From contig NZ_JAUSUP010000004.1 in NCBI RefSeq assembly GCF_030814115.1, positions 1-64,000 on the forward strand: a stretch of 64,000 nucleotides of DNA. Reading direction: 5' to 3'. A program made the position numbers and the translations under genes. This stretch comes from Alkalibacillus filiformis (GTDB taxonomy: Bacteria; Bacillota; Bacilli; Bacillales; Alkalibacillaceae). The notes under the pieces were generated by a model. The model was given only the letters and a program-made list of their open reading frames with translations, was not told the DNA's origin and made no database searches. Of the stretch, positions 1-64,000 are shown in pieces (position 1 is the stretch's first letter; every line of letters starts with the position of its first letter).

Positions 1-15
1 CTGCCCCCGCAACCA
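1..15 (+). tRNA. tRNA-fMet, 3' end only (cut by window edge)
   Basis: The first 15 bases end in CCCGCAACCA, which matches the acceptor 3' strand plus CCA of Bacillus initiator tRNA-Met. It lies three bases before tRNA-Asp, and fMet-Asp is a usual order in Bacillus tRNA clusters. Only the tail is visible, so the identity rests on recall of that tail. Confidence 0.7.
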
Positions 16-18
16 AAA

Positions 19-95
19 GGTCCGGTAGTTCAGTTGGTTAGAATGCCTGCCTGTCACGCAGGAGGTCGCGGGTTCGAGTCCCGTCCGGACCGCCA
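19..95 (+). tRNA. tRNA-Asp (GTC)
   Basis: A 77-nt cloverleaf with encoded CCA. The acceptor stem is GGTCCGG paired with CCGGACC, the anticodon loop is CTGTCAC (anticodon GTC), and the T loop is GGTTCGAGTCC. It is the last tRNA of a cluster and is followed by an intrinsic terminator. Confidence 0.97.
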
Positions 96-116
96 TATTA
101 TTTCAGACCATTCAGT

Positions 117-147
117 ACCTTGTGAATAGAATTCACAAGGTTTTTTT
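117..147 (+). terminator. Terminator of the tRNA cluster
   Basis: Perfect 11-bp hairpin ACCTTGTGAAT / ATTCACAAGGT with an AGA loop, followed by a run of seven T. Confidence 0.9.
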
Positions 148-223
148 ACATTTATAGAGCGATTTTTTACTTTTTTACATAGGAAGTTTTAAGAGATGAT
201 TATTTCCCTTAAGCAACCATCTT

Positions 224-232
224 TGCTATGAT
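224..232 (+). promoter_or_regulatory. Extended -10 promoter upstream of thiL
   Basis: TGCTATGAT is an extended -10 element (TGnTATGAT) 34 nt before the thiL start. No good -35 hexamer lies at the expected distance, so the call rests on the extended -10 alone. Confidence 0.45.
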
Positions 233-265
233 ACAGTTATACTGAAGTCATGGAGAGGTATTATC

Positions 266-1228
266 ATGAAGGAAACAGATCTTATCAAGCAAATCACACC
301 GTCTTTTTATCGACGAAGTTCAGTAGTAACAGGGATTGGTGATGATGGTGCTGTTATTAAGCCACCTAGTGGGCATGAGCTTGTCGTTGTAGCTGATGCA
401 ATGATTGAAGATGTTCATTTTTCTTTTAATTATATGGACTTATCAGATATTGGCCACCGTGTTCTAGCTGCCAATGTGAGTGATTTAATTGCTATGGGGA
501 GTGAACCATTATATTACTTAATAACAATTGGAGTACCAAGTGATTATAATCATAATGACATTCAATCGTTATATGACGGTATGAACGAGTTAGCGAAAGT
601 TTATAATATGGATTTAATTGGCGGTGACACGACTTCTTCCAGTAAGTTAATGATTTCGATCACGGCTTTTGGATCGGTCTTGCCTAATAAAAAAAGATTA
701 AGGTTCCAAGCAGAATCAGGAGATGTCGTATTTGTTACTGGTAACTTAGGAGAATCAGGTTATGGGCTTCATTTATTAAATGATGATCCTAAGTCAAAGG
801 ATAATTACTTCATTAACCGTCATAAACGTCCTGTACCAAGGCAAGCTTTCTTACAAGCTTCACAATCTCTAAATAGGATCTGTTTAAATGATATAAGTGA
901 TGGGATTTCGACTGAGTTAAATGAAATTGCAGAGGCATCATTAGTAAATATAGAAATCAATTATGAATCTTTGCCTGTTCACCAAGATATGACAAAGCTT
1001 AATTCAACATTTCTAAAACAGCTCGTCTTATCTGCTGGTGAGGATTTTGAATTAGTAGGGACTTGTTCTGTACAAGAATGGAAACAATTAGAACAGTTAT
1101 CTCAAAAGTTGAATGTACCGATTAAATCAATTGGAAGTGTAACAAGCTCTTCTTCAAATCCAAAGGTCAATTTAATTGAAAGCGACCAAACAACTATTTT
1201 AGAACGTAAAGGGTATGAGCATTCATAA
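266..1228 (+). CDS. thiL: Thiamine-monophosphate kinase
   Basis: ATP-dependent phosphorylation of thiamine monophosphate to thiamine diphosphate, the last step of cofactor synthesis. The 320-aa protein has the PurM/AIR-synthetase-like fold motifs: GIGDD near residues 23-27, GGDTT near 119-123 (metal and nucleotide binding) and DISDG near 210. The ATG is preceded by GGAGAGG at 252-258. It is the first gene of the same thiL-tsaE-tsaB-rimI-tsaD run found in B. subtilis (ydiA to gcp), directly after a tRNA cluster. The length is normal for the family. Confidence 0.95.
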   Translation: MKETDLIKQITPSFYRRSSVVTGIGDDGAVIKPPSGHELVVVADAMIEDVHFSFNYMDLSDIGHRVLAANVSDLIAMGSEPLYYLITIGVPSDYNHNDIQSLYDGMNELAKVYNMDLIGGDTTSSSKLMISITAFGSVLPNKKRLRFQAESGDVVFVTGNLGESGYGLHLLNDDPKSKDNYFINRHKRPVPRQAFLQASQSLNRICLNDISDGISTELNEIAEASLVNIEINYESLPVHQDMTKLNSTFLKQLVLSAGEDFELVGTCSVQEWKQLEQLSQKLNVPIKSIGSVTSSSSNPKVNLIESDQTTILERKGYEHS

Positions 1229-1247
1229 TAATTAATAGGTGATTTAT

Positions 1248-1694
1248 ATGTACAAGTTCAAAACAATAAATGAAACTGAAACGCAACGTTTAGCTAAACA
1301 AATAGGAGAAAAGTTACTACCTAATGATGTCGTAACGTTAGACGGTGATTTAGGTGCTGGCAAAACAACTTTTGCTAAAGGTTTAGCTGAAGGTTTAGCA
1401 GTAAAGCGAACGGTTAATAGCCCAACTTTTACAATCGTTAAAGAGTATAAAGGCCGTATGCCACTCTATCACATGGATGTTTATCGATTAGAAGATAGTG
1501 AAGAAGATATCGGTTTTGATGACTACTTTAATGCAGAAGGTGTGACCGTAATAGAATGGTCACAATTTATATCGGAATTTTTACCGGAAGAACGGTTACA
1601 AATTAATATAGAAAAGATTGATGAGGATCAACGTGAAGTAACTTTAACTCCTCATACCAATCATTTTAATGAATTATGCAAGGAGATCAAATAA
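1248..1694 (+). CDS. tsaE: tRNA t6A37 threonylcarbamoyltransferase complex ATPase TsaE
   Basis: P-loop ATPase that drives turnover of the TsaB-TsaD complex making N6-threonylcarbamoyladenosine at tRNA position 37. The Walker A motif GDLGAGKTT is near residues 33-41, and NSPTF and HMDVYR motifs typical of the family follow. The open frame begins at an upstream GTG (1239), but AGGTGA at 1237-1242 is a Shine-Dalgarno correctly spaced for the ATG at 1248. It ends in a TAATG overlap with tsaB, so the two are translationally coupled. Confidence 0.93.
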   Translation: MYKFKTINETETQRLAKQIGEKLLPNDVVTLDGDLGAGKTTFAKGLAEGLAVKRTVNSPTFTIVKEYKGRMPLYHMDVYRLEDSEEDIGFDDYFNAEGVTVIEWSQFISEFLPEERLQINIEKIDEDQREVTLTPHTNHFNELCKEIK

Positions 1695-2389
1695 TGAATG
1701 TGTTAGCGATCGATACTTCAAATCAACCGATGAGTGTTGCCATATTGAAAGACAATCAATTAGCTGCTGAGTTGACGGTAAATGTAAAACGCAATCATTC
1801 AATTCAACTGATGCCCGCTGTTGATTATATATTTAACCAGGCAAATTTAACGCCGAAAGATTTAAATTTAATAGCTGTTTCAGAAGGACCTGGGTCTTAT
1901 ACGGGTCTAAGAATAGGGATGACGACTGCGAAGACGATGGCATGGGCATTAAATCTACCCGTTGTCGCAATATCTAGTTTAGAAATGTTAGCAGCTAATT
2001 TATCTTATCATAATGGTTATGTATGCCCATTTTTCGATGCTAGAAGGGGTAATGTCTTCACGGGACTATATCAAGTTCAAAACGGGCAAATGACAAAGGT
2101 GAAAGATGATCTCAATACATCTATGGAGTCTTGGTTAGAACAGCTACAAAACATAGATGAGACAGTCCATTTTATTAGCTCAACGAATCACCAGTTTGAT
2201 GACTTAATAAAAGAGAAACTAGGAGCACAAGCAAATATTATTCAACATTCTATGAATTTACCGAGAGCTAGCATGTTAGCACATTTAGCGTTAGAACGTG
2301 AACCGACACCTGTTCATGCGTTAAAACCTCAATATCATCGAATGGTGGAGGCCGAAGCGAAATGGTTAGAGCAAAATCAAAAAAGGTAG
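1694..2389 (+). CDS. tsaB: tRNA t6A37 complex dimerisation subunit TsaB
   Basis: Inactive ASKHA-fold paralogue of TsaD that scaffolds the t6A complex. AIDTS at the N terminus and SEGPGSYTGLRIG are diagnostic. The frame is open upstream, but AGGAGATC at 1681 fixes the ATG at 1694, which shares its A with the tsaE stop codon. The length (231 aa) is normal. It is cotranscribed with tsaE, rimI and tsaD. Confidence 0.94.
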   Translation: MNVLAIDTSNQPMSVAILKDNQLAAELTVNVKRNHSIQLMPAVDYIFNQANLTPKDLNLIAVSEGPGSYTGLRIGMTTAKTMAWALNLPVVAISSLEMLAANLSYHNGYVCPFFDARRGNVFTGLYQVQNGQMTKVKDDLNTSMESWLEQLQNIDETVHFISSTNHQFDDLIKEKLGAQANIIQHSMNLPRASMLAHLALEREPTPVHALKPQYHRMVEAEAKWLEQNQKR

Positions 2390-2394
2390 AAGAG

Positions 2395-2841
2395 ATGAAT
2401 AAAACATTAATTCGTAAAATGGAGTTAACAGATTTAGATGATGTTATGAATGTTGAGTTAGCTTCTTTTCAAGCCCCATGGAAGCGAGAAGACTTTGAAT
2501 TTGATCTCTTTAAAAATCGTTTTTCACATTATTTAGTTTTAGAAAAAGATGAGCGAGTGATCGCTTATTGTGGTGTTTGGATTGTTATGGAATCAGCACA
2601 AATAACTAATATTGCAGTTTTACCAGAAGAACGAGGCCATAAGTACGGTGAGAAATTATTTGAGCAGGTTATGAAAATGACGAAACGATTCGATGTTGAG
2701 GAATTAACGTTAGAAGTCCGTGTATCAAATAAAGTGGCACAAAAAATGTACGAAAAATTTGGACTAGAGATTGTCAACAGGCGTGAAAACTACTATCCAG
2801 ACCAAGAAGATGCTTATGTAATGTGGGTGAAAATGTCATGA
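2395..2841 (+). CDS. rimI: Ribosomal-protein-alanine N-acetyltransferase-like GNAT protein
   Basis: GNAT-fold acetyltransferase. RimI acetylates the N terminus of ribosomal protein S18 in E. coli; the substrate in Bacillaceae is less certain. The acetyl-CoA binding region reads [19 protein letters not shown], followed by [18 protein letters not shown], the usual RimI signature. The ATG at 2395 follows AGGTAGAAGAG; the upstream part of the open frame lies inside tsaB. Its stop overlaps the tsaD start (ATGA), showing tight operon packing. Confidence 0.9.
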
Positions 2842-3848
2842 AAGATAAAAATGAATTAATCTTAGCAATTGAGACAAGTTGTGATGAAACAGCAGCTGCA
2901 GTCGTGCAAGGTGGAACAAAACTCCTTTCAAATGTTGTAGCTACCCAAATGGACATCCACCAAAAGTTTGGCGGTGTAGTACCAGAGGTGGCATCAAGAC
3001 ATCATATCGAACAAATTACAGTCGTCATGGAACAAGCTTTAACAGAAGCTGATGTGACGATGGAGGATATAGATGCTGTTGCTGTAACAGAAGGGCCAGG
3101 ACTTGTTGGTGCTTTACTTGTTGGCGTTAACGCGGCCAAGGCACTTGCTTATGCACACGGAAAACCAGTCATCGGTGTTCATCATATTGCAGGTCATATA
3201 TATGCCAATCGGTTGGAACAAGAGTTTGAGTTTCCATTGATGTCCTTAGTCGTATCAGGAGGCCACACTGAACTCATTTATATGGAAGAACACGGTGAGT
3301 ATGAGATTATCGGTGAAACACGAGATGATGCAGCAGGAGAAGCGTATGACAAAGTGGCTAAAGCTTTAAGTTTACCTTATCCAGGTGGTCCACAAATTGA
3401 TCGTTTAGCACAAGAAGGAAAAGATACATATAATTTTCCTCGATCATACTTAGAAGAAGGTTCATATGATTTTAGTTTCAGTGGTCTAAAAACAGCAGTT
3501 ATTAACAAGTTGCATCATTTAAGACAAAAAGGTGAAGAGATAGACGTTGAAAATGTCGCAACATCTTTCCAAGAGAGTGTCATTGATGTGCTAGTTGATA
3601 AAACATATGAGGCAGCGATGGACTACGGTGTTAAACAGTTAATTGTTGCTGGTGGTGTTTCTGCGAATAAGACGTTAAGGGCGAGGATGGATCAGCGTTT
3701 TGCAGATACTGATGTAGAATTAGCGATTCCACCTTTATATTTATGTACAGATAATGCAGCAATGATCGGAGCTGCAGCATCAGTTGAATATCATAGACAA
3801 AATTATGCTTCGCTTAACTTAAATGCTAATCCAGGATTAATGATGTAA
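2838..3848 (+). CDS. tsaD: tRNA N6-adenosine threonylcarbamoyltransferase TsaD
   Basis: Catalytic subunit of the t6A37 complex, which transfers threonylcarbamoyl to A37 of ANN-decoding tRNAs. The ASKHA fold starts with AIETSCDET; the metal-binding HHIAGH motif and SGGHTEL are present, as is [12 protein letters not shown] near the C terminus. The ATG at 2838 overlaps the rimI stop as ATGA, with GGGTGA upstream; the earlier GTG at 2823 lies inside rimI and has no Shine-Dalgarno. The 336-aa length is standard. It is the last gene of the operon. Confidence 0.96.
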
Positions 3849-3852
3849 TATG

Positions 3853-3892
3853 ATTACCCACAGCTTATACACAAAGTTGTGGGTAATTTTTT
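3853..3892 (+). terminator. Terminator of the thiL-tsaD operon
   Basis: Ten-bp stem ATTACCCACA / TGTGGGTAAT followed by six T. The stem arms and loop also carry DnaA-box-like 9-mers. Confidence 0.85.
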
Positions 3893-4034
3893 ATAAATTT
3901 AAGTGTGACGGTATGTGAACTTGTGTATAAATATTGTGGACAAAAGTAGTTAACCTTGTGGACTTTGTTAATAAGTCTGTGCAAAACTTGGTGTGTTGGG
4001 CACTTTTGTAGTGGATAAACCATATTTATACACA
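3854..4034 (+). other. DnaA-box cluster in the tsaD-ydiF intergenic region
   Basis: Between convergent tsaD and ydiF lie three exact TTATACACA boxes: 3865-3873 (+), 3922-3930 (-) and 4026-4034 (+). Near-matches are TTGTCCACA at 3935-3943 (-), TTTTGCACA at 3978-3986 (-), AGTGGATAA at 4010-4018 (-) and TTACCCACA arms at 3854-3862 and 3878-3886. Such density of 9-mers fitting TTWTNCACA in 180 bp is not expected by chance. From memory, the same gcp-ydiF interval of B. subtilis is one of the DnaA-box clusters outside oriC that titrate DnaA. Confidence 0.7.
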
Positions 4035-4065
4035 TAAAAGCACTCGGAATGAACTCCAAGTGCTT
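4035..4065 (-). terminator. Terminator of ydiF
   Basis: Read on the minus strand, AAGCACT and AGTGCTT form the stem base, followed by TTTT. It lies 7 bp past the ydiF stop. Confidence 0.7.
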
Positions 4066-4071
4066 CTTAGC

Positions 4072-6021
4072 TTAAGAACCAGCCTTAAACGACTCAAGCT
4101 CTTCTTGTAACGTTTCCCATTCTTCCATGAGTTGTTCTAATGAATCTTGGCTTGATTTTATTGTATTATTGATTTCCTGCAGTCTTGAGTAATCACCTGT
4201 TAATTCAGGGTCTTCCATTTTAGCTTCTTGTTCTTCGATAATTTGTTCATGTTTTTGAATGTCTTCTTCGACTTGGCTGATCCGACGTTCGACTCTACGG
4301 ATCTCGCGCTTAACTTGTTTATCTTCTTCAAATTGTTTTTTGTTCGTGCTCTCTTCTACAACTTGCTGTTTTGCTTCTTCCATTGCTTTAAGTTCTGCTT
4401 CTTCTTGGATTTTTTCAATATAATAGTCATAGTCACCAAGGAAAATTCTAATTTCATCTTGTCTCATTTCCATCACTTGTGACGCAATCCGATTAATGAA
4501 ATAACGGTCGTGTGAGACGAACAAAATTGTTCCAGGGAAGTCAGCTAATGCAGCTTCTAAAACCTCTTTACTATCTAAATCAAGGTGGTTTGTCGGCTCG
4601 TCCATAATGAGGACGTTTGCTTTTTTAAGCATCAGTTTTGCAAGTAGAATTCGCGCTTTCTCACCACCACTTAACATGCCGATTGTTTTTAACACATCAT
4701 CTCCTGTAAAAAGGAAGTTACCTAAAATCGTACGAACATCCTTTTCAGGCATGAGCGGGTAATCATCCCATAGTTCATTTAAGGCTGTCTTTGATGGATT
4801 GAGTGTGGATTGCTCTTGGTCATAATAACCGAATTCAACATTCGTGCCAACTTGAATGTCGCCTTCAACGAATTCCATACGATTTAAAATCGCTTTGAGT
4901 AAAGTTGTTTTCCCAACCCCGTTAGGTCCGACAATCGCAATTCGGTCACCACGGTTAACTCTGAACGTCACATTTTTGAAAATCGGCTCGTCCAAAGCAC
5001 CATACTTCGCTTGAAAATTTTCAACCTTCAACACATCGTTACCACTTTTTCGTTTAATGTCGAATGAAAATTTAGCTGAAGCATCATCTAGATCAGGGTG
5101 ATCAATTCGTTCTATCTTTTCTAACTGTTTTCGCTTTGACTTAGCACGATTACTCGTTGAATCACGCGCAATATTACGTTGGACGAAATCTTCCATACGT
5201 TTAATTTCACTTTGTTGTTTTTCATACTGTTTCTTTTGGAGCTCGTAATCTTCTGCTCGCTTTTCTAAGAAGTAACTATAATTCCCGTGATATTTTTTTG
5301 AAGATTGAAAAGCGACTTCATAGACGATATTAGCAGTTTGGTCTAAAAAGTAACGGTCGTGTGAAACGATGACAACCGCCCCGTCGTAATGGTTGAGATA
5401 GCCTTCTAACCAATTGAGCGTTTTAATATCTAAGTGGTTCGTCGGCTCATCTAAGATTAAGATGTTAGGCTTCGCTAATAGCAATTTACCTAATGCTAAA
5501 CGCGTCTTCTGACCACCACTTAAATCAGCAATAGGTGTATTGAGATCAAAGCCACCAAAGTTTAACCCTTGTAAGACAGAATGGATTTCAGCTTCGTATT
5601 GAAAACCGCCGATCGATTGAAAGTGGTTTTGTTTTTGATCATACGTTGTTAGAAGTTGTTCGTATTCTGTTTCTTTTTGGAAAGCATCAGGATTAGCCAT
5701 TTGCGCTTCAAGTTCGCGCAACTCTTTTTCTAAGTTAATGACATCTTGATATACTTCTAGCATTTCATTCCAAATCGATTTATCAGAATCTAATCCTGTA
5801 TGTTGATCTAAATAGCCAACGGTGACATCTTTCGGTTTAAAAACGTCACCTTCATCGTGCTTTAATTGACCAGCCATAATTTGCAAGATTGTTGATTTCC
5901 CAGCACCATTTCGCCCGACAATCGCAATTCGGTCTTGGTGATGTACTTCTATGTTAATTTTCGATAAAATAAGGTCAGCACCAAAATATTTACCGATATC
6001 TTTTAATTGCATTACGATCAT
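4072..6021 (-). CDS. ydiF: ABC-F family ATPase, YdiF type
   Basis: Soluble tandem ABC protein of the ABC-F class, which acts on ribosomes rather than in membranes. The 649 residues contain two nucleotide-binding domains, with Walker A GRNGAGKS and GPNGVGKT, signatures LSGGQKTRLALGK and LSGGEKARILLAK, and Walker B LILDEPTNHLD / LIMDEPTNHLD. An inter-domain linker rich in K/R follows the first domain, and a long charged coiled coil forms the C terminus (about residues 545-645), as in B. subtilis YdiF. GAGGTGA lies 8 nt before the ATG. The exact role of this subgroup is not settled. Confidence 0.92.
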   Translation of the reverse strand: MIVMQLKDIGKYFGADLILSKINIEVHHQDRIAIVGRNGAGKSTILQIMAGQLKHDEGDVFKPKDVTVGYLDQHTGLDSDKSIWNEMLEVYQDVINLEKELRELEAQMANPDAFQKETEYEQLLTTYDQKQNHFQSIGGFQYEAEIHSVLQGLNFGGFDLNTPIADLSGGQKTRLALGKLLLAKPNILILDEPTNHLDIKTLNWLEGYLNHYDGAVVIVSHDRYFLDQTANIVYEVAFQSSKKYHGNYSYFLEKRAEDYELQKKQYEKQQSEIKRMEDFVQRNIARDSTSNRAKSKRKQLEKIERIDHPDLDDASAKFSFDIKRKSGNDVLKVENFQAKYGALDEPIFKNVTFRVNRGDRIAIVGPNGVGKTTLLKAILNRMEFVEGDIQVGTNVEFGYYDQEQSTLNPSKTALNELWDDYPLMPEKDVRTILGNFLFTGDDVLKTIGMLSGGEKARILLAKLMLKKANVLIMDEPTNHLDLDSKEVLEAALADFPGTILFVSHDRYFINRIASQVMEMRQDEIRIFLGDYDYYIEKIQEEAELKAMEEAKQQVVEESTNKKQFEEDKQVKREIRRVERRISQVEEDIQKHEQIIEEQEAKMEDPELTGDYSRLQEINNTIKSSQDSLEQLMEEWETLQEELESFKAGS

Positions 6022-6121
6022 AGTTTATTCACCTCAATGTGAACTAGTTTATCTTATAGTTCTATCATAAAGCAATGTTCCACGTTTTAAAATGGAATTT
6101 AAAAAAGGAGAACCTTAAACG

Positions 6122-6742
6122 ATGGAAGAAAATAAAATACCTCAAGCTACAGCCAAACGATTACCACTATATTATAGACATTTAAATAATTTGCACCAAC
6201 AAGGGAAACAACGCGTTTCGTCAAAAGAACTGAGTGAAGCGTTAAAAGTTGACTCAGCAACGATTCGCAAGGACTTTTCATATTTTGGCGAGTTAGGCCG
6301 AAAAGGTTACGGTTACGATATTCAGCACCTAATCTATTTCTTTAGAAAGACGTTAGATCAAGATGAAATCTCACGTGTAGCGTTAGTTGGAGTGGGGAAT
6401 TTAGGGACAGCATTATTAAATTATAACTTTATTAAAAACAACAATACGAAAATTGAAATTGCATTCGACACGAATGATAAGGTAGACACGACAATCGGTG
6501 GAGTTCGAATCTATAGTGTCGATGACTTAGAGAAAGAATTGAAACGTACTGGGATTACAGTTGCGATTTTAACTGTACCGATGCACGCGGCTGATGAAAT
6601 GACTGAACGATTAGTCAATGCAGGTGTTGAAGGGATTTTAAACTTTACACCAGCGAGGTTATCAGTTCCTGATTCAGTTAGAGTTCATCATATCGATTTA
6701 TCAGTCGAACTTCAGTCTTTAATTTATTTCTTAAAAAATTAG
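6122..6742 (+). CDS. rex: Redox-sensing transcriptional repressor Rex
   Basis: Rex senses the NADH/NAD+ ratio and represses fermentation and respiratory genes when NADH is low. The N-terminal winged helix (about residues 1-80, [26 protein letters not shown]) is followed by a Rossmann domain with [15 protein letters not shown] and a C-terminal domain-swap helix. AAGGAG at 6105-6110 precedes the ATG. It is divergent from ydiF, and the position matches B. subtilis rex (ydiH). I saw no clear Rex operator in the 100-bp divergent region. Confidence 0.96.
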
Positions 6743-6767
6743 AGAGGGCATCCCCCTCTCGTTTTTA
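6742..6767 (+). terminator. Terminator of rex
   Basis: GAGAGGG / CCCTCTC stem with a short loop, followed by GTTTTT. Confidence 0.85.
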
Positions 6768-6842
6768 TTTATTGTCTTTCAATTATTGTTTAAAAGGAGT
6801 ACAATAGTTCGTGAGACGAATTAATTAAGGGAGAAAGAATTC

Positions 6843-8243
6843 ATGAGCAATCTACCAAATAAATGGTTAGTCGTATTAGCGGTCTTATTCGGAACGTTTA
6901 CCGTTATTTTAAACAATAGTATGTTAAACCCGGTGTTACCGGAATTTATGCACATATTCGATTCAGATGCCGTAGGAGTAAGCTGGATTTTAACAATCTT
7001 CATGATTGCAATGGGAATGACAATGCCGTTAACCGGTTACTTAGGTGATCGGTTCGGGAAGAAAACAATCTACATAATCGGGGTACTGTTATTTACCTTC
7101 GCATCGATCCTTGGCGCTATGTCACAAACGTTAAGCATGATTATTATTGCACGTGCTATTCAAGGTATTGCTGGAGGACTCATGATGCCAAATGCCATGG
7201 CGTTAATATTTAATGCCTTCCCAAAAAATGAACGTGGTTTCGCCGTTGGAACATATGGTATTTCAGTTATGATTGCGCCTGCTATTGGTCCAACAATTGG
7301 CGGTGTCATTGCAGAAAGCTTTAATTGGATTTTCTTATTCTTAGTCAATTTACCTTTCGCCTTACTCAGTCTATTTTTCTCAATAAAATATTTAAAGCCA
7401 ACACCATCAAACCCAAGTATTCGTTTTGATTACATTGGTTTTATAATGGTTACACTTGGAGTGGGCTCAGTCCTTTACGTGTTAGGTCAAGGACGAGAGT
7501 TACAGGCTTTAGTAAGTTTGAACAATGCGCTTTTATTAGTTGTCGGCATTATTTTAATTATCGTTTTTGTAAAATACGAATTAAGAAAAGATCAGCCATT
7601 GCTAGACTTACGTGTGTTTAAAATAAAAACGTATCGATATTCGATTATCGTAACATCAGCTGCGTCAATCGGGTTGTTCTCAGGACTATTCTTAATTCCG
7701 TATATGATCCAAGAGGCGTTTGAGCTTGGTATGGTCGCAACAGGCTTAATCTTTTTACCGAGTGCGTTAATGAGTGGCTTGTTTATGAACATTGGTGGCA
7801 AGTTACTCGATAAAAAAGGGCCGAGAGTTGTCATTCCAACTGGATTGGCTATTCTTTCAGGGGCGAGCTTAGCTTTTGGATTTATCGAGCTAACGACTGC
7901 TTTTTGGGTGATTGTTGTAATCTACATTGTGCACGGTGCAGGCTTAGGTTTTGGTAACATGCCAGCAACAACAGCTGGAATGAACAAAATTCCTGAACAT
8001 TTAGTGGCTCAAGGTTCAGCGATGAATAATTTAATTAGACAGTTCGCATCTTCATTAGGAATCGTCTTTTTCTCAGTTTATTATGAGTTAAGAAGAGGAC
8101 ACATGATTTTGCTTGATGAATATACCGTTCAAGAAGCGACATTACAAGCGATTAATGAAGCCTTTATTGTAGCTGCTGTCATTATTGCATTAGCCATTCC
8201 TGCAGCACTTAAGATGAAGGGTGTTGAAGACGAAGAGGGGTGA
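6843..8243 (+). CDS. MFS drug/H+ antiporter, DHA2 (EmrB/QacA) family
   Basis: Integral membrane exporter of the 14-helix DHA2 family. The 466 residues are almost wholly hydrophobic segments; motif A reads GYLGDRFGKK after helix 2, and motif C is seen as GPTIGGVI in helix 5. GGGAGA precedes the ATG. Substrate cannot be told from sequence. The downstream SRAP gene starts 7 bp after the stop, so the two may be cotranscribed. EmrB-like proteins typically export toxic hydrophobic compounds; that role here is inference. Confidence 0.88.
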   Translation: MSNLPNKWLVVLAVLFGTFTVILNNSMLNPVLPEFMHIFDSDAVGVSWILTIFMIAMGMTMPLTGYLGDRFGKKTIYIIGVLLFTFASILGAMSQTLSMIIIARAIQGIAGGLMMPNAMALIFNAFPKNERGFAVGTYGISVMIAPAIGPTIGGVIAESFNWIFLFLVNLPFALLSLFFSIKYLKPTPSNPSIRFDYIGFIMVTLGVGSVLYVLGQGRELQALVSLNNALLLVVGIILIIVFVKYELRKDQPLLDLRVFKIKTYRYSIIVTSAASIGLFSGLFLIPYMIQEAFELGMVATGLIFLPSALMSGLFMNIGGKLLDKKGPRVVIPTGLAILSGASLAFGFIELTTAFWVIVVIYIVHGAGLGFGNMPATTAGMNKIPEHLVAQGSAMNNLIRQFASSLGIVFFSVYYELRRGHMILLDEYTVQEATLQAINEAFIVAAVIIALAIPAALKMKGVEDEEG

Positions 8244-8249
8244 TCAATA

Positions 8250-8912
8250 GTGTGTGGTCGATTTACGTTAACAGTAGGAGAGCGTTTCTTAAAAGAACAT
8301 TTTAATGTGGACCATGTTGATTGGAAGCCGAGTTATAATATCGCCCCAACTCAAGACGTGTTATCAGTTGTGCATGATGGCTCTGGTAATAGATTAGGTA
8401 AGATGAGCTGGGGACTGATTCCATCGTGGGCAAAAGATGAAAGTATGCGTTCTAAAATAATTAACGCAAGATTAGAAACAGCCGATGAAAAGCCGAGTTT
8501 TAAAAGGTTAATGACGAAGCGGCGTTGCTTAATTTTAGCAGATAGTTTTTACGAGTGGGTGAAAGTTGATGGGAAGAAACAACCAGTTCGAATTTACCCA
8601 CCAAATCATGACTATTTTGCCTTTGCGGGACTGTGGGACAGGTGGAAAAGTGCTGAAGGCAAGGAAATGGTCACTTGTACGATTTTAACGAAAGAAGCAA
8701 ACGAAACAATCGAACCAATCCATCACCGTATGCCAGTCATTTTGCCAAGAGAGTATGAACAAGATTGGATTGATTTCGAAGCAAAAGAACCAAGTGAAAT
8801 GAAAGAATGGGTGAACGATGTATCAGATATCCCGCTTGATTACTATGAAGTAAGCACGTATGTGAACAGTCCGAGGAATAATGATGAGACTTGTATTGAG
8901 AAAGTGGAGTGA
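8250..8912 (+). CDS. SRAP domain protein (YedK/HMCES family)
   Basis: SOS-response-associated peptidase-fold protein that forms a covalent thiazolidine crosslink with abasic sites in single-stranded DNA. Cys2 (start MCGRF after self-removal of Met) is the crosslinking residue; the conserved NIAPTQ, WGLIPSWAKD, NARLET, FYEW and the HHRMPVIL catalytic His region are all present. The start is GTG, forced by the Cys2 requirement, with GAGGGG upstream. 220 aa is typical. It follows the MFS gene and its 3' end runs into a tandem repeat array. Confidence 0.93.
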   Translation: MCGRFTLTVGERFLKEHFNVDHVDWKPSYNIAPTQDVLSVVHDGSGNRLGKMSWGLIPSWAKDESMRSKIINARLETADEKPSFKRLMTKRRCLILADSFYEWVKVDGKKQPVRIYPPNHDYFAFAGLWDRWKSAEGKEMVTCTILTKEANETIEPIHHRMPVILPREYEQDWIDFEAKEPSEMKEWVNDVSDIPLDYYEVSTYVNSPRNNDETCIEKVE

Positions 8913-8917
8913 TGGCT

Positions 8918-9240
8918 GAGCGCTGATAAATTCGGCCGAACGCTGATAAACTAGTCCCGAGCGCTGATAAAATTTCGTGAGCGCTGATAAAATTTCGTGA
9001 GCGCTGATAAAATATTTTGAACGCCAATAAACTGGATCCGAGCGCTGATAAAATATTGTGAACGCCGATAAAATTTTCGAGCGCCAATAAATTATCGCGA
9101 GCGCCAAAAAGTAGAGCCCGAGCGCCAATAAATTTTCGTGAACGCCAAAAAGTACAGCTCGACGCCAAATTAATTCCACGAACGCCAAAAAGTATAGCCT
9201 GAACGCCAAATTAATCTCATGAACGCCAAAATTCCCAACC
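8918..9240. repeat. Tandem array of about 16 degenerate 20-21-bp units
   Basis: From 8918 to 9240, a unit with consensus near GARCGCYRATAAAWTTYGT recurs about 16 times. Early units read GAGCGCTGATAAA, later ones GAACGCCAATAAA or GAACGCCAAAAAGTA. It fills the space between the convergent SRAP and alsT genes. Unit length varies between 19 and 21 bp, so the open frames across it are not kept in phase and are not likely genes. Two other arrays of similar period occur at 55847 and 58104. Confidence 0.9.
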
Positions 9241-9256
9241 ACCAACCAAATCCAAC

Positions 9257-9296
9257 AAAAAAGGTGACTCCGGAATAAATCCGGAGTCACCTTTTT
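9257..9296. terminator. Bidirectional terminator between SRAP gene and alsT
   Basis: GGTGACTCCGGA / TCCGGAGTCACC perfect stem flanked by A6 and T5, so it can serve both convergent genes. Confidence 0.92.
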
Positions 9297-9311
9297 ATAT
9301 GAGGTAAAGCA

Positions 9312-10688
9312 TTAAGACTCAGTCGGTGGAGAACCGGCCTTTTCTGCTTCTTCTTCCTCTTTTCTAACTTTAATAAATTTCCGCGTCTCATTAACAACTA
9401 CACCTGATAGTAGGAGTAAGCCAATTAAGTTAGGTACAGCCATTAAGCCGTTCATAACATCAGCGAATGACCATACAACATCTAATTGAACAATTGCACC
9501 TACGAAGATGAATAGAATAAACACTACTCTGTATCCTGTTAAACCACGGTGTTTCGTTAAGTAACCGAAACATTTTTCTCCGTAGTATGACCAACCTAGG
9601 ATCGTAGAGAAAGCAAAAAATACTAGACCAATTGATACTATGAGTGAACCAGTTGGTCCTAAGAAGAATTCAAATGATTGTGATGTTAAGCTTGCACCTT
9701 CTTCGCCAGCTAAGTACATGTCAGCCATTACGATCGTTACACCTGTAATTGTACAAACGACGATTGTATCAATAAACACCTGTGTCATGGACACTAACGC
9801 TTGACGACCAGGGTAATCTGTTCGAGCTGCAGCTGCTGCAATAGGAGCAGAACCTAAACCAGCTTCGTTTGAGAATACGCCTCGAGCAACACCCCAACGA
9901 ATTACAGCACCGATTGCACCACCTGCAACGGCTTCACCTGTAAATGCATCCGTAAAGATAAATGCGATCGCTTGACCAGCCATCTCTAGGTTTGTAAATA
10001 AGATGACTAATCCACCGATGACATAGAATAATGCCATAAACGGTACGATATAAGCTGTAACTTTACCAATACTCTTAATACCACCAAGGATAACTAAACC
10101 AGCTAGCACAGCAAGTACAACACCTGTAGCGACTACAGGTACACTAAATGTATCATCTAACACATCTGAAACAGAGTTAGACTGTACCATGTTACCAATA
10201 CCGAAAGCAGCAATAGCACCGAAGATTGCAAATAATACAGCTAACCATTTCATTTTAAGACCTTTTTCGATATAGTACATCGGTCCACCAGCCATTTTAC
10301 CGCTAGGCTCTTTAACACGGTATTTAACGGCTAGAATCGCCTCGGCATATTTGGTAGCCATACCGAATAGTGCTGAGATCCACATCCAAAAGACAGCACC
10401 CGGACCACCAAGTACAACGGCTGTTGCAACACCAGCGATGTTACCAGTACCAATAGTCGCCGCTAATGCGGTCGTCAATGCTTGGAAGTGGGAAATGTCC
10501 CCTTCAGATTTTTTGTCTTGTCTTTTGGGACTAAATGATAGTTTTAATGCGTAAGGTAGTGTTTTGAATTGCAAAAAGCTTAACCTGATTGTTAAGAATA
10601 TACCAGTACCAACTAGTAAAATTAATAACCATGGTCCCCAGACTATATCACCTATAGCCCCTAACCATTCAATCACAGTCTCTTGCAT
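9312..10688 (-). CDS. alsT: Sodium/alanine symporter family protein (AGCS)
   Basis: Na+-coupled uptake of alanine or glycine across the cytoplasmic membrane. The 458-aa protein has about eleven hydrophobic segments and the AGCS signature GPGAVFWMWISALFGMATKY, with GGPMYYIEKGL after it. The minus-strand leader holds GGGAGGAATACG before the ATG, plus a second purine-rich GGGAGG 24 nt further upstream. The family commonly uses sodium, suiting a salt-tolerant host. Exact amino-acid preference is unknown; B. subtilis AlsT has been linked to glutamine as well. Confidence 0.9.
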   Translation of the reverse strand: MQETVIEWLGAIGDIVWGPWLLILLVGTGIFLTIRLSFLQFKTLPYALKLSFSPKRQDKKSEGDISHFQALTTALAATIGTGNIAGVATAVVLGGPGAVFWMWISALFGMATKYAEAILAVKYRVKEPSGKMAGGPMYYIEKGLKMKWLAVLFAIFGAIAAFGIGNMVQSNSVSDVLDDTFSVPVVATGVVLAVLAGLVILGGIKSIGKVTAYIVPFMALFYVIGGLVILFTNLEMAGQAIAFIFTDAFTGEAVAGGAIGAVIRWGVARGVFSNEAGLGSAPIAAAAARTDYPGRQALVSMTQVFIDTIVVCTITGVTIVMADMYLAGEEGASLTSQSFEFFLGPTGSLIVSIGLVFFAFSTILGWSYYGEKCFGYLTKHRGLTGYRVVFILFIFVGAIVQLDVVWSFADVMNGLMAVPNLIGLLLLSGVVVNETRKFIKVRKEEEEAEKAGSPPTES

Positions 10689-10871
10689 CGTATTCCTCCC
10701 TTGTAAAAGTTTGTCCTCCCTTTGTTAATAATAATGGAAATTTGTAGATAAAACAAGATTATTTCAGAAAATTGAGATATTTAAAAAGTGGAGGCTTGTT
10801 TAATGATTATTCAGCTTAACTATTTGATATGCTAGATAAAAATAGATTATTTAGTAAAAAGTTTTAACAAT

Positions 10872-10902
10872 AAAAAACCCGCAACATCATCCGTTACGGG
10901 TT
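10872..10902 (-). terminator. Terminator of ydiL-ydiK
   Basis: On the minus strand, CCCGTAAC / GTTGCGGG stem followed by six T, 7 bp past the ydiK stop. Confidence 0.88.
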
Positions 10903-10908
10903 CAATAA

Positions 10909-11109
10909 TTATTGATCCTTTTTGTTTTTCATCGCGCTATGGACTCCGAACAATCTAAAGGCAACGACAAAATCAATCGTCGCAATCAGTGCGAAAATAA
11001 TCGTTGCGAAGTTCCAAACGGTCTCATCCGCGTATTGTATACCAATGTATACGAATAAAGCTCCCATTATGAGATAAACCCATGCTAAAAACAGTGGTGA
11101 AAGTTTCAT
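10909..11109 (-). CDS. ydiK: YdiK-like small membrane protein (DUF4305)
   Basis: A 66-aa protein with two hydrophobic helices (about residues 5-25 and 33-53) and a basic C-terminal tail. It sits 3 bp downstream of the YdiL-like protease gene, exactly as ydiK does beside ydiL in B. subtilis, and resembles that family. Function is unknown. Confidence 0.75.
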   Translation of the reverse strand: MKLSPLFLAWVYLIMGALFVYIGIQYADETVWNFATIIFALIATIDFVVAFRLFGVHSAMKNKKDQ

Positions 11110-11112
11110 ACC

Positions 11113-11823
11113 TTATCCTCCAAAGAAAATCATCATTGCGTTCTCAAATTCTTCTAGTTGTCTTTCTAATTCATCAATATCTACATTCATTTGAATTAAT
11201 ACAACAATCGCGTTCATCGCCATGTGTGCGATAATCGGCACAATAATACGTTTAGTCTTGACATAAAGGTAAGCAAAAGCAAACCCCATAGCAGTATAAG
11301 TCAAAATGTACGTAAAGTCCATATGAACCGCAGCGAAAATTAAAGCCGAAATAATACCGGCAATAATAAAGTTCGTGCGTTTATATAGTTCACCGAAAAT
11401 AATTTTACGGAAAATAATCTCCTCTAATACAGGCGCAAAAACAATCGGTAATAAAATAAACCAAATGTTTGTATCAATAATCTGCATGATACTTTGTGTG
11501 TTTTCTGATCCTTCTTCAATACCTAACACATAAATATTAATCATGTTAGCAACAATTTGAACGGCATAAGCTAAAAACACACCAATAATAGACCATTTTA
11601 TAATTTCTCCAGTTGTCGGTCCACTACGCATGTTGACTTCTGCCATATCTTTTCTTAATAGATATAAAATCCATAGTGTGGCAATGGCCATACTAGCTAA
11701 AGTCCAATAAACCATGTCATCAATCGGTGGATTTTCTGGATAATGGATATTAACTAAAATAATCCCTGGTAGTAGTTGTGCAATAATGTAAACAATTAAT
11801 ATTCCCCAATATCTTCTCGGCAC
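11113..11823 (-). CDS. ydiL: CPBP-family intramembrane metalloprotease, YdiL type
   Basis: Membrane-embedded protease of the CAAX protease/bacteriocin-processing (CPBP/ABI) family. The three motifs are visible: EEIIFR, AAVHMDF and HMAMNA, which supply the Glu and His residues of the active site. About six to seven membrane helices in 236 aa. The start is GTG with AAAGGG upstream. It is divergent from groESL, as in B. subtilis. Its substrate is unknown. Confidence 0.88.
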   Translation of the reverse strand: MPRRYWGILIVYIIAQLLPGIILVNIHYPENPPIDDMVYWTLASMAIATLWILYLLRKDMAEVNMRSGPTTGEIIKWSIIGVFLAYAVQIVANMINIYVLGIEEGSENTQSIMQIIDTNIWFILLPIVFAPVLEEIIFRKIIFGELYKRTNFIIAGIISALIFAAVHMDFTYILTYTAMGFAFAYLYVKTKRIIVPIIAHMAMNAIVVLIQMNVDIDELERQLEEFENAMMIFFGG

Positions 11824-11924
11824 TATAATCGTCCCTTTCTAATATGTCTGCTATAACCATTGTAGTATCTAAAAGCTATTCTATACTAAATAAATAGAGG
11901 AAACAAAAATTTTGTGGTTTTCAC

Positions 11925-11953
11925 TTGCAAAAAATTTCGTGATTCATTATCAT
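11925..11953 (+). promoter_or_regulatory. SigA promoter of groESL
   Basis: TTGCAA (11925-11930), 17-bp spacer, TATCAT (11948-11953). The CIRCE operator begins 11 bp past the -10, covering the transcription start. Confidence 0.75.
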
Positions 11954-11964
11954 AATAATTGGAA

Positions 11965-11991
11965 TTAGCACTCGCCAATGTTAAGTGCTAA
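11965..11991 (+). promoter_or_regulatory. CIRCE operator (HrcA binding site)
   Basis: TTAGCACTC, 9-bp spacer, AAGTGCTAA. The consensus is TTAGCACTC-N9-GAGTGCTAA, so the right arm has one change (A for G at its first base). It predicts HrcA repression of groESL and induction by heat. Confidence 0.95.
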
Positions 11992-12030
11992 TAATCATCT
12001 TCAACATATAAATCAGAGGAGGTTTTGATC

Positions 12031-12315
12031 ATGTTAAAACCACTAGGAGATCGCGTCATTGTAGAAGTTGTAGAACAAGAAGAAAAAACATCAAGCGGAA
12101 TCGTACTTCCTGATTCTGCAAAGGAAAAGCCACAAGAAGGTAAAGTCATTGCTGTTGGCTCAGGCCGAGTAACAGAAAACGGTGATAAAGTGGCTTTAGA
12201 AGTAAGTGAAGGCGACACAGTCGTTTACTCTAAGTTCGCTGGAACAGAAGTTGAGAAAGATGGTAAAGAATACTTAGTATTACGCGAAAATGATATTTTA
12301 GCAGTTGTACAGTAA
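12031..12315 (+). CDS. groES: Co-chaperonin GroES
   Basis: Seven-membered lid of the GroEL folding chamber. [11 protein letters not shown] at the N terminus and the mobile loop region with [21 protein letters not shown] are standard. 94 aa, usual length. The ATG at 12031 lies 8 nt after AGAGGAGG; the upstream TTG of the longer frame overlaps that spacing. First gene of the groESL operon controlled by CIRCE. Confidence 0.98.
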
Positions 12316-12330
12316 TAATTTTGTTATTAG

Positions 12331-13992
<1,662 letters not shown>

Positions 13993-14069
13993 TTTGAAGT
14001 TATAACCCTCGATGTATCAACATTCATCGCTTAGATATAACTATAAAAGTAACATATGAGTAACAAATT

Positions 14070-14228
14070 CTATTTGAGGTCATCCATTAGTTTACAGAAC
14101 TTAATGGGTGCCTCTTTTTTCATGTCGCCAGTAACATGCAAATAAACATTTTTGGTTGTTTTTTCATCGTCATGACCAAGTCGGTGCATAATTAATTCTA
14201 ATCCAACACCAGCTTGATCGCATGCTAA
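14070..14228 (-). pseudogene. Tyrosine recombinase (integrase), C-terminal remnant
   Basis: On the minus strand an open stretch ending with TAG at 14072-14070 encodes AGVGLELIMHRLGHDDEK, then TTKNVYLHVTGDMKK. This is the end of a phage-type integrase: the LGH box and the nucleophile Tyr context (NVYLHVT) are kept, while the Arg and HxxR part of the catalytic domain and the whole N terminus are gone (a stop lies just upstream). It points toward attL at the end of groEL, the normal place for an element's integrase. Confidence 0.75.
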
Positions 14229-14441
14229 TTACAATTTTTCTATTTGAATATATTATAATAGTTTGCTAGATGTGCTAAGTTACCTCTGTTTTTGACTGAT
14301 GAACACAGTGACCTTGACTATTTAAAATAATCACTCATGTACGCTCAGATATTCGTCGTCAAAAATTAACAAAATATTCATTTTTATTGGTTTTTATGGT
14401 ATTGTGTATTTAAATAATGAGGCTTATATGGAGAGGCGAAC
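14229..14441. other. AT-rich gap inside the element
   Basis: I see no open frame or RNA signature in this stretch between the integrase remnant and the small secreted protein gene. It probably contains the promoter of the latter, but no convincing -35/-10 pair was found. Confidence 0.4.
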
Positions 14442-14615
14442 TTGAAAAATATAATAAGAACATTGGTATTTTTTATAGAATTATCACTTTTAGTGTTTCC
14501 AACAAATACGCTTGCAGACGAAGAAGAGTATGAAATAACATGTGAAATGACAATTGATGGAAAAATTCTTGGCGGAAATAATCAAGCATATATCATTGAA
14601 CCTATTAATATATAA
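14442..14615 (+). CDS. Small secreted protein, unknown function
   Basis: A 57-codon open frame starting with TTG after GGAGAGGCGAAC. The first 25 residues form a signal peptide (KNIIR positive start, hydrophobic core, TNTLA before DEEE), followed by a 32-residue acidic tail with one Cys. I do not recognise it. It could be a remnant of a larger exported protein, since the mature part is very short. It lies inside the groEL-linked element. Confidence 0.45.
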   Translation: MKNIIRTLVFFIELSLLVFPTNTLADEEEYEITCEMTIDGKILGGNNQAYIIEPINI

Positions 14616-14643
14616 AATTTTTGAATGATAACAGAGTGATTAT

Positions 14644-14736
14644 ATGAAATTCAGAGAATTTGGTCTTATATTATTTGTTGAAAAATATGTAGAATGCATC
14701 AGTTTTTATAAGGGTATTTTGCAATTACCTGGCTAA
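14644..14736 (+). pseudogene. Truncated glyoxalase/VOC-family N terminus
   Basis: A 30-codon frame ending in FYKGILQLPG followed by TAA. The VEKYVECISFYKGILQLP pattern is the usual first beta-alpha unit of vicinal-oxygen-chelate proteins, which normally run to 110-140 aa. The rest is absent, so this is a gene fragment. Confidence 0.5.
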
Positions 14737-14779
14737 TATATGTTATTAGTAAATGATTGATCAATTAGGAGATTCTAGT

Positions 14780-15310
14780 ATGCTTTATGATTTAAAAGGT
14801 GATGCAAGTATGTCATCAACTGTAGGAATATTATATTCCGCGGTGAGAGAAAATCACCAGCGCCTGCAACTTATTACTGATGGCATGTCGCAAGACGAAT
14901 TAGAATACAAAGGGCCTGATAGCAATTTTAATAGTACAGCTCAGTTAATAAATCATATTATGTATGTTGATTTTAATTGGATTTTTAGAATAAAAGAGCA
15001 GCCACTTCCAACTTCTCTAGAAAAGCAATATGGTCCCATGTTAGATGTGAATAATAGGCTTCCAAAAGTGAAGGATATGTCCTTGGAATCACTTATGTGT
15101 GAATATGAAAGTGTATTAACTATGGTGAAAGATACATGTGAACAATTAACCGACCCTGATTTAGATAGAGTTGTCACCTTTGGTCGTAATAATGAGAATC
15201 AAGCAACTATTCGTTGGGGTCTTTGGCATATTGCTGACCATAACCGTTATCATCAGGCTCATATTAATCAGCTTAGGAAGTGGTATGGTGAGGATTTGTG
15301 TGAAAATTAA
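14780..15310 (+). CDS. DinB-family protein
   Basis: Member of the DinB/YfiT-like four-helix-bundle superfamily, many of which are metal-dependent thiol transferases. The 176 residues show the helix INHIMYVDFNWIF and the C-terminal LWHIADHNRYHQAHINQLRKW, with His residues placed to form the usual three-His metal site. The longest frame starts at 14753, but AGGAGA at 14767-14772 is spaced 7 nt from the ATG at 14780. It lies in the groEL-linked element. Substrate unknown. Confidence 0.78.
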   Translation: MLYDLKGDASMSSTVGILYSAVRENHQRLQLITDGMSQDELEYKGPDSNFNSTAQLINHIMYVDFNWIFRIKEQPLPTSLEKQYGPMLDVNNRLPKVKDMSLESLMCEYESVLTMVKDTCEQLTDPDLDRVVTFGRNNENQATIRWGLWHIADHNRYHQAHINQLRKWYGEDLCEN

Positions 15311-15369
15311 TAGGTAAACGAATATTTAAGAGAATAAAAATTAACATGCAGTTAAAGGAGGGTTATTAG

Positions 15370-15615
15370 ATGAGAAGCTTTATAATATACCTTTCTATTT
15401 TAAACATTTTAGGTATCTTTATTTTCGGGTTTACAAAAGATTTTATGGTTTTTTCAATCATCTCTGTTTTATTTTTAACGTCTGCATTTTTAGTAACCCT
15501 ATCTAAGATGAATAAAAGTATAGTTGTTATTTTAATATTAGGAGCTTTGGTATTGTTCCTCGTTGCTACAGACAAATTGACTACCATTACCATTGAGTAC
15601 GGACAATTAACCTAA
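15370..15615 (+). CDS. Small hydrophobic membrane protein
   Basis: An 81-aa protein with two to three membrane helices separated by a short basic loop (SKMNKS). AAAGGAGGG in front of the ATG is a strong Shine-Dalgarno, so it is probably translated. I recognise no family. It sits inside the groEL-linked element, between the DinB gene and a lipoprotein gene. Confidence 0.6.
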   Translation: MRSFIIYLSILNILGIFIFGFTKDFMVFSIISVLFLTSAFLVTLSKMNKSIVVILILGALVLFLVATDKLTTITIEYGQLT

Positions 15616-15788
15616 ATAATACCTGTAGTCATAGTTATCGGCTTAATTAGATATATAGATAATAAGTAATTTACTCATTGCTTATTTGGATGCTCTTATC
15701 TTTAATAAGGTCTAGCACTATGATAAAAGACGCTTCAACCTTTCTACTTAATAAATTGTAATAGCATCTTTTTGAGGAGTGATTTCAG

Positions 15789-16160
15789 ATGAAAAAAATG
15801 GTTGTATTAATGGTTATAATTGTTCTCCTAACCGCCTGCGGACAGTCGAATCAAAATGTTGAAGAAAACGTTCAAAAAGTGCACGAGGGTACAATAGCAG
15901 ATAAAAGAGAACGGCATGATGGCACACTTCAATTTTTGTTAGTATCAAATGTTGAAGAAGAGGAAATTCAAGATAAATCTGAAGGGGAACTCATAAGTTT
16001 GGCTCAAGATGAAGATGGAGCTTATTACTCTGTGAATGATGAAAAATTTGATGAACTCAGCATCGGCCAACAAGTAGAAGTCTCTTGGAATGGAAATCAA
16101 GAAGAGTCTAATCCACCACAACGAGTGGCAGATATGATTGAAACTATTTCAAATCCTTAA
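15789..16160 (+). CDS. Lipoprotein, DUF3221-like
   Basis: A 123-aa exported lipoprotein. The signal peptide ends in LLTAC, the lipobox that would be lipidated at Cys17. The mature part reads EGTIADKRERHDGTLQFLL, then a Y-S-V segment, then IGQQVEVSWNG and ESNPPQRV, the pattern of the small beta-barrel DUF3221 family (B. subtilis YobA-like). GAGGAGTGA precedes the ATG. Function unknown. Confidence 0.72.
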   Translation: MKKMVVLMVIIVLLTACGQSNQNVEENVQKVHEGTIADKRERHDGTLQFLLVSNVEEEEIQDKSEGELISLAQDEDGAYYSVNDEKFDELSIGQQVEVSWNGNQEESNPPQRVADMIETISNP

Positions 16161-16187
16161 TAAGAAAATTGAAAGCGCCATTAGTAG

Positions 16188-16415
16188 CTAAATTTGGATA
16201 AGTCCTGTTGTCAAGAATAATAGAGCTAAAAAGATAAATGAATAACCATAGAAACGATGGTTTTCCTTAATGAAACCGACACCATAACCCGCCACTAAGA
16301 CCGCTAATGTTAGGGATACAATTCCACTTGGGACAAGTTTGGATTCTGTAATGAATTCAAATATAGCAAGAGAAAATACCGATATAATTAATATGCCATA
16401 TAAAAATTTCCACAT
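16188..16415 (-). CDS. Small membrane protein, DUF3953/YczI-like
   Basis: A 75-aa protein with three hydrophobic segments and a short basic loop (KENHRFYG) before the last. GAGAGGGATG lies 5 nt before the ATG on the minus strand. Length and helix pattern resemble YczI-type DUF3953 proteins; the family call is tentative. It is convergent with the preceding lipoprotein gene. Confidence 0.55.
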   Translation of the reverse strand: MWKFLYGILIISVFSLAIFEFITESKLVPSGIVSLTLAVLVAGYGVGFIKENHRFYGYSFIFLALLFLTTGLIQI

Positions 16416-16552
16416 GTTTTCATCCCTCTCATTACCCGACAGTAGTTTTCCAAATTAATAGTATGTCTATTTTAACACCTACAGATTGAAGTTCAAAAAA
16501 GGAAAAAATACTGGTATGTAGAATATGGTTTTATAGAAAGGGTGGGCTAAAC

Positions 16553-16981
16553 ATGAAAGTTAACCTTTTAATTTTATTACTCATTACCACATTAGCATTA
16601 TCAGCATGTAACCATGAACCAGAAGAACATGAGTTTACGTTTAAAGGTGAATCAGAAAACTGGTCAGTTGAAATTACGGGCGTCTTTTCTCCTGGGTCAG
16701 GAGATGTTTACGAGGAAGCTGATGCAGTCTACACATATGAAGGAGAAGAAGATGAGATTCGATCGGTCGTTATTCATACATACGCGTTAGGAGAAAGAGT
16801 GAGGATTGGTAAAGAGGAAGATCGACTATCAAGTATGGAATCAGTAGAAACTAACTTCAGAAATTATAGTTTTTGGACGTTAAACGATCAAGGTCATGAT
16901 ATGATCGTTGATTTTAAATGGCGAGAAGGAGATCAAAACACTAAGGTAGAAGAAACGATAACGTTGGAATTTATTGAGTAA
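16553..16981 (+). CDS. Lipoprotein, unknown family
   Basis: A 142-aa acidic lipoprotein with lipobox LSAC (Cys19). The mature part begins EFTFKGESENWSVEITG and looks like a small beta-sandwich with alternating hydrophobic residues. GGGTGGGC lies before the ATG. Proteins with this GES.NW opening occur as short lipoproteins in Bacillaceae, but I cannot name a function. Confidence 0.65.
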   Translation: MKVNLLILLLITTLALSACNHEPEEHEFTFKGESENWSVEITGVFSPGSGDVYEEADAVYTYEGEEDEIRSVVIHTYALGERVRIGKEEDRLSSMESVETNFRNYSFWTLNDQGHDMIVDFKWREGDQNTKVEETITLEFIE

Positions 16982-17070
16982 GCTTCGATGATTTTAATGG
17001 TACTCAAAAAATCTATAATTTGTTTTGTTATAGTGTGGTTGGAGCATCATATTTTAATAGATTTAAGAGG

Positions 17071-17150
17071 AATGGAATAGGTTAGAACTAATAAAGGACG
17101 TGGTATTATGTATTTTAAAGTTATTTTCATTATATTCGCCATTCCAAAGG
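17071..17150 (+). repeat. Left copy of an about 80-bp duplication
   Basis: AATGGAATAG, a spacer, GGACGTGGTATTATGTATT and on to CGCCATTCCA recur with few changes at 17747-17827. The repeat covers the 3' end of one gene, the ribosome-binding site and the start of the next lipoprotein. Confidence 0.7.
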
Positions 17151-17164
17151 GGTGCATTTTATAA
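17108..17164 (+). pseudogene. Truncated copy of the 17784 lipoprotein gene
   Basis: Eighteen codons nearly identical to the signal peptide of the lipoprotein at 17784 (MYFK, then I/V-rich core, AIP), but the reading frame stops right after the lipobox Cys (KGCIL). The rest of the gene is deleted. Confidence 0.6.
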
Positions 17165-17209
17165 CTAAAAATAATTATGCCGACTGTTAATAGATAAAAT
17201 TAAACTGGA

Positions 17210-17635
17210 TTGGGGTGTTTTTCAATCTTTAAATTCATTTTACTTATTTTATTATTATTGATTGGTTCTGGTTGTGCCCCTGAATCAAAAGAAGAAACAG
17301 ATTTCTTTAATTATTTTTTAGAGAGAAATAGACCGGTAGTTTCAACTCAATATAATGTGTTTATTTATATTGAAGATTTTGAAGAATATATTGAAAATAA
17401 ATTTTCAAACACAATAATTAGTGAAGAAGAATACCTAAATAAAGTTGAAAACAAGCTAGAATCAAATAAGATAAATAGTATTGGTATACTAAGCGAAGAG
17501 TACATTAGTAAATTTGATGGCTCTCCAAAAGGTTTGAAAACTCCTACATTTATAGTTGTTGGTGGAGTTAATGATACAATTTTATTTTCGAGCGATATTA
17601 GAGAAATTAAGAAAATTGTATCTGAAAATAATTAA
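17210..17635 (+). CDS. Lipoprotein, paralogue of the gene at 17784
   Basis: An exported lipoprotein (lipobox GSGC) of about 140 aa. It aligns with the protein at 17784: FLERNRP with YIEHYRP, YNVFIYIEDFEE with YSVVVFVEDAES, and TPTFIV...DIREIKKI with TPMYIM...DIEDVKRI. The start is doubtful: the only in-frame canonical codon is TTG at 17210 with no Shine-Dalgarno, while GGGGTG lies downstream of it and the codon aligned with the paralogue's ATG is not a start. It may be poorly or no longer expressed. Confidence 0.55.
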   Translation: MGCFSIFKFILLILLLLIGSGCAPESKEETDFFNYFLERNRPVVSTQYNVFIYIEDFEEYIENKFSNTIISEEEYLNKVENKLESNKINSIGILSEEYISKFDGSPKGLKTPTFIVVGGVNDTILFSSDIREIKKIVSENN

Positions 17636-17756
17636 CAATGGAAAATCGACAGCTGTGTTATGGTATGAAGATGATCTGACTTATATGCTATCAGTATTAG
17701 TAGAGGAAGATTTAAGTGATGATGAGTTAATTAGTATTATAGAATCAATGGAATAG
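17628..17756 (+). pseudogene. DUF4367-like C-terminal fragment
   Basis: This frame overlaps the end of the previous gene and reads GKSTAVLWYEDDLTYMLSV, then EEDLSDDELISIIESME and a stop. That is the usual ending of DUF4367 domains (a W/Y-E-x-D-x-x-Y strand then a short helix). No start or N-terminal part remains, so it is a gene remnant. Confidence 0.45.
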
Positions 17757-17827
17757 TTAGAATTAGTAATAGGACGTGGTATTATGTATTTTAAAATTAT
17801 TTTAATTATAATCGCCATTCCATTAAC
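17747..17827 (+). repeat. Right copy of the about 80-bp duplication
   Basis: Matches 17071-17150 across the end of the DUF4367-like fragment and the start of the lipoprotein at 17784, placing the unit 676 bp from its partner. Confidence 0.7.
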
Positions 17828-18167
17828 TGTATTAGGGTGTGCGAGCGAACCTCAACAGGATTTTTTGGAAGGCTATATTGAACATTACAGACCTCATAAC
17901 GAAAATGTGTATTCAGTCGTGGTGTTTGTGGAAGATGCAGAAAGTGCAGTTAATGATGAAGACATGCACGAGTTAAGAGAAGGAAATAGAGAGCTTTTAG
18001 ATTATACAAACATTAGAGTGGTGAAATTTAATGACCGAAATCATGTAGACCACGTCACTTATTTTGATACGCTTGATACCCCGATGTATATCATGTATGA
18101 CAGTGAAGATTTTTTAATGATTACTCCAGATATAGAAGATGTTAAGAGGATTGCAAGCAATAATTAA
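17784..18167 (+). CDS. Lipoprotein, unknown family (paralogue pair)
   Basis: A 127-aa lipoprotein with lipobox LGC (Cys19) and an acidic mature domain. It is paralogous to the gene at 17210, and a third truncated copy starts at 17108, so this is a small amplified family. The pattern of alternating hydrophobic stretches (VYSVVVFVED; TPMYIMYDSEDFLMI) suggests a compact alpha/beta fold. I do not recognise the family. Confidence 0.65.
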   Translation: MYFKIILIIIAIPLTVLGCASEPQQDFLEGYIEHYRPHNENVYSVVVFVEDAESAVNDEDMHELREGNRELLDYTNIRVVKFNDRNHVDHVTYFDTLDTPMYIMYDSEDFLMITPDIEDVKRIASNN

Positions 18168-18189
18168 GGGAAACGGTAACATGAGTAAT

Positions 18190-18398
18190 AAAACGCCTGA
18201 AAGCGAAAGTTTAGTCCTCTGTTACTTTCAGTCAGCAATCTCTTTCCTTAATTCTCTTAACACCTGGAAAAGTTCCTCAGAGTAATCCTCTTGAACAACT
18301 TTCTTTTGTTCTGGAACTTTCATCCACACTTTTTCCTCATTTTTTAGAACAGGAATGGCATTGGCTGTAAGTTTTAATACAGGGAACTGCGCGTCTGT
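18190..18398 (-). pseudogene. recQ fragment (partial duplicate)
   Basis: 18232-18398 is about 90% identical to 20949-21115 inside recQ (RecQ residues about 480-535, in the RQC-HRDC linker). 18190-18230 matches the recQ terminator at 20347-20388, so some 560 bp between them are deleted. On the minus strand it reads ...LRELRKEIAD, then a stop and the hairpin. It is therefore the 3' end of a second recQ copy with an internal deletion. Confidence 0.8.
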
Positions 18399-18904
18399 AA
18401 CTAACAATCAACACTCAAATTATGGTAATACATTGTCAATTTCATCTATACCAAGAAAGGATGTAGATGAAATTGACAGTCATTTGAACTTTAAACATAA
18501 CAGTAATTTGTTAAAGGTAGAGGAAATGTATGATGGTGGGATTTATAGTGTAATTGATGATAAAAACCGAATTATAAAGGTAGATGTGGGTAACGGCTTG
18601 GGCATTACTACATCTAAGGTGTTGAGAAACAACCCTAATGAAAAAAATGAAGTAGATGTAGGTAGTACTCAAAATTACCGAAAATATAATGGTTATTTAA
18701 CTACAGGTCTTATCTTAGGGTTTTTATCTATATTCTTCTTTGAAATAGGAATTATACCGGATACTAGGAATTGTTATTAATTGTATAGGGTTAGTAAATT
18801 ATGATTCAGAAAGAGAAAATAATTTATGGATGGGCGTTATAGGTTTAACTCTGTGTGGAATCTATTTACTTTTGAACCTCTATTTTAATGGGCATATAGG
18901 ATGA
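18355..18904 (+). pseudogene. Frameshifted DUF4190-like membrane protein, fused to recQ debris
   Basis: The open frame starts inside the recQ fragment, so its natural 5' end is lost. From about 18400 it encodes a soluble part (IYSVIDDKNRIIKVDVG) and then a helix TTGLILGFLSIFFFEIGIIP. After CCGG at 18758-18761 the sequence continues coherently in another frame as ILGIVINCIGLV, NNLWMGVIGLTLCGIYLL and a stop at 18904. Two glycine-rich helices in this order are the DUF4190 pattern. One extra G explains the shift. Confidence 0.55.
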
Positions 18905-19090
18905 AATACAATTCCATTAGACCGAGGCGAAGTATAATAGCTGAGGGTGGGGGAATGTTGTTACACGAAGAAAACAGTAATAGGTCGAGTCATCAAAACT
19001 GAAATATGCGCTAACAAAATTCTAACATTTTGCTAACGCAAAGACGTAATAACTATAAATTATAATTGAAGATGTTACAGCTATTGAACT
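18905..19090. other. Right end of the element with three CTAAC direct repeats
   Basis: CTAAC occurs at 19011, 19022 and 19033, exactly 11 bp apart, within AT-rich DNA 60-80 bp inside attR. Helically phased short repeats next to an att core are typical integrase arm-binding sites. No gene is seen. Confidence 0.5.
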
Positions 19091-19108
19091 TATGCCGGGC
19101 ATGATGTA
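19091..19108 (+). repeat. attR-like direct repeat
   Basis: TATGCCGGGCATGATGTA, identical to the groEL 3' end copy at 13974-13991. Here the codons ATG ATG are followed by TAG, presumably the original groEL stop. Confidence 0.8.
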
Positions 19109-19197
19109 GGGCTTTAAGCTTTCATCTTGAGAAATAGTTAATGCTATTTCTCACCCATTTTGTGAACTAGTCGTGTAAATGATTTTTTCTAAAGAAT

Positions 19198-19233
19198 AGA
19201 CTACTTCCTAATTACAAGGAGGTAGTCTTTTTT
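19198..19233 (+). terminator. Terminator downstream of attR (probable original groEL terminator)
   Basis: AGACTACTTCCT / AGGAGGTAGTCT stem (one G-T pair) followed by T6. A second hairpin, TGAGAAATAG / CTATTTCTCA, lies at 19128-19153. With no gene in between, both look like the old groEL 3' region pushed 5 kb away. Confidence 0.75.
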
Positions 19234-19261
19234 ATATTGTTAAAATTGGCTTTTCAAGACT

Positions 19262-19450
19262 CTTGGGGTGACAGACGATTCAAGAAGACAACCCAAGAGA
19301 ACATAAGGAGTTACCAGACGTTGATGGAAGAATTTATCAACTTTTGCATTAGTCATGATATATAAGTGTAGAAGACATTGATTACAGTCACATTTAAACA
19401 ATATCTATAGTTGTGCCAAGAGAAAGGAAGCCACATTTTTAGGAGGTTCT
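19262..19450 (+). pseudogene. Possible integrase N-terminal remnant
   Basis: The frame reads RRFKKTTQENIRSYQTLMEE, then FINFCISHDI, stops, and the sequence continues in pieces as TFKQYL and CQEKGS. The T-x-x-x-I-x-S-Y-x-x-x-L...F pattern is the core-binding (SAM-like) domain of tyrosine recombinases. It is riddled with stops, so only a relic. The match is by eye and tentative. Confidence 0.3.
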
Positions 19451-19594
19451 TTTCTTAAACTATTGGGGGCTAGAGTTACGGGTTTCTTGCGCGATCAGTT
19501 ATTTTATGATTGGACCTAAAAGACCTAGAGTAATGAAAGGAAATATGGGTACTATAATCTTAGAAAATAATATTGCTTAGGGGCGGAATATGCT
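19451..19594. other. Short gap upstream of the membrane protein gene
   Basis: No gene or clear regulatory site seen; the ribosome-binding site GGGGCGG of the next gene is at its end. Confidence 0.4.
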
Positions 19595-20179
19595 TTGAAA
19601 AAAACACAGTATGATTTCTTAAATAGCATTAGGTCGAAGCAAGAAAATCTAAGTCAATACCAATTAGAATATTGGGAGTCATTTTCGAGTTTGGGAACAT
19701 GGCAATTTTGGATTATTATGCTGTTTTTAATATTACCTCTTATTATCTTATTTATTTTTATTGATAAAAATAAAGCACTCCTATTAGGTTTTTTTGGACT
19801 TAATTATCATATTTGGTTTACTTATGTAAATTTTATAGGAACTGATTTAGCGTTATGGGAATATCCGTATCAAGTATTTCCCTTTATCCCGGGGTTTGCC
19901 TTAGATGCCTCCTTGGTTCCTGTTAGTTTTATGTTGTTATACCAATGGACTCTAAACCAAAACAAGAGTATCTATTTATATTCTGTTTTACTATCAGCGT
20001 TATTGGCTTTTATACTCAAACCAATTATGGTGAACTTTCACTTTTTCCATATGTATAACGGCATCAATTACTTTCATTTATTTTTGTTCTATTTAGCATT
20101 TTTCATTTTCTCTAAACTAATTACTAATGTTTTTTTATGGTTGAGAAAAAAAGGAAAACAGGATAATGTGGAAGAATAA
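19595..20179 (+). CDS. Integral membrane protein, CBO0543-like
   Basis: A 194-aa protein with about five membrane helices and aromatic-rich loops (ALWEYPYQVFPFIPG). The combination of W-x-Y-P after the second helix, an N-terminal soluble helix and a basic C terminus resembles the CBO0543 family of Firmicutes membrane proteins, whose function is unknown. The start is TTG after GGGGCGG. It lies just outside the groEL-linked element. Confidence 0.65.
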   Translation: MKKTQYDFLNSIRSKQENLSQYQLEYWESFSSLGTWQFWIIMLFLILPLIILFIFIDKNKALLLGFFGLNYHIWFTYVNFIGTDLALWEYPYQVFPFIPGFALDASLVPVSFMLLYQWTLNQNKSIYLYSVLLSALLAFILKPIMVNFHFFHMYNGINYFHLFLFYLAFFIFSKLITNVFLWLRKKGKQDNVEE

Positions 20180-20343
20180 TAACTACAATATTCTTTAAAA
20201 TTGAACTGTCAAAAGGGATTCAAACGGCTAACTTTCGAAGACTATAGGTTTTGGAAGTCTCGATCATGATATTCTAGTTAATACGACAAGGAGACAAATA
20301 CTAAAAGGGAAAAAACATTGAATTTGGTTTTTGTTGAGCAAGT

Positions 20344-20388
20344 AAAAAATACCTGAAAGCGACAGGTTAGTCCTCTGTCACTTTCAGG
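20344..20388 (-). terminator. Terminator of recQ
   Basis: On the minus strand, CCTGAAAGTGACAG / CTGTCGCTTTCAGG stem with a short loop and a T-rich run. A near copy lies at 18190-18230. Confidence 0.85.
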
Positions 20389-20398
20389 CGTTTTATCT

Positions 20399-22552
20399 TT
20401 ATATAAGCTCATGCTTCAAACATACAGCTTTAATCATCGTATAGGTGATGTCATCGGGTAGTGCATCTTTAATGGGTTTATAGCGAAACTCTTCTAAATT
20501 CAATTCATCAATCACTGTTAAAATCTGTTGTTCCGCCTCACTTGTAAAGAAACGCTCTAAATCTAGTGCATGTCCTTCTTCGTACGCTTTGAATAAGTGA
20601 CTGGTAATCGTGCTTTTCGCAAGTGATCGTTCCTCAACAATCTCATCAACGTCTTTGCCTTCTGTAAATAGCTCATAAGAATCTAAATAACTCGGTTTAT
20701 CATTGTCTTTCTTTTCTTTTTTGATCTTCGGCTGAGCGGGCTCAACCGTTCGATTGGTCATGATTGCATCTTCGTTCTCTTCTCGAAATGATTTTAGTTT
20801 AGTTAAAAATGGCTCTCCATATTGTTCGTATTTCTTTTCGCCAATTCCTTTTACTTGTAGCATTTCAGGTTGGGTAGCGGGTACATGGCGTGCCAATTCT
20901 TTTAACGTTGCATCAGAAAAAACCATGTATGGCGGTAAGTTTTGCTCATCAGCGATTTCTTTCCTTAATTCTCTTAACGTTTGGAAGAGTTCTTCAGAGT
21001 AGCCCGCTTGAACAGCTTTCTTTTGCTCTGGAACTTTCATCCACACTTTTTCCTCATTTTTAAGAACAGGAATGGCATTGGCTGTAAGTTTTAATACAGG
21101 GAACTGTGCATCGGTTATTTGCAAATATTGATCAGCGACTAAGTAATTAATTAAATTTGTGATCTCTTTTTCAGTATAGTGGCTTAATAAACCATATGTC
21201 GAAAGTTGATTGAGCCTAAAGTCGGTAACTTTTTGGCTTTTTGACCCTTTAAGAACTTTTGCCGTTAGTGTAATCCCAAATTTTTCGTTCATTCGTTTCA
21301 CACACGATAAAATCATTTGAGCTTCTTTCGTCATATCTTCTTTATGACCATCATCAAGACAGTTTGAACATTTGCCACAATGATCAAAGTCTTGACGATC
21401 CCCGAAATAGTCCAAAATATAACCTTGCAAACAGTGGGTCGTATGACAATAAGCAATCATGTCTTGCAACTTTTGGTACTCATCTTTTTTCTGTTCTTCT
21501 TCAAGGTCTGACTGTTCTATGAGGAATTTTTGTAACTGAATGTCTCTTGGTGAAAAGAGTAAATGACATTCACTTTCCACACCATCACGTCCAGCACGAC
21601 CTGCTTCTTGGTAGTATGATTCAATGTTTTTCGGAAGGGCATAGTGAATGACGTACCGGACGTTTGATTTATCAATACCCATACCGAATGCATTCGTTGC
21701 GACCATGACTTGGACATCATCTGATATGAAGGCTGCTTGTGCTTCATGGCGTTGTTCTTTCGACATACCGGCATGATATCGTGCTGCTTCAATGCCCTTT
21801 TCCTTTAAAGTTTCATAGATTTGATCAGTCGTTTTCCGTGTTGCGGTGTATATAATGCCTGAATCATTTAAATGTGTACTAATAAAATCGTTCAAATAAT
21901 CATTTGGGTTAACGCCTTTAATGACTTTAAATTTCAAGTTCTCACGGGCAAATCCTGTTACAACAGTATGCTCTGAATCAATGTTTAACAGTTTTTTAAT
22001 ATCATGAATGACTTGTTGCGTAGCTGTCGCTGTTAAAGCAATGGTCGGTGGCTGTTGTGAAAGTTGTTTTATGTACGGAACAACAGAACGGTAACTCGGT
22101 CGGAAGTCATGTCCCCATTGAGAAATACAGTGCGCCTCATCAAACGCGATTAAGGAAAGGTCAACCTTCTCTAGCATATTTAAAAAGTGAGGTGTTTCAA
22201 AACGCTCTGGTGAGACATAAACCATTTTATAATTGCCGTTTATCATTTCATTCAGTCGATGTTGTTGTTCAGATCCATCGAGTGAACTGTTAATATAGGT
22301 TGCTGAAATGTCGGTTGCGTTCAATGCCTCAACTTGATCGTTCATTAGTGAAATAAGCGGGGAAATAATGATCGCTGTTCCATCTAGAACAAGGCTAGGA
22401 ATCTGGTAACATAACGATTTTCCTCCACCTGTTGGCATGATCGCTAACGTGTTGTTTTCGTTTAAGATCGATTGAATGGCCTCTTCTTGTCCGGGACGAA
22501 AAGAAGAGAATCCATAGTAGCGGTTGAGTGTATGGACTGCTTGGTTAATCAA
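20399..22552 (-). CDS. recQ: ATP-dependent DNA helicase RecQ
   Basis: 3'-5' superfamily 2 helicase for recombination and fork repair. 717 aa: DEAH helicase core (Walker A MPTGGGKS at 39-46, DEAHCISQWGHDFR, motif VI QEAGRAGRDG), zinc-binding Cys cluster (CGKCSNC), RQC winged helix, HRDC domain (about 500-600), and a C-terminal HTH_40-like region ending the protein. The open frame extends to a GTG at 22615, but AGGGGGG lies 5 nt before the TTG at 22552, giving MINQAVHTLNRYYGF. A partial copy of this gene lies at 18190-18398. Confidence 0.93.
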   Translation of the reverse strand: MINQAVHTLNRYYGFSSFRPGQEEAIQSILNENNTLAIMPTGGGKSLCYQIPSLVLDGTAIIISPLISLMNDQVEALNATDISATYINSSLDGSEQQHRLNEMINGNYKMVYVSPERFETPHFLNMLEKVDLSLIAFDEAHCISQWGHDFRPSYRSVVPYIKQLSQQPPTIALTATATQQVIHDIKKLLNIDSEHTVVTGFARENLKFKVIKGVNPNDYLNDFISTHLNDSGIIYTATRKTTDQIYETLKEKGIEAARYHAGMSKEQRHEAQAAFISDDVQVMVATNAFGMGIDKSNVRYVIHYALPKNIESYYQEAGRAGRDGVESECHLLFSPRDIQLQKFLIEQSDLEEEQKKDEYQKLQDMIAYCHTTHCLQGYILDYFGDRQDFDHCGKCSNCLDDGHKEDMTKEAQMILSCVKRMNEKFGITLTAKVLKGSKSQKVTDFRLNQLSTYGLLSHYTEKEITNLINYLVADQYLQITDAQFPVLKLTANAIPVLKNEEKVWMKVPEQKKAVQAGYSEELFQTLRELRKEIADEQNLPPYMVFSDATLKELARHVPATQPEMLQVKGIGEKKYEQYGEPFLTKLKSFREENEDAIMTNRTVEPAQPKIKKEKKDNDKPSYLDSYELFTEGKDVDEIVEERSLAKSTITSHLFKAYEEGHALDLERFFTSEAEQQILTVIDELNLEEFRYKPIKDALPDDITYTMIKAVCLKHELI

Positions 22553-22701
22553 GTTGACCCCCCTTTTAGGTTCGTTATAAGCAAGTTCAATTAAGTCTAT
22601 TATAACATTTTGCACTATTTATTTATGTCGTTTAGTAGTTAATTATATTATTAACGTTTGTAAATCTTAGTGAATATTTGACATAGAGGTTTGAGCTCTG
22701 A

Positions 22702-22927
22702 GTTGTTGTATTGTGGTGAGCGAAGGTGGCGACTCCTGGTCGGCTAAAAGCGGTCACGTCCTGTGACCAACGCCGACACTTGACCATCCTGGTCTTCGCG
22801 GGAAATTAAGCCGTGCCCATGCAAAGAAAACACTGCGACAAACGACCTTAGGGAAGTTTGAGCAGATGTTGCACTTGTGCCCTGAGGGTGAAAGCGTCCA
22901 CCGAGAGCGAACCACAATAACAACAAC
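22702..22927. repeat. Palindromic mosaic repeat, copy A
   Basis: The ends are inverted: GTTGTTGTATTGTGGTGAGC at the left and CGAACCACAATAACAACAAC at the right. Inside are nested hairpins, GTCGGC...GCCGAC around GGTCAC...GTGACC, and a 75-bp block starting GCAAAGAAAACACTGC. The ends match copy B (26614), the GGTCAC block matches copy C (38992), and the 75-bp block matches copy D (42967). It lies in the divergent recQ-betA region. Confidence 0.85.
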
Positions 22928-23151
22928 GGACTCTAACAGAGACGTAACAATAAGAAATTTAACAATCTAGCTACTTCACAGTTTACAGCTTTTTAGTCGT
23001 GTGTTATATTTAAGTTGTTAAATTCGTTAAGAAAAAATTTAATAAAGTTAACGCAATGGATGATTCATTTATTTAGTGTTATTTATACCCCCATTTATAT
23101 ATTACTTTTCATCCTTGCTTTAAGTTAAAGATATTCAAGGAGGTTTTTCAT
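22928..23151. other. AT-rich upstream region of betA
   Basis: No gene. It must hold the betA promoter, but I could not find a convincing -35/-10 pair or a named operator; TTAAATT...AATTTAA (about 23014-23042) is the only obvious dyad. Confidence 0.4.
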
Positions 23152-24837
23152 ATGGCAGAAAGATATGATTACGTAGTTGTAGGAGGCGGAAGTGCTGGTT
23201 CAGTTGTAGCCAACCGTCTAAGTGAAGATAGCAGTAAAAGTGTTCTCGTACTAGAAGCGGGACGTAAAGACTTTGCATGGGATTTATTAATTCAAATGCC
23301 AGCAGCTCTACCATTCCCAGCTGGTAAGAAATTATATGATTGGATGTATGAGTCTGATCCAGAACCTTATATGGATGGACGCCGTATTAAGCATGCTCGT
23401 GGTAAAGTGCTTGGTGGTTCAAGCTCTATTAATGGTATGATTTATCAACGTGGTAACCCAATGGACTATGAGCGTTGGGGTTCAGAGCCTGGTATGGAAT
23501 CTTGGGATTATGCGCATTGTCTTCCATATTTCAAACGTTTAGAAAATACCGCAGCAGCGGATAAAGGTGATCCATACCGTGGTACGGATGGTCCGTTCAC
23601 TTTAGAGCGCGGACCAGCGAAAAACCCACTATTCCAAGCGTTTTTCAACTCAGCTGTTGAAGCGGGTTATTCTCGCACACCTGATGTTAACGGTTATCGT
23701 CAAGAAGGGTTCGGTCCATTCGATAAGCACTTAGAAAATGGTCGTCGTATGTCAGCAGCACGTGCCTACTTACACCCGATTAAAAATCGTAAAAACTTAA
23801 CAATTAAAACACGTGCTTTTGTATCAAACATCGATTTTGATGGTCGTCGTGCAAAAGGATTAACGTATCAACGTAATGGTAGAAAACACCAAGTTGAAGC
23901 TGGTGAAGTTGTCTTAGCAGGTGGTGCGATTAATACACCGCAACTACTTCAACTTTCAGGAATTGGCGATGCGAAACATTTAAAATCAGTAGGTGTTGAA
24001 CCGGTCGTTGATTTACCTGGTGTCGGTGAAAACTTACAAGACCATTTAGAAGCGTATATTCAATATGCTTGTCCAGAACCAGTTTCAGAACAACCAAACT
24101 TAAGTAAATTAAAGATGCCATGGATTGGCTTGCAGTGGTTATTAGCGCGCAAAGGTGCAGCTGCTACGAACCATTTTGAAGGTGGAGGTTTCGTCCGTTC
24201 TAACGATGAAGTCGATTATCCAAACTTAATGTTCCACTTCTTACCGCTTGCGGTTCGTTATGATGGGCAAAAAGCCGAAACGAAACACGGTTTCCAAGTA
24301 CACGTTGGTCCGATGTATTCAGATGTTCGCGGTTCACTTAAAATTAAATCAAATGATCCTAAAGAGTACCCAAGCATGGTGTACAACTATTTATCAACAG
24401 AACGCGATCGCCAAGAATGGATAGAAGCATTACGTGTCACTCGTAAAATTATGTCACAACCAGCAATGGCGAAGTATAACTCAGGTGAAATTTCTCCAGG
24501 GCCTGATGTACAAACAGACGAAGAAATTTTAGACTGGGTTAAGAAAGATGCTGAAACAGCACTTCACCCATCTTGTACAGCGAAAATGGGACCTAAATCA
24601 GACCCAATGGCTGTAGTAGATCCTGAATCTATGAAAGTTCATGGTTTAGATAACGTGCGTGTCGTTGACGCATCAGCTATGCCACACATTACAAATGGTA
24701 ATATCCACGCACCTGTCTTAATGCTTGCAGAAAAAGCAGCGGACTTAATCCGTGGTAAAAAGCCATTAGAGCCACTTCATTTAGATTATTACCGTCATAA
24801 AGTTGACCCAGTAGATGCGGGTGCAAGAGAGAGTTAA
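23152..24837 (+). CDS. betA: Choline dehydrogenase (GMC oxidoreductase)
   Basis: FAD enzyme oxidising choline to betaine aldehyde, first step of glycine betaine synthesis for osmoprotection. 561 aa; the dinucleotide motif is [16 protein letters not shown] near residue 10, GMC signatures [18 protein letters not shown] and [15 protein letters not shown] follow, and the active-site His/Asn region is near [22 protein letters not shown] lies before the ATG. It precedes betB; B. subtilis instead uses an iron alcohol dehydrogenase (GbsB) for this step. Confidence 0.93.
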
Positions 24838-24849
24838 CTTAAATTTAAT

Positions 24850-24894
24850 AGGCGCTGTTGAAATGCTTGAGTAAAAGGGGCATTGGCAGCGCCT
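24850..24894 (+). promoter_or_regulatory. Hairpin between betA and betB
   Basis: AGGCGCTG (24850-24857) pairs with CAGCGCCT (24887-24894), with ATGC/GCAT paired inside. There is no T run, so it may be a processing or stability element rather than a terminator. Confidence 0.5.
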
Positions 24895-24936
24895 CTTATA
24901 GCTATCAATAAAATTAATAAATTGGAGTTGATCGTT

Positions 24937-26409
24937 TTGAATTTAAAACTGAAACAATACATTAATGGTCAATGGGTAGACGCTAAGTCAGGTCAAACGC
25001 GTGACATTATTAATCCATACAATCAAGAAGTCGTTGCAACTGTTCCTGAAGGTGATGATGCAGATGCTAAAGAAGCGATTGCTGCAGCGCGTGAAGCATT
25101 TGATCACGGCGAATGGGCAACACTTCCTGCAATTGAACGTAGTCAAATCGTTCGTAAAATTGCGAACTTTATTGAACGAGATCGTGAAGAGTTAGCACGT
25201 CTAGAATCATTAGACACTGGTAAAACAGTAGAAGAGAGTCGCGGGGACATGGACGATATTGCTGGTGTTTTCCATTACTATGCAGACATTGGTGATAAAA
25301 ACGGCGGCGAAATGATCGAATCACCAATGCCGAATTCAATTAGTAAAGTCGTTCATGAACCAGTTGGTGTATGTGGACAAATTACGCCATGGAATTACCC
25401 ATTGCTACAAGCTTCTTGGAAGTTAGCGCCAGCACTTGTAACAGGTAATACGTTAGTAATGAAGCCGAGTGAAATTACACCACTAACAACACTGAAAACA
25501 TTTGAATTAATGGAAGAAGCCGGTGTTCCTGCTGGTGTTGCTAACTTAGTGCTTGGTTCAGGTGCTACTGTAGGTAATGAACTTTCAAGCAGTGTTGACG
25601 TTGATCTTATTTCATTCACAGGTGGAATTGCTACTGGAAAGAAAATTATGCAAGCAGCAAGTTCTAACATGAAGAATCTTGCTCTTGAATTAGGCGGTAA
25701 AAACCCGAACGTTATTTTCGCTGATGCAGATTTTGAATTAGCAGTTGACCAGGCATTAAACGGTGTATTTTTCCACGCAGGACAAATTTGTTCAGCTGGT
25801 ACGAGATTAATCGTTGAAGAAAGCATTCATGATGATTTAGTAAATGCATTAGTAGAACGTGTGAAGCAGTTTAAGATCGGCAGTGGTTTTGATGACGATA
25901 CACAAATGGGACCACTTATTTCTGCTGAACACCTTGAAAAAGTAGAAAAGTATGTTGAAAGAGGAATCGAAGAAGGTGCTACTTTAGCTGTTGGTGGTAA
26001 GCGCCCAGAAGACCCAGAACTACAAGACGGTTTCTTCTACCTTCCAACGATTTTTACGGATTGTACAACGGATATGGACATCGTTCAAGATGAAGCATTC
26101 GGTCCAATTATTACTGTCGAGAAATTCACGCGTGAAGAAGAAGCAGTTAATCTAGCGAATGACTCAATCTATGGCCTTGCTGGTGGCGTGTTTACAAACG
26201 ATATCGCCAAAGCTGAACGTTGTGCGGCAAAAATGCGCATGGGTACAGTTTGGATTAACGAATTCAACGTTTACTTCCCACACGCACCATGGGGTGGATA
26301 TAAACAGTCAGGCATCGGCCGCGAATTAGGTAAGCTAGGAATCGAAGAGTATACTGAAACGAAACACATCTTACAAAATGTAAAACCTGAACCGTTAAAT
26401 TGGTTCTAA
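24937..26409 (+). CDS. betB: Betaine aldehyde dehydrogenase
   Basis: NAD(P)-dependent oxidation of betaine aldehyde to glycine betaine. 490 aa, like GbsA. Aldehyde dehydrogenase marks: PWNYPLLQASWKLAPAL, Glu in LALELGGKNP, and the catalytic Cys in HAGQICSAGTRL. The open frame starts at 24883, but GGAG at 24924-24927 fixes the TTG at 24937 (MNLKLKQYINGQWV). It is 99 bp after betA with a hairpin between, and is closed by a strong terminator. Confidence 0.94.
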   Translation: MNLKLKQYINGQWVDAKSGQTRDIINPYNQEVVATVPEGDDADAKEAIAAAREAFDHGEWATLPAIERSQIVRKIANFIERDREELARLESLDTGKTVEESRGDMDDIAGVFHYYADIGDKNGGEMIESPMPNSISKVVHEPVGVCGQITPWNYPLLQASWKLAPALVTGNTLVMKPSEITPLTTLKTFELMEEAGVPAGVANLVLGSGATVGNELSSSVDVDLISFTGGIATGKKIMQAASSNMKNLALELGGKNPNVIFADADFELAVDQALNGVFFHAGQICSAGTRLIVEESIHDDLVNALVERVKQFKIGSGFDDDTQMGPLISAEHLEKVEKYVERGIEEGATLAVGGKRPEDPELQDGFFYLPTIFTDCTTDMDIVQDEAFGPIITVEKFTREEEAVNLANDSIYGLAGGVFTNDIAKAERCAAKMRMGTVWINEFNVYFPHAPWGGYKQSGIGRELGKLGIEEYTETKHILQNVKPEPLNWF

Positions 26410-26414
26410 TATAT

Positions 26415-26463
26415 AAAAAAACCGCTAATATGTTCACCAGTTTGAACATGTTGGCGGTTTTTT
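26415..26463 (+). terminator. Terminator of the betA-betB operon
   Basis: AAAAAACCGC...TATGTTCA pairs with TGAACATG...GCGGTTTTTT, a long stem ending in T6. Confidence 0.93.
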
Positions 26464-26613
26464 GAACTTCTAATTAGCTTTACAAACGAAACTCTAATAT
26501 GTTCTGTGAGTTGTTCGACTTTCTTACATTTATTCCAATCCCTAACTTAATTGAGATAGCTTTGCTTGGGTGAAGACATTAGGGGAAGACTTTAATAGCA
26601 ATTTTTCCACTAA

Positions 26614-26762
26614 GTTGTTGTATTGTGATGAGCGAAGGTGGTGACGCCTGCGGGAACAGCACGAGCTGAAGATCCACTGGGGAAAGTGTTTTTCTTTCCC
26701 CAGTTAGCTGAAGCCGTGCCCGCGGCAAGCATCCACCGAAAGCGAATCACAATAACAACAAC
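26614..26762. repeat. Palindromic mosaic repeat, copy B
   Basis: Same ends as copy A (GTTGTTGTATTGTGATGAGC and GCGAATCACAATAACAACAA) but a different centre: GGGAACAGCACGAG as in copy C, and a private hairpin CTGGGGAAAG / CTTTCCCCAG. It lies between betB and the xpt riboswitch. Confidence 0.85.
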
Positions 26763-26883
26763 GAACTGTTCAATAAACTAACTTCCAAAAAATTCTTTTG
26801 TTCGTTTTTTTAATGTTAGGGGTTCAAATGAATAGATTTTTATAATACAATCTTCTTAATAACCGAACAATTAAATATATGCC
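26763..26883. other. Leader promoter region of xpt
   Basis: AT-rich and gene-free. It must contain the promoter for the riboswitch transcript; TATAAT at about 26840 is a possible -10, without a good -35. Confidence 0.35.
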
Positions 26884-26954
26884 TACTTGTATAATAGTGG
26901 AAATAAGGTCCACAAGTCTCTACCAAGTTACCGTAAATAACTTGACTACAAGTG
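26884..26954 (+). promoter_or_regulatory. Guanine-class purine riboswitch upstream of xpt
   Basis: P1 is ACTTGT/ACAAGT, P2 GTGG/CCAC, P3 AAGTTA/TAACTT. The core AGTCTCTACC, CCGTAAAT and TTGACTAC is intact. The pyrimidine in GACTAC is C, which selects guanine/hypoxanthine rather than adenine. It is followed by a terminator just before xpt. Confidence 0.93.
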
Positions 26955-27035
26955 GTTTCGAGACTCGGGGATCTTATGCCTAATTTAGGCGTATTAAATT
27001 CCTGGTTATTTTCGTACTTAATTTTTAATAGCTAA

Positions 27036-27720
<685 letters not shown>

Positions 27721-27739
27721 ACGGTGAGGAGCATTAATC

Positions 27740-29263
27740 ATGAATCAAACAGTAAATTATCCATTGTTTAAAAAAGAAGATACAGATGCATTTTTCGCCT
27801 TGTTTCAAAACAACCTAGCCAACTTTGTTATTATCGCGGTGACAATGTTAGGGTTGGGTTTTCCAACGAGTATTGTATTTGGTCAAGTGATTCCTGGTGC
27901 AGCGGTTGCTGTCATCGTCGGAAATCTTTATTATGCTTACATGGCAAAACGGCTAGCTCAAAAAGAAGGGCGGACGGATGTTACAGCCTTATCTTACGGA
28001 ATTAGTACGCCTGTAATGTTTGTGTTTTTATTTGGGGTGTTAGTCCCTGCCTATACGTTAACGGACAATTATCAACTTGCTTGGCAAATTGCTGTAGCAG
28101 CAGCGTTTATTAGTGGTTTAATTCAAGTGGTAGCGAGTGTCGCAGGTAATTGGATACGCGCGCAAATTCCACGAGCTGCCTTATTAGGTGCGCTTGCTGG
28201 TGTAGCACTTACTTTTGTTGCTGGTGAGATGTTATTTAATACGTTTTCGATTCCAGTAGTTGGTCTTGTCGCACTTGTCATCATTATTGTCGGTGTTATT
28301 GGCAAAATCGCAATGCCATTTAACATTCCGCCGACATTATTTGCGATCGTAATTGGAACTGTATTGGCTTTTACTTTAGGTTATCAATCAACAGGACAAA
28401 TTGCCGAAGGACTTAATAATGTTGGATTTTACCCACTTATTCCAAGTTTAGCTGCAATTGACGGTATGAGCTATTTGTTTACGGCTTTAGTCGGCTTATT
28501 AGCTGTCATTCTACCGATTACGTTATATAACTCGATCGAAACGATGAACAATGTCGATGCGATGGATGCTGCTGGTGATGGGTATGATGTCCGTGAATGT
28601 CAAGCTGTGGACGGAGCTGGAACTATGCTTGGTTCACTATTTGGTGGCTTGTTCCCAACGACAGTTTATATTGTCTCAGTAGGCTCAAAAGAAATGGGAG
28701 CTGGGCGTGGTTATAGTATTTTAAACGCGATCGTGTTCGGTGTTGCAGCTGTTACAGGTGTAATTGCCGCTTTATCTGCGATTATTCCTTTAGCTGCCAT
28801 TGCGCCTATTTTAGTATTTGTCGGGCTTTCAATGGTTGGAACAGCATTTCAATCGAATAAAACGAAATACTTCCCAGCTGTTACGATCGCTATGCTTCCG
28901 TATTTCGCAAACTACGTCATGACACGCTTTAATGCAGATGCCGGTGCAACAGTTGCCGAGATTTCTGAAGGAATTGTCCCACTTGGCCAAGGGGCGATGT
29001 TTACAGCGGTTATTTTAGGTGCGATTACCGTGTTTGTCATCGACCGACAATTCATTAAAGCGAGCATTTTCTCAATCATTGCAGCAGGTTTATCATTTGT
29101 CGGATTTATGCACGCACCTGAGTTGGCAATCAATGCAGCTCCAGACTATGCAATGGCGTATTTAATTATATCTGTATTCTTTATCTATTTAGCTTATAAA
29201 GAAGCGAATAGTACAATTAAAGTTGTACAACACGAATCAGTTAAACAACAAGCAGCTTCCTAA
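27740..29263 (+). CDS. Xanthine/guanine-type purine permease
   Basis: Membrane transporter of the SLC23/NCS2-like group, about 12-14 helices in 507 aa. It occupies the place of pbuX after xpt, under the same guanine riboswitch, which makes purine uptake its likely job. The sequence (LFQNNLANFVIIAVTMLGLG near the start; CQAVDGAGTMLGSLFGG later) differs from classical PbuX (about 440 aa), so I give no symbol. GGTGAGGAG precedes the ATG. Confidence 0.8.
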   Translation: MNQTVNYPLFKKEDTDAFFALFQNNLANFVIIAVTMLGLGFPTSIVFGQVIPGAAVAVIVGNLYYAYMAKRLAQKEGRTDVTALSYGISTPVMFVFLFGVLVPAYTLTDNYQLAWQIAVAAAFISGLIQVVASVAGNWIRAQIPRAALLGALAGVALTFVAGEMLFNTFSIPVVGLVALVIIIVGVIGKIAMPFNIPPTLFAIVIGTVLAFTLGYQSTGQIAEGLNNVGFYPLIPSLAAIDGMSYLFTALVGLLAVILPITLYNSIETMNNVDAMDAAGDGYDVRECQAVDGAGTMLGSLFGGLFPTTVYIVSVGSKEMGAGRGYSILNAIVFGVAAVTGVIAALSAIIPLAAIAPILVFVGLSMVGTAFQSNKTKYFPAVTIAMLPYFANYVMTRFNADAGATVAEISEGIVPLGQGAMFTAVILGAITVFVIDRQFIKASIFSIIAAGLSFVGFMHAPELAINAAPDYAMAYLIISVFFIYLAYKEANSTIKVVQHESVKQQAAS

Positions 29264-29297
29264 ACTAACTTCTTATTTTACTATCGGTTTAGGGTAG

Positions 29298-29303
29298 TAT
29301 ATA
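29298..29303 (+). promoter_or_regulatory. Possible -10 box upstream of rlmCD
   Basis: A perfect TATAAT lies 38 bp before the ATG. The -35 region is poor, so this is a weak call. Confidence 0.35.
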
Positions 29304-29340
29304 ATGAGGTGTCAAAGATAAGAAAAGTTAGGTAGTGCTT

Positions 29341-30813
29341 ATGTCAAAACGTAAAAATAATGCATCATTCAAAAAATCAAATAAAGAGCAAAAGCAACAT
29401 GGTAAGAAAAAGAACCACGCTGCTCAAAAACATCAGGCGAAACCACAAGGTAATCAAGGGAATTCACCTAATCAAGGCAAAAAAGCAGTGACAGCTGAAC
29501 TGACATGTAACGGCTTTTCCAATGATGGTAAGGGTCTTGTCGATTGGGAAGGAAAGCAATTAAAAGTACCTTACCTGTTACCTGGTGAAACAGCAGAAAT
29601 TGCGATCACGAAAAAAGGGAAGTACTATAACACAAAGTTGAAACGTGTTTTAAAACCGTCTAAAGACCGGGCAAAGCCGCCATGTCCGTATTATTATGAT
29701 TGCGGTGGTTGTCAGCTTCAGCATATGAACAGTTCAGCACAAGATCAGTTAAAACAAAATACGGTCGATCACTTAATGAAGCCTTTCGTGAAGCCAGAAC
29801 CAATCATGACGATGGATCACCCTTGGGATTATCGTAATAAAAATCACATGACATTTGGCCTGACGAGAAACCGCCAAATTATCGGTGGTCTTTATGCGCA
29901 AAATACACATCGTATTATCGATATGGATCGATGTATCATTCATGACCCAAAAGCAGATCAAATCGTTCATACGATTAAAGGCATGATGAAGTCGTTCAAA
30001 ATGATTCCATATAATGAAGATTCAGGACAAGGCTTTTTAAGACACGTCCTCATTAAAGTCGGTAAAGCAAGTGGAGAGATTATGGTCGTGTTAGTCGCTG
30101 CTTCGCCGATTTTTAAAGGGAAGAACAATTTCGTCAAAGCGTTAACAAAAGAACACCCTGAAATTTCAACAATCCTTCTAAATATTAACGACAAAGATAC
30201 GAGTATGGTGCTCGGTGATCAGGAAAAAGTTTTATACGGAAAAGGAACGATCACTGACACATTATGCGGGATGAAATTTGAGATCTCACCGAAGTCCTTT
30301 TATCAAATTAACCCCGCTCAAACTGAAAAGTTGTACGGAAGAGCAGTTGAAATGGCTGAATTGACTGGTAAAGAGACCGTTATTGATGCTTACTGTGGAA
30401 TCGGCACAATTGGCCTAATCGCTAGTCAAAAAGCTGGAAAAGTAATCGGTGTTGAGTTAAACAAAGATGCCGTTCGTGATGCGATTCGTAATTCAAAACG
30501 TAACGGTGTAAATAATGCTAGGTTTTATCAAGGCGATGCTGGTGAATTCATGGTACAAATGGCTAATCACGGTGATAAAGCCGATGTCGTCATTTTAGAC
30601 CCACCACGTAATGGAAGTGACGAAGCCTTCTTATCAAGTGTTGTAAAGCTTAAGCCGAAGCGTGTTGTCTATGTATCGTGTAACCCAGAAACACAAGCAC
30701 GTGATATGAAGTATTTAGTGAAGAACGGTTATACAGTTGAAGAAATTCAACCTGTTGATATGTTTCCTCAAACGCATCATGTCGAGTCAGTTGCGAAGTT
30801 AGTGAGGAAATAG
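29341..30813 (+). CDS. rlmCD: 23S rRNA (uracil-C5)-methyltransferase RlmCD
   Basis: SAM-dependent methylation of 23S rRNA uracils (U747 and U1939 in B. subtilis RlmCD). 490 aa: a Lys/Gln/Asn-rich basic N-terminal extension of about 48 residues, a TRAM domain (AELTCNGFSNDGKGLVDW), the four-Cys iron-sulfur motif (PCPYYYDCGGCQLQH plus a later Cys), the SAM motif DAYCGIGTIGL, and the catalytic Cys in VYVSCNPET. The extension is longer than in most homologues. The ATG at 29341 is preferred over a GTG six bases upstream. Confidence 0.9.
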   Translation: MSKRKNNASFKKSNKEQKQHGKKKNHAAQKHQAKPQGNQGNSPNQGKKAVTAELTCNGFSNDGKGLVDWEGKQLKVPYLLPGETAEIAITKKGKYYNTKLKRVLKPSKDRAKPPCPYYYDCGGCQLQHMNSSAQDQLKQNTVDHLMKPFVKPEPIMTMDHPWDYRNKNHMTFGLTRNRQIIGGLYAQNTHRIIDMDRCIIHDPKADQIVHTIKGMMKSFKMIPYNEDSGQGFLRHVLIKVGKASGEIMVVLVAASPIFKGKNNFVKALTKEHPEISTILLNINDKDTSMVLGDQEKVLYGKGTITDTLCGMKFEISPKSFYQINPAQTEKLYGRAVEMAELTGKETVIDAYCGIGTIGLIASQKAGKVIGVELNKDAVRDAIRNSKRNGVNNARFYQGDAGEFMVQMANHGDKADVVILDPPRNGSDEAFLSSVVKLKPKRVVYVSCNPETQARDMKYLVKNGYTVEEIQPVDMFPQTHHVESVAKLVRK

Positions 30814-30826
30814 TGTTTATAAGTTA

Positions 30827-30869
30827 TAAAAAAAGAGACCTTATGAATAAAATAAGGTTTCTTTTTTTT
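30827..30869 (+). terminator. Terminator of rlmCD
   Basis: AAAGAGACCTTAT / ATAAGGTTTCTTT stem followed by T-rich tail. Confidence 0.9.
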
Positions 30870-30907
30870 GTCTCAAACAGCATTTAATGTATGATTTTTA
30901 GGTTTTT

Positions 30908-30933
30908 GTTAAACAATACCGTATACAAGGTAT
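30908..30933 (+). promoter_or_regulatory. Possible SigB-type promoter of the DUF378 gene
   Basis: GTTAAA, 14-bp spacer, AGGTAT; the SigB consensus is GTTTAA-N12-15-GGGTAT, so each box has one change. Confidence 0.35.
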
Positions 30934-30981
30934 TTTTAGGTTATTCAACAAATGACTGTCAACAAGAAAGGTGGTATGGAA

Positions 30982-31173
30982 ATGAACAAAACTGCTTTAG
31001 CTTTATTGATTATAGGTGGATTGAACTGGCTTATCTTTGGACTATTCGGTTGGGACCTAGTGGGAGCTATATTTGGTGGAATGGACTCAGTTCTTTCACG
31101 AATCATATACGTCATTGTTGGTATTGCTGCTTTATACTCGTTCACTTTCTTTAACCGAGTCGATGCAGAATAG
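30982..31173 (+). CDS. DUF378 family membrane protein (YuzA-like)
   Basis: A 63-aa protein with two membrane helices: LALLIIGGLNWLIFGLFGWD and then IIYVIVGIAALYSF. The G-x-x-N-W-x-x-x-G...D pattern defines DUF378. AAAGGTGG at 30967-30974 points to the ATG at 30982; an ATG six bases earlier is too close. Function unknown. It stands alone with its own terminator and a possible SigB promoter. Confidence 0.85.
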   Translation: MNKTALALLIIGGLNWLIFGLFGWDLVGAIFGGMDSVLSRIIYVIVGIAALYSFTFFNRVDAE

Positions 31174-31179
31174 TTTAAA

Positions 31180-31215
31180 ACACCGGTCAGCGTATGCTGG
31201 TCGGTGTATTTTTTT
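31180..31215 (+). terminator. Terminator of the DUF378 gene
   Basis: ACACCG..CAGC / GCTG..CGGTGT stem followed by T7. Confidence 0.9.
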
Positions 31216-31303
31216 AGAGTAATTTCAATCAAATCATTCTACATACACTTTTGCGTTCCATGTTACGATAATAGTTAAGTTGACAAAAAGTGGGTGATGG
31301 AAC

Positions 31304-31441
31304 ATGGATCGTTGTTTTTGTTATGAGAAGTTTAAAGATCAACTGCCTAAGGACTTTGAACCAAAGTGTTTCAAAGAGCAGTGTCGTAATTACCGTGAAA
31401 ATATGAAGAAGCTAGGTTATAATGTCGAAAAGCCAAAATAG
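31304..31441 (+). CDS. 45-aa cysteine-containing small protein
   Basis: A short frame with GGGTGATGG before the ATG. It encodes DRCFCYEKF, then PKCFKEQCRNY: four Cys in a C-x-C...C-x4-C arrangement, enough for one zinc ion, in a charged helical protein. No family recognised. It stands alone between two terminated units, and its codon use looks coding (no rare composition, no in-frame stops to the clean TAG). Confidence 0.5.
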   Translation: MDRCFCYEKFKDQLPKDFEPKCFKEQCRNYRENMKKLGYNVEKPK

Positions 31442-31557
31442 TTTCCTAGAATTCTAGAAAAATTGCTATAAAATGTATAAATTGTTTCACATTCAACAAT
31501 CATTTTATAGTAAGATAAAATTAGCGAAATGTTATGACAATTTAGGAGGTTGTGTAG

Positions 31558-32520
31558 TTGATGAACCAGCAAATGGCCAAACAACAAACTAAAATTAATG
31601 AGTTAGTAGAAAATATCGAAAAAGTTATGGTTGGTAAACGTGAAGCGATTGAACTAACAATTGTCGCACTACTTGCGCAGGGGCATGTTTTGTTAGAGGA
31701 TGTTCCTGGTGTTGGTAAAACAATGCTAGTTCGAGCATTAGCGAAATCTGTTGATTTACAGTTTAGTAGAATTCAATTTACACCTGACTTATTACCGTCT
31801 GATGTAACAGGTGTTTCGATTTATAATCAAAAGGAAATGAAATTCGAATTTCAGCCTGGGCCGATTATGGGGAATATTGTGCTTGCTGATGAAATTAACC
31901 GTACGTCGCCAAAGACACAGTCAGCTCTTTTAGAAAGTATGGAAGAGAAGCACATTACGGTTGATGGTGTGACGATGAGATTGAACGATCCTTTTTTTGT
32001 ATTGGCTACACAGAATCCAATTGAATATGAAGGGACTTATCCGTTACCAGAAGCACAACTGGACCGTTTCTTACTAAAATTAAAAATGGGATATCCCCTT
32101 AAGCAAGAAGAGATTACGATGCTAGACCGTACTTCGAATGTGCATCCAATTGATACGTTAACGCCAGTTATGACAAGAGAGGAACTTTTAGAGAAGCAAA
32201 ATGAAGTTCGCGATGTTCATGTAAGTGACTCCATTAAAAAGTATATCGTTGAAATTGTTTCAAACACGCGTAAAAACCCACTCATTCAGTTAGGAGCTAG
32301 CCCACGTGCATCAATTGCTTTAATGAAAGCAGCTCAAGCTTATGCTTATATTCATGGTCGTGATTACACAGTACCAGATGATGTGAAATATATGGCACCA
32401 CATGTATTGTCGCACCGTTTATTATTAACTTCTGAAGCAAAGTTTGAAGGTAAAACAGATAAACAAATATTAGAAGACTTAATTAAAAAGACGATGATTC
32501 CAATTGAGAGAGGATCGTAA
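31558..32520 (+). CDS. MoxR-family AAA+ ATPase
   Basis: AAA+ ATPase thought to help mature or remodel partner proteins. 320 aa with Walker A EDVPGVGKT, Walker B VLADEINR, and a lid domain with LGASPRASIALMKAAQAYA. GGAGG at 31545-31549 is 8 nt before the TTG at 31558; the ATG at 31561 is the alternative. It abuts the DUF58 gene (next base) and the transglutaminase gene, the standard MoxR-DUF58-TgpA set, matching yeaC-yeaD-yebA. Confidence 0.92.
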   Translation: MMNQQMAKQQTKINELVENIEKVMVGKREAIELTIVALLAQGHVLLEDVPGVGKTMLVRALAKSVDLQFSRIQFTPDLLPSDVTGVSIYNQKEMKFEFQPGPIMGNIVLADEINRTSPKTQSALLESMEEKHITVDGVTMRLNDPFFVLATQNPIEYEGTYPLPEAQLDRFLLKLKMGYPLKQEEITMLDRTSNVHPIDTLTPVMTREELLEKQNEVRDVHVSDSIKKYIVEIVSNTRKNPLIQLGASPRASIALMKAAQAYAYIHGRDYTVPDDVKYMAPHVLSHRLLLTSEAKFEGKTDKQILEDLIKKTMIPIERGS

Positions 32521-33786
32521 ATGGCTAATTCGTTGAAATTTGTATTAAAGCTCATTCTAGTTTTAGCATTGACTATTACATTGTTTGTTTACGGTATGTT
32601 TCAAGGTGGGTTTGTTAGTTGGTTTTTATTTTTTAGCTTCCTACCTATTCTAGCTTATTCTATAATGATGATTTTCTATCCTTTGAAGTTTGTCAAAGTC
32701 GAGCGTCAAGTTAGTAAACATTACTTACAAGCAGGGCAAACGTTGAACGTAACGGTTAATATTAAACGAGTATTACCTTTGCCCATTTTTTACTTGGTTG
32801 TAGAAGATGGTGTCCCTGAAATGCTTACTTGGCATGATACGAGGCATCATAAATACCGTTTTTTATCTAATCCTAATAAACTAAAAAGTAGACAAAATAG
32901 TAAAACGATCGTCTTCCCGTTTCTCCGAAGAAAAATGAGTTATCAGTATAACTTAGAATCGATTCCAAGAGGGCGTCACGAATTTGGTCAAGTTAAGCTA
33001 TTAACGGGCGATGTGATGGGATTAGTGAAAAAAGAGAGAACTTACGATGTCGAAACGGCGGTGTTAGTTGAACCAGGTGAAGTGTCGTTACAGTTGGAGC
33101 TTGACAGGTCTACCTTTGAAGAAGGGCAACAGTCGGCTTATACGATTACAGCTAACCATACAAATCTCGTATCAGGTGTGCGAGATTATGCACCGGGTGA
33201 TCAGTTATCTTGGATCGATTGGAAAACAACAGCGAGGAAACAAGAGCTCGTAACAAAAGAGTTTGAAGAAGAGAAGCATAAAGACTTATCGATTATTTTA
33301 AATGGTAGTTCTCAGGATTTTAATCTATGGCTAGCGTTTGAAGCGGCTGTAGAAGTAACCCATGCTGTTGCTAACCACTCGTATGAAGACCATGGTAACG
33401 TATCAGTTATTGCATTAGGTCACGCACGAGAAGAAGTTGTGTTATCACATGGAAAACAATCATTAGAAAAATTAACACGTTTGTTAAGTCAGATTCAACT
33501 CGTTCAAGGTGATCATTTTCCACAACAATTGAAACGTGAAGCGTGGCAACTATCAAAAGATCGTTATTTAGTGGTAGTAACGCATGAGTTATCACCAGCG
33601 ATTAATAAGACGATTATACAGCTTAAACAACAACAAGTTGATGTACACATTATTTTCATAAGAAGTAAACAATTAATTAGCCATGAAGAAAGAGTTGGAA
33701 TGGATCAGTTACATTATTCGGGTGTAAAAGTGACATGGCTAAATGAAGACCGATTAGCAAGAAGGCATATTGAGGTGAACGCCTGA
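32521..33786 (+). CDS. DUF58 domain protein (YeaD-like)
   Basis: 421 aa with two N-terminal membrane helices (about 8-50) and a C-terminal DUF58/vWA-like domain bearing the signature GVRDYAPGDQLSWIDWKTTAR. The family is the usual MoxR partner; its biochemical role is not known. It begins on the base after the MoxR stop, and its own stop overlaps the next start as TGATG, so all three are coupled. Confidence 0.9.
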   Translation: MANSLKFVLKLILVLALTITLFVYGMFQGGFVSWFLFFSFLPILAYSIMMIFYPLKFVKVERQVSKHYLQAGQTLNVTVNIKRVLPLPIFYLVVEDGVPEMLTWHDTRHHKYRFLSNPNKLKSRQNSKTIVFPFLRRKMSYQYNLESIPRGRHEFGQVKLLTGDVMGLVKKERTYDVETAVLVEPGEVSLQLELDRSTFEEGQQSAYTITANHTNLVSGVRDYAPGDQLSWIDWKTTARKQELVTKEFEEEKHKDLSIILNGSSQDFNLWLAFEAAVEVTHAVANHSYEDHGNVSVIALGHAREEVVLSHGKQSLEKLTRLLSQIQLVQGDHFPQQLKREAWQLSKDRYLVVVTHELSPAINKTIIQLKQQQVDVHIIFIRSKQLISHEERVGMDQLHYSGVKVTWLNEDRLARRHIEVNA

Positions 33787-36032
33787 TGCGTTTAAAGGAT
33801 ATGAGTACAAGTAAATGGACAGGAATCGCATTATATATTGGAAGTATGCTGTTGCTAATGGAGTGGGTTTTACCGCTAGGGCAAGTAACAGACACTGGTG
33901 GAACACATTTATTTATTATTTATATTGTGTTCTGTTTTGTCATTTCGTTAATTCAATTACCTATGTGGGTTGCTCCAGTTTTAAAGCTAACAGGATTGAT
34001 GTTCTTATTAAATTATATATTTTATGAACCGTCATTTTTCTCATTAGCTTGGTTAGGGGAGCTTTTAGTTGATCTGCAAACAAGCTCTCAAGCATTACTG
34101 GGTCAAAGTTGGATCGAACTGACGCCTGTTTTTCGAACAGTATTGTTTTTAATTTTATTATGGATGATGAGTTATTTACTTTACTATTGGTTTGTCGTCG
34201 TTAAACGACCTTTTTCTTTTGTTCTATTAACGTTTGTCTATGTAACAGCACTAGATACATTTACCCTATACGATGGATACGTTGCGATTGTAAGAGTCTT
34301 CGTCATTAGTGTATTAATTTTAATATTGGCTAATATGAATCGAATTGTTGATCAAGAGGATATCAAAGTGCCAAGTGGTCGTAAGATGGCTAAATGGATT
34401 GCACCGATGGCAGTCGTTGTTTTTATTAGTGCGGCTGTCGGATTTGCGGCACCTAAGTTTGAACCACAATGGCCTGATCCAGTATCGTTTATTCAAGCAG
34501 CTGGACAAAATGGTTTCGGTTCAGGTGATGGTAGTGGTGCAGGAGTTAACCGTGTTGGCTATGGTGAACATGATGACCGTCTCGGTGGCGGCTTTATTAT
34601 GGATGATACGACTGTGTTCTTTGCTACAGCTACATCTCCAAGGTATTGGAAAGTTGAAACGAAAGATCAATATACTGGACATGGATGGGTTCGTTCAGAT
34701 GAAGGTACACCAACGACAAATGAAAGTGGTCACTTCCCACATATTTCAGATTATGGCGAAAGTGTAGAACGTAATGAGACAGAAGCGGAACTACAATTTA
34801 TTGATCCTGGCCATTTAAATAAAATCCCTTATCTATATGGTACAGAGACCGTTGGAACTACAGTTGATGGTGCTAGTTTTTACTATAATCATACGACTGG
34901 TGAGCTTGCATCCATAATCAACGAGGAACAGAATTTAGTTGACGAAGGTTATTATTTAGAAGCTGGGCGACCGGATTTTCCAAGAAACGCAATGAGAGAA
35001 GTGCCAGTTGAACATGAAGAATCAGATGAAATGCCAGAAAGATATTTGCAGTTACCGGACGATCTGCCAGAGAGAGTATCAAATTTAGCGGAAGAGATTG
35101 TATCTGATGTTGATGAAAACCGCTATGATTATGCTCGGGCAATTGAGAGTTACTTTGAAGATAGTGGGTTTGAATATGCGACATCAGATGTTTCGATTCC
35201 TGGTGATGATGAAGACTATGTTGATCAGTTTTTATTTGATACTCAGCGTGGTTATTGCGATAACTATTCAACATCTATGGTCGTTATGTTAAGAAGTTTA
35301 GATATTCCTGCAAGGTGGGCGAAAGGTTTTACCGGCGGTGAACGTGCGTTTCAACAAGACGTCTTTCCAGGTGAGGGGTCTAACGTTTTTGAAGTACAAA
35401 ATAATAATGCTCACTCTTGGGTAGAAGTTTACTTCCCTGAAGTTGGATGGGTGCCTTTTGAGCCGACAATTGGTTTTGAAAACCAGGCGAACTTCTCAAC
35501 AGGGGAATCGATTGACGACATCTTAGATGAAGATCGTAACGAAGATGATCCGTTAGAAGCTCCTGAAAATGAAGATCAGTCTGATATGGACGATTTATTA
35601 GACGAAGGAAATGAAAGTGAAGAAGATGAAACAGTTGGTGCAATAGGTCAAGACGGTAACTTTAATTGGCTACATTTATTAGCTATAACAATTGGGACGT
35701 TATTAACAATCTGGTTAACCTATATGTATCGTTCGAGAATCACAGCCAGCTGGAAAGAGCAAAAGTTAAAAAGAAAGCCTTCTGCTAAAACAATTACGAA
35801 ATCGTATCAATTCATCTTGAAATTGCTAGAAAGAGAAGGATATCAATTCCAAAGCGGTGAAACACTTCGTGAGTATGCTTATAACGTTGACCGTATGTTA
35901 GGTGACAGGCAAATGACAGAGTTGACACAGTACTATGAGCGTTTCGTATATCGTGAAGAAGATCTAAACCAAGAATCAGATCAATTCTATCAAACTTGGA
36001 GAAAGTTAACGAAACAAATTTTGTCGAAATAA
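33786..36032 (+). CDS. Membrane transglutaminase-like protein (TgpA family)
   Basis: 748 aa. The first ~215 residues form about six membrane helices; an extracytoplasmic transglutaminase core follows with Cys in RGYCDNYSTSM, His in NAHSWVEVYF and Asp/Glu in WVPFEPT. An acidic linker (EDRNEDDPLEAPENEDQS) leads to one more helix and a cytoplasmic C-terminal helical domain. It is equivalent to B. subtilis YebA and completes the MoxR-DUF58-TgpA operon. The substrate is unknown. Confidence 0.9.
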   Translation: MRLKDMSTSKWTGIALYIGSMLLLMEWVLPLGQVTDTGGTHLFIIYIVFCFVISLIQLPMWVAPVLKLTGLMFLLNYIFYEPSFFSLAWLGELLVDLQTSSQALLGQSWIELTPVFRTVLFLILLWMMSYLLYYWFVVVKRPFSFVLLTFVYVTALDTFTLYDGYVAIVRVFVISVLILILANMNRIVDQEDIKVPSGRKMAKWIAPMAVVVFISAAVGFAAPKFEPQWPDPVSFIQAAGQNGFGSGDGSGAGVNRVGYGEHDDRLGGGFIMDDTTVFFATATSPRYWKVETKDQYTGHGWVRSDEGTPTTNESGHFPHISDYGESVERNETEAELQFIDPGHLNKIPYLYGTETVGTTVDGASFYYNHTTGELASIINEEQNLVDEGYYLEAGRPDFPRNAMREVPVEHEESDEMPERYLQLPDDLPERVSNLAEEIVSDVDENRYDYARAIESYFEDSGFEYATSDVSIPGDDEDYVDQFLFDTQRGYCDNYSTSMVVMLRSLDIPARWAKGFTGGERAFQQDVFPGEGSNVFEVQNNNAHSWVEVYFPEVGWVPFEPTIGFENQANFSTGESIDDILDEDRNEDDPLEAPENEDQSDMDDLLDEGNESEEDETVGAIGQDGNFNWLHLLAITIGTLLTIWLTYMYRSRITASWKEQKLKRKPSAKTITKSYQFILKLLEREGYQFQSGETLREYAYNVDRMLGDRQMTELTQYYERFVYREEDLNQESDQFYQTWRKLTKQILSK

Positions 36033-36035
36033 GTA

Positions 36036-36064
36036 TTGACGAAACGACTAATCGTTTGTAAAGT
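36036..36064 (+). promoter_or_regulatory. Promoter of the pbuG riboswitch transcript
   Basis: TTGACG, 17-bp spacer, TAAAGT, ending 29 bp before the aptamer. Confidence 0.6.
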
Positions 36065-36093
36065 TAAGCTATATCATAAAAAATAATAAGAAA

Positions 36094-36165
36094 CACTTCG
36101 TATAATGTTGGGGATATGGCCCAAGAGTTTCTACCGGACTACCGTAAATGGTCTGACTACGAGTG
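36094..36165 (+). promoter_or_regulatory. Guanine-class purine riboswitch upstream of pbuG
   Basis: P1 CACTTCGTA/TACGAGTG, P2 around GGGATATGGCCC, core GTTTCTACC, CCGTAAATGG and CTGACTACG. The ligand-pairing base is C (GACTAC), so guanine/hypoxanthine class. Confidence 0.95.
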
Positions 36166-36264
36166 ACGGCAATAATAGATATGTGTAGTAGATTACCGAT
36201 TTAAGGTTTAGTAGACTGTAATTCGGGTAGTTTATGACACAATTGATTGCAAAATGTCCTCGTA

Positions 36265-36295
36265 GCACTCTTGGTTTCGGCCAAGGGTGTTTTTT
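36265..36295 (+). terminator. Riboswitch-controlled terminator of pbuG
   Basis: CACTCTTGG / CCAAGGGTG stem with TTTCGG loop, then T6, 30 bp before the pbuG start. Confidence 0.9.
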
Positions 36296-36324
36296 AGTGT
36301 TTCAACAATGGGGGAGGACAAACG

Positions 36325-37662
36325 ATGAAGAAGTATTTTCAGTTTGAAGAGCTGGGGACGAATTACCGTCGCGAAATTATGGGTGGTGTTACGACATTCT
36401 TAGCGATGGCTTATATTTTATTCGTAAATCCTGCTGTTTTAGCTTTACTAGATATTGAGGAATTGCCAGCAGGCGTGACAAGAATGGATCCTGAAGCGGT
36501 CTTTGTGGCGACGGCTTTAGCAGCTGCAGTAGGTACGTTAATTATGGGTCTTGTTGCAAAGTACCCAATCGCATTAGCCCCTGGTATGGGATTAAACGCA
36601 TTTTTTGCTTATACAGTGGTTTTAACATGGGGAATCCCATGGGAAACAGCTTTAGCTGGTGTTTTAGCTTCAGGTGTCATCTTTATGATCTTAACTTTAA
36701 CTGGTGTTAGAGAAAAAGTTATTAATGCTATTCCAAATAATTTAAAACTTGCAGTCGGTGCAGGTATTGGTTTATTTATTGCATTTATTGGTTTAACGAA
36801 CGTTGGCATTATTGAATCTGATCCTGACACTTACTTAGCTTTGGGTGACTTAACAAACCCGTATACACTACTAGCGATCTTTGGTGTTGTGGCGACCGTT
36901 ATCTTACTAACGTTAGGGCTTAAAGGCGGCGTGTTCTATGGTATGATCGCGACTGCTGTAGCAGGTATGCTTGTAGGATTGATTGACCCACCAACTGGAG
37001 CGAGTGATGTAGTTAGCACAGTACCAAGTTTAGAGCCAACGTTTGGTGCAGCTTTTGAAAACTTTGGTGAGATTTTTACAATACAGATGTTAATCGTCAT
37101 CATGACATTTTTATTCGTTGACTTTTTTGATACAGGTGGTACTTTAGTAGCCGTCGCTACGCAAGGTGGATTTATGAAAGACGGCAAGTTACCTAGAGCG
37201 AACAAAGCTTTATTCTCTGATTCATCTGCAACGGTAGCTGGTTCTATTTTAGGTACGTCTACAACGACGTCTTATATTGAATCAACGACAGGTGTCAGTG
37301 CGGGTGCAAGAACAGGTTTTGCCTCTGTTGTAACGGCGGCATTATTCTTATTAGCGCTCTTCTTCTCTCCTTTACTTGGAGTTGTAACAGCAGAAGTGAC
37401 AGCACCAGCTTTAATTATTGTTGGTATATTAATGGCAGCGAACTTACGTCATGTTGAGTGGGATAAGTTTGAAATTGCAGTGCCAGCTTTCTTCACGTTA
37501 CTGGCAATGCCTTTAACGTATAGTATCGCTACAGGAATTGCTGTTGGTTTCATTTTCTATCCAATTACGATGATTGTAAAAGGACGAGGAAAAGAAATTC
37601 ACCCAGTCATGTACGTTCTATTTGTCATATTTATTTTATATTTTATTTTCATCCCTGAGTAA
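36325..37662 (+). CDS. pbuG: Guanine/hypoxanthine permease, AzgA-like
   Basis: Purine uptake carrier of the NCS2/AzgA group, about 12-14 membrane helices in 445 aa. The diagnostic segments are MGGVTTFLAMAYILFVNP, PGMGLNAFFAY, and DFFDTGGTLVAVATQ. The guanine riboswitch upstream predicts shut-off when guanine is plentiful. The position after the TgpA gene matches B. subtilis, except that guaA, which lies between them there, is absent here. GGGGGAGG precedes the ATG. Confidence 0.94.
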   Translation: MKKYFQFEELGTNYRREIMGGVTTFLAMAYILFVNPAVLALLDIEELPAGVTRMDPEAVFVATALAAAVGTLIMGLVAKYPIALAPGMGLNAFFAYTVVLTWGIPWETALAGVLASGVIFMILTLTGVREKVINAIPNNLKLAVGAGIGLFIAFIGLTNVGIIESDPDTYLALGDLTNPYTLLAIFGVVATVILLTLGLKGGVFYGMIATAVAGMLVGLIDPPTGASDVVSTVPSLEPTFGAAFENFGEIFTIQMLIVIMTFLFVDFFDTGGTLVAVATQGGFMKDGKLPRANKALFSDSSATVAGSILGTSTTTSYIESTTGVSAGARTGFASVVTAALFLLALFFSPLLGVVTAEVTAPALIIVGILMAANLRHVEWDKFEIAVPAFFTLLAMPLTYSIATGIAVGFIFYPITMIVKGRGKEIHPVMYVLFVIFILYFIFIPE

Positions 37663-37663
37663 A

Positions 37664-38104
37664 TTACTTTTTACCTTGTTGGATGTTAATGGACCGACCA
37701 TGTTCATCTTGATGGACATCTTTATATAACTTCACCCAAACAAGCCCGTGTTCATAGCGGGCACTAATCTTATCTTTCCTAACCTTGCAAGGGAGCTCAA
37801 TGACACGTTCAAAGCTCCCTTGTATTAATTCTTCTTGAATCATTTCGTATCCTTTGACATTTATGTTAATCTGTCCTTTTATTAGAAGAGAATAATCTTT
37901 AACCTGACAATCAATTCGTTTAAGATGATCAATTCCGGGAATATTGAAAACGCAAAGGATTTCGTAATCTTTGCGCAGAATATTAACTGGAGGGAAGTTC
38001 GGTTTTAATGTGCTCTCAAATTCGTCCCAAAAAGAATCGCCGAAAAACCGTTCCATTTGATCTTTCCAATCGTGCATATGGTTAAATTGACTAAATGGGT
38101 TCAT
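37664..38104 (-). CDS. Hsp20/alpha-crystallin-like protein
   Basis: 146 aa. An N-terminal W-rich segment (HDWKDQMERFFGDSFWDEF) is followed by an alpha-crystallin-type beta domain with a fair match at FNIPGIDHLKRIDCQVKDYSLLI. The usual A-x-x-x-N-G-V-L motif appears as ARYEHGLVWVKL, a variant, as in GerT-like spore proteins of Bacillus. The ATG at 38104 follows AAGGTG; the longer frame overlaps the divergent gene. It is tail-to-tail with pbuG (1 bp apart). Confidence 0.78.
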   Translation of the reverse strand: MNPFSQFNHMHDWKDQMERFFGDSFWDEFESTLKPNFPPVNILRKDYEILCVFNIPGIDHLKRIDCQVKDYSLLIKGQININVKGYEMIQEELIQGSFERVIELPCKVRKDKISARYEHGLVWVKLYKDVHQDEHGRSINIQQGKK

Positions 38105-38194
38105 AACTAAACACCTTCTTTCACCTATAAATATATGCACATTCAATATCGTTAGTGTTTGTCTCATCTAGAGCAAACAGAAGGGGGTCTTGAA

Positions 38195-38761
38195 ATGTTA
38201 GAGTCAGGTTTAATCATGTTGTTGATTATTTTTAGTGTTAACATTGTTTATGTATCGTTACTGACAGTGCGTATGATTTTCACGTTAAAAGGTCAAAAAT
38301 ACATAGCAGCAACAGTTGGTGTTTTTGAAATAACTGCCTATACGTTAGGTTTAGGACTCGTGTTAGATAACTTAGAAAACGTCCAAAATTTAATTGCTTA
38401 CGCATTAGGTTTCGGTTTAGGTGTTATAAGTGGTATGAAAGTAGAAGAAAAGCTTGCTGTCGGTTATATTACAGTTAATGTGATTTCATCAGACCCAAGT
38501 ATTCCATTTACAGAAACGCTTCGTGAAAAAGGTTATGGTGTAACAAGTTGGTATGCTTACGGTATGGAAGGTGATCGATTAGCCGTTCAAGTCTTAACAC
38601 CAAGGAAATATGAGCTTATGTTGTATGAAGTGATTAAAGATATAGACCCTAAAGCATTTATTGTCGCATATGAACCGAGACAAATTCATGGCGGATTCTG
38701 GGTTAAGAAAGTGAAAGGGAGTCGATTAAAGCGTGAAGAAGAAAAAATACAGAGTGAGTGA
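38195..38761 (+). CDS. yebE: YebE-like membrane protein (DUF5698/DUF2179, UPF0316)
   Basis: 188 aa: three membrane helices (about residues 5-25, 40-60 and 68-85) and a soluble DUF2179 domain ([11 protein letters not shown]...[11 protein letters not shown]...VLTPRK). This is the UPF0316 architecture of B. subtilis YebE. GGGGG lies before the ATG at 38195; the upstream open frame lacks a Shine-Dalgarno. Followed with overlap by yebG. Function unknown. Confidence 0.88.
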
Positions 38762-38921
38762 TTTCAAATCAATAGATGCCTGTTTAGATCAAATGAAAGA
38801 AGACGGTTTTACACCTATTAAAAGAATAGAAAAACCAGTCTTCCAAGAACAAGGTGAAAATGAAGATCCCGAACCAATTCAACAAGACATAGTCTTTGAA
38901 GCAGTTAAAATGACTAGCTAA
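38733..38921 (+). CDS. yebG: YebG-like small protein (NETI-motif family)
   Basis: 62 aa, GTG start overlapping the end of yebE by 29 bp, the same arrangement as in B. subtilis. Similarity to YebG is seen in [20 protein letters not shown] and EKPVF; the NETI motif itself reads FKSI here. Its function is unknown. Confidence 0.75.
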
Positions 38922-38991
38922 AATGTCATGAAAAGGCTAAAGTGTTGTAAAAAACGAACATTTGATAAATCTATCTTAGTTAAGCATTAAA

Positions 38992-39176
38992 TAGCGGAAT
39001 CAAAATGCGTAGACTCCTGGTCGGCTAAAAGCGGTCACGTCCTGTGACCAACGCCGACATTAGACCGTCCGGGTCGTCACGGGAACAGCACGAGTCTCGA
39101 GACCCCACAGGCCCCGTTCTTTGGGCCGAGGAGGCTCTAGCCGTGCCCGCGGAAAGCGAAGCATTTTGATTTAGCG
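38992..39176. repeat. Palindromic mosaic repeat, copy C
   Basis: Ends AGCGGAATCAAAATGC and GCATTTTGATTTAGCGG (same ends as copy D). The left interior repeats the nested GTCGGC/GGTCAC hairpins of copy A; the right interior has GGGAACAGCACGAG as in copy B. Homology to copy D continues outside, from about 38930 to 39250, including the terminator. Confidence 0.85.
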
Positions 39177-39190
39177 GTGATAAAAGATAA

Positions 39191-39231
39191 ACCCGAACGA
39201 AGTCAAATTCTGATTTCGTTCGGGTTTTTAT
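39191..39231. terminator. Bidirectional terminator after copy C
   Basis: ACCCGAACGAA / TTCGTTCGGGT stem followed by T5; a near copy is at 43231. Confidence 0.88.
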
Positions 39232-39258
39232 CCAATTTAGTCCCAGCTCTAGAATTAT

Positions 39259-39630
39259 TTACGACGGGTTAATGTTTTCAGCAGCCTTCTCTATAGCTTC
39301 AGCCTTATCTGTCGTTGAGTTGTTTGAATGATCGTGCTCTGAGCTGTCATCCGTTGTCGAATCTGCATTTGAGCTTGAGTTAGAATTTGAGTTCGAACTC
39401 GTTAATAAACTGAATGGAAATTTCGTTTCGACTTGTTGCTTAACCATATCAGTTACAGGACAGTATTTTACTATTCCTTCAGCGATCTTCATAGCTGATG
39501 CTAATATGATCACCCAATAACGTTGACTCCAAGGGCGCTTCGTCACTCTAACTGCCCCGTAAGTGATAAAAAATAAACCTAAAGTAATTCTAACCATGGC
39601 GTTTATTGTACCGATGTTTTGTTTTCCCAT
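39259..39630 (-). CDS. DUF2892-like membrane protein with Ser/Asn-rich tail
   Basis: 123 aa. The first 65 residues match the DUF2892 pattern: N-I-G-T-I-N-A-M-V-R start, two helices, then EGIVKYCPVTDM. The second half (SNSNSNSSSNADSTTDDSS) is low-complexity Ser/Asn/Asp and not part of the family, likely a disordered addition. AAGGGTAAA precedes the ATG. Function unknown. Confidence 0.8.
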   Translation of the reverse strand: MGKQNIGTINAMVRITLGLFFITYGAVRVTKRPWSQRYWVIILASAMKIAEGIVKYCPVTDMVKQQVETKFPFSLLTSSNSNSNSSSNADSTTDDSSEHDHSNNSTTDKAEAIEKAAENINPS

Positions 39631-39711
39631 TTTACCCTTCCCTTCAGAGATTTAATGTATTAAAATTTTACATAAGTGGATATAGTTCGTTTATAAATGG
39701 AGGCATGAGAC

Positions 39712-41460
39712 ATGAAAGAACATTTGTATAGATGGCGAAATAAACAGCTAAGAGAACATACTGCCGTAGTTGATGGAGAACTAGCACCAACACTCATATT
39801 AAAAAATGCCACTTACTTAAACGTGTACTTAAAGAAGTGGTTAGAAGGCCACATTTGGATTTATGAAGACCGTATTGTTTATGTTGGTGATCAGCTCCCA
39901 AATCACATCTCAAAACAAACAGAAGTTGTAGACTGTTCGGGTCAATATTTAGTTCCTGGATATATTGAAGCGCATGCTCATCCATTTCAGTTATATAATC
40001 CCCACTCACTAGCTGAATATGCATCGAAAAGAGGGACAACAACATTAGTCAACGACAACTTAATGTTGTTATTATTATTGAATAAAAAGAAAGCGTTTTC
40101 TTTATTGGATGATATGCAGAATTTACCGGTGTCCATGTTCTGGTGGGCACGCTTTGATTCGCAATCTGAATTACGTGATGAAGAGGGCTTTTTAGAAGAT
40201 GATGATGTTCTTGAATGGTTAGATCATGAAGCGGTCATTCAAGGTGGGGAGCTAACTAATTGGCCAGAGATTTTGCGTGAAGATGAACGTGGCTTATATT
40301 GGATGCAAGAAACAAAACGTATGAGAAAAGTAGTTGAAGGACATTTTCCTGGAGCATCAGAAAAAACACTGACGAAAATGAAATTGCTTGGTACTGATGG
40401 TGACCATGAGTCCATTTCTGCTGAGGAAGTCTATAGCCGAGTGAAGCTTGGTTATTATGCTGGTTTACGTTATTCATCGATTAGACCGGACTTACCTAAG
40501 ATGCTTGAAGCGTTAAAGGAATATGAAGGGGCTTTTTATAATTATTTATTTTTCACAACAGACGGTTCAACACCATCTTTTTATGAACAAGGTGTAATTG
40601 ACCGCTGTATTGAAATCGCAATGGAGTCAGGAGTCCCGTTAGAAGAAGCTTATGCGATGGCTACAATAAATGCCGCTCAATATTTTTCATTGAGTGATCG
40701 ATTAGGAAGCATTGCACCTGGACGTGTGGCACATATCAACTTCCTAGAAGCAAAAGATCAACCAACTCCAATAAAAGTCTTGGCAAAAGGTGAGTGGATT
40801 AACTTTGAAGGGTATGCCTTTAAAGACCGTAATCCTGATATTCAGTGGGAAAACTATGGCTTAGGGCAGTTAAATATAGACTGGAATTTAAGGACAGACG
40901 ATTTACTATTCTCCTCTCCTTTAGGTATGGATATGTTAAATGATGTCATTATGAAGCCATATCCAGTTAAGTCAGAGTCACAGACACAAAAGCTTCCTAC
41001 GACTCACGATATAGCTTATGTCATGTTAGTTGATCGTGATGGAGATTGGCGCATTTCTTCCTTCTTAAAAGGGTTTACGACGGAAATTGGAGGTTTAGTG
41101 AGTTCTTATTCAAATACAGGGGATATCGTTTTAGTCGGTAAAGACAAGCGTGATATGAGTATTGCCTTTGAACGCATGAAGGAGTTAGGTGGAGCGATCG
41201 TTGTTGTGAAGGATGAAGAAGTTATTTTTGAACTCCCTCTTCCGTTACAAGGAGTCATGACGGACTTACAAATGGATGAGCTCATAATCAAGGAAAAAGA
41301 GTTGAAACAATTGCTTATTGCCAATGGGTATCAATATAATGATCCCATTTACACATTGTTATTTTTATCATCGACTCACCTGCCATATATCCGCATAACA
41401 CCTAAAGGACTTATGGATGTTAAGAAAAAAGAGATACTTTTTCCTTCAGTTATGCGTTAA
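39712..41460 (+). CDS. yerA: Adenine deaminase-like amidohydrolase YerA
   Basis: 582-aa amidohydrolase-superfamily protein. The metal-binding motif is EAHAHPFQ near residue 85, and the C-terminal domain (FTTEIGGLVSSYSNTGDIVLVG) is that of adenine deaminases. B. subtilis YerA, of the same length and position before yerB, is a putative but unproven adenine deaminase. TGGAGG lies 8 nt before the ATG. Reaction therefore inferred only. Confidence 0.87.
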   Translation: MKEHLYRWRNKQLREHTAVVDGELAPTLILKNATYLNVYLKKWLEGHIWIYEDRIVYVGDQLPNHISKQTEVVDCSGQYLVPGYIEAHAHPFQLYNPHSLAEYASKRGTTTLVNDNLMLLLLLNKKKAFSLLDDMQNLPVSMFWWARFDSQSELRDEEGFLEDDDVLEWLDHEAVIQGGELTNWPEILREDERGLYWMQETKRMRKVVEGHFPGASEKTLTKMKLLGTDGDHESISAEEVYSRVKLGYYAGLRYSSIRPDLPKMLEALKEYEGAFYNYLFFTTDGSTPSFYEQGVIDRCIEIAMESGVPLEEAYAMATINAAQYFSLSDRLGSIAPGRVAHINFLEAKDQPTPIKVLAKGEWINFEGYAFKDRNPDIQWENYGLGQLNIDWNLRTDDLLFSSPLGMDMLNDVIMKPYPVKSESQTQKLPTTHDIAYVMLVDRDGDWRISSFLKGFTTEIGGLVSSYSNTGDIVLVGKDKRDMSIAFERMKELGGAIVVVKDEEVIFELPLPLQGVMTDLQMDELIIKEKELKQLLIANGYQYNDPIYTLLFLSSTHLPYIRITPKGLMDVKKKEILFPSVMR

Positions 41461-41496
41461 AATGTTAGTATATATAAACAATAAAGGGTGTTGAGG

Positions 41497-42561
41497 ATGA
41501 ACAAAAGGTTGTTTGTGCTGGGCATAGCGCTTTTACTAGTGTTAGCAGCATGTAATGGGGAAGACGAAAGTTTAGAACAAGAAGAAACACCTGAAGAAAA
41601 TGACATCGAAGAGCAAGAAGAGGTTGAAGAAGAAGTTGAAGATGAATATGTTGATCCTGAATTTACTTTCCCACTAACTGGTGAGGAAGCCGAACAAGAA
41701 TTCGACAGGCGCACATTAGCTGTACAGGTGAATAACCACCCTGCGGCAAGGCCTCAAACAGGGTTAATTCATGCTGATATCGTTTATGAATTTTTAGCTG
41801 AGGGCAATATTACAAGGTTGTTGGCCTTATATCATAGTCACATTCCTGAGAAGGTTGGTCCTGTCAGAAGTGCTCGTTCTTATTATATAGAATCGGCGAA
41901 GAACCATGGTGCTATTTATGTATATCATGGCGCAGCCAATTTTATTGAAGAAGACTTAAGAGCTGGTTGGGTAACGAATTTAAATGGTGCTTATTATGAT
42001 AATGATCAATTTTTATTTAAACGTGCAAATCATAGAAGCGCACCACACGATTCTTATGTTATGCTAGAGAATGCCTATGAAGTGGCGACGCGTAATAATA
42101 TTACTGTTGAGCAAGAGCATGATTCATTGAATTTCATGTCATTACTTGATGTAGAAGAGATTGATGGCGAAACAGCTGAACAAGTCGAAATTAGCTATTC
42201 AAGCAATACTCGAGTATCTTATCAATTTGATGAAGCAGAAGATGGGTATTTACGGTATAGTGATGGAGAGCAATCTGTTGATTTAGATACAAATGAGCCT
42301 GTTGTTTTGGATAATGTGTTAATTTATGAAACAGATCACCGTGTAATCGATGATGTTGGCAGACGAGATATTGACATTGAATCAGGTGGTAATGGTTACT
42401 TGCTGCAACAAGGTACTATTAAGGAAATTGAATGGCAAACAGTTAATGATATTATGGTACCAACTATAGATGGGGAAGAAGTTGAACTTGTACCAGGTCA
42501 AACATGGATTAACATCATTCCAAGCTCACCTGGGTTATTAGAAGCAGTTACATATGAGTAA
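41497..42561 (+). CDS. yerB: DUF3048 lipoprotein YerB
   Basis: 354-aa lipoprotein with lipobox LAAC, an acidic low-complexity linker (EEQEEVEEEVEDEY) and the DUF3048 N- and C-terminal domains (VQVNNHPAARPQTGLIHADI; VGPVRSARSYY). AAAGGGTG is spaced 8 nt from the ATG at 41497. It follows yerA and precedes yerC, as in B. subtilis. Function unknown. Confidence 0.88.
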   Translation: MNKRLFVLGIALLLVLAACNGEDESLEQEETPEENDIEEQEEVEEEVEDEYVDPEFTFPLTGEEAEQEFDRRTLAVQVNNHPAARPQTGLIHADIVYEFLAEGNITRLLALYHSHIPEKVGPVRSARSYYIESAKNHGAIYVYHGAANFIEEDLRAGWVTNLNGAYYDNDQFLFKRANHRSAPHDSYVMLENAYEVATRNNITVEQEHDSLNFMSLLDVEEIDGETAEQVEISYSSNTRVSYQFDEAEDGYLRYSDGEQSVDLDTNEPVVLDNVLIYETDHRVIDDVGRRDIDIESGGNGYLLQQGTIKEIEWQTVNDIMVPTIDGEEVELVPGQTWINIIPSSPGLLEAVTYE

Positions 42562-42578
42562 TGAGGAGGTAATCGCAA

Positions 42579-42887
42579 ATGCAAATTGATAAATTAAGAG
42601 GTAGAGAGTTAGATCAATTATTTGAAGCGATCTTACAGTTAAAAGACGTAGAAGAGTGTTATCGATTTTTTGACGATGTAGCGACTGTAAATGAAGTACA
42701 AGCATTGGCTCAACGTTTAGATGTTGCGCGCATGCTTCGTGAAGGGCATACGTATCAGAAGATTGAAGAAGAGACAAGCGCATCTACTGCAACAATCTCA
42801 CGCGTCAAACGTTGTCTAAATTATGGTAACGATGCGTATGAATTAGTCCTAGACCGAGTTCATGAAGAAAAGAAGAACGGACAGTAA
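42579..42887 (+). CDS. yerC: TrpR-like transcriptional regulator YerC
   Basis: 102-aa helical DNA-binding protein of the TrpR/YerC-YecD family; the helix-turn-helix is about residues 55-82 (REGHTYQKIEEETSASTATISRVKR). AGGAGG lies before the ATG. The tryptophan-pocket residues need not be conserved in this family, and its ligand is unknown. The downstream gene order departs here from B. subtilis by insertion of a repeat, crcB pair, mgtE and glyS before pcrB. Confidence 0.9.
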   Translation: MQIDKLRGRELDQLFEAILQLKDVEECYRFFDDVATVNEVQALAQRLDVARMLREGHTYQKIEEETSASTATISRVKRCLNYGNDAYELVLDRVHEEKKNGQ

Positions 42888-42966
42888 AAGGAAGGGCTTG
42901 AACAAAAGGTATGAAGTGTTGTAGAAACACGAACTTTTATTTTTTATGTTAGTTGAGCAATTACTT

Positions 42967-43216
42967 AGCGGAATCAAAATGCGGAGACTCCTGTGGGAGC
43001 AAAGGCCAGGGTGAGACCCCGCGGATGCACCTGCGTCTTCTAGCTAATCTTCGAAGAGGGCTTCCTCGGTGCAAAGCACAAGGAGGTTTCTCGAAGTAGT
43101 AGCTTGGCTCACCAGCCGCCCCGGCAAAGAAAACACTGCAACAAACGACCTTAGGGAGTTTGAGCAGATGTTGCACTTGTGCCCTGCGGGTGAAAGCGAA
43201 GCATTTTGATGGAGCG
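42967..43216. repeat. Palindromic mosaic repeat, copy D
   Basis: Ends AGCGGAATCAAAATGCGG and GCATTTTGATGGAGCG, as copy C. The interior has a large hairpin around TCTTCTAGCTAATCTTCGAA and the 75-bp block beginning GCAAAGAAAACACTGC shared with copy A. It lies between the convergent yerC and crcB genes. Confidence 0.85.
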
Positions 43217-43230
43217 ATGATAAAAGATAA

Positions 43231-43268
43231 ACCCGAACGAAGTCAAATTATGATTTCGTTCGGGTTTT
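43231..43268. terminator. Bidirectional terminator after copy D
   Basis: ACCCGAACGAA / TTCGTTCGGGT stem with T4; serves yerC and the crcB operon. Confidence 0.88.
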
Positions 43269-43299
43269 GTAATTAGTTTTGTCCTAGCCCCTTTTATTT

Positions 43300-43680
43300 T
43301 TATAATAATTGCACTGTAACAGCGAAGCTTAAACCAAAAAGAATAATTGAACCCAATACACTAACTAGTACATAAGTCCAAAAAAACTTAAACTGGCGTC
43401 TTTGAATAAGTTGCATTGCTTCAACACTAAATGTCGAAAACGTTGTAAATGCACCAAAAACCCCAATGCTAAATAACACGTATAATGAATTTTGCAGCGG
43501 TTCAGGTCCAGGATTATAAATCCCGATGAAAATACCTAGCCCGAATGCTCCTAATATGTTTACGATTAACATGGCTATAGGAAGACCCTCTTTATGACGT
43601 TTGCTCATGATGAAAAGACCTAGTAAGTATCTTAAGACGGCTCCAATAGCTCCTCCTATTGCAACTAAAGTGATACTCAT
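43300..43680 (-). CDS. crcB: Fluoride channel Fluc/CrcB, second subunit
   Basis: Fluoride-exporting channel subunit with four membrane helices in 126 aa. Conserved features are GGAIGAVLRYLLG, N in IVNILGAFGLG, and GAFTTFSTFS (the phenylalanine box and sodium-binding turn). Its ATG overlaps the stop of the upstream crcB as ATGA, so the two form a likely heterodimer. I found no fluoride riboswitch upstream of the pair. Confidence 0.93.
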   Translation of the reverse strand: MSITLVAIGGAIGAVLRYLLGLFIMSKRHKEGLPIAMLIVNILGAFGLGIFIGIYNPGPEPLQNSLYVLFSIGVFGAFTTFSTFSVEAMQLIQRRQFKFFWTYVLVSVLGSIILFGLSFAVTVQLL

Positions 43681-44069
43681 GATGAGTCACCTGCTTTCCA
43701 TTTCATTATTGAAACATATCCTAAAACAGCTAACCCAATACCGCCAATAACTGAAATAATTAAGTATAGCGAAAACAGAAGGACATCACCGTTCGTAATG
43801 AGCACAACGGCATCATTTGCAAGTGCAGACATCGTCGTAAACCCACCACAAAAGCCAACACCTAAACCAGCTTTAATCCATTCACGTGTATTTTTAATGA
43901 CATAGACCGCTGTAAGCACTCCGAGTATTAAACTGCCGATTAAGTTAACAATAATCGTGTTGATCGGAAAATAAGTGTCATAAAGTGGTAAATCAACACT
44001 GAAGCGGAGAACTGCTCCAAGTGCGCCACCTATTGCAACGGCAATGACACTAATGAAATGTGTTTTCAA
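43677..44069 (-). CDS. crcB: Fluoride channel Fluc/CrcB, first subunit
   Basis: Paired fluoride channel subunit, 130 aa, four helices. GGALGAVLRF, NLIGSLILG and GGFTTMSALA are the family motifs; here TTMSALA replaces TTFSTFS of the partner, as usual in two-gene Fluc systems. The frame extends to a TTG at 44093, but GAGGG lies 7 nt before the TTG at 44069, giving MKTHFISVIAVAIGG. Confidence 0.92.
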   Translation of the reverse strand: MKTHFISVIAVAIGGALGAVLRFSVDLPLYDTYFPINTIIVNLIGSLILGVLTAVYVIKNTREWIKAGLGVGFCGGFTTMSALANDAVVLITNGDVLLFSLYLIISVIGGIGLAVLGYVSIMKWKAGDSS

Positions 44070-44178
44070 TGTTGAACCCTCAAATCTATTCAAACAATAG
44101 CGTTAATTTACCGTAAAGATAGCACAGAACAAGAATAAAGTCTATTGAGTCATAAATTAAAAAAAGTTTAAACACCAG

Positions 44179-44207
44179 TTGACCAGGGAAAACATATGAT
44201 GTATTCT
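44179..44207 (+). promoter_or_regulatory. Promoter of the mgtE leader
   Basis: TTGACC, 17-bp spacer, TATTCT, about 20 bp before the M-box. Confidence 0.6.
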
Positions 44208-44221
44208 ATAAAAGGAAAATT

Positions 44222-44395
44222 TGATAATCCTCGTTAGGTGAGGCTCCTGTTCGGAGATACGCTACTGCCCAAAAACGTCCAAAGACGCCAATGGGTCAAC
44301 AAGAACCATCGACTTAAGGTGGTTTTTAACGTAGCTGGACTTAGTCCTATGCCGTTCAGTGCTAAAGCTCAAACGATTGGAGGAGAAGGTCGGAT
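44222..44395 (+). promoter_or_regulatory. M-box (ykoK) Mg2+ riboswitch
   Basis: The highly conserved blocks are all present in order: CGTTAGGTGAGGCTCCTG, GGAGATACGCTACTGCCC, CCAATGGGTCAACA, GTCCTATGCCGTTCAGTG, CTAAAGCTC. It is followed by a terminator at 44423, so high Mg2+ is expected to stop transcription before mgtE. Confidence 0.96.
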
Positions 44396-44422
44396 TTATT
44401 AATCATTGACTTTTTCAATAGA

Positions 44423-44466
44423 GAGCTCTCTTTTCTCCATGTTTGAGGAAAGAGAGCTTTATTTTT
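44423..44466 (+). terminator. M-box-controlled terminator
   Basis: AGCTCTCTTTTCTC / GAGGAAAGAGAGCT stem then TTATTTTT. Confidence 0.88.
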
Positions 44467-44499
44467 AGCTAAAATAGGGAAAATAAAATTAATTATGGA

Positions 44500-44622
44500 C
44501 CCTAAACCTAACGAGATGCATCAGGAGGTGATGGGGGATATGGATCCCGAATCGAGTTTTAACTTTATAGACTATTTAATTAACAAATTATATTCACCCC
44601 CTATCACTTTAATGGTTAGGGG
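44500..44622 (+). promoter_or_regulatory. Second leader structure between terminator and mgtE
   Basis: CCCTAAACC (44500-44508) can pair with GGTTAGGG (44614-44621), and AGGTGAT-GGGGG (44526-44537) with CCCCC-T-ATCACTT (about 44597-44610). The inner stem covers the Shine-Dalgarno of the leader peptide. The structure ends 10 nt before the mgtE Shine-Dalgarno. Confidence 0.5.
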
Positions 44623-44626
44623 CTAA
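44540..44626 (+). CDS. Putative mgtE leader peptide (MDPE...)
   Basis: A 28-codon frame beginning MDPESS with a perfect Shine-Dalgarno AGGAGGTGAT (44523-44532) 7 nt upstream, ending in TAATAA just before the mgtE Shine-Dalgarno GGAGG (44632-44636). An in-phase extension could begin at ATG 44495 but lacks a Shine-Dalgarno. The acidic-proline N terminus recalls E. coli MgtL (MEPDP...), whose nascent chain destabilises ribosomes at low Mg2+. Coding is inferred from the Shine-Dalgarno and position only. Confidence 0.5.
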   Translation: MDPESSFNFIDYLINKLYSPPITLMVRG

Positions 44627-44644
44627 TAAAAGGAGGTCTCTACA

Positions 44645-46012
44645 ATGATGATGCGTCGTGTGAATAAGAGTAGCTTATTCCAGCAATTAAAAGATTATTT
44701 AGAAGAAAACAAATTGGATTTATTTCAAGATTCATTACAATCACTTCATATTCAGGACCAGGTGGACTGGTTTCAAAAGTTAGATGATAAAAGTTTACGC
44801 CAAAAAGTGTATTCTGTTCTTACACCTGAGCAGTTAGCAGATATTTTTCAAGGGTTAGAAATCGACGAACAGAAGAATGTCATGGATGAAATGGATCGCA
44901 GTAAATGGATTGCCACGTTAAATGAGATGGCATCAGATGACGTTGCTGATTATTTAACCGAATTAAATGAAGAAGAAGTTAATGCTGCTTTAGGAGAAAT
45001 GGATCAAGTGGCAGTTAGGCGCGTTAAAAAGGTCATGGAGTACCAGGAGGAAACAGCTGGTGCTCTAATGGCTACTGAATATATTTCGATTAAAACGACT
45101 GATACTGTACAAAGTGTCATGTCACGCCTTCGTGATGAAGCACCTGAAGCTGAAACGATTTATTACATTTATGTCGTCGATACAGAAGGCTCTTTAGTAG
45201 GTGTTGTCTCGTTAAGAGATTTAATTACGAATGAACCAAATATTAAAATTGAAGATGTGATGAGCACTCGCGTCGTTTCAGTTAAGGTTAATCAAGACCA
45301 AGAAGAAGTTGCACGATTAATTCAGAAGTATGACTTTTTAGCAGTTCCAGTTATTACAGATGATAACAAATTAGTTGGTATTATTACGGTCGATGATATT
45401 ATTGATGTTATTGAAGAAGAGGCGACAGAAGACTTTGGAGAAATTTCAGCGGTAAGAGGTGCTACAGGTACTGACGTTACTGCATGGGATGCAGCCAAGA
45501 AGCGTGCACCATGGATTATTATGTTAATGTTTTTAGGTCTAATTACAGCTGAAGTAATTGGACAGTTCGAGGAAACGTTAGAAGCTATTGTTATTTTAGC
45601 TGCATTTATTCCATTAATTATGGACTCAGCTGGTAATACAGGTACACAGTCACTTGCCGTTATGGTTCGTAACTTAGCAATTGGTACGTTTGATAAACGT
45701 AATGTGTGGCGTGTGTTGAGACGTGAATTTTTCACAGGAGTTATGATTGGTTTAGGTAGTGCGGTTACATTAGCGATCTTAATTATCATTTTTTATGATC
45801 AAAATTTAGCACTAGCTGGTGTTGTTGGCTCATCTATTCTAATCACGCTTAGTATTTCGACATTAACTGGTTCTGTTATTCCGTTATTAATCGACAAGTT
45901 AAAGATTGACCCTGCTGTTGCATCAGGTCCATTTATTACAACGTTAAACGATATTATGGGCTTACTCATTTACTTCACGATTGCGACATCAATGATTCAT
46001 TATTTAATGTAA
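44645..46012 (+). CDS. mgtE: Magnesium transporter MgtE
   Basis: Gated Mg2+ channel of the cytoplasmic membrane. 455 aa: N domain of helical repeats (1-130), a CBS pair (about 135-265) that senses cytosolic Mg2+, a plug helix and five membrane helices containing the pore motif PLIMDSAGNTGTQS. GGAGG is 8 nt before the first of three successive ATG codons. Upstream are the Mg2+ riboswitch and a putative leader peptide. Confidence 0.97.
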   Translation: MMMRRVNKSSLFQQLKDYLEENKLDLFQDSLQSLHIQDQVDWFQKLDDKSLRQKVYSVLTPEQLADIFQGLEIDEQKNVMDEMDRSKWIATLNEMASDDVADYLTELNEEEVNAALGEMDQVAVRRVKKVMEYQEETAGALMATEYISIKTTDTVQSVMSRLRDEAPEAETIYYIYVVDTEGSLVGVVSLRDLITNEPNIKIEDVMSTRVVSVKVNQDQEEVARLIQKYDFLAVPVITDDNKLVGIITVDDIIDVIEEEATEDFGEISAVRGATGTDVTAWDAAKKRAPWIIMLMFLGLITAEVIGQFEETLEAIVILAAFIPLIMDSAGNTGTQSLAVMVRNLAIGTFDKRNVWRVLRREFFTGVMIGLGSAVTLAILIIIFYDQNLALAGVVGSSILITLSISTLTGSVIPLLIDKLKIDPAVASGPFITTLNDIMGLLIYFTIATSMIHYLM

Positions 46013-46018
46013 TATATA

Positions 46019-46058
46019 AAGAAGTTCCCTAGTCTCAATAGAGGCTAGGGAACTTTTG
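46019..46058. terminator. Bidirectional terminator between mgtE and glyS
   Basis: AAGTTCCCTAGTCTC / GAGGCTAGGGAACTT stem with short AATA loop and T/A flanks on both sides. Confidence 0.9.
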
Positions 46059-46059
46059 T

Positions 46060-47442
46060 TTAATAACTCACTTTTTCTTGTAAGAAAGTTTTTAGTTCTG
46101 AAATTGGCATGCGTGATTGTTCCATCGTGTCGCGGTTACGAACAGTCACTTGTTCATCTTCTTTTGAATCGAAGTCATACGTAATGCAATAAGGTGTTCC
46201 GATTTCGTCATGGCGGCGATAACGTTTACCAATGGAGCCGCTCTCATCGTAATCAACCATAAAGTCCTTCGCCAAGTCTTGAAACACTTCTTGAGCTTCT
46301 TCAGATAGCTTCTTGGATAATGGGAAGATTGCTGCTTTATATGGCGCTACTGCTGGGTGAAAATGCATGACAGTACGCGTAGAGCCATCTTCTAGCTCTT
46401 CTTCTTCATAAGCATTGGTTAAAAATGATAACGCTAAGCGGTCAGCACCTAATGATGGCTCAATCACATACGGAATGTAACGCTCATTTGTTTGTTGATC
46501 GATATACTCCATATCTTCACCTGAATGTTCAGCGTGTTGTTTTAAGTCGTAATCAGTACGAGATGCAATGCCCCATAGCTCGCCCCAACCAAATGGGAAT
46601 TGGTACTCTAAGTCAGTTGTCGCATTACTGTAGTGTGATAACTCATCTTCATCGTGTTCACGACGACGGACTTTATCTTCATCAAGTCCTAAGTTAGTTA
46701 ACCAGTTATGACAGAAGTCTAACCAGTAAGTAAACCATTCTTTCTCTTCACCAGGTTTACAGAAAAACTCCATCTCCATTTGCTCGAATTCACGTGTACG
46801 GAAAATGAAGTTACCAGGTGTAATTTCATTTCTGAAGCTTTTACCAATTTGTGCAATACCGAATGGAAGCTTTTTACGCATCGTACGTTGAACATTTTTA
46901 AAATTGACGAAAATCCCTTGTGCTGTTTCAGGACGCATGTAAATCTCATCAGAAGAATCTTCTGTTACACCTTGATACGTCTTAAACATTAAGTTAAATT
47001 GACGAATTTCAGTGAAATTAGCTGAACCACATGTAGGGCACGTAATGCCTTCTTCGTTAATAATCTTTTCTAATTCTTCAAAAGGCAAGCCGTCAACGAC
47101 GCGTTCTTCACCTTTTGCTTCGAAATGGTCCTCGATAATGTGGTCCGCACGATGGCGCGATTTACAATCTTTACAATCGATCATCGGGTCGTTAAAGTTA
47201 CCTAAGTGTCCACTTGCTTCCCACGTTTTAGGATTCATTAGAATCGCTGCGTCTAAACCGACGTTATAAGGTGATTCTTGGACGAATTTTTTCCACCAAG
47301 CATCTTTTAAATTTTTCTTTAATTCAACACCTAATGGGCCGTAATCCCAAGTGTTGGCTAGGCCGCCGTAGATTTCAGACCCTTGGAAAATAAACCCTCT
47401 GTGTTTACAATGGTTAACAATATGTTCCATCTCTTGTGCCAT
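46060..47442 (-). CDS. glyS: Glycyl-tRNA synthetase, single-chain (alpha2) type
   Basis: Class II synthetase charging tRNA-Gly. 460 aa with [15 protein letters not shown] at the start, motif 2 [21 protein letters not shown], and a C-terminal anticodon-binding domain ([15 protein letters not shown]...). This is the alpha2 enzyme of Staphylococcus type, not the alpha2beta2 GlyQ-GlyS of B. subtilis. The ATG at 47442 follows AGGAGG. Expression is under a glycine T-box. Confidence 0.96.
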
Positions 47443-47467
47443 GTTAGTACCTCCTATTGACATTTTA

Positions 47468-47705
47468 TATAAACAAAAAACTCCCGCCTCTGAGCTAATT
47501 GTTTAGCTCAGGGACGAGAGTGTTATTCCCGCGGTTCCACCCTGATTGAAGTGCTAAATGCACGACCACTTTCAATCAATCTACTCCAGACTGCCGTTTC
47601 ACTGATACCTTACTTCAGGCTCACACCATCCCTGAATCGCTTGAGTAAGTAGAGGGCATAGCTACTATTAATCCTTCACAGTAAATAAACCATTATGATT
47701 TTGTC
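47468..47705 (-). promoter_or_regulatory. T-box riboswitch (Gly) upstream of glyS
   Basis: On the minus strand the T-box sequence AGGGTGGAACCGCGG is complete (47530-47544). The terminator GAGCT...AGCTC with GGCGGGAGTTTTTTG lies next to glyS. The specifier loop region reads GAAACGGCAGTCTGGAG, giving GGC (Gly) as the specifier codon. Uncharged tRNA-Gly should promote read-through. Confidence 0.94.
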
Positions 47706-47711
47706 TAACTT

Positions 47712-47740
47712 ATATTAGCATACCCAAAAACGTTTCTCAA
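47712..47740 (-). promoter_or_regulatory. SigA promoter of the glyS leader
   Basis: On the minus strand, TTGAGA, 17-bp spacer, TAATAT with an upstream TGC (extended -10). Confidence 0.75.
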
Positions 47741-47844
47741 CTTTCACTATGAGTTTTACGAGATTTAATACGATGTTCAATGAAAGTTAGGGTTGATTTT
47801 TGATATAATAGGTAAGGTTAGGAACAAACGATGGAGGAATCAAC

Positions 47845-48540
47845 GTGATTGAAGAATATCAAAAGTGGCGACATATATTTAAGCTTGATCCTAATAAATC
47901 GATTGATGACGAAGCTTTAGAGTCATTATGTGAATCGGATACTGATGCAGTGATGATCGGTGGGACAGATGGTGTTACATTAGATGATGTCCTTAACTTA
48001 TTAGCACGTGTGCGACGTTATTCTGTTCCGTGTGTATTAGAAGTATCCAATATTCCTTCCGTTACTCCAGGCTTTGATTTTTATTTCATCCCGACAGTAT
48101 TAAATACTCAAGATAAGAAGTGGATGATTGATTTACATCATGAGGCGATTAAAGAATTTGGGGAATTAATTGAATGGGAAGAGCTATTGATGGAAGGGTA
48201 TGTCATGTTAAACCCTGAGTCAAAAGCCTATCAATATACGAATTCAAAAGAAGTGACAACAGAAGATGTTGTCGCTTATGCACAGTTAATCGAACATTTG
48301 ATGCATTTACCTTTTATGTATTTAGAATATAGTGGTACATATGGTGATCCTGAATTAGTCAAACAAGTAAGTGATGAGTTAAATAACACGACATTAATTT
48401 ACGGTGGCGGGATCAGATCGAAAGAACAAGCAAGTGAAATGGCAGTTTATGCTGACGTTGTCGTTGTAGGCGATGTCATATATGAAGATCTAAAAGCGGC
48501 ATTAAGAACCGTTCACGCTGTCAAAAAGGTAGAAAAGTAA
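47845..48540 (+). CDS. pcrB: Heptaprenylglyceryl phosphate synthase PcrB
   Basis: TIM-barrel prenyltransferase joining heptaprenyl diphosphate to glycerol-1-phosphate, an archaeal-like ether lipid step. 231 aa; conserved KLDPNKSI, MIGGTDG, YLEYSGTYGD and IYGGGIRS phosphate-binding motifs are present. The start is GTG after ATGGAGGAA. First gene of pcrB-pcrA-ligA-camS, the same order as in B. subtilis. Confidence 0.95.
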   Translation: MIEEYQKWRHIFKLDPNKSIDDEALESLCESDTDAVMIGGTDGVTLDDVLNLLARVRRYSVPCVLEVSNIPSVTPGFDFYFIPTVLNTQDKKWMIDLHHEAIKEFGELIEWEELLMEGYVMLNPESKAYQYTNSKEVTTEDVVAYAQLIEHLMHLPFMYLEYSGTYGDPELVKQVSDELNNTTLIYGGGIRSKEQASEMAVYADVVVVGDVIYEDLKAALRTVHAVKKVEK

Positions 48541-48555
48541 AAAGGTGGTATAGTC

Positions 48556-52807
<4,252 letters not shown>

Positions 52808-52819
52808 GGAGTGGAAATG

Positions 52820-54073
52820 ATGAAAAAACTGCTAGGCTTATCTGTATTTTTCTTGATTACGTTAACAGCATGTGCGCCAACGTTTGATACAGATGATGAA
52901 ATTGTACAAGAGACAGATGAAGAACAACAGCCAGAAGAAGAGCAACGTTTTATCGTGTCTCCAGACAGTTTGGATACAAATGAATACCGTATGATTTTAC
53001 CATATCAAATGGGTGCTGCACGAGGTACTATTACAAACCAAGTGGCCAATCGCTATGATATTGATGAATTTGAACAAGGCCTAACGCGACTGACAAAAGA
53101 AGTCTTTGACCCAGAAGAGTATTTATTCCAAGAAGGGCAACACCTTGAACGAAGTGACGTCTTTCGCATAATTGATGGTTTAAACCCACCTCGTCCAGAA
53201 GACTTAGAAGAAGAACTCGAGGATGTGCTTGAAGAACAAGAGGATGCGACTGGTGAAGATCTAGACGAATTAGAAGATATGGAGGATCAGATTACAGAAG
53301 AATTAGAAGATTACCAAGAAGAAAATCCACGTGTATTCTCTCATATTCTTGAACAAAACTTTTTAGTACGTGAAGGAGAAGATCGTGTCGAATTAGGTGG
53401 CGTTGCAATCGGAATTGCTCTAAAGTCAGAGTATGCATTCAGTGTCAACTACGGTCCGACATATGGGGTTCCAATTGATATGGATGAAATGCTTAGTGTC
53501 GGTGAAGAAGTTGCAGCCGATATATTAGTTCATATCGATCAATTAGGCTTAGAAGAGTTTGATGATATTCCAATATTAATTGCTCTTTACCGAGAGAATG
53601 ATCGTAATGCTATCGTTCCTGGCAATTTTGTGCAACAAACGGTTGTTAATCTAAACAATTTAACGATTGATGAAGAAGAAGGACTAAACCCTGGTGTATT
53701 AGAATGGGAAGGGTTGAATGAAAATAACGTACTGTTCCCATCTAGTGAAGGTGAAGAAGATTATTATGATGACTCAGAAATGTTGGCTGACTTTAGACGT
53801 GGTGTAGCCGATTTCTTTCCTAATTACACTGGCGTAGTAGGAAGAGGTTTCTATAAAGATGATGAGCTACGTACTTTAAATGTAGAGATCCCAATTGAGT
53901 TTAACGGAAAACATGAAATTGTAGGTTTTACACAACATATTAGTTCATTAATGGTCGAGCATTTACCTCCATTTTTTGATGTTGAAGTAAAAGTTGAGTC
54001 TCCTTCACAAGTAGAAGCGGTTCTATTTAGACGAGCTGGAGAAGAAGAAGTGACTCATCATATTTTTCAATAA
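52820..54073 (+). CDS. camS: CamS family sex-pheromone lipoprotein (YerH)
   Basis: 418-aa lipoprotein, lipobox LTAC. The CamS domain is clear (PYQMGAARGTITNQVANRYD; GGVAIGIALKSEY). In Staphylococcus the cleaved signal peptide of CamS yields a conjugation pheromone; here the segment before the Cys is FFLITLTA. An acidic insert (EDLEEELEDVLEEQED) fits a halophile. GGAG lies 8 nt before the ATG at 52820; ATG 52817 is the alternative. Follows ligA as in B. subtilis. Confidence 0.92.
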   Translation: MKKLLGLSVFFLITLTACAPTFDTDDEIVQETDEEQQPEEEQRFIVSPDSLDTNEYRMILPYQMGAARGTITNQVANRYDIDEFEQGLTRLTKEVFDPEEYLFQEGQHLERSDVFRIIDGLNPPRPEDLEEELEDVLEEQEDATGEDLDELEDMEDQITEELEDYQEENPRVFSHILEQNFLVREGEDRVELGGVAIGIALKSEYAFSVNYGPTYGVPIDMDEMLSVGEEVAADILVHIDQLGLEEFDDIPILIALYRENDRNAIVPGNFVQQTVVNLNNLTIDEEEGLNPGVLEWEGLNENNVLFPSSEGEEDYYDDSEMLADFRRGVADFFPNYTGVVGRGFYKDDELRTLNVEIPIEFNGKHEIVGFTQHISSLMVEHLPPFFDVEVKVESPSQVEAVLFRRAGEEEVTHHIFQ

Positions 54074-54081
54074 AAGGTTTT

Positions 54082-54118
54082 AAACGTGCTGTATGAAAAG
54101 ATGTACAGTACGTTTTTG
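54082..54118 (+). terminator. Terminator of the pcrB-camS operon
   Basis: ACGTGCTGTA / TACAGTACGT stem (one G-T pair) followed by T5. Confidence 0.85.
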
Positions 54119-54140
54119 TTGGATAAAACAGGATTTATAT

Positions 54141-54169
54141 TTGATTAGGTTCGCATGTTCGTTTAAAAT
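54141..54169 (+). promoter_or_regulatory. SigA promoter of rocA
   Basis: TTGATT, 17-bp spacer, TAAAAT. Confidence 0.65.
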
Positions 54170-54174
54170 GTATT

Positions 54175-54189
54175 ATGGAAGCGCTATAA
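54175..54189 (+). promoter_or_regulatory. cre-like site (CcpA) at the rocA transcription start
   Basis: ATGGAAGCGCTATAA fits the cre consensus WTGNAANCGNWNNCA except one base (A for C). It lies 6 bp after the -10, where CcpA binding would repress. Confidence 0.5.
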
Positions 54190-54221
54190 CTAGCGTAAAA
54201 TCGTAAAGAGGAGGCTTTATT

Positions 54222-55769
54222 ATGGTACAACCGTATCGTCATGAACCATTTACAGATTTCACAGTAGAAGAAAACGCTAAAGAATTAGAAGCAGCACTTC
54301 ACCAAGTTGAGCAAGAGCTTGGACAAGACTACCCGTTAATTATCGGTGGGGAACGTATTTATACAGATGACAAAATTACTTCAATTAACCCGAACAACAA
54401 AAATGAAGTAGTTGGTACTGTTTCTAAAGCAAATAAAGAGTTAGCAGAAAAAGCAATGAAGACAGCTGACGAAACATTTGAATGGTGGCGCAAATCAACA
54501 CCAGAAATGCGTGCAGACATTCTATTCCGTGCGGCTGCAATTGTTCGTCGTCGTAAGCATGAGTTTAACGCTTGGGCGATTAAAGAATCAGGTAAGGCAT
54601 GGAAGGAAGCTGACGGTGACGTTGCTGAAGGGATCGACTTCCTTGAGTACTATGGACGTCAAATGTTAGAAATTGCTGAAGGTAAAGAAATTAATAGCCG
54701 TCCAATTGAAAATAACCGCTTTAGTTATATTCCATTAGGTGTTGGACTTGTTATCTCACCATGGAACTTACTATTCGCAATTATGTGTGGTACAGCAGTA
54801 TCACCAATGGTAACGGGTAACACAGTATTATTAAAGCCTGCATCTAACTCTCCTGTAATCGCTTATAAGTTTATGGAAGTGATGGAAGAAGCGGGTATGC
54901 CATCAGGTGTTATTAACTACATCCCTGGTAGCGGAAGTGAAGTTGGTGACTACTTAGTAGAACACCCGAGAACGCGTTTTGTGAGCTTCACAGGTTCACG
55001 TGAAGTAGGTGTTAACATTTTTGAAAAAGCAGCTAAAGTGCAAGAAGGCCAAAAGTGGTTAAAGCGTGTTGTAGCTGAAATGGGTGGTAAAGATACAATC
55101 GTTGTTGATAATGAAGCAGATTTAGAGTTAGCTTCACAAGCGATCGTTCAATCTGCCTTTGATTTCTCAGGTCAGAAATGTTCTTCTGGCTCACGTGCTG
55201 TTATTCACCAAGACGTTTATGACGATGTTCTTGACCGAGTTGTTGAAATCACAAAAGGTCTAGACATTGGTGACACGTCTAAGAAGAACTATTACATGGG
55301 CGCAGTAATCGATCAGAGTGCTTATGACAAAATTATGAGCTACATGGATGTTGGTAAAGAAGAGGGTCGCCTTATGATTGGTGGCGATGGCGATGATACA
55401 AATGGATATTACATTAATCCAACTGTCTTCGCTGACTTAGATCCAAACTCTCGCATGCAACAAGAAGAAATCTTCGGTCCAATCGTAGGTATTACGAAGG
55501 CAAAAGACTTTAATGAAGCAATCGACATTGCAAACAATACAGATTACGGTCTAACTGGAGCGGTGATCTCAAATAACCGTAACCACTTAGAAATTGCTCG
55601 TGAAGACTTCCACGTAGGTAACTTATACTTTAACCGTGGTTGTACATCAGCAATCGTTGGTTACCACCCATTCGGTGGCTTCGACATGTCTGGTACAGAC
55701 TCAAAAGCAGGTGGACCTGACTACCTTTACAACTTCTTACAAGGTAAGACAGTATCTGAAATGCTTTAA
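54222..55769 (+). CDS. rocA: 1-pyrroline-5-carboxylate dehydrogenase
   Basis: NAD-dependent oxidation of glutamate-semialdehyde/P5C to glutamate in proline and arginine breakdown. 515 aa, the exact length of B. subtilis RocA/PutC. Aldehyde dehydrogenase marks: [10 protein letters not shown], Glu in [10 protein letters not shown], catalytic Cys in [11 protein letters not shown]. It stands alone with its own promoter, a cre-like site, GAGGAGG before the ATG, and a terminator. RocA versus PutC cannot be decided by sequence alone. Confidence 0.94.
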
Positions 55770-55774
55770 TTTGA

Positions 55775-55806
55775 GAAAATCCCCTCAATAGCTTGAGGGG
55801 ATTTTC
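55775..55806 (+). terminator. Terminator of rocA
   Basis: AAAATCCCCTCAA / TTGAGGGGATTTT stem, TTTT tail. Confidence 0.92.
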
Positions 55807-55846
55807 TGTGTATTTGGGGGTGTGTTCAACGATTGTGAGTGTTTTG

Positions 55847-56030
55847 TCCGACAATAAAGCAGCTTTGTTCGACATTAAGAGTGCGTCGTCCGGCATTAAG
55901 TGTGCTTCATCCGACAATAAGGCGTGTTCGTCCGGCACTAAGGTTAGTTTGTCCGACATTAAGTGTGCTTCATCCGACAATAAAAGTGTTTCATCCGACA
56001 TTAATAGTCTTCCATTCGACACTAATTAAG
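55847..56030. repeat. Tandem array of nine 21-bp units
   Basis: TCCGACATTAAGTGTGCTTCA-type units follow each other with an exact 21-bp period; eight are complete and the ninth runs into the stop of the convergent gene. Because 21 is a multiple of three, long frames stay open on both strands (heptapeptide repeats), but none has a credible start or Shine-Dalgarno. It lies between the convergent rocA and SLAP-domain genes. Confidence 0.92.
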
Positions 56031-56381
56031 CTCCGGAGCAACTAATTCACTTACTTCTTCAGCACTTTTATATGATGTGAAAATAAACGTCCACGGCATT
56101 GAAGTATGTGCATTAAAAGTGATAGGAAGTGAAAATTGATCTTTTGCTACTCCTACATATTCGACCAATGTTTTATTAAAGGTAACCTCTTCATCACTTA
56201 AGTTATGAACAATGGCTGTTACGAGTAAATCACTGCGATGGTTTACAGCTTGCCATACGTATGTGAAACGAACTTTCATCGAACGATCAAATGACAGCTT
56301 TTCGAAAACTTCCTCGATGTATTTTCGATCTTTTTCAGCTAAATTGTTTTCCCAATTGTGCTCATAAATAAGTTTTTGCAT
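56022..56381 (-). CDS. SLAP-domain protein
   Basis: 119 aa, single-domain. It resembles the SLAP domain found in S-layer/accessory-Sec associated proteins of Bacillaceae: VWQAVNHRSDLLVTAIVHN, and the closing TSMPWTFIFTS. No signal peptide is visible, so it is probably cytoplasmic. GAGGAG lies 8 nt before the ATG at 56381. Its last codons overlap the end of the 21-bp repeat array. Function unknown. Confidence 0.72.
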   Translation of the reverse strand: MQKLIYEHNWENNLAEKDRKYIEEVFEKLSFDRSMKVRFTYVWQAVNHRSDLLVTAIVHNLSDEEVTFNKTLVEYVGVAKDQFSLPITFNAHTSMPWTFIFTSYKSAEEVSELVAPELN

Positions 56382-56479
56382 CTTGTTCACTCCTCTTATA
56401 TCATTGTACGAGTAAAAAGGTAGTCTGTCACTGTTTACTAAAGCGGTTCACGTTATAAAAGAAGTGGAGGTGGGCGTCA

Positions 56480-56932
56480 TTGTCTTTATACGAGATATTG
56501 GTATTCATTCATATTATTTCAGCCATTATAGGGTTGGGACCAGGTTTTATTTTGACGCGTGTTACGAAATCAGCGACGAACTTAACGGAATTAAAACATG
56601 GCTATAAAGTAAAACGACAATTACATTACTTTGTCATGGCGGGCGGAACGTTACTTTTAGTTACAGGACTGTGGATGGGGTTTATTAACACAGCTTTATT
56701 TGAACAAGGTTGGTACATAATTAGTTTAGTATTATTTTTATTTGCCCTAGCAATGGGACCAACAGTATTGAAACGAAATTCAAAACCGATTAAATCGTTA
56801 TTAAACGAACATACTGGTGAAGAGATACCAGAAAAATATTATCCATTAGCACAAAGACTTTACCGGATCGAATATATGGAAAATACGATTTTTATCACGA
56901 TTATTATTTTAATGATTACGAAGCCATTTTAA
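56480..56932 (+). CDS. DUF2269-like integral membrane protein
   Basis: 150 aa with four hydrophobic helices. FIHIISAIIGLGPGFIL at the start and GTLLLVTGLWMG in helix 2 are typical of DUF2269. The start is TTG after GGAGGTGGGC. It is 15 bp upstream of an FAD oxidase gene, so the pair may form an operon. Function unknown. Confidence 0.75.
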   Translation: MSLYEILVFIHIISAIIGLGPGFILTRVTKSATNLTELKHGYKVKRQLHYFVMAGGTLLLVTGLWMGFINTALFEQGWYIISLVLFLFALAMGPTVLKRNSKPIKSLLNEHTGEEIPEKYYPLAQRLYRIEYMENTIFITIIILMITKPF

Positions 56933-56947
56933 GAAAGGAGTGACAAC

Positions 56948-58060
56948 ATGAGTTATGTAATCGTCGGTGGAGGTATATTAGGAGCATCAACGGCTTATCA
57001 TCTCGCAAAAAAAGGTGAACAAGTGACGTTAATCGACCGGAATGATCAAGGACAAGCAACTGATGCAGCTGCAGGGATCGTATGCCCTTGGCTATCACAA
57101 CGAAGAAATAAAGCATGGTATCAACTAGTGAAAAATGGAGCGCGTTATTATCCTGAATTAGTCGAGGCATTAGAAAATGATGGTGAATCGAATACAGGGT
57201 ATAAACGGGTCGGCACGATTAGTTTACATACGGATCAAGATAAGTTAGAAAAAATGGTTGAGCGTGCTGAAAAACGTCGAGAAGATGCACCTGAGATTGG
57301 CGAAATCAAGCTACTTTCACCTGAAGAAACGAAAGCGATGTTTCCACCACTTTCAGAAGAATACGGGTCAGTTTACGTAAGTGGTGGAGCACGAGTCGAT
57401 GGGCGCGCGATCCGTGATGCATTAATTTCAGCAGCTAAAAAATATGGCGCTACTATCATTGAAGGTGATGCTCAATTAGTAGCAAAAGATGGACAAGTAA
57501 GCGGAGTAAAAATTCAAGGCGACTATATTGAAGCAACACAAGTAATTGATACAGCGGGTGCATGGTCAAAACAGTTAGTCGAACCAATTGGGGTTGACTA
57601 TGACGTAATAACACAGCGAGCACAAATTATTCATTTAGATCTGATGGGGGAAGATACAGCAGACTGGCCAGTTGTGATGCCGCCAAGTAATGCTTATTTA
57701 TTAACCTTTTCTGGTGGTCGCGTTGTTTTAGGCGCAACTCGAACCGACTATGCGGGCTTTGACTACCGCGCAACGGCTGGTGGCATACGTGAGATTTTAG
57801 ACAAAGCATTAACCGTAGCTCCAGGGTTAGATGATGCATCGATTTTAGAAACACGAGTCGGCTTTAGACCATATACACCAGGGTTCTTGCCAATCATTGG
57901 GCCAATGCCTAATTATGATGGGTTATTAGTAGCAAACGGCTTAGGTGCAACGGGGTTAACGGCTGGCCCGTATTTAGGCTCAGTGCTAGCTGACTTGGCA
58001 ACTGGAGAAGAAGTAGAATTAGATCTAAGTCAATATGATGTAGGTGAGGCAATAAAATAG
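56948..58060 (+). CDS. FAD-dependent oxidoreductase, DAO (D-amino acid/glycine oxidase) family
   Basis: 370 aa. The FAD-binding Rossmann motif is VIVGGGILGASTAYHLAKKG at the start, followed by AAGIVCPW; the C-terminal FAD contacts are near VGFRPYTPGFLPIIG and NGLGATGLTAGP. It oxidises an amine or amino acid; the substrate cannot be told. Closest named type in B. subtilis is YurR. AAAGGAG lies before the ATG. Confidence 0.87.
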   Translation: MSYVIVGGGILGASTAYHLAKKGEQVTLIDRNDQGQATDAAAGIVCPWLSQRRNKAWYQLVKNGARYYPELVEALENDGESNTGYKRVGTISLHTDQDKLEKMVERAEKRREDAPEIGEIKLLSPEETKAMFPPLSEEYGSVYVSGGARVDGRAIRDALISAAKKYGATIIEGDAQLVAKDGQVSGVKIQGDYIEATQVIDTAGAWSKQLVEPIGVDYDVITQRAQIIHLDLMGEDTADWPVVMPPSNAYLLTFSGGRVVLGATRTDYAGFDYRATAGGIREILDKALTVAPGLDDASILETRVGFRPYTPGFLPIIGPMPNYDGLLVANGLGATGLTAGPYLGSVLADLATGEEVELDLSQYDVGEAIK

Positions 58061-58067
58061 AAGAGGG

Positions 58068-58099
58068 AAATCGCCGAATGTTGGAATTCGGCGATTATT
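58068..58099 (+). terminator. Terminator-like hairpin after the FAD oxidoreductase gene
   Basis: AATCGCCGAAT / AATTCGGCGATT stem followed by ATTT. Its right arm resembles the units of the repeat array that follows. Confidence 0.65.
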
Positions 58100-58103
58100 T
58101 CGA

Positions 58104-58186
58104 TATTCCGGCGAAAATCAAAATATTCCGGCGAACGGCTGTAATATTTCGGCGAACAGACCTCATATTCCGGCGAACGCCGAATT
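58104..58186. repeat. Tandem array of four 20-21-bp units
   Basis: ATTCCGGCGAA begins each unit at about 58104, 58124, 58145 and 58166; the rest of each unit varies. It lies between the convergent FAD oxidoreductase and Dph6-like genes, overlapping the stop of the latter. Confidence 0.85.
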
Positions 58187-58853
58187 ACGTGCCACGAATG
58201 ACATCTCGGTAAGTATAAAAATCTCCTTCTACCACGTCGTCACCAAGCTTAATTGGAAGCGACTCTTTAAACAGAGGACCATCGACAACAAAAGTGTGGA
58301 ATTCACCGTTTTCCCCGCAAACATCAACATGATTAGGCAACTCACTTATTGTTTCACGGTCTAGATACGCTCCTAAAAACTTATCCGGAACGCGCGACGG
58401 ATCAATTGTCGTAATCAATGTCTGATATCCTAACTGTAAAAATTCCTCGATCAACTCATTAGTTGGCTCTTGCCATAACGGAAAAATAGCTTCTAAGTCT
58501 ATACCTCCTAATTGTTGCTCTCGAAAAGCTTTCACATCAGCTAAATTGATATCACCATATACAATGTGGGTAACGCCATCAGCTTCAGCTTCTTTTAAAG
58601 CATTAATCATCGCTTCGTTGTACTGTTCATTAGATGGTGATTCAGGTAAATAGATTTTCTGTAACGGAAGATTCAAAGCTTCCGATTGCATTTCTAAAAG
58701 TTCCTCACGATTGCCGTGCACACTTGTACGGTTGTATGCTTCGTTAACTGTCGTTATTAGACAATCAACAATAACATCATCTCGCTGCATAATGCGATGC
58801 AACGCCAACATAGAATCCTTACCACCACTATGGGATACTGCTACACGTTTCAT
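58185..58853 (-). CDS. Dph6-related ATP-pyrophosphatase (PP-loop) protein
   Basis: 222-aa adenine-nucleotide alpha-hydrolase of the diphthine-ammonia-ligase-like family. The PP-loop SHSGGKDSMLAL is at the N terminus; the family-specific VCGENGEFHTFVVDGPLF is near residue 190. Bacteria lack diphthamide, so the reaction must be another ATP-dependent amidation or similar. AGGAGG lies 7 nt before the ATG at 58853; the TTG at 58859 is too close to it. Confidence 0.88.
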   Translation of the reverse strand: MKRVAVSHSGGKDSMLALHRIMQRDDVIVDCLITTVNEAYNRTSVHGNREELLEMQSEALNLPLQKIYLPESPSNEQYNEAMINALKEAEADGVTHIVYGDINLADVKAFREQQLGGIDLEAIFPLWQEPTNELIEEFLQLGYQTLITTIDPSRVPDKFLGAYLDRETISELPNHVDVCGENGEFHTFVVDGPLFKESLPIKLGDDVVEGDFYTYRDVIRGT

Positions 58854-58952
58854 TTTCAAACCTCCTAGCTAACTATAATACTATCATTTCAGTTAAATAA
58901 TAGTAAATTATGTTAAAATAGTACTGTAATTTTGAAAAGGTAGGGGAGAGTC

Positions 58953-59891
58953 GTGTCCTATAAAATATTGCTGAAACTAACCATTTTAAGTTTAATAGCA
59001 CTAGTTTTAATCGGTTGTGATGAAAAATTAACTGTCGATGATGTTGAAATTCCTGAAAAAAGTGAAGCCTTCTTTTGGGAAGCTGAGCATAATGATAAAA
59101 CGATTTACTTCTTAGGAACAGTGCATGCAGGTCATGAAGATATGTATCCGATGCGTGATGAGATTGAAGATGCTTTAAATGAAGTGGATTTACTTTTAAG
59201 TGAATATAATGAGTCGAATTATGAAATACAATCTGAATATGAAGAGATAAGAAGAAATTATAGATATTTACCGAGTGGTGAGCAGTTATCGGACTATTTA
59301 AACGACGAAAATATGGATGTAGTTAGAGAAATTGAAACAAATCTTAACATCCCTTTTTTCGCTTTAAATTCAATGAAGCCTTGGGCTGTAGAGCAGATGT
59401 ATGAGTTTTTATTATTAGAAGGGTATTCTGATTATACGTATGAAGATGGAGTAGAAGGCTACATTTATAATCGTGTTTTGGATCAAGCTGAAGGCATGGC
59501 TTTAGAAGATTACGAGACAAGTTTAAAAGCTGTGCGTGATCGGGACATGGATTATCAAATTTACTTCCTAGAACAGACACTAAACTATTCGCAAGAAGAT
59601 ATCGAGGAATACTTGGAATCTGTAATCACAGCTTGGCGTACTGGAGAAGAGTCCCTTACCAATACTGATCGCAAAGTTAGCGAAGACGCAGAGTCAAAAG
59701 AAATAGAAGAAACTTATATTGAAGAGATACTATTCAATCGTGATATACTAATGGCGAAGAAGATTGATGAAGTCGTTCACAATCATGAAGCAGACACAAT
59801 CATGGTTGCGGCTGGTTTTGCCCACTTCTTCGGACCTGGCAATATTCTTGAATTACTTGAGGAAAAAGGATATGAGATCGAACGTAGATAA
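58953..59891 (+). CDS. TraB/GumN family lipoprotein
   Basis: 312 aa. Signal peptide with lipobox LIGC, then the TraB/GumN fold: YFLGTVHAGHEDMYPM at the start (conserved GTxH) and RDILMAKKID plus MVAAGFAHFFGPGNILELL at the end. The conserved His and Glu residues suggest a metal-dependent hydrolase of the erythromycin-esterase/Tiki type. GTG start after GGGGAGAG. In PrgY relatives the role is pheromone degradation, worth noting beside CamS and the PapR-like peptide. Confidence 0.82.
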   Translation: MSYKILLKLTILSLIALVLIGCDEKLTVDDVEIPEKSEAFFWEAEHNDKTIYFLGTVHAGHEDMYPMRDEIEDALNEVDLLLSEYNESNYEIQSEYEEIRRNYRYLPSGEQLSDYLNDENMDVVREIETNLNIPFFALNSMKPWAVEQMYEFLLLEGYSDYTYEDGVEGYIYNRVLDQAEGMALEDYETSLKAVRDRDMDYQIYFLEQTLNYSQEDIEEYLESVITAWRTGEESLTNTDRKVSEDAESKEIEETYIEEILFNRDILMAKKIDEVVHNHEADTIMVAAGFAHFFGPGNILELLEEKGYEIERR

Positions 59892-60009
59892 AATTTACTG
59901 AAAGGCGTGTTACAGTTCGAGACATAAATATTCTAGTTTTCTAGAAAGGTTAATTGCTCGTATATTAGATTTAAATATTTTAACGTTTTCCATTGCGCTT
60001 ATATTTTTC

Positions 60010-60330
60010 ATGATGACGGGTAACTTCTCGATTGATTGGAGAAATGGTGCTACATGGGAAGTTATTTATATATTGTACTTAGTTATCACACCCGTCCTTT
60101 GGTCTGGGTATGTGATTGGAAAACGCATATGCAAAATAAAACTAAAAAGAACAGATGGCGATGACGTCACGTTATCAAACACTTTGTTACGAGAAGTGGT
60201 TGGTTTTCATTTAGTAGGGATTGTAACTCTTGGTGTCTCTTTAATTGTTAGTGTTTTTATGGTCATATTTAGAGAAGATAAAAGGGCAATACACGACTTA
60301 ATTGGTGGAACTTATGTCGGTAAACCATAA
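60010..60330 (+). CDS. RDD family membrane protein, start uncertain
   Basis: From the ATG at 60010 the protein has 106 aa ending in the RDD motif AIHDLIGGTYV. The same frame is open back to 59902 and encodes YSSFLERLIARILDLNILTF, which is the missing first helix with the expected R...D pair, yet no ATG, GTG or TTG lies there in frame. Either an unusual start codon is used or a frameshift or lost start has damaged the gene. The full domain would be about 135-140 aa. Confidence 0.65.
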   Translation: MMTGNFSIDWRNGATWEVIYILYLVITPVLWSGYVIGKRICKIKLKRTDGDDVTLSNTLLREVVGFHLVGIVTLGVSLIVSVFMVIFREDKRAIHDLIGGTYVGKP

Positions 60331-60336
60331 TAATGG

Positions 60337-60359
60337 AGCACATTCCATATAGGAGTGTG
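60337..60359. terminator. Hairpin between convergent genes
   Basis: GCACATTCC / GGAGTGTGC stem; no strong T run, so weak as a terminator. Confidence 0.4.
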
Positions 60360-60368
60360 CACAAACTT

Positions 60369-61733
60369 TTAGTCGAATTCCTTGATCATGGTCTCGTACC
60401 AATCTCCGTTGACCTCTTCGTTGAAACGACTAAGGAACGTTTTGAGATTTGTTAAAACTTCTTCCTCATCGGGAATCTCGTTTATAATCTCCTGTTGTGA
60501 ATACATATGCTCGCCTTTAATGACATAATGGATGTCTTTTGTATGCTTAATATTATCTAGTGGATTTGCATTTAATATAACAAGGTCTGCTTGTTTGTTT
60601 GGTTGAATCGCCCCAATATGACTTAATCCAATTGATTCAGAAGCTTCAATCGTTGCAGCGCGCAATGCTTGAAGAGGAGAAAAGCCATTTTCCACAAATA
60701 ATTCTAATTCACGATGCAAAGCTAATCCAGGCCACGTGTAAATGCCTGCAGGTGTGTCTGTCCCTGCCACGATTTTTCCGCCCAAGTCCGCATACATCTT
60801 TGCAATTCTCTGATTCATTTTGCTTTGAATGCCTAAAGGTTGAAGGGCAGCTTCATGTTGACTAATTGCTTGCCATTGATTTAATAGGCTTGAGTGACTT
60901 TCTATGGCTCTGATTAAAGAGTGTTCAGGTTTCCAATAGTTCGGATAGTCTTTCATTTGGTCAAAGAGAATCATAGTCGGGCATAAAATGACGTCATAGT
61001 TTAGTAGTTTTTCACAAATGTAACGAATAGCTTCTTCATCAGGTTGATCAAAAGGAATAGAGTCCCAGCGTGATTGTTCAGCATTCATCGACCATTTCGG
61101 ATAAATGGATTGAAGAATCCCAGAAGCATGCTCGAACCATTTGACACCTAGTTTTGCTGCTGTAAGGGCATCTACATCATTAGAGTGAACCAAGTCACAA
61201 CTAACGTCGAGGTTGAATTTCTTAGCTTCGTTCACAGCGTGTGCTATTAAATGCCTAGGCAGTCTACCGTATACTTTAATAAATTTAGCTCCTGCCTTTG
61301 CTTGCCTTTCAATCTCACGTGTCACTTCTTCTTCCTTTGTAACATTAAGATTCCAAGGACTTGTGTCACCCCATAAGCCAGGAGTACCGTCAATAATTCG
61401 ATCAGTAGAATAAACATGAGGTGTAGGAGAGTCTTTTCTGGCTCGAATTAGAGTGTCTAATTCATGTACATTCCCCCCAGTATTACGAACAGTCGTCACA
61501 CCAGCAGCAACAAAATACGGAGCATACCCTTCTTTAATATGAACATGCATATCAATTAAACCTGGTATTATATAATGTCCTTGGAAATCAACATTTTTTG
61601 CGCCGCTAACAGACTTTCCTGGCTCTACAATTGTTTCGATTTTCCCTTCTTTAATCTCAATGTCTTGATAGTTAAAATCATCAATATCAAAGTCTAAAAC
61701 TTGTGCCCCTCGAATAACGTAATGTTGAGTCAT
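60369..61733 (-). CDS. Amidohydrolase (imidazolonepropionase-like)
   Basis: 454-aa metal-dependent hydrolase. The HxH metal motif is GLIDMHVHIKEGY near residue 60; VKWFEHASG and VAGTDTPAGIYTW provide further His/Asp ligands. It belongs to the broad group that includes imidazolonepropionase and Xaa-Pro dipeptidase-like amidohydrolases, so the substrate is open. The ATG at 61733 is 7 nt after GGGGG; the ATG six bases upstream is too close. It is divergent from an Rgg regulator. Confidence 0.85.
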   Translation of the reverse strand: MTQHYVIRGAQVLDFDIDDFNYQDIEIKEGKIETIVEPGKSVSGAKNVDFQGHYIIPGLIDMHVHIKEGYAPYFVAAGVTTVRNTGGNVHELDTLIRARKDSPTPHVYSTDRIIDGTPGLWGDTSPWNLNVTKEEEVTREIERQAKAGAKFIKVYGRLPRHLIAHAVNEAKKFNLDVSCDLVHSNDVDALTAAKLGVKWFEHASGILQSIYPKWSMNAEQSRWDSIPFDQPDEEAIRYICEKLLNYDVILCPTMILFDQMKDYPNYWKPEHSLIRAIESHSSLLNQWQAISQHEAALQPLGIQSKMNQRIAKMYADLGGKIVAGTDTPAGIYTWPGLALHRELELFVENGFSPLQALRAATIEASESIGLSHIGAIQPNKQADLVILNANPLDNIKHTKDIHYVIKGEHMYSQQEIINEIPDEEEVLTNLKTFLSRFNEEVNGDWYETMIKEFD

Positions 61734-61820
61734 ACGCATTCCCCCTTTTTATTTAGTGTAAATATAATAAAAGAGAGGGATGTTATAATTTTCATATAGT
61801 GGAATTAGGAGTGAAAAAAT

Positions 61821-62696
61821 ATGAACTACGGCCAAACGTTTTGCGATTTAAGGGAAAATAAAGGGTATACACTGAAGGAAGTATCAGAAGGTATTGTTTC
61901 TGTTTCGTTTTTATCGAAATTTGAAAGAGGCGAATCTGAGATTTCAATCCAGCACATACACGCTTTATTAGACCGTTTGAGAGTGACTTTCGAGGAATTT
62001 CTGTATTTTCATAACAACAATCAACCTTCTGAGTTTGAAGCTTTTTTCAATCAAGCTCATGAACTTTACTTAAAAAGAGATCTAAAAAGTCTACAAAAAT
62101 TGTATGAAGAACAAATGGCGTTATGGGAGAAGTACAAAGTGAAGCCATATCGATGTCAGGCTGTCTTATTAAAAATCTATGAAAATATAATTAGGGATAA
62201 AATGATTGATGACGAACGAGATGGTCTAAAAGAATTAATTGATTATTTATTTAATGTTGAAGTTTGGACACTGTACGAACTACGACTATACAGTAAAACA
62301 ATTCTTGTACTAGATGAGAAGATGATTGAAACACTTTCTAAAACAGCTTATAAGAAAAGTAAACAAGGTTTGCCGAAAGTAAGGGAAACAGTGAACAATA
62401 TTTTGCTGAATACGATTGTGTACTTAATAGGTCCAGTAAACCAACCTAAAAAACTAGTGAACGAACAATCCATTCAATACTTCTTTGAAACGGTAGAGGG
62501 GAATTGTTTAGAAACAGATCTATTATTAAAAACGAACATTATGCAGTTAAAAGGAATGTATGAAGTGAAGAAAGGTAATCGAGATGATGGCTTGGAAATG
62601 GTGAACCGGGCAATAGAAGTGTTTAAAGACTTACAAGCTCCACATTTAGCAAAAGATGCCGAGCGTTATTTAAGCTTAATGTTAAAGTGCCGGTAA
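61821..62696 (+). CDS. Rgg/GadR/MutR family transcriptional regulator
   Basis: 291 aa: an XRE helix-turn-helix (about residues 5-60; TLKEVSEGIVSVSFLSKFERG) and a helical repeat domain that in Rgg proteins binds short peptides. AGGAGTG lies before the ATG. It is divergent from an amidohydrolase gene, 87 bp apart, and may regulate it. I found no SHP-like short peptide gene next to it. Rgg proteins of Bacillaceae are poorly studied. Confidence 0.85.
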   Translation: MNYGQTFCDLRENKGYTLKEVSEGIVSVSFLSKFERGESEISIQHIHALLDRLRVTFEEFLYFHNNNQPSEFEAFFNQAHELYLKRDLKSLQKLYEEQMALWEKYKVKPYRCQAVLLKIYENIIRDKMIDDERDGLKELIDYLFNVEVWTLYELRLYSKTILVLDEKMIETLSKTAYKKSKQGLPKVRETVNNILLNTIVYLIGPVNQPKKLVNEQSIQYFFETVEGNCLETDLLLKTNIMQLKGMYEVKKGNRDDGLEMVNRAIEVFKDLQAPHLAKDAERYLSLMLKCR

Positions 62697-62787
62697 GTAG
62701 TAGTTTAGTTTCAGTTTAAAAGTCTTAATTTTAAAATAATACTAAACTTTTAGTCGGAATAGTGTTATGATACTTATTGATTGTATA

Positions 62788-62821
62788 TAAAAAGCAACGG
62801 GTGTTTAACCCGTTGCTTTTA
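62788..62821. terminator. Bidirectional terminator between rgg and the PlcR-like gene
   Basis: AAAAGCAACGGGT / ACCCGTTGCTTTT perfect stem. Confidence 0.9.
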
Positions 62822-63700
62822 AACAGATTCGTGTTCTTGAAAGGTTTGGATGTCGTGCTCAATGATCTTGGAAAGGTTATCCTTGCCTTCTAGTTCAAAT
62901 AAAAATTTCGCTTTTTTCCAGTAGTCTATACCTTTTTCGGTTTTTCCTTGCATTAATAAGTTACGACCAATTTGGTAATGAAATTCTGCAAATGTAAATA
63001 AGTCTTCATACTCACGACAGTATGATAAACCTTGATAACAAACTTCTAAGGATTTATTAACTTCATGCAAATCACTATACACCTTTGCAAGATTATATCT
63101 AACTTTTGCAGTAATTCTTTTATCTTTAAGGTTAGTAAATTGGTTTATTAAATCATAAGCTTGTTCATGGTAGTCTTTTGATTCATTCAACAAGCCTTCA
63201 TCACGATACATAATCCCTAAACTATTTAAAATTTGAATATTTATCTCGGCAGAAAACCTGTCGAAAGAAGATAATGTTAAACAGTCTTTTAAGGTGTTAA
63301 CAGCTGCATCGAAATCATTGTGGAGATAGTATTCAGCCATAGAGCGGTGCCACATTAGAGACCGATGTTCTGGTTGAGATTTAAACAGTGGGTTTTTCAT
63401 CTCGGTTTTTACAATGTCTTCTATTGTTTCATAGTCACGGTTTCTTCTAGCTTTTTCAAGTTGCGACCAAACTTCATTTAGGTAGTCTTCGCGTTCGCTG
63501 TCTGAATCCGATAAAAAATAAGTAATGTAAACACCCAATTTATCAGCAATCCCTTTCAAGGTCATATACGATGGCTGATGTTGATCGCGTTCTATTCTAC
63601 TAAGTTCAGATTGTGAACAAACTCCATTGGCAAGGCCTGCTTGTGAAACATCTAGTCGTTTCCGCAGATCTTTAATTTTTTCTCCTAGTGATAAATTCAT
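62819..63700 (-). CDS. PlcR-like RNPP quorum-sensing transcriptional activator
   Basis: 293 aa. An N-terminal XRE helix-turn-helix (LGEKIKDLRK, then CSQSELSRIERDQHQPSYMT) is followed by about five TPR repeats, with KVRYNLAKVYSDLHEVNKSL matching the PlcR TPR core. Length and layout are those of B. cereus PlcR (about 285 aa). AGGGAGAG precedes the ATG at 63700; the longer frame reads through its own promoter. A palindrome at 63716-63731 and a divergent propeptide gene at 63874 complete a peptide-pheromone circuit. Confidence 0.85.
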   Translation of the reverse strand: MNLSLGEKIKDLRKRLDVSQAGLANGVCSQSELSRIERDQHQPSYMTLKGIADKLGVYITYFLSDSDSEREDYLNEVWSQLEKARRNRDYETIEDIVKTEMKNPLFKSQPEHRSLMWHRSMAEYYLHNDFDAAVNTLKDCLTLSSFDRFSAEINIQILNSLGIMYRDEGLLNESKDYHEQAYDLINQFTNLKDKRITAKVRYNLAKVYSDLHEVNKSLEVCYQGLSYCREYEDLFTFAEFHYQIGRNLLMQGKTEKGIDYWKKAKFLFELEGKDNLSKIIEHDIQTFQEHESV

Positions 63701-63715
63701 GGTTCTCTCCCTTTT

Positions 63716-63731
63716 TATGCAAAAACGCATA
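63716..63731. promoter_or_regulatory. PlcR-box-like palindrome
   Basis: TATGCAAAAACGCATA. The PlcR box consensus is TATGNAN4TNCATA; only one position differs (C for T). It lies 16 bp upstream of the regulator start, downstream of its predicted promoter, which would fit autoregulation. Confidence 0.6.
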
Positions 63732-63788
63732 TTTTTTTTAAAAAAGCATGCAAATGAGTGAATATTATGTATAGAACTCTTCAAACCT

Positions 63789-63817
63789 ATTATAGTCATC
63801 TTTTAAGCGTTTTTACA
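63789..63817 (-). promoter_or_regulatory. Promoter of the PlcR-like gene
   Basis: On the minus strand, TGTAAA, 17-bp spacer, TATAAT. Its -35 occupies the same bases as that of the divergent promoter. Confidence 0.5.
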
Positions 63818-63840
63818 AATCTCTTGTCAACGTAGATAAT
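63812..63840 (+). promoter_or_regulatory. Promoter of the propeptide gene
   Basis: TTTACA, 17-bp spacer, GATAAT; each box has one change from consensus. Confidence 0.6.
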
Positions 63841-63873
63841 GTACATAGATTGATTGAGGGAGGTGTAGAAACG

Positions 63874-63993
63874 ATGAAAAAGTTATTAGTCCTAACTATT
63901 CTTCTAGGTGCTATTTTCGGTCTTACCCCAACTGAAACAGCAGTAGAAGATAGTGAACCAGTTACTGTATTAGATTTACCTGGTTTACACTAA
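63874..63993 (+). CDS. PapR-like quorum-sensing propeptide
   Basis: 39 codons with GGAGGTG upstream. MKKLLVLTILLGAIFGL is a Sec signal; an acidic linker (ETAVEDSEP) leads to the C terminus TVLDLPGLH. B. cereus PapR (48 aa) has the same plan: MKKLL signal, a TALE-S-like linker, and a C-terminal pheromone ADLPFEF, so DLP is shared at the same place. Predicted: secretion, extracellular trimming to a C-terminal hepta- or octapeptide, import by an oligopeptide permease, and binding to the TPR domain of the divergent regulator. Confidence 0.8.
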   Translation: MKKLLVLTILLGAIFGLTPTETAVEDSEPVTVLDLPGLH

Positions 63994-64000
63994 TTTGTTG

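Follow-up and report, generated by a model that had tools for sequence, protein, structure and literature searches.

Among the closest described peptide-signalling systems is the PlcR-PapR pair of the Bacillus cereus group, in which papR lies 70 bp downstream of plcR and the regulator's target, the PlcR box, is given as TATGNANNNNANCATA in PMC4147580. The same source states that the gene for a related receptor, plcRa, is not autoregulated. RNPP receptors carry a strictly conserved Asn (PMC3601957), and the contacts of PlcR to the glutamate of PapR are described as Lys89, Gln237 and Tyr275 (PMC6568020). As to distribution, one survey reports PlcR predominantly in Bacillus, with 141 hits (PMC9765709), and another treats PlcR as one cluster (PMC10075063).

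Here we describe a divergent gene pair of Alkalibacillus filiformis on contig C4 of its 2.7-Mb genome (labelled G000); the first 64,000 nucleotides of this contig, which contain the pair, are referred to as the window. The pair very probably constitutes a peptide quorum-sensing system of the PlcR branch of the RRNPP family. Genomes used for comparison include A. aidingensis (G001) and two records of A. haloalkaliphilus (G003 and G004), in all of which the pair is present.

Results

Layout of the gene pair

The regulator gene (293 codons and a stop) and the peptide gene (39 codons and a stop, encoding MKKLLVLTILLGAIFGLTPTETAVEDSEPVTVLDLPGLH) are arranged head to head. Their coordinates, lengths, strands and sequences agree with those of the preliminary description (Table 1).

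Table 1. Features of the receptor-peptide locus, in window coordinates.
Feature	Position	Strand	Remarks
PlcR-type receptor/regulator, 293 aa	62819..63700	-	N-terminal HTH, C-terminal TPR domain; assigned by Pfam, phmmer, profile and fold
Recognition helix QSELSR of the receptor	residues 30-35	-	within the N-terminal HTH
Palindrome TATGCAAAAACGCATA, TATG-N8-CATA	63716..63731	.	between receptor promoter and receptor start codon
Predicted receptor promoter TTGTAA-18-TATAAT	63789..63818	-	conserved in three species; -35 overlaps that of the peptide promoter
Predicted peptide promoter TTTACA-17-GATAAT	63812..63840	+	conserved in three species
Propeptide gene, 39 aa	63874..63993	+	signal-peptide-like N terminus, acidic linker, C terminus VLDLPGLH
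Codons of LDLPGLH, likely mature pheromone region, ends inferred	63970..63990	+	C-terminal core conserved in 8 close-clade loci

Family, fold and groove of the receptor

The sequence of the receptor identifies it as an HTH-TPR protein of the PlcR type. Pfam recognizes HTH_3, TPR_12 and RNPP_C domains (the last with 68 bits, E 8.1e-19) and no Rgg_C at E up to 1, and the best phmmer match in the PDB is PlcR (2qfc), a protein that also has 293 residues (E 2.8e-16). With a 20-member profile PlcR scored 139.5 bits (1.3e-39), whereas, within the best 60 of 206 matches, Rap chains reached ~32 bits (about 1e-6), ComR (31 bits) and Rgg matched in the HTH part, and AimR, PrgX and NprR did not occur. An AlphaFold2 model from a 4-row alignment (mean pLDDT 78.9) was good in the TPR part and poor in the HTH part (pLDDT about 45-55). 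Among the matches listed, it came closest to PlcR-PapR 2qfc (Z 26.3, 2.5 Å, 223 residues), ahead of unrelated TPR proteins (up to Z 22.1), Rap (20.1) and NprR (17.7); AimR and PrgX were not among the fold matches listed (50 rows, 50 entries). The preliminary reading of the regulator as PlcR-like is supported.

The preliminary description had named a grouping with Rap, AimR or PrgX as evidence that would speak against PlcR. Rap and Rgg/ComR in fact fall far below PlcR by sequence, and Rap and NprR below it by fold, with AimR and PrgX outside the matches listed in either comparison. We consider it highly improbable that the receptor is a member of a different RRNPP branch (Rgg/ComR, Rap/NprR or AimR) and is PlcR-like in length alone. 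TPR folds are admittedly alike, as the Z scores of Rap, NprR and the unrelated TPR proteins illustrate, and AimR and PrgX contribute no score among the matches listed; yet PlcR alone tops both the profile search (best 60 of 206) and the fold comparison (matches listed), the C-terminal domain is RNPP_C and not Rgg_C, and the length is that of PlcR and not of the longer nine-TPR receptors. The tree leaves this reading some room: among 45 proteins, nine near-copies having been dropped beforehand, the window receptor fell into a clade of eight (97/90) with L008, L010, L027 and L044-L047, while PlcR sat unplaced on a long branch, its grouping with the window clade not being rejected (p-AU 0.062).

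Within the PlcR-type assignment, the expected peptide contacts were retained in part. Asn201 of PlcR, which we take to be the anchor of the peptide backbone, corresponds to Asn203 of the receptor and is Asn in 8/8 clade members. The position of Asn159, presumably involved with Asn201 in PapR binding, is occupied by Asn in the window receptor and by Cys in A. haloalkaliphilus. By contrast, the residues at the PapR-glutamate contacts have changed, Lys89 to Arg88, Gln237 to Glu239 and Tyr275 to Leu276; Lys87, another position tied to PapR, is Arg86. Since the peptide also has Leu in place of the PapR Glu, the details of peptide recognition are likely to differ from those of PlcR-PapR. The recognition helix, QSE[LIV]SR, is common to PlcR and the eight clade receptors; other receptors have mainly QAQISK or QAYIS, and L049/L050 have QSLISQ.

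The peptide gene and its inheritance with the receptor

By its sequence, the divergent gene encodes a small propeptide of the secreted type, and its inheritance and loss go hand in hand with those of the receptor. The PapR layout originally attributed to it is kept in relatives; secretion was judged from this layout and from hydropathy. Both A. haloalkaliphilus records and that of A. aidingensis contain an orthologue, the peptide endings in these species being ...VEDNNDPITVLDLPDLH and ...VQDLDDRTVTVLDLPGQH. Codon comparison shows protein-level constraint across the entire gene, the C terminus TVLDLPxxH included, and in the last nine codons the window differs from A. aidingensis by six synonymous and two non-synonymous changes (pS 0.86, pN 0.10). 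Because the gene is kept in relatives and synonymous change in these codons far exceeds non-synonymous change, it is not a chance reading frame. The core D[LF]P[GD][LQ]H is present at the C terminus in all eight close-clade loci. This conservation supports the core of the pheromone that had been proposed, LDLPGLH, although the exact mature form is a guess.

Receptor orthologs (78-80%) were found in four of six Alkalibacillus genomes, that of the window among them, and a direct search located the peptide gene in the same four and in neither of the two receptor-less genomes (G002 and G005). It also gave no match in G021, G236 and G258, which have diverged peptides of their own. In G002 and G005 a TraB-type gene adjoins pepF, and the genes for the receptor, the peptide and the 116-aa lipoprotein as well as the 100-aa gene are all missing from the interval; gat genes follow pepF directly, without tldD/E there. 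This empty site indicates that the pair is part of a module gained or lost whole. The 116-aa lipoprotein has weaker relatives elsewhere (7/22 family genomes at 0.001) and strong matches only at this locus. We saw no sign that the Alkalibacillus pair lies on a mobile element; viral contigs yielded one distant relative (27% identity), and eight plasmid records matched at 1e-20.

The flanks of the module are a TraB/PrgY-type lipoprotein gene at 58953-59891 (+) and the gene for oligoendopeptidase F (pepF; L007:2987-4819, -). Both protein families have links to peptide pheromones. That these genes, with TldD/E, might serve to control the pheromone was considered and dropped; G002 and G005, although devoid of the pair, keep the TraB-type gene next to pepF, so this adjacency is not specific to the pair. 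Genes for TldD/TldE-type metallopeptidases lie behind pepF (L007:4995-7731; contig C4 66994-69730) in G000, G001 and G003. On the other side of the receptor, and convergent with it, is a second HTH-TPR regulator gene, of the Rgg/GadR/MutR type (61821-62696, +; Rgg_C 4.7e-31), which occupies the same place in A. haloalkaliphilus (L104) and not in A. aidingensis (L103). The convergent genes are separated by a hairpin at 62790-62820, AAAAGCAACGGG...CCCGTTGCTTTT, by eye a two-way terminator.

Predicted promoters and a putative PlcR-box-like operator

The -35 hexamers of the two predicted promoters overlap (63812-63818), as the preliminary description had recognized. Three species share an unchanged TTTTACAA and an unchanged receptor -10, and their peptide -10 is almost constant. 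Support for the promoters comes from this conservation, because a consensus scan alone did no better than shuffles (four sites against a shuffle mean of 3.8).

Downstream of the receptor promoter lies a palindrome of the form TATG-N8-CATA. It is present upstream of the receptor in 8/8 clade members, with 15-32 bases between its end and the first aligned codon of the receptor, and in 0/24 other head-to-head regions; the other 18 of the 50 loci, being near-copies or differently oriented, did not enter this comparison, nor did L048. In mononucleotide shuffles the motif arose in 131/16000. As the eight members are related, this conservation does not amount to eight independent events. The symmetrical form TATGNAN4TNCATA, adopted from the preliminary description for the scans, is matched exactly in L027, L044, L045 and L046 and with one mismatch in the window.

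Whether the pair itself acts at this palindrome deserves scrutiny. We regard it as rather unlikely, though a reading of real weight, that another regulator binds there or that the sequence is part of a core promoter, the pair acting elsewhere. Located ~50-65 bases inside the predicted leader of the receptor transcript, the site is unusually placed for a PlcR-type activator. A comparable palindrome (TATGCTACAATGCATA), found ahead of a lipoprotein gene, shares bases with a -10-like box, and the box is lacking upstream of L106, a Rossellomorea plasmid receptor that carries the QSE helix (nor did any peptide ORF near it pass). Against this, the half-sites and the distance between them are those published for the PlcR box, and the position is fixed. 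Moreover, the inner bases vary among the eight members while the half-sites are invariant, and in clades that have different recognition helices the same place is taken, by eye, by different palindrome-like sequences. We treat the palindrome as a putative operator of the receptor.

A box-defined regulon was also sought and not upheld. In G000, TATGCN6GCATA gave three sites against four in the reversed control, and TATGNAN4TNCATA five against six, no excess. For the latter form, counts of sites and control sites were 6/2 in G001, 6/7 in G003, 9/3 in G021, 10/6 in G236 and 17/6 in G258 among the other genomes with the receptor, compared with 6/2 in G002 and 4/5 in G005, which lack it. No clear excess is thus tied to the receptor, G258 and G021 perhaps excepted; since the window operator itself deviates from the exact box, a scan for exact sites leaves room for a looser regulon. 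The anticipated box-like site does stand before the receptor in all eight close relatives, but without an excess of exact sites in the window genome.

Besides the receptor's own, seven sites were noted in G000, five of them inside ORFs, one on C5 before a lipoprotein gene and one on C19 between ORFs. The C5 palindrome, TATGCATTGTAGCATA (G000:C5 131678-131693; L092:1479-1494), is also present in G003 and G004; in G000 and G003 it precedes the lipoprotein gene, and it overlaps a -10-like box. In another genus (G236 and G258), a second exact box follows directly 3' of the receptor gene; between it and ywhD are ~200-300 noncoding bases that include a hairpin and a conserved C-rich segment (L097:5270-5570, L098:5784-6098), a candidate for a regulated small RNA. 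In G095 a second exact box (L102:5300-5315) separates two divergent genes, one encoding a secreted 183-aa protein and the other a lipoprotein, at a distance of 0.9 kb from the receptor. The second boxes of G236, G258 and G095 suggest small local targets.

A candidate RNA block behind the peptide gene

Just beyond the window, about 125 bases past the peptide stop, lies a conserved block (contig C4 64118-64204; L007:2119-2205). Over ~75 bases it is predicted to form two hairpins, a small one with the loop UCACCUC, a sequence also present in the anti-Shine-Dalgarno tail of 16S rRNA, and a strong one with a 5' arm, CAUCCUCCUUAA, that has complementarity to strong Shine-Dalgarno sites. Among 22 family genomes a 24-base pattern with up to three mismatches retrieved the block only at this locus, in exactly the four genomes with the pair. 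The surrounding 233 bases (L007:2000-2232) fold better than shuffles (z -3.3; 2/200 shuffles as good). In the strong hairpin 12 bases of the 5' arm, CATCCTCCTTAA, are kept, and two changes in the 3' arm give G-U partners; the consensus fold of three sequences contains no double-sided change, and one outer pair is lost in A. aidingensis. Identity between the window genome and A. aidingensis is 76% in the block, 71% in the receptor gene and 19% in the stretch before the block. None of five loci matched Rfam at the gathering score, and inspection by eye of the 260 bases that follow the peptide gene at five other clade loci revealed no copy of the block.

A standard terminator can be set aside: the terminator scan found none, and the T run begins six bases past the stem. 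As no strong promoter directly precedes the block, it may be made within the peptide mRNA; a weak promoter-like site (9/12) at the end of the peptide gene (L007:1985-2014) would also allow a transcript of its own. By analogy, the pheromone transcript could double as a regulatory RNA, so that one quorum-controlled transcript would carry both the signal and an antisense-type regulator, an idea that we put forward as speculative and quite unlikely. RNAIII of Staphylococcus is an analogue of a quorum-controlled transcript with a regulatory-RNA role.

Distribution across the order

At 1e-25 a receptor homologue was found in 19/22 family genomes, in G002, G005 and most others a more distant one (~25-33% identical). 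Across the order, PlcR-type receptors were detected at 1e-30 in 152 of 397 genomes sampled, representing 54 of 136 genera. We examined 50 receptor loci, which were the best matches returned and not a random sample. With one ORF filter, a signal-peptide-like small ORF was found within 600 bp at 46/50 loci, compared with 51/1000 shuffled flanks; candidates ending in [LF]P plus three residues occurred at 29/50 loci, compared with 1/1000. When near-copies were removed, 38 of 42 loci retained a candidate and 22 of 42 one with the [LF]Pxxx end. The peptide of L046, missed by the filter, was found by eye and raises the count to 47/50. At the other three loci (L041, L062 and L065) the receptor is present and no peptide gene was found. 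The expectation that the peptide is kept wherever the receptor is kept therefore holds for 8/8 close relatives but not for these three of the 50.

Among the codes of these peptides are ADFPDQH, QDLPDQH, EDLPHRH, ELPSLF, ELPTIF and ELPNEY; some are repeated, ELPGLY twice (L057), ELPGVH three times (L067) and ELPSVY five times (L052/L053). The five-copy propeptides (L052:1034-1282, L053:1032-1280) adjoin PlcR-type receptors. In other clades of the window's own family the peptides end in DPGPxx- or DLGxxD-like sequences.

These comparisons bear on a further reading, in which the receptor is of the RRNPP type and the divergent small protein is a secreted effector or the receptor's target instead of a pheromone. 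Small secreted proteins often are targets, the pheromone role of the peptide is a predicted one, and conservation of its first 24 residues is no lower than that of the last nine (pN 0.00 vs 0.05 for A. haloalkaliphilus, 0.08 vs 0.10 for A. aidingensis). We nevertheless judge this reading improbable: the adjoining peptide keeps its layout across very different receptors, whether its end is of the [LF]P type or of the DPGP or DLG type, the repetition of the C-terminal code within some propeptides (L052/L053, L067, L057) is expected of pheromones, and the C terminus resembles ADLPFEF of PapR. A pheromone thus remains the preferred role for the peptide.

With receptors in 54/136 genera and a candidate peptide at most of the loci examined, PlcR-type pairs are ordinary outside the B. 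cereus group. Novelty on that account, as claimed in the preliminary description, is not supported, the more so as a PlcR clade of Bacillaceae has already been published (PMC12700828). That the Alkalibacillus pair is a further case of the known, widespread PlcR-type pheromone pairs is well supported.

Discussion

By analogy with PlcR-PapR (PMC4147580), the Alkalibacillus propeptide would be exported. Extracellular processing would then leave a short C-terminal peptide, about LDLPGLH with the core DLPGLH, for re-import by an oligopeptide permease; five SBP_bac_5 (OppA-type) binding proteins of the genome scored over the cut-off. Bound in the TPR groove, the peptide might alter the binding of the receptor dimer to TATG-N8-CATA sites. 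At the site in its own leader, the only one with good support, the receptor would most likely block its own transcription and/or act on the divergent peptide promoter. Such a roadblock or an effect on the peptide promoter is likelier than classical activation of the receptor gene, because of the depth of the box within the predicted leader. The most probable near output is the peptide transcript together with what follows the peptide gene, namely the RNA block and the small lipoprotein gene; a large regulon is less probable.

Our results show PlcR-type peptide signalling to be widespread in the order and yield concrete pheromone candidates with related codes, many of them [DE]LPxx[HYF], outside the pathogens for which PlcR is known. 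Within one clade, receptor, recognition helix, operator and peptide form a natural series, by which the specificity of peptide and DNA recognition could be dissected in bacteria that are harmless. If the linked RNA is functional, it would represent a new coupling of an RRNPP signal to post-transcriptional control.

Computed RRNPP pairs like the one described here have been assembled over many Bacillota with RRNPP_detector, as a PlcR cluster and 21 novel clusters (PMC10075063), and RRNPP receptors of a PlcR clade of Bacillaceae also figure in FoldTree (PMC12700828). The main texts of PMC10075063 and PMC9765709 do not name Alkalibacillus, and a full-text literature search returned, among the texts it covered, no prior report naming this pair. 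TprA-PhrA of Streptococcus is also counted among the closest known systems. Akin to our pair, PlcRa-PapRa7 (CSIPYEY) of the B. cereus group combines a PlcR-like receptor with a peptide gene, papRa, located upstream of plcRa; its mature peptide is internal, whereas that of Alkalibacillus is presumably C-terminal (PMC4147580 for PlcRa-PapRa7). PlcR-PapR itself differs from the Alkalibacillus pair in gene order (papR downstream of plcR in the same direction, as opposed to head to head), in the peptide end (PFEF of ADLPFEF as opposed to PGLH), in the location of the box, which in Alkalibacillus is the receptor leader, and in its regulon of 45 genes, of the like of which the exact-box scan gave no sign in Alkalibacillus. 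What the two have in common is a 293-aa HTH-TPR receptor with RNPP_C and the closest fold, a C[SH]QSE-x-SRIE recognition helix with TATG-N8-CATA half-sites, and a propeptide with a Sec-type N terminus and a C-terminal DLP core.
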